Positions 1 through 21,139 of a stretch of 21,139 nucleotides of DNA are shown piece by piece; positions within the stretch are counted from its first letter, which is position 1, and each line of letters starts with the position of its first letter. Source of the DNA: a virus. Below the pieces are notes generated by a model. That model ran no database searches and was not told where the DNA came from. It saw only the letters and a program-made list of their open reading frames with translations. The stretch is from positions 1-21,139 of IMG/VR virus record IMGVR_UViG_3300027759_002999; one strand, given 5' to 3'. The translations under genes were made by a program, and so were the position numbers.

Positions 1-339
1 GTCAACCTTAAGCGCCATAGTGGCGGCGCACACGTCACCCACAGGGACAGTCTCGTTCACGATAGGTCTAGGCGGTATTGGCTTAGACACCGTCGTAGTC
101 TTGCGCGAACCCTTTAGCTTCGACTTCGCAGCAGGTTGGGCAGACTTAACCCTCTGTATCCTCTGCCTAACCGGTACCCGCGCTGGCTCCCCCCGGGGCG
201 TTAGCTTCAGCCTATGGGCCTTACCAATAACTGCGTTCCTAGTCGCACCAAGCTTGTCGCCAATATGCTGCGCGGTCCACCCTTGGGTCCAGTACCGTTC
301 AAGCAGGGCGATCTTCGCCGGGGTCCAGAACACGATCAT
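1..339 (-). CDS. GcrA-like DNA-binding regulator (partial, C-terminus off the window)
   Basis: The first 113 codons are visible and the frame runs off the left edge. The N-terminus has the GcrA family signature: a Trp-Thr near residue 5 (VFWTPAKIALLERYW), then a helix-turn-helix segment reading TAQHIGDKLGATRNAVIGKA at about residues 22-41, followed by HRLKL. In Alphaproteobacteria GcrA is a sigma70-associated activator that prefers promoters with CcrM-methylated GANTC. Phage copies may redirect host cell-cycle transcription or drive phage promoters; that is inference. The rest is basic and Pro/Thr-rich, as in GcrA linkers. The ATG at 339 overlaps the glycosyltransferase stop in an ATGA junction, so it is the downstream member of the same operon. 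This ORF can be missed because it lacks a stop inside the window. Confidence 0.85.
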   Translation of the reverse strand, partial: MIVFWTPAKIALLERYWTQGWTAQHIGDKLGATRNAVIGKAHRLKLTPRGEPARVPVRQRIQRVKSAQPAAKSKLKGSRKTTTVSKPIPPRPIVNETVPVGDVCAATMALKVD

Positions 340-1118
340 TTCAGGTTACCCCCCGACTTCACGATGTCCCCGCCGTACACATACGTACCCACGTGCTGCA
401 ACTGGAGGAACGGGTTGGCGTAAATCTTACCGCCGTGCTTCCTGAACAGTTCGCAGAAGTGGTAGTCCTCAGACAGCAGTGCGCCGCCTTCGTCGATACT
501 GGTAGCGAAGTACTCGTGGATCAGCGGCTTGGCATACTCACCGTTCTCGTCCTTGAAGGATGCTACACGGTACGTAGGCACGTGGGGCTTCAGGTGTTCG
601 AATACCCCCCGTTTGATTAGCATGAAGCCAGTACCAGCGTGGCGCACTTCGATCATGCCTTCGGGGTCGGTCTCCGCGTGGCCTGTGCCGATCATGTTGA
701 ACACGAAAGACCCAGCGTAGTCCTGTAAGCCTTCCTTGCCATCCTTCGCGGCCTTTTCTATCCGCGCCCAGTCCACTTCCTTCTTGGGGTAGATACCGCA
801 AGCAACGTCCCGATCAGCGGCAAGCAGAGTAAGCACAGCCTCGGCGGTAAAACCAACGTCTGCGTCGATAAACATAAGGTAGTCGTGGCCGCGCTCCAGA
901 AACGCATTAGCCAGATCGTTACGCGCCCGGGTAATCAGGCTCTCGTTCATCATCTGCGCCCAGTACACCCGCACACCCATGTCACGCAGCTTGGACACGG
1001 CGGCGAGTAGGCCGCTTACGTAATGTCCAGTACACATACCGCCGTACATCGGCGTGGCGATCATAATGCTAGGCTTCTTCTCGGGGCCTTTGACGGCTAC
1101 TTTGATTTCGTCGGTCAC
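336..1118 (-). CDS. Glycosyltransferase (GT-A fold, GT2-like), 260 aa
   Basis: A Rossmann-like start (PSIMIATPMYGG, about residues 16-27) is followed by ARNDLANAFLERGHDYLMF and then DAD at residues 85-87, the DxD metal/nucleotide-sugar motif of GT-A enzymes. A later LLSEDYHFCELF segment has the acidic SED often found near the catalytic base. The order ARN-x-LAN-xFL, DYLMFIDADxGF and GIYPKK is typical of small phage glycosyltransferases. The acceptor is unknown: it could be virion protein, modified DNA or a host surface glycan. It sits directly after a SAM methyltransferase and before the GcrA-like gene, with 4-bp overlaps on both sides, so the three are probably translationally coupled. Family call is firm; substrate is not known. 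Confidence 0.85.
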   Translation of the reverse strand: MTDEIKVAVKGPEKKPSIMIATPMYGGMCTGHYVSGLLAAVSKLRDMGVRVYWAQMMNESLITRARNDLANAFLERGHDYLMFIDADVGFTAEAVLTLLAADRDVACGIYPKKEVDWARIEKAAKDGKEGLQDYAGSFVFNMIGTGHAETDPEGMIEVRHAGTGFMLIKRGVFEHLKPHVPTYRVASFKDENGEYAKPLIHEYFATSIDEGGALLSEDYHFCELFRKHGGKIYANPFLQLQHVGTYVYGGDIVKSGGNLK

Positions 1119-1705
1119 TTTTCTTTCCTCACTATGTACTGGTAGCCCATGTGCACGGGCTTCAGTTGCTCTGCGAATATGTTGGTAAAGGCATCGATAG
1201 CTAGTTTGGGCCTGTGCAGGATGTTATTGAGGTCGCCCCACAGGTAGTCATCGAACACCATAATGCCCTTGTCCTTGAGCATCGGCCAAGATACGCAAGC
1301 ATCGGTAAGCACGTCAGGCGCAGTATGCGAAGCGTCGATGTAGATGAAGTCGAACTGCGGTCCACCGGCCAGCTTGGTAAGGGCTTCGTAGGAAGTCATC
1401 TTGAACTTGAGCACCGCCCGTTCGGGATACTGCTCACCTAACAGGCGCAGGTTGTGGTCGTAGTTATCTTCGGCGTCTGGCATCGCCAGCCCCATTTTAA
1501 CGTGCTCCTCTGCGCCTTCCCACGTATCAACAGAGATAAGTGAGCCGTCGTCTTCGAGCATGTTCTCCACGATCCATGCAGTGCTACGCCCTTCAAACGC
1601 GCCTAGTTCCAAGAAGCGTTTACGTCCCGGTAGAGAAGGGACCAGTTGTTCCCATATAGCGGGTGACCAGTGGAACCAGTCTTGGGTGAACTTGAAGTCG
1701 GTCAT
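1115..1705 (-). CDS. Class I SAM-dependent methyltransferase (Methyltransf_24-like), 196 aa
   Basis: Motif I is FLELGAFEGRSTAWI at about residues 31-45. An acidic residue at the end of strand 2 (SLISVDTWEG, D60) would hold the SAM ribose. The later FDFIYIDASHTAPDV segment (about 118-131) and VFDDY (about 150-154) match the Methyltransf_24/CmcI-like group, whose members methylate small molecules or sugars. The pairing with a glycosyltransferase suggests the two act on the same glycan or modified product, but nothing in the sequence identifies it. Both ends overlap neighbours by 4 bp (ATGA), so it is tightly coupled within the P1 operon. Confidence 0.85.
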   Translation of the reverse strand: MTDFKFTQDWFHWSPAIWEQLVPSLPGRKRFLELGAFEGRSTAWIVENMLEDDGSLISVDTWEGAEEHVKMGLAMPDAEDNYDHNLRLLGEQYPERAVLKFKMTSYEALTKLAGGPQFDFIYIDASHTAPDVLTDACVSWPMLKDKGIMVFDDYLWGDLNNILHRPKLAIDAFTNIFAEQLKPVHMGYQYIVRKEK

Positions 1706-2019
1706 GGTTGTCCTAGTTTCTTGTAGGGGATGTTATTGGTTAGGGCGTTTTGGGCTCGGGCTAAGACTTGGTTTTGGTTTGTAAACAAATCCGTCTGCTC
1801 AGGCTCTGGGTTCAGCAGGTCCTTCATCATCTCCCTGTGCGTGCCATCCAGCATTATCTTGCTGTAAACAGGCTTTATCGCGTCCTTATCTGCCTGTGAC
1901 CCGTGCTCTAGGATACGTTCTAGTACCCAATGCCATTTGCCACCGGCCATTTCCTCCGGGTTAGACGCAGCACGCCTTAGGAATAGGTCTGTTAGTGGGT
2001 GTAGTTCTTCAGTGGTCAT
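1702..2019 (-). CDS. Hypothetical protein, 105 aa
   Basis: I do not recognise the family. The reading frame is open upstream to 2136, but the start at 2019 (MTTEELHPLTD) is preferred because GGGAG lies about 8 nt upstream and the upstream part overlaps another small gene. The product is soluble, with a helical middle (KWHWVLERILEHGSQ) and a basic Asn/Gln-rich tail. No catalytic motif or membrane segment is visible. It overlaps the methyltransferase start by 4 bp. Confidence 0.65.
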   Translation of the reverse strand: MTTEELHPLTDLFLRRAASNPEEMAGGKWHWVLERILEHGSQADKDAIKPVYSKIMLDGTHREMMKDLLNPEPEQTDLFTNQNQVLARAQNALTNNIPYKKLGQP

Positions 2020-2032
2020 GTGTTGGCTCCCT

Positions 2033-2149
2033 TCAATCAATCCAGCCGTCGCCACGGCACCAATGCCACAGCCTGTGGCAGACCACCGCCAACACAAGCC
2101 CGCGCAGGGTATCGTGTTCATACCAGTAATCACCAATTACTAACTTCAC
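2033..2149 (-). CDS. Small ORF with GTG start, 38 aa
   Basis: A short frame starts at GTG 2149 with a good Shine-Dalgarno (AAGGAG about 7 nt upstream) and ends with TGA 13 nt before the next start. The peptide begins MKLVIGDYWYEHDTLRG and is rich in Trp, His and Cys, with a weakly hydrophobic middle (LVLAVVCHRLWHW). It fills the only gap between two operon genes, which supports it being real. An ATG-only or length-limited caller would miss it. Function unknown. Confidence 0.5.
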   Translation of the reverse strand: MKLVIGDYWYEHDTLRGLVLAVVCHRLWHWCRGDGWID

Positions 2150-2161
2150 GCCGTCGCTCCT

Positions 2162-2440
2162 TTATTTCTCATCGGGTTTCGTAGAACATTCCAGCGCGGC
2201 GTCGATCATGGTCTTCCACAGTTCGTCGTATGATGTGCATATGCCGTCCCGCAGGTCTGCTGCTGTTAACATCTCCCCACTAGGCTCCCGCATGGCTGCG
2301 ATTGCAGCGCGGGCTTGGCTGTAGGCGTGGTCCTTTGCATGGTTAGGGAGCGTAGACCATGTCTGCGTTAGGTCTGGACCCAAGGCACTCTTTTGGTAGT
2401 CGGCAAACAACGCCTTCGCCACCCGGTCAATCATGTCCAT
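2162..2440 (-). CDS. Hypothetical protein, 92 aa
   Basis: The start at 2440 shares one base with the polymerase stop (TGATG), so translation is probably coupled. The N-terminal MDMIDRVAKALFADYQ and the middle YSQARAAIAAMREPSGEML resemble short phage proteins of unknown function with an alpha-helical fold. No enzyme motif or membrane segment is seen. Confidence 0.7.
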   Translation of the reverse strand: MDMIDRVAKALFADYQKSALGPDLTQTWSTLPNHAKDHAYSQARAAIAAMREPSGEMLTAADLRDGICTSYDELWKTMIDAALECSTKPDEK

Positions 2441-4257
2441 CAGCAGTCTCCATAGCTCTTACCCGCACCTGCTTCACAGTTAAGCGGTAGTTCCAGCGCC
2501 CATGCGGGGCGCACACGCATAAACATCTCGATATTCTCCTGTGCAATTTTAGCTTCGTCTTCGTCAACTACGCACGCGATAGCATCGTGCACCGTCATAA
2601 CGACCTTGTACTTCTTGGCTATCAGCAGCATCTGTTCGCCAATGATAATGCGGGCCAGCGCCTGACACAGGTTTTCGATAACCTTGCCGCCGTAGATACG
2701 GTTAGGCACAGTCGTCTTGCCCTTCTTGGTATCGTAGACGTACTCGGACTTACCGTCGTCGTTGTTCTGCTTACGCAGGTTGGGGTATCGCAGGTACAGC
2801 CCGTTAGGTAGGCGTATACCTTTCTCGCCTTCAACTACCAATATCCCACTACGACCAAGCTCCACGGTCTGGTTGTTTATGACCGCGTCCAATGCGGTAC
2901 CAGCTTCGCGCCACAGCTTCGTAATGGCAGGGTAGCTTGTGCGGTAGGTGTCGATGATGCTCTGCGCTTCTTCCTCACTGATCTCAACACCAAACGTCTT
3001 CAGCTGCTTCTTGAACTTGGCGGCACCCATGCCGTAGCCGCATCCAAGGATAGTGGTCTTACCTACGAACCGTTCGTCCTTGGTAACGTCTTCTTCGGCC
3101 TTGTTGTAAATCTTAGACGCCATGATCTTGTACACGTCCTCGCCCTTCTCAAAGGCTTCGACCAAGTCATTTTGCCCCGCTAGCCACGCCAGAGTACGTG
3201 CTTCGATCTGGCTGCTGTCGCTGTCGATTATCGCGTGACCCTCGGGGGCCAGCATGGCATCCTTAAGCGGTGACTTGCGCGGCAGGTTCTGCATATTCAC
3301 CTTGTCGTCGCCTCCCCACCGTCCGGTGTGCGCCGCGTAGTAACGCAGTGGGATGGGCAGCTTGCCCCGCTTAGATATACCAATGAACCGCTCAGTCCTT
3401 GTTTCTTCCAACGTAGACTTCACGCCCAGACGCGCAGCTACCAGTGCTTGTACGGCAGGGTTTTCGTGCTCCAGCAGTGCCTTGAAGTCCTCGTCGGTCT
3501 TGCCAAAGGCCCAAGTCTCCTTGCCCGTGGTCGGGCTGATCTTCACGGGCGGCTCAACGCCCATATTCTGTAGGGCGAGAGCAAACTTCGGGTTGGACAT
3601 AAGTTCTTCTTTGTCGGCCAGCACCTTTTTTAACAAGGCTTCCTTATCGAAGCGTACACAGTCCAAGTGCGCCTTGAGTGCCCCTTCGTGCAGTTCCAGT
3701 ACTGGCTCGCTGAACATCCGTATGGTCAGGTCAATAAGCTTGAACTCGGACACAGGGAAGTCAGGGCCAAGGGTCTGGAACAGCTTGTACGTAAGCTCAG
3801 TGTCGTTCTTGCAGTACGCACCGTAGCGGCGCAGCGCCGCCGCATCGAAGTCCAACCGCTTCTTGCCCAAGGCATTGATGACCTCGTCGCCCTTCTCACC
3901 CAGTTTGTACTGCTTCACCAAGTTAGCAAGGCTGACACTACCCGCACCCAGCGCACGTGCCATAGACAGCGTATCTGCAATGCGCTTGGGCCGGATGTCA
4001 TACACCCACGACAAGATAGCCATATCGAACATGGCGTTGTGGGCTACCGCTATCGCATTGTCCCAGTCAAACCGGTTAAGGAAGTTCTTGGTATCGGCCC
4101 ATGACCCGCTGAACCAAACGGCAGGTGCGTCGTCCACCTTAACTGATACGCCTATCGTCTCGAACTCAGGCGAACGGACGTACTCCTCCGTCGTTATCTT
4201 GGATAACGAGAAGCTCTGGGAGTAGTAGGTTTCGAAGTCTAAGGTGATGATGTTCAT
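2440..4257 (-). CDS. polA: DNA polymerase I-type (family A) with 3'-5' exonuclease, 605 aa
   Basis: The N-terminus is a DEDDy proofreading exonuclease: Exo I LDFETYY (D7, E9), Exo II AHNAMFD (N74, D78), Exo III YCKND (Y148, D152). The polymerase palm and fingers follow: motif A IDSDSSQIEARTLA with catalytic D347, motif B/O-helix RFVGKTTILGCGYG at 396-409, and motif C VMTVHDAI with H557 and D558. No 5'-3' exonuclease domain is present, as is usual in phage enzymes. Two positions are notable. L404 stands at E. coli Pol I position 762, usually Phe or Tyr. A559 replaces the Glu that normally follows the motif C His-Asp. It replicates the phage genome. It lies between a VRR-NUC nuclease (4-bp overlap) and an unknown gene (1-bp overlap). 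Confidence 0.97.
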   Translation of the reverse strand: MNIITLDFETYYSQSFSLSKITTEEYVRSPEFETIGVSVKVDDAPAVWFSGSWADTKNFLNRFDWDNAIAVAHNAMFDMAILSWVYDIRPKRIADTLSMARALGAGSVSLANLVKQYKLGEKGDEVINALGKKRLDFDAAALRRYGAYCKNDTELTYKLFQTLGPDFPVSEFKLIDLTIRMFSEPVLELHEGALKAHLDCVRFDKEALLKKVLADKEELMSNPKFALALQNMGVEPPVKISPTTGKETWAFGKTDEDFKALLEHENPAVQALVAARLGVKSTLEETRTERFIGISKRGKLPIPLRYYAAHTGRWGGDDKVNMQNLPRKSPLKDAMLAPEGHAIIDSDSSQIEARTLAWLAGQNDLVEAFEKGEDVYKIMASKIYNKAEEDVTKDERFVGKTTILGCGYGMGAAKFKKQLKTFGVEISEEEAQSIIDTYRTSYPAITKLWREAGTALDAVINNQTVELGRSGILVVEGEKGIRLPNGLYLRYPNLRKQNNDDGKSEYVYDTKKGKTTVPNRIYGGKVIENLCQALARIIIGEQMLLIAKKYKVVMTVHDAIACVVDEDEAKIAQENIEMFMRVRPAWALELPLNCEAGAGKSYGDC

Positions 4258-4562
4258 GACAGTTCCGTCTTCCGCAGCACGTTCAGCAGCACAGCCACTT
4301 CACCTAGGTTCTTCTCGTTGACCACCAGCTGCATACCGCCCGCCGCCTTGATAGCCGCAAGTTCCCTATCCTGTAGTGCCGTGGTCTTACCCGCGCCAGC
4401 CTTGCATTCAATGGCTAGGAACTTACCTCGGTAGCAGCAGATGATATCAGGGACGCCACTGCGCCCCATGCCGTAGGTAGCAGGGAAGAAGTAGTAGGCA
4501 CCGTGCGACTTAAGTATCTCGACTACCTTGTTCTTTACCTTCTTCTCGGGTGTAGCGGCCAT
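4254..4562 (-). CDS. VRR-NUC domain nuclease, 102 aa
   Basis: This is a single-domain VRR-NUC protein of the PD-(D/E)xK fold. The active-site set is GVPDIICCYRGKFLAIECK: Asp39 of the PD pair, then Glu52-x-Lys54, with a downstream Gln64 in TTALQDRELAAIKAAGG. Related phage proteins act as structure-specific nucleases, for example on Holliday junctions or flaps, so replication or recombination intermediates are the likely substrate. It is the first gene after promoter P1 and overlaps the DNA polymerase by 4 bp, which fits a replication job. Confidence 0.92.
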   Translation of the reverse strand: MAATPEKKVKNKVVEILKSHGAYYFFPATYGMGRSGVPDIICCYRGKFLAIECKAGAGKTTALQDRELAAIKAAGGMQLVVNEKNLGEVAVLLNVLRKTELS

Positions 4563-4585
4563 GTGCTCTCTCGTTTGTTAGCTGG

Positions 4586-4614
4586 TGTATAAGTCTCGTA
4601 CTGGACAAAGTCAA
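4586..4614 (-). promoter_or_regulatory. Promoter P1 (sigma70-like)
   Basis: On the minus strand: TTGACT (4614-4609), 17-bp spacer, TATACA (4591-4586). The predicted start near 4579 leaves a leader of about 17 nt before the VRR-NUC gene. The extended -35 TTGACTTTGTC is shared with P2 and P4. A palindrome copy (4632-4647) lies 17 bp upstream of the -35. Confidence 0.75.
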
Positions 4615-4631
4615 GACTTCTCCACTGGAAA

Positions 4632-4647
4632 CCTGATACGTATCAGG
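4632..4647. repeat. CCTGATACGTATCAGG palindrome, copy 1
   Basis: Exact copy. Flanking AAA and TTT extend the perfect symmetry to 22 bp (4629-4650), the longest of all copies. It contains the stop codon of the ribbon-helix-helix gene and lies just upstream of P1. Confidence 0.95.
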
Positions 4648-4822
4648 TTTTATTTTTCGTGTAGTCAATATCGCCGTAAGCGAAGTCCGTTAGTATCTCC
4701 CGCATACGTTTGGTGTAGCTAGGCGACTGCTTATAGAAGCCAAGCACTACATCTGGTATGCGAAGGTTAACGTGCACCAAGGCAGCGACTTCCCGTTTCT
4801 TTCGGATGCGTTTTTCTTTCAC
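4643..4822 (-). CDS. Ribbon-helix-helix / BrnA-antitoxin-like protein, 59 aa (GTG start)
   Basis: The GTG at 4822 overlaps the upstream stop as GTGA and has GAGGTGA just upstream. After a basic start (KEKRIRKKRE) comes VHVNLRIPDVVLGFYKQ, then SYTKRMREILTDFA. This matches the beta-strand plus two-helix pattern of BrnA-type ribbon-helix-helix proteins, which bind palindromic operators as dimers. No BrnT toxin is seen beside it. Its stop codon lies inside palindrome copy 1, immediately upstream of P1. It is therefore a candidate for the protein that reads the repeated palindrome; this link is inference. It is too short for many gene callers. Confidence 0.7.
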   Translation of the reverse strand: MKEKRIRKKREVAALVHVNLRIPDVVLGFYKQSPSYTKRMREILTDFAYGDIDYTKNKT

Positions 4823-5676
4823 GGCTCACCTCGCACAATAAAGAAGGTGGTGGCGTCAAGCCGATACCCCACGTCCTTCATGAAGTGATTGTCCTCAAGC
4901 AGCTTGAGTAGGCCAATCTTACCCTTGAGGTCGCTTGGTAGCTGTTCACTGGATAGTATGAGCGGGCTCTCGTCCTCTCCCTCCCGCACAAGGTAGTCCC
5001 CGCCGCTAAGTAGAACGAGCGATCCATTGTAGGTGGAGTAAGCCCTAGCAATAGGGAGAGTCGTGTCGTAATCCTCCTTCATCTGCGGGATACTGTTAAT
5101 AGCGCTGGGCTTCGCACCTGCGGCTATTGCAGCAGCACTTACTTCCTCAAGGTTAGCTAGGATATAGTCGTCAAGGTCACGCTTCAGAGCGTGCATCGCC
5201 CCGGCATACGCAGCTTGCTTAGACTGATTACCGCCGTGAAGCTGGCCCGATAGTTTGGCATTGGCTTCGTTAAGTTTCTCGGTGGTTGTTTTCCCACCGA
5301 ACGACTTAGCCATAAGCTTCAGGGCTTTCTTAAGGTCGCCTGTCTCCGCATAGTTGCCACGCTTGCGTGTCTTCTTGATGCGCTCGTTGCCGATAACGTA
5401 CTTGGTACCTTGCCGGGTCTGGGAGGTACTGATGGTCCCGATCTTCTCCCGGTTCTCGTATACGTTAAGCTTCGCTACCTCGTTCCGGTCATCGTAACCT
5501 AGGCTGGGCAGACCCATGAACTTCCATCTCGGGAACTTCTTGGCTGCTTCGTACGCTAGTGGTGCCAGCCTCATACTAAGTGTAACGGGCTTGCTTGGTG
5601 GGGTAGCCTTACTCTTAGCCCACACAAGGTTGGGCAAGCCAAGGTCGATGTAGTCAAAGTCAATATCGTTAAGCAT
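4819..5676 (-). CDS. Hypothetical phage protein, 285 aa
   Basis: Not recognised. The start at 5676 has TAGGAG about 7 nt upstream. The N-terminal third carries basic patches (NERIKKTRKRGNYAETG). The middle is helical and Ala/Lys-rich (ALKLMAKSFGGKTTTEKLNE) and includes KQAAYAGAMHALKRDLDDYI. The C-terminal third is beta-rich (GSLVLLSGGDYLVREGEDES). It may bind nucleic acid, but there is no recognisable motif. It overlaps the downstream BrnA-like gene by 4 bp (GTGA). Confidence 0.75.
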   Translation of the reverse strand: MLNDIDFDYIDLGLPNLVWAKSKATPPSKPVTLSMRLAPLAYEAAKKFPRWKFMGLPSLGYDDRNEVAKLNVYENREKIGTISTSQTRQGTKYVIGNERIKKTRKRGNYAETGDLKKALKLMAKSFGGKTTTEKLNEANAKLSGQLHGGNQSKQAAYAGAMHALKRDLDDYILANLEEVSAAAIAAGAKPSAINSIPQMKEDYDTTLPIARAYSTYNGSLVLLSGGDYLVREGEDESPLILSSEQLPSDLKGKIGLLKLLEDNHFMKDVGYRLDATTFFIVRGEP

Positions 5677-5693
5677 TGTTTGCTCCTAGTTTG

Positions 5694-6062
5694 TTAGAAA
5701 TAATTTATTGACCTGCTAACCGTAAGCAGACAATCCGATCCACCGGATTGTTTTATTTCTATATCTTCGTACTCCTCTCCAAGGCGCACAAACTCCATAG
5801 CTACCTCCACGGCTGCATTTTCTCCGTCAAACAAAGCACAGAAGTCGTTCATTGCTTTTTCTATAGCCTGTACTTCGGGGTAGCTTTCATACCATTTCCA
5901 CCCAGAGAAGCTGAACTCCATTATCTTACGCCCGTTCATTTCACGTTCTTCATAGTCGAAGTCATCCTTTGGAAAGTTCTCGTCTACCCACAGCTTGATA
6001 GCTGCATGATCCTTCTGCTTCAGAGCGTAGAACACGATCTTGCCGTCACTTCGATACCCCAT
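5694..6062 (-). CDS. Hypothetical protein, 122 aa
   Basis: Opens with MGYRSDGKIVFYALKQKDHA, a start seen in several short phage proteins of unknown function. Many Trp, Tyr and Phe residues (FSFSGWKWYESYPEVQAIEK) and an acidic second half suggest a small soluble alpha/beta fold. TAGGAG stands just upstream of the ATG. It sits 17 bp from the next gene and 6 bp from the previous one. This stretch is slightly more AT-rich than its neighbours. Function unknown. Confidence 0.75.
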   Translation of the reverse strand: MGYRSDGKIVFYALKQKDHAAIKLWVDENFPKDDFDYEEREMNGRKIMEFSFSGWKWYESYPEVQAIEKAMNDFCALFDGENAAVEVAMEFVRLGEEYEDIEIKQSGGSDCLLTVSRSINYF

Positions 6063-6068
6063 CTGCTC

Positions 6069-6926
6069 CTACCAATCATACTGCTTGAGGATGGCATCGA
6101 CCTTGCCCTTGATGTCGGCACGTTCAGTGGCGCTCTCCTTGATGGTCTCGATGTCTGCACCGGCCATAGTACGCTCAAGGTCACGACGTGCCTGCTCCAG
6201 CTTGGGATCGCCTGCCACGTTGAGGTGGGTAAGCATCCCGCACAGGGACTGGGCGTTAGTGATAAGCGTGTCGTGGTAGCGCTTCTTGGTCTCCTCATCA
6301 CCGTCCACATCGGTCAGCTTCTCGCTGATGGTGGTCAACGTCTTGTGCAGACGATCCCACGGTTCCTTCATGGCATCGGCCAAGCGGTCCTTGAAGCTAT
6401 CCTCATAGCCACGCTTCACCTCGTCCAGCTCCTGCGCTGGCAGGTCCAGTCGAAAGTCACCGCTCTCAGGCACCGGGCTGAACACCATGCGGAACCCGAA
6501 CTTGCTGCGTACAGTCTCAGCATCGGGGTAGTCCTCGGCATTGAACAGGTTGCCCAAGTAGTTGTGCGCTGTACGTACCAGAGCAGGGTAGTCCTGAATG
6601 AACTGGTCAACCATCTTGTGGAAGGTATCCCTGCGGATGTTGGCCTCGGACTTGTAGTCCAAGAACAAGCTAGTCGGCATCAGCCTTGCACCCTTGTCGG
6701 CCCACGGCAGCGTCTGGGTATTGTGCCAGAGCCTACAGGATGCAGCGTAGTCAGCGATTGCCTTGCGTTGGTGGGTACCGGCCATCAGGTTCTTGCGAAC
6801 TTGAGCGGCATCCTTAACTGCGTATGCGTTGTTAGTCACATTATCGGTGGCACCCTTGTCCAGCTTGTTAGCAGTCCAGACAGAGATGTTCAGTTCAGTC
6901 AGTACGGCAGATGATGTAATGCTCAT
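6069..6926 (-). CDS. MoxR/VWA-associated phage protein (DUF3150-like), 285 aa
   Basis: The start at 6926 (MSITSSAVLTELNISVWTAN) has AAGGAG upstream; the open frame reaches 6968 but without better support. The sequence LNISVWTANKLDK, then HNTQTLPWADKGARLMP, then SGDFRLDL, then EPWDRLHKTLTTISEKLTD resembles a phage family I know to travel with MoxR-type ATPase and VWA genes. The DUF3150 assignment is from memory and tentative. It is mostly helical and soluble, with no catalytic motif. Here it lies in one operon with the AAA+ ATPase and the VWA protein, so it may be a substrate or adaptor of that machine (inference). Confidence 0.75.
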   Translation of the reverse strand: MSITSSAVLTELNISVWTANKLDKGATDNVTNNAYAVKDAAQVRKNLMAGTHQRKAIADYAASCRLWHNTQTLPWADKGARLMPTSLFLDYKSEANIRRDTFHKMVDQFIQDYPALVRTAHNYLGNLFNAEDYPDAETVRSKFGFRMVFSPVPESGDFRLDLPAQELDEVKRGYEDSFKDRLADAMKEPWDRLHKTLTTISEKLTDVDGDEETKKRYHDTLITNAQSLCGMLTHLNVAGDPKLEQARRDLERTMAGADIETIKESATERADIKGKVDAILKQYDW

Positions 6927-6979
6927 TGTGTTGCTCCTTGGTGGTATGGGGTGCGCTGTTACACGCACCCCGGTTGGTC

Positions 6980-7414
6980 CTAACGATGTGCTGCTACGCG
7001 AACGCCCACGACTACCGTGTACTTCTTGCGCTTCTTGCGAAGGTGACGGGTCTTGTCGTTCTTATCCACAGACTGGCTCTGCTTCTTGCCCGTGCTCTTA
7101 GTCGGGGGTGGCGAAGCCACGGTATACACAGAGGGCAGGAACTCACCGCCGCGATCATACGCAATGATCTCAGCACGCATGGCGCTCGGCGTGAAGTACC
7201 GGGTCCAGTTCTGCTCGTTGTGACGGACATAGATACGCGAGAGATGCACGCGCACCTCCTTGGCTTTCCACTCCCGCATACACGCCTTAGCCACGGCGCA
7301 GTTACCCGGTGAATGTTTCCTTGCGGCTTTGATATCAAGCGGCGTTACGTGCAGCTTGAGGGTCTTCTTCGCATTGACAACAGGCAAGCCTTCAATCGTT
7401 GTAATCACAGTCAT
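6980..7414 (-). CDS. Hypothetical protein with basic C-terminal tail, 144 aa
   Basis: Residues 1 to about 100 form a compact domain with AARKHSPGNCAVAKACMREW followed by VRVHLSRIYV. The last 45 residues are a low-complexity Ser/Lys linker ending in HLRKKRKKYTVVV, so nucleic-acid contact is plausible. TAGGAG precedes the ATG. Family not recognised. It belongs to the operon with the AAA+/VWA pair. Confidence 0.7.
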   Translation of the reverse strand: MTVITTIEGLPVVNAKKTLKLHVTPLDIKAARKHSPGNCAVAKACMREWKAKEVRVHLSRIYVRHNEQNWTRYFTPSAMRAEIIAYDRGGEFLPSVYTVASPPPTKSTGKKQSQSVDKNDKTRHLRKKRKKYTVVVGVRVAAHR

Positions 7415-7437
7415 TGTAGTTACTCCTAGTTGGTTGG

Positions 7438-13940: not shown

Positions 13941-13983
13941 AGTTAGTAGTAGGTTATAGCCAAGTAGCTTTAGTATATTAGAG

Positions 13984-14025
13984 CCTAGGTACTTCGTACC
14001 TAGGCGGGCGCGAAAAAATCGCGCC
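13984..14025. terminator. Two stacked hairpins beyond the terminator
   Basis: CCTAGGTAC-TTC-GTACCTAGG (13984-14004) is a 9-bp stem with a 3-nt loop. Next to it GGCGCGA-AAAAA-TCGCGCC (14007-14025) is a 7-bp stem. Neither has its own T-run in the leftward direction. They may back up the main terminator or be part of the origin region. Confidence 0.5.
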
Positions 14026-14037
14026 GGGGCGCGGGCG

Positions 14038-14067
14038 AAAAAAAAGCCCCCCGGTTTCCCGGAGGGC
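14038..14067 (-). terminator. Rho-independent terminator of the 215-aa gene
   Basis: Read leftward, the stem GCCCTCCGG/CCGGGGGGC (one mismatch, loop GAAA) is followed directly by eight T (14045-14038). It lies 34 bp past the stop of the gene ending at 14101. Confidence 0.9.
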
Positions 14068-14075
14068 GAAAATGT

Positions 14076-14095
14076 GGGGCGGCTCGCGCCGCCCC
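14076..14095 (-). terminator. GC hairpin just past the 215-aa gene stop
   Basis: GGGGCGGC-TCGC-GCCGCCCC, an 8-bp perfect stem six bases after the stop codon, followed leftward by ACATTTT. It is a weaker first terminator, or a 3'-end-protecting hairpin, ahead of the main one. Confidence 0.6.
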
Positions 14096-14100
14096 GTTTG

Positions 14101-14757
14101 TTAGGCCGGGATCAGGTTTTTGACAGCGGCCAGATACTTGACCGCCCAAGGACCGGCACCTTCCTTAGATGCCAGCTTGAAGATACGCGCGGCCAGTTCG
14201 GCGCACTTGCCTTCGTCCGTAGCAGCGGCGCTTTCCTTGGAGCTTTCTGCGTTGTCCCGGACTTCCTTTTCCTTGGCTTTCTGGATTTTACCGGCAGGCG
14301 TACGGTAGGCCATCGTCTGGAGAGCTTCGTTCACTTCGTCGGAAATCTCCGGCCCGGTGTATTCGTTAGTTTCCATAAGCGCCAGCACATACTCCGCCGC
14401 ATAATCGCGGGCATATTGCGGGTATTTATCGGCGGAGCTTTCGGACTTACCCGCAGCCAGAACCTTATCCTTAATCCGGGTATTGACCGATTGCAGGTAT
14501 TTCAGGTCGTAACCCGGCGCACCCTTGACCATCCAAAACAGGGAGGGCGCATCCATCGTTGCGCGGATACCGAGGGTCTTGAAAACGCTTTCCTTCTTGG
14601 CTTCCGCCGCATCGGCACCCTTTAGCGCCGGGATGATCGCATCCAACGCTTCATGCATCAGGGGGATGGAAGCCTTGACCTTGCCAGCATCCTGATACGT
14701 ATCAGGAAAACCGGAGACGACGAGGGCAGTAGAGGACTTGAGGGACTTCTTGCTCAT
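14101..14757 (-). CDS. Hypothetical protein, 218 aa, monocistronic
   Basis: The start at 14757 (MSKKSLKSSTALVVSGFPDT) is chosen over 14790 because the upstream part looks like leader; the ribosome site is weak (AGAAAG). The protein is Ala/Lys/Glu-rich and helical, with a conserved-looking block PSLFWMVKGAPGYDLKYLQS and a charged linker (KAKEKEVRDNAESSKESAAA). No family was recognised. It has its own promoter P4 and strong terminators, so it is probably made early and in quantity; it could be a regulator or a replication accessory protein (inference). Codons for about PDTYQD contain an exact copy of the palindrome. Confidence 0.75.
   Translation of the reverse strand: MSKKSLKSSTALVVSGFPDTYQDAGKVKASIPLMHEALDAIIPALKGADAAEAKKESVFKTLGIRATMDAPSLFWMVKGAPGYDLKYLQSVNTRIKDKVLAAGKSESSADKYPQYARDYAAEYVLALMETNEYTGPEISDEVNEALQTMAYRTPAGKIQKAKEKEVRDNAESSKESAAATDEGKCAELAARIFKLASKEGAGPWAVKYLAAVKNLIPA
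14691..14706. repeat. CCTGATACGTATCAGG palindrome, copy 7 (inside a gene)
   Basis: Exact copy within codons 18-23 or so of the 218-aa gene, about 50 bp after its ATG and roughly 100 bp after the P4 start. It is the only exact copy inside a coding frame. Confidence 0.95.
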
Positions 14758-14814
14758 TGGTTTGGTCTTTCTTGTTATGGCCGGGATCATTCATTCCGTC
14801 TCGACCATGTAATA

Positions 14815-14843
14815 AGTATACGCCCAATGTTGGACAAAGTCAA
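14815..14843 (-). promoter_or_regulatory. Promoter P4 (sigma70-like)
   Basis: On the minus strand: TTGACT (14843-14838), 17-bp spacer, TATACT (14820-14815). The extended -35 TTGACTTTGTCCA is the same as in P1. A half-site GTATCAG (14848-14854) and full palindrome copy 8 lie upstream of the -35. Confidence 0.85.
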
Positions 14844-14866
14844 ACGGGTATCAGAGCATGGGCAAA

Positions 14867-14882
14867 CCTGATACGTATCAGG
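14867..14882. repeat. CCTGATACGTATCAGG palindrome, copy 8
   Basis: Exact copy 23 bp upstream of the P4 -35 element, on the side facing the late genes. It is the rightmost copy; none is found in the late region. Confidence 0.95.
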
Positions 14883-15233
14883 AAAATTTCCCCTGCGGGG
14901 GGCTTAGTAAGAACCAAGTAAGAACAAGGAGAACTAAGTAGCGGCAACGCATAACAAAATCGGCTGGAGTCTGACCCCACTATACCCCATCCCCCCAAAA
15001 CTGAGAGATCGAGCTTGGTCCCCCCCTACTTACTAATTCACTCGTTAAATCACCTTTCCCCCTACTTTATCCTACACTGTACCACAGAAACCCCCCCTTA
15101 CCCTTTTCAAACGCAGACCCCCCGGGGGGTATATTTTTTTGGGTATTTGCTAGCAGATACCCTTTACTCCCCATTCTTCATCTCGTACTACTCTACTAAC
15201 TGAGGCCCCAAACGGCGTGCAGACACCACACTT
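14883..15233. other. Noncoding region between early and late arms
   Basis: No supported gene in about 350 bp. The plus strand is strongly pyrimidine-rich from about 14970 to 15200, with several C-runs of five to seven. It contains CCCCCCGGGGGG (15118-15129) followed by TATATTTTTTT, and an imperfect inverted repeat GGGTATTTGC-TA-GCAGATACCC (15141-15162). A weak rightward promoter may be TTAAAT-N17-TATCCT near 15045-15073. The late transcription start and possibly the packaging (pac/cos) site should lie here, given the terminase gene that follows; none is identified. Confidence 0.5.
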
Positions 15234-15878
15234 ATGCCTATTGTTTTCGTAGAGCCTACCGACGAACACCCGGTTCCCTATGACATCTCAGACGAGGTGT
15301 CCCCGACTTTTCTTGAGGAAATGGCGGTAGCAGGTGCAACTGTGGAGCTTCAGGTAGACTTAGGCGCTTCGCTAGAGCTGGAGCCCGACGAGGCTAGCAA
15401 GCAAAAAACCCTGCTCCAAGCCGTTATCGAAAAGCAAAAATCCAAGAACCTGCGTGACCCCAACACTGCCTTTGCAGCCGCAGCTTTCCTTAGGACTTAC
15501 GGGGCACAGCTGGCACTAGACGCAGCCAGCGCACGTGCTGCCATAACGAACAAGTTGATGGAGATCGCCAACTGCGGCGACCCTAAGTTTGAACTTAAGG
15601 CCTTGGAACTGCTGGGTAAGCACTCGGATATCGGGATATTCACCGAGCGCAGCGAAATTACCATCAACTACAAGAACCCCGAGGACCTTGAGAACGCCAT
15701 CAAGGAACGGGTCAAGCGCCTGCTCAACGCCAACATTATCGACATTACCCCCTTGGAATCCAGTCTGGACGACGAGCTTGGCCTGAACAAACGCGATGGC
15801 TTCGAAGAGCTTAATCTGGACAAGAGCAACGGCGTGGGTGCGAACGATACGGGTACTGAGGAAGGGGAAACCCCCTGA
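15234..15878 (+). CDS. terS: Terminase small subunit (probable), 214 aa
   Basis: It lies directly before the large terminase. The middle AAITNKLMEIANCGDPKFEL, then KALELLGKHSDIGIFTERSE followed by ITINY, matches small terminase-type proteins of several podovirus-like phages as I know them. The N-terminus is acidic; the C-terminus is an acidic Gly/Asn-rich tail. Small terminases form rings that recognise the packaging site and stimulate the large subunit. No clear Shine-Dalgarno precedes the ATG, which is unusual here and leaves the start slightly uncertain. The stop TGA overlaps the CTG that probably starts the large subunit. Confidence 0.75.
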   Translation: MPIVFVEPTDEHPVPYDISDEVSPTFLEEMAVAGATVELQVDLGASLELEPDEASKQKTLLQAVIEKQKSKNLRDPNTAFAAAAFLRTYGAQLALDAASARAAITNKLMEIANCGDPKFELKALELLGKHSDIGIFTERSEITINYKNPEDLENAIKERVKRLLNANIIDITPLESSLDDELGLNKRDGFEELNLDKSNGVGANDTGTEEGETP

Positions 15879-17413
15879 CCGACCTCCCGGAGTTCCTAGA
15901 CAACATCTCACTTAAAGACATCCCGACTATACTCTCGGCCCTGTCCGTACCAGAGCAGGAGAAGCTCCTAGCTGAGCTGGATCACCTCGAAGCCCTGAAA
16001 AAACAGAAGTTGGCCCAGAAGAAATTCTTGGCCTTCGTGGGCCAAGTCTGGCCGTCATTCATTGGGGGTAGGCACCATGCCCGCATGGCCGATGCCTTTG
16101 AACGGGTGGCTAACGGGACCTGCAAGCGCCTGATAATCAATATGCCGCCCCGCCATACTAAGTCCGAGTTCGCCAGTTACCTGCTGCCAGCTTGGTTCCT
16201 AGGCAAGGAACCGGGCAAGAAGGTCATCCAGACCAGCCACACTGCCGAGTTGGCCGTGGGCTTCGGGCGTAAAGTGCGTAACTTGGTGGACACAGAGGTC
16301 TACCATAAGATTTTCCCTGACTTAGTCCTGCAAGCGGACTCCAAGGCGGCGGGCCGGTGGAACACCAGCAAGGGTGGTGACTACTTCGCCATCGGTGTTG
16401 GGGGTGCGGTGACCGGTAAGGGTGCCGACCTGCTCATAATCGACGACCCGCACAGTGAACAGGAAGCGGCAATCGCGGAAACCAGCCCGGAAGTCTATGA
16501 TAAGGTGTACGAATGGTACACTTCGGGACCCCGGCAGCGACTCCAGCCCGGTGGTGCCATCGTCATAGTGATGACGCGGTGGTCGAAAAGGGATTTAACA
16601 GGGCAAGTCGTCAAGGCGGCGCTCCAACGGGGCGGTGAGGAGTGGGAAGTCATTGAATTTCCTGCCCTTTTGCCCTCCGGTAACCCACTTTGGCCTGAAT
16701 TTTGGTCACTTGAGGAGCTGACGGCCCTTAAAGAAGAGCTACCCAACGCAAAATGGATGGCTCAGTACCAGCAGAACCCCACATCTGAGACTTCGGCCAT
16801 TGTTAAGCGGGACTGGTGGATGATTTGGGAGGACGAGAAGCCCCCCAAGTGTAATTTCACCCTAATGGCGTGGGATACGGCCTTCGAAAAGAGCCAGCGG
16901 GCTGACTATTCGGCCTTGACTACGTGGGGGGTGTTCTACCACCCCGATGCGACGGGCAAGGAGCAGGCAAACATCATCCTGCTGAACGCCTTCAGAGAAC
17001 GCATGGAGTTCCCCCAGCTCAAGCAGGTGGCGGTGGACCAGTACAAGTCGTGGAAGCCCGACAGTATCATCATCGAAAAGAAGGCCAGCGGTGCCCCACT
17101 TATATATGAGATGCGGGCCATGGGCATCCCGGTGCAGGAGTTCACACCGAGTAAGGGTAATGATAAGATCAGCCGACTGAACGCAGTTAGTGACTTATTT
17201 GCTAGTGGTAGGGTATGGTGCCCCAACACCCACTGGGCTGAAGAGGTGGTTAACGAAGTCGCTGAGTTCCCTGCGGGTGAGCACGACGACTATGTTGACT
17301 CTGTCTCCTTGGCCCTGATGCGGTTCCGCAGGGGTGGCTACGTGGGTTCCGATTTGGACGAGAAAGAAGAGCCCAAGATGTTTAAGTCAAACCGGGGTAA
17401 GGGATACTACTAA
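15875..17413 (+). CDS. terL: Terminase large subunit (packaging ATPase-nuclease), 512 aa, apparent CTG start
   Basis: The ATPase has Walker A-like NMPPRHTKSEF and Walker B LLIIDDPHS. The C-terminal RNase H-like nuclease has acidic blocks at LMAWDTAFEKSQRADYSA and EHDDYVDSVSLAL. It cuts and pumps DNA into proheads. The frame holds no ATG or GTG before the conserved FVGQVWPSFIGGRHHARM. The only usual start is TTG at 16010, but 45 in-frame codons before it (LTDLPEFLDNISLKDIPTIL...) look coding and resemble the N-terminal helix of related TerL. CTG at 15875 overlaps the TerS stop as CTGA and has GAGGAAGG upstream, copying the ATGA/GTGA junctions elsewhere. Family certain; start inferred. Confidence 0.95.
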   Translation: MTDLPEFLDNISLKDIPTILSALSVPEQEKLLAELDHLEALKKQKLAQKKFLAFVGQVWPSFIGGRHHARMADAFERVANGTCKRLIINMPPRHTKSEFASYLLPAWFLGKEPGKKVIQTSHTAELAVGFGRKVRNLVDTEVYHKIFPDLVLQADSKAAGRWNTSKGGDYFAIGVGGAVTGKGADLLIIDDPHSEQEAAIAETSPEVYDKVYEWYTSGPRQRLQPGGAIVIVMTRWSKRDLTGQVVKAALQRGGEEWEVIEFPALLPSGNPLWPEFWSLEELTALKEELPNAKWMAQYQQNPTSETSAIVKRDWWMIWEDEKPPKCNFTLMAWDTAFEKSQRADYSALTTWGVFYHPDATGKEQANIILLNAFRERMEFPQLKQVAVDQYKSWKPDSIIIEKKASGAPLIYEMRAMGIPVQEFTPSKGNDKISRLNAVSDLFASGRVWCPNTHWAEEVVNEVAEFPAGEHDDYVDSVSLALMRFRRGGYVGSDLDEKEEPKMFKSNRGKGYY

Positions 17414-19891
17414 ATGGCTATCGACAAGGCACTGAACCAAGCCCCGCTGGGTCTGGCTGGTATTGACCCGGAACAGGACGGACCCGATATCGAAATTGAG
17501 ATCGAAGACCCCGAGAGCGTCAACATCAAGGCCGGGGACATGGAGATCGAACTTGAACCCGGTGATGCGGAAGACGACGAGTTCAACGCTAACCTTGCCG
17601 AGGAGATGGAAGACAAGGAGCTGACTAGCCTTGTCGGGGACCTGATTGGTGAGTTCGACGAAGATATTAGCTCCCGTAAGGACTGGATTCAGACCTACGT
17701 GGACGGCCTAGAGTTGCTTGGTTTGAAGGTCGAAGACCGCACCGAGCCGTGGCCGGGGGCGTGTGGTGTATACCACCCCCTGCTTTCCGAAGCACTGGTC
17801 AAGTTCCAAGCCGAGACCATGATGGGTACGTTCCCCGCCGCTGGTCCGGTCAAGACGCAGATTATCGGCAAGGAGACCACGGAGAAGAAGGAAGCTTCGG
17901 TTCGTGTCGCTGCTGACATGAACTACCAGTTGACCGACGTGATGGAAGAGTACCGCCCTGAACATGAGCGGATGCTGTGGGGCTTGGGTCTCTCGGGTAA
18001 TGCCTTCAAGAAGGTCTACTACGACCCGAACCTTGCTAGGCAGGTTTCTCTCTTCGTCCCGGCTGAAGATGTTGTCGTTCCGTACGGTGCCAGTAATCTC
18101 CAGTCTGCTGAACGTGTCACGCACGTCATGCGCAAGACACCCAATGAACTCAAGAAGCTACAGGCTGCTGGGTTCTACCTTGACGTTGATCTTGGTGATC
18201 CAGTCGATACGTTCGACGAAGTTGAGAAGAAGATCGCGGAGAAGATGGGCTTTAGGGCTTCGTCTGATGACCGCTTCAAGATTCTTGAGATGCACGTTGA
18301 CGTTGACCTGCCCGGGTTCGAGGACAAGGACGACAAGGGCAAGAAGACCGGCATCGCTCTGCCCTACGTCGTTACCATCGAGAAGAACACACAAACCGTC
18401 TTAGCTATTAGAAGGAATTGGCATCCCGATGATGAAGGCAAGCACAAGCGCAATCATTTCGTTCACTACTCATATATTCCGGGTTTTGGCTTCTACGCTT
18501 TTGGCCTTATTCATCTCATTGGCGCTTTTGCTAAGTCTGGCACTAGTATCATTCGTCAGCTTGTTGATGCTGGTACCCTGTCAAACCTTCCGGGTGGTTT
18601 CAAAACTCGCGGGCTTCGTGTCAAAGGAGACGACACGCCTATTGCACCGGCTGAGTTCCGGGACGTAGACGTTTCGTCTGGTACGATCAAAGACAACATC
18701 ATGACGCTCCCGTACAAGGAGCCGTCTCAGGTCTTGTACACGCTGCTTGGTACCATCGTCGAAGAAGGTCGTCGCTTCGCTGGCGCTGCTGATTTGCAGG
18801 TTAGCGACATGTCTGCCAACAGCCCGGTGGGTACGACGTTGGCTATTTTGGAGCGGACTCTTAAGGTGATGTCGGCTGTTCAGGCCCGCATTCACTACGC
18901 CATGAAGCAGGAGTTCATCCTGCTGCGGGACATTATCCGCGACTACACCCCCGAGTCCTACGACTACGAACCCGAGGATGGCACGCCCCGGGCTAAGAAA
19001 AGTGACTACGATCTCGTCACTGTAATCCCGGTGTCCGACCCCAACGCCGCCACCATGGCGCAGAAGGTTGTGCAGTATCAGGCGGTGATGCAGTTGGCGC
19101 AGGGTGCGCCGCAGCTGTACGACTTGCCCTACCTGCACCGGGAGATGCTTGAAGTCTTGGGCATTCAGAATGCTTCCAAGCTGGTTCCGCTGGATGACGA
19201 CCAGAAGCCGCGTGACCCCGTCAGTGAGAACATGTCGGTCCTGAAGGGCAAACCCCTCAAGGCGTTCATTTATCAGGACCACAAGGCCCATATTACGGTC
19301 CACCAGACCATGATGCAGGACCCCCACGTCGCGCAGCTTATCGGGCAGAACCCGCAGGCGCAGGCAATGATGGCGGCTCTTCAGGCGCATATCTCGGAAC
19401 ATCTGGCGTTTGAGTACCGTCAGCAGATCGAAGAGCAGGCTGGTGTCCCGTACCCGGCACCTGACGCTGAGATGGATGAGCAGACAGAGGTCCAGATTTC
19501 TCGTCTGGCTGCTGCCGCCGCACAGCAACTGCTTCAGAAGAACCAAGCCGAAGCCGCGCAGCAGAAGGCGCAGCAGATGCAGCAGGACCCGCTTGTCCAG
19601 ATGCAGCAGAAGGAACTTGAGATCAAGGCGCACGAGACCGAGATCAAGCGCCAGAAGCTGCTTGTTGATGGCGCAACTGCCAAGGACAAACTGGACATTG
19701 AACGCGAACGTCTCGCCGTTCAGGAACGAATCGCTGGCATGAATGTCGGTGCAAAGATCGCCACGGATAAGGCCAACCTGTCTGCCAAACAGCAGGAAGC
19801 CAAGCTCCGTATAGGCGTCGATATCGCTAGGGAGATGGCTCAGGAAGCCCGAACCACGGCGCAAGGAAGTAAACCAGAGGAGACTGAATGA
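17414..19891 (+). CDS. Portal protein, 825 aa
   Basis: It starts immediately after the large terminase stop. A long acidic N-terminus (DIEIEIEDPESVNI, about 25-65) precedes the portal core, with RKDWIQTYVDGLELLGLKVE and TEPWPGACGVYHPLLSEALV, as in large podovirus (P22-like or related) portals. The last 150 residues are a Gln/Ala-rich coiled coil (QQLLQKNQAEAAQQKAQQMQ), likely the barrel or crown inside the capsid. Twelve copies form the ring through which DNA enters. Between about 18030 and 18870 the codons shift to T-ending third positions, unlike the C/G-ending flanks, which suggests mosaic exchange. Confidence 0.93.
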   Translation: MAIDKALNQAPLGLAGIDPEQDGPDIEIEIEDPESVNIKAGDMEIELEPGDAEDDEFNANLAEEMEDKELTSLVGDLIGEFDEDISSRKDWIQTYVDGLELLGLKVEDRTEPWPGACGVYHPLLSEALVKFQAETMMGTFPAAGPVKTQIIGKETTEKKEASVRVAADMNYQLTDVMEEYRPEHERMLWGLGLSGNAFKKVYYDPNLARQVSLFVPAEDVVVPYGASNLQSAERVTHVMRKTPNELKKLQAAGFYLDVDLGDPVDTFDEVEKKIAEKMGFRASSDDRFKILEMHVDVDLPGFEDKDDKGKKTGIALPYVVTIEKNTQTVLAIRRNWHPDDEGKHKRNHFVHYSYIPGFGFYAFGLIHLIGAFAKSGTSIIRQLVDAGTLSNLPGGFKTRGLRVKGDDTPIAPAEFRDVDVSSGTIKDNIMTLPYKEPSQVLYTLLGTIVEEGRRFAGAADLQVSDMSANSPVGTTLAILERTLKVMSAVQARIHYAMKQEFILLRDIIRDYTPESYDYEPEDGTPRAKKSDYDLVTVIPVSDPNAATMAQKVVQYQAVMQLAQGAPQLYDLPYLHREMLEVLGIQNASKLVPLDDDQKPRDPVSENMSVLKGKPLKAFIYQDHKAHITVHQTMMQDPHVAQLIGQNPQAQAMMAALQAHISEHLAFEYRQQIEEQAGVPYPAPDAEMDEQTEVQISRLAAAAAQQLLQKNQAEAAQQKAQQMQQDPLVQMQQKELEIKAHETEIKRQKLLVDGATAKDKLDIERERLAVQERIAGMNVGAKIATDKANLSAKQQEAKLRIGVDIAREMAQEARTTAQGSKPEETE

Positions 19892-20082
19892 GGGACGACA
19901 TACTGAAATATCTTTCAGACAAACTAAGAGACGAACGCCTAGTGCTGTCCGAAGACATGTCCATGGGTAAAGCCAAGGACTTCGGAGACTACAAGTACGC
20001 CTGCGGGATTATCCGTGGGCTGCTCCTTGCAAACAACATGCTAATCGAAACCGCAGAAAGGTTGGAAAATTCAGATGACTGA
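19888..20082 (+). CDS. Hypothetical protein, 64 aa
   Basis: Begins MRDDILKYLSDKLRDERLVL and has GKAKDFGDYKYACGIIRGLL, a pattern I know from short uncharacterised proteins next to portal genes. It is helical and soluble. Its ATG overlaps the portal stop (ATGA) and its end overlaps the GroES-like gene by 8 bp, so it is co-translated with both. It may help capsid assembly, but this rests on position only. Confidence 0.75.
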   Translation: MRDDILKYLSDKLRDERLVLSEDMSMGKAKDFGDYKYACGIIRGLLLANNMLIETAERLENSDD

Positions 20083-20485
20083 ACTTCTCGTCGGCTCAAA
20101 CCCCGACAATTTGGAAGACACTACCGTACTACCCGATACCCCCGAACTTAAGGCCAAGCAGCTACCGGAACCTTCTGGGTACCGTATTCTGTGTGCCCTG
20201 CCTGAAGTCGAAAAGAAGTTCGACAGCGGCCTCCTGAAGGCCGACGTGACCATGCACCACGAAGAACTCCTCACTACTGTTCTTTTTGTGTTGAAAATGG
20301 GCCCTGACTGTTACAAAGATGCAACACGTTTCCCCAGTGGCCCTTGGTGCAAGGAGGGCGACTTTATCCTTGTGCGCCCCCATTCCGGCACCCGGGTGAA
20401 AATCCACGGGCGTGAGTTCAGGATCATTAACGACGATTCCGTGGAGGGCATTGTTGAAGACCCTCGCGGTATCTCCAGAGCCTAG
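20075..20485 (+). CDS. GroES-like co-chaperonin (Cpn10), 136 aa
   Basis: After a 30-residue N-terminal extension comes SGYRILCALPEVEKKFDSGL, then VLFVLKMGPDCYKD, SGPWCKEGDFILVRPHSGTR and EFRIINDDSVEGIVEDP, the Cpn10 beta-barrel pattern. The segment between SGLL and TTVLFV corresponds to the mobile loop that docks on GroEL. Bacterial GroES is about 97 aa; the extra length is at the N-terminus. It presumably replaces host GroES so that GroEL can fold the major capsid protein, as T4 gp31 does. Its place between portal and scaffold-like genes fits this. No GroEL gene is in the window. Confidence 0.88.
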   Translation: MTELLVGSNPDNLEDTTVLPDTPELKAKQLPEPSGYRILCALPEVEKKFDSGLLKADVTMHHEELLTTVLFVLKMGPDCYKDATRFPSGPWCKEGDFILVRPHSGTRVKIHGREFRIINDDSVEGIVEDPRGISRA

Positions 20486-20494
20486 GAGGCACAA

Positions 20495-21139
20495 GTGGTT
20501 GATAATACTAAGGAAAAGGACGACTTCGAATTTGAAGTCGAGAACGAAGCCCCGGCAAATGCCAAGGGGGCTAAGCCGGAAGTTGACATCGAGATTGAGG
20601 ATGACACTCCGGTAGAAGACCGGGGTAAGACCCCGATGCCCAAGGCTCTGGTTGATGAGCTGGAAGCCGACGAGCTGGAGGACTACTCCGACAAGGTCAA
20701 GACCCGTCTGAAGCAGATGAAGAAGGTCTGGCACGACGAACGCCGGGAAAAGGAGGCTGCTGTCCGGGAACAGCACGAAGCCATTAACCTTGCCCGCCGT
20801 GTCGTCGATGAGAACCGCCGCCTGAAGAACAGCCTGTCTCAGGGTGAGAGGATGCTGGTCGATACCTCCAAGAACTCTGCGGAAATGGAGATGGCTGCGG
20901 CGCGGAAAGCCTATAAGGAAGCGTACGAAGCCGGGGACTCGGACAAGGTTGTCGAGGCTCAGGAAAAGATGACAGACGCTAACTACCGGCTGCAGCAGCT
21001 AAAAAGCTATAGGCCTACTTTACAAGCTCCAGAACCTGAGGTAGAAATTGCTCAGGACGTGGCCCAAGCTCCGCGTCTCGACCCTAAGACTACTGCGTGG
21101 CAAGAGCGCAATACGTGGTGGGGAACAGACGTGGAGATG
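20495..21139 (+). CDS. Acidic coiled-coil structural protein, probable scaffolding (partial, C-terminus off the window)
   Basis: GTG at 20495 with a perfect AGGAGG 5-6 nt upstream opens a frame that runs to the right edge (215 codons). The N-terminus is acidic (KDDFEFEVENEAPANAKGAK). A long charged helix region with coiled-coil character follows (VKTRLKQMKKVWHDERREKE, then ARRVVDENRRLKNSL). A Pro/Gln/Ala linker comes near residue 170, then TTAWQERNTWWGTDVEM. Position after portal and co-chaperonin, and the acidic coiled-coil make-up, suit a scaffolding protein. The Trp-rich WQERNTWWG segment also occurs in phage minor structural proteins, so this is a position-based call. Confidence 0.65.
   Translation, partial: MVDNTKEKDDFEFEVENEAPANAKGAKPEVDIEIEDDTPVEDRGKTPMPKALVDELEADELEDYSDKVKTRLKQMKKVWHDERREKEAAVREQHEAINLARRVVDENRRLKNSLSQGERMLVDTSKNSAEMEMAAARKAYKEAYEAGDSDKVVEAQEKMTDANYRLQQLKSYRPTLQAPEPEVEIAQDVAQAPRLDPKTTAWQERNTWWGTDVEM

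Follow-up and report, generated by a model that had tools for sequence, protein, structure and literature searches.

Introduction

By analogy, the nearest known system to the one described here is that of the L5-type (Cluster A) mycobacteriophage stoperators, in which more than 20 short repressor sites are spread genome-wide over promoters and short intergenic gaps, and in which repressors and their sites have co-diverged into heteroimmune groups (PMC6550527, PMC9283540). A palindromic set of operators that serves several promoters from varying distances is found in plasmid RK2, where the sites belong to KorB (PMC11790492), a ParB-type CTPase clamp. The p4-type regulator of phi29 is an early product of a lytic phage that binds inverted repeats by the divergent early and late promoters, and in lambdoid phages regulator and sites are exchanged together between related phages, both in CI/Cro immunity and in N/boxB.

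Here we analyse the palindrome CCTGATACGTATCAGG in a virus sequence (IMG/VR record IMGVR_UViG_3300027759_002999, positions 1 to 21,139), the whole 21,139-nucleotide stretch being referred to as the window. This locus resembles the L5-type system in its many short near-identical sites in gaps and promoters and in the co-divergence of site and presumed repressor. However, L5 sites are 13 bp long, asymmetric, oriented with transcription, bound by a monomer and carried by temperate phages, while the sites studied here are palindromic, have an unoriented centre, occur also within genes and are confined to the early operon, in phages where no integrase or resolvase was found and whose regulator families have no match in Pfam or PHROGs. 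The KorB likeness is limited as well, as no ParB_N domain was found in 16 relatives and the candidates are small proteins without a match to any family. Unlike phi29, with few sites at one promoter region, 8–20 sites are found here through the whole early operon; and while the lambdoid sites are few and adjoin the regulator gene, those that change in concert here are many and extend over about 10 kb.

Results

Seven exact copies of CCTGATACGTATCAGG are present in the window (starting at 4632, 8948, 10129, 13295, 13810, 14691 and 14867), and an eighth, at 11071, carries one outer change and reads TCTGATACGTATCAGG on the plus strand; no further copy was found in the window at up to three mismatches. 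In 100 dinucleotide shuffles the mean number of matches was 0.03, against the 8 observed, and none of the shuffles reached 8. The copies are all confined to 4632–14882, which corresponds to the leftward early operon and its upstream edge, and none is found in the late genes (terminase, 16010–17413; portal, 17414–19891). A preliminary description of the window had claimed seven exact copies and one with an outer change, in excess of chance, all within 4.6–14.9 kb and absent from the late region, and these claims held in our window scan and shuffles. It had to be corrected as to the early genes, which are on the minus strand, and could be made more precise on two points: the 14691 copy falls in the opening codons of the first early gene (FPDTYQD), and the 4632 copy contains the stop codon (4643–4645) of a 59-aa gene. 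The features are listed below; operator copies are putative and given without strand, and promoters are predicted.

4632–4647: operator copy, holding the stop codon of gene 4643–4822, 17 bp upstream of the -35 of promoter 4614–4586 (minus)
8948–8963: operator copy, VWA gene leader, immediately before the ribosome-binding site
10129–10144: operator copy, ATPase gene leader, centre at about +43 of promoter 10215–10187 (minus)
11071–11086: operator copy with one outer change, leader of gene 10229–11041
13295–13310: operator copy, leader of gene 13113–13274, centre at about +49 of promoter 13387–13359 (minus)
13810–13825: operator copy, long non-coding stretch, adjoining short tandem repeats
14691–14706: operator copy, within the first codons of the presumed regulator gene
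14867–14882: operator copy, upstream of the presumed regulator promoter, centre at about -66
14101–14757, minus: presumed regulator gene, first early gene (fam68, 218 aa, no known family; assigned by position and linkage, no DNA-binding test)
14815–14843, minus: sigma-70-like promoter of the presumed regulator, TTGACT-17-TATACT
13359–13387, minus: sigma-70-like early promoter
10187–10215, minus: sigma-70-like early promoter, identical in contig L021
4586–4614, minus: sigma-70-like promoter, TTGACT-17-TATACA
7905–7917, plus: CTAACAATGTTAG in the VWA gene, probable remnant of an N1-class operator
9041–10108, minus: ATPase gene, early operon (phrog_1297)
7688–8926, minus: DUF2201/VWA gene, early operon (PF13203, PF09967)

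Two sites flank the predicted start of the presumed regulator's promoter, one about 66 bp before it and the other, inside the gene, about 110 bp past it, which suggests autoregulation. The other sites are found +43 and +49 past promoters, about -61 before one, in leaders and at gene junctions. When sites from the window and its relatives were tallied using simple ORF calls and a relaxed 10-bp pattern, 32 were at start codons, 53 in leaders, 66 in genes and 41 in other gaps.

Some further features of the region are worth recording. The VWA protein of the ATPase and DUF2201/VWA gene pair (7688–10108, minus) has distant (~31%) relatives in Vibrio, Klebsiella and other phages. Another inverted repeat, TGTGACACGTCACA, occupies an equivalent leader position at 12705–12718 (minus), before GGAGCAAACCAATG. 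Beside the 13810 site, short tandem repeats (GTCCTGTCGCTCC, 3.5 copies, and CTGATAGTTC, 3 copies) cover 13825–13925 in a long stretch without clear genes, which could conceivably be an origin or a regulatory region.

The preliminary description had proposed searching for the 16-mer in related phages, and in IMG/VR (2.9 million contigs) it was found in 14 stretches and was more than sporadic only in close relatives. Multiple exact copies occurred elsewhere only in the near-identical contig 3300009183_000420; the relatives L009, L015 and L017/L023 had one exact copy each, L009 adding a second 14-bp core, and the other contigs had single copies, at about chance level. About 150 related uncultured phage contigs, though, have their own scattered palindrome of 13–16 bp in the same early region. 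When 80 IMG/VR loci with the VWA gene were taken and repeated palindromes were sought without presupposing a sequence, nearly all had one of their own. The main forms are CTAACA-N1-TGTTAG and CTAACA-N2-TGTTAG, with a maximum of 19 copies per contig, and smaller groups use CTGACA-N2-TGTCAG, CTCACA-N1-TGTGAG or CTAACA-N3-TGTTAG; the window form, CTGATA-N2-TATCAG, matches the common frame CTNAYA-N-TRTNAG. In five of the six contigs of at least ~60 kb, 12–15 sites lie inside 9–12 kb, and in the remaining one 8 lie inside 3.8 kb, so that the cluster takes up 6–20% of the contig, in the early region with the first gene, the ATPase and the VWA gene. The window palindrome is most plausibly one allele of a system shared across this large family of uncultured phages from lakes and seas. 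As carriers of the same system we considered the isolates whose terminase is closest (DSL-LC04, 023Pt_psg01 and HTVC027P), and rejected them, since they lack such a set of palindromes and their early region is different.

The first early gene varies among these phages, encoding proteins of family fam38 (~165–190 aa), fam87 (~170–180 aa) or fam68 (218 aa). Regulator loci were collected from IMG/VR by protein alone (54 fam38, 64 fam87), and the numbers of N1 and N2 copies were 492 and 0 in the fam38 loci and 42 and 492 in the fam87 loci. Counts of TAACA-N-TGTTA with spacers of 0, 1, 2, 3, 4 and 5 bp were 0, 492, 0, 1, 1 and 0 in the former and 1, 42, 492, 10, 2 and 0 in the latter. N1 copies outnumbered N2 copies in 54/54 fam38 loci, and N2 outnumbered N1 in 59/64 fam87 loci but not in the other 5. 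The Fisher p of 6e-28 for spacing against family is only descriptive because the loci are not independent, as some contigs repeat the first set or one another. On a VWA tree of 52 phages, regulator family changes seven times (at least five on supported branches) and operator class seven times; among independent pairs the two moved together 4–5 times and oppositely never, although the sign test (p 0.06–0.125) is weak because only 5 pairs are on supported branches. It is likely, in our opinion, that operator class and regulator family have switched together repeatedly, at least five times on this backbone tree. As exceptions, L082 and L204/L079 hold both N1 and N2 sets with one known regulator, and they may possibly have a second one. 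The putative sites representing the fam68 (window), fam38 (L021) and fam87 (L030) regulators are CCTGATACGTATCAGG, CTAACATTGTTAG and CTAACAAATGTTAG, respectively. The spacing rule is established for fam38 and fam87 only.

Early promoters (L145–L262) of both regulator classes share a strong spacer consensus, TTGACN-N4-ATAACTTTGTGGTATAAT, that resembles half an operator. The promoter spacer TAACATTGT of N1 phages was considered as an operator and rejected, being a promoter consensus common to both classes and not class-matched. It was also noted that L026 has two copies of a fam38 regulator (4237–4752 and 5436–5927).

A natural swap is provided by L021, which is 82–97% identical to the window across large parts and has a nearly identical 59-aa protein, but differs in its regulator, a fam38 protein, and has ten CTAACA-N1 sites; in its leaders, CTAACA sites occupy the positions that the window sites do. 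The promoter before the ATPase gene is base-for-base identical in the two, and similar but not identical in a third contig, L022, yet the palindrome about 43 bp past its predicted start is CCTGATACGTATCAGG in the window, GACCTAACAATGTTAGGTC in L021 and ACCGTGGGAATTCCCACGGT in L022. The same three alleles are seen at the site before the VWA gene, and the window and L021 alleles at the site after gene 4643–4822. In L022, a close kin of the window, the third operator allele is found twice as GTGGGAATTCCCAC (85–104 and 1197–1214); the regulator gene is absent from this contig.

Operator sites are also found within codons. The in-gene ATPase site, CTAACATTGTTAG, which codes for SNIVR, is exact in 28/28 phages of the N1 class and in 3/23 of the N2 class, many of which encode SNIVR with different codons, and the in-gene VWA site is exact in 28/34 N1-class phages and 0/30 N2-class phages (Fisher p ~1e-11 and ~1e-12, respectively, descriptive only). 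Among synonymous codons, selection retains those that fit the operator only in phages with the corresponding regulator. Although of the CTGATA class, the window retains one CTAACAATGTTAG at the position of the VWA site (7905–7917), probably a leftover of the N1 operator class.

The fam38 and fam87 proteins are homologous (hhalign E 1e-14), while fam68 has no detectable sequence relation to either; a kinship that had been suggested by eye was unsupported by sequence comparison. None of the three families has a match in Pfam or PHROGs. The fam38 model is all-helical, and its helices 55–73 and 79–95 are linked by a short turn, as in a helix-turn-helix (pLDDT 75), but a PDB fold search with this model gave no match (best E 1.3); the fam68 model was unusable (pLDDT 47). 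Only the window, L009 and L015 are known to carry fam68, as three members of one lineage, and all three contigs have a window-type site at the regulator promoter and in the 5' codons of the gene, with one change in the codons of L015. Because fam68 has only three members, no relation to fam38/87 and no usable model, its role rests on position and linkage. We nonetheless regard gene 14101–14757 (minus) as the likely regulator of the window, an assignment made by position, by linkage in three contigs and by the L021 swap, without binding data. If this is true, CTGATACGTATCAG sites would be expected in every fam68 phage.

The first candidate for a specificity factor had been the 59-aa protein (4643–4822), which is conserved in ~70 relatives and ends in a site. 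It was rejected because it is the same in L021 save for its C-terminus, though L021 uses CTAACA sites. We read this minus-strand gene product as ribbon-helix-helix-like, with no Pfam match above cut-off.

Discussion

The distribution of the palindromes, their family-wide occurrence, their regulator-dependent spacing, their co-switching and selection for class-matched sites within codons are shown here. In our preferred reading, to which we assign a probability of about 0.66, the palindromes serve a self-regulated early repressor, encoded by the phage, as operators in double-stranded DNA; binding, repression over activation and the identity of the fam68 protein as the regulator of the window are inferred. 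A dimer of the first-early-gene product (14101–14757, minus) would bind the palindromes. Expressed early, from a promoter flanked by two copies, the regulator would accumulate and occupy sites at promoters and gene junctions as well as those within leaders and genes; once bound it would shut off its own and other early transcription by blocking both initiation and elongation. In a phage that shows no sign of lysogeny, this would produce negative feedback and a switch from early to late expression. This comparative evidence (regulator-linked spacing, co-switching and class-matched in-gene codons) lends good support, in the absence of binding data, to the preliminary description's reading of an operator set of a phage-specific regulon. 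Its remark that no described phage operator has the sequence CCTGATACGTATCAGG also held within the literature searched, where no paper was found giving these motifs as phage sites.

Repression and activation are not separable from sequence. In an activator version of the model, the same first-gene product would bind the same sites but mainly activate later transcription or replace promoters. Two sites about 61 and 66 bp before predicted starts, where class I activators act, are in its favour. Most sites, however, are downstream of promoters, at junctions or in genes, with no obvious mechanism of activation there, and the late region has no sites. This version appears unlikely to us, and the promoter-distant sites fit an elongation roadblock better than activation, as inferred from sequence alone.

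Alternatively, the palindromes might fold in the transcript as leader RNA hairpins acting through an RNA-binding protein, stability, translation or antitermination. Many copies are indeed just upstream of ribosome-binding sites or across start codons, the 16-mer could fold into a 6-bp stem with an ACGU loop, and the N2 centre favours AA over TT on the gene strand (112:32, outside detected start codons), although this bias might be owed to undetected start codons, which remains unproven. Against it, the N1 centre on the gene strand is A in 82, T in 101 and G/C in 10 cases outside start codons, a balance predicted by a DNA dyad and not by an RNA loop. Among 43 internal mismatches drawn from 156 one-mismatch copies, none gives G-U on the mRNA strand, and two do on the other strand. 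In addition, flanking bases pair no more than composition predicts, there is no Rfam match, and some copies are upstream of promoters or inside genes. The shared mRNA leader hairpin, offered as an alternative in the preliminary description, is thus disfavoured, and we consider it improbable.

It is very unlikely that these are centromere-like or genome-organising sites that serve ParB, KorB, or some replication or packaging protein without acting directly on transcription: many palindromes are in one region, some in genes and far from promoters, but ParB_N (PF02195) is lacking in 16/16 relatives, and within the early operon the positions track the starts of genes, their leaders and the junctions between them. 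Sites for a host CRP/FNR-type regulator are equally hard to sustain. CTGAT-N4-ATCAG is similar to the FNR box, and CTAACA-N2-TGTTAG to the PrfA box, a string also met in our literature search; however, N1 spacing is 1 bp shorter and breaks that geometry, the class of site goes with the first gene that the phage itself carries, and a different class is used by L021, which is closely related and presumably has a similar host.

As to lifestyle, no tyrosine or serine integrase or resolvase was found in 16 relatives of 47–66 kb, the window's own incomplete genome not being included, and a search of 84,980 bacterial and archaeal species turned up no fam38 or fam87 regulator. For these reasons lysogeny is unlikely. 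A bolder reading, against which the odds still lean slightly, would make these proteins phage regulators of a new class, found in freshwater and marine phages that are apparently lytic. In it, a family of helical proteins whose ancestry is unknown, and which an unrelated family can replace, would use 8–20 palindromes as roadblocks through start codons, leaders and genes of the early operon; entire regulons would repeatedly change specificity by regulator replacement and operator rewriting, with conflict among lytic phages that infect the same cell as a possible driver.

Roadblock operators distributed in this way have been described chiefly in temperate mycobacteriophages, in which they contribute to immunity. 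If they are truly present in apparently lytic phages, this design would serve the timing of expression or competition between phages, without lysogeny. The repeated co-replacement of a regulator and at least ten operators makes a change in the specificity of a whole regulon testable, and the new regulator families provide matched protein-operator pairs whose half-site spacing is 1 bp apart.
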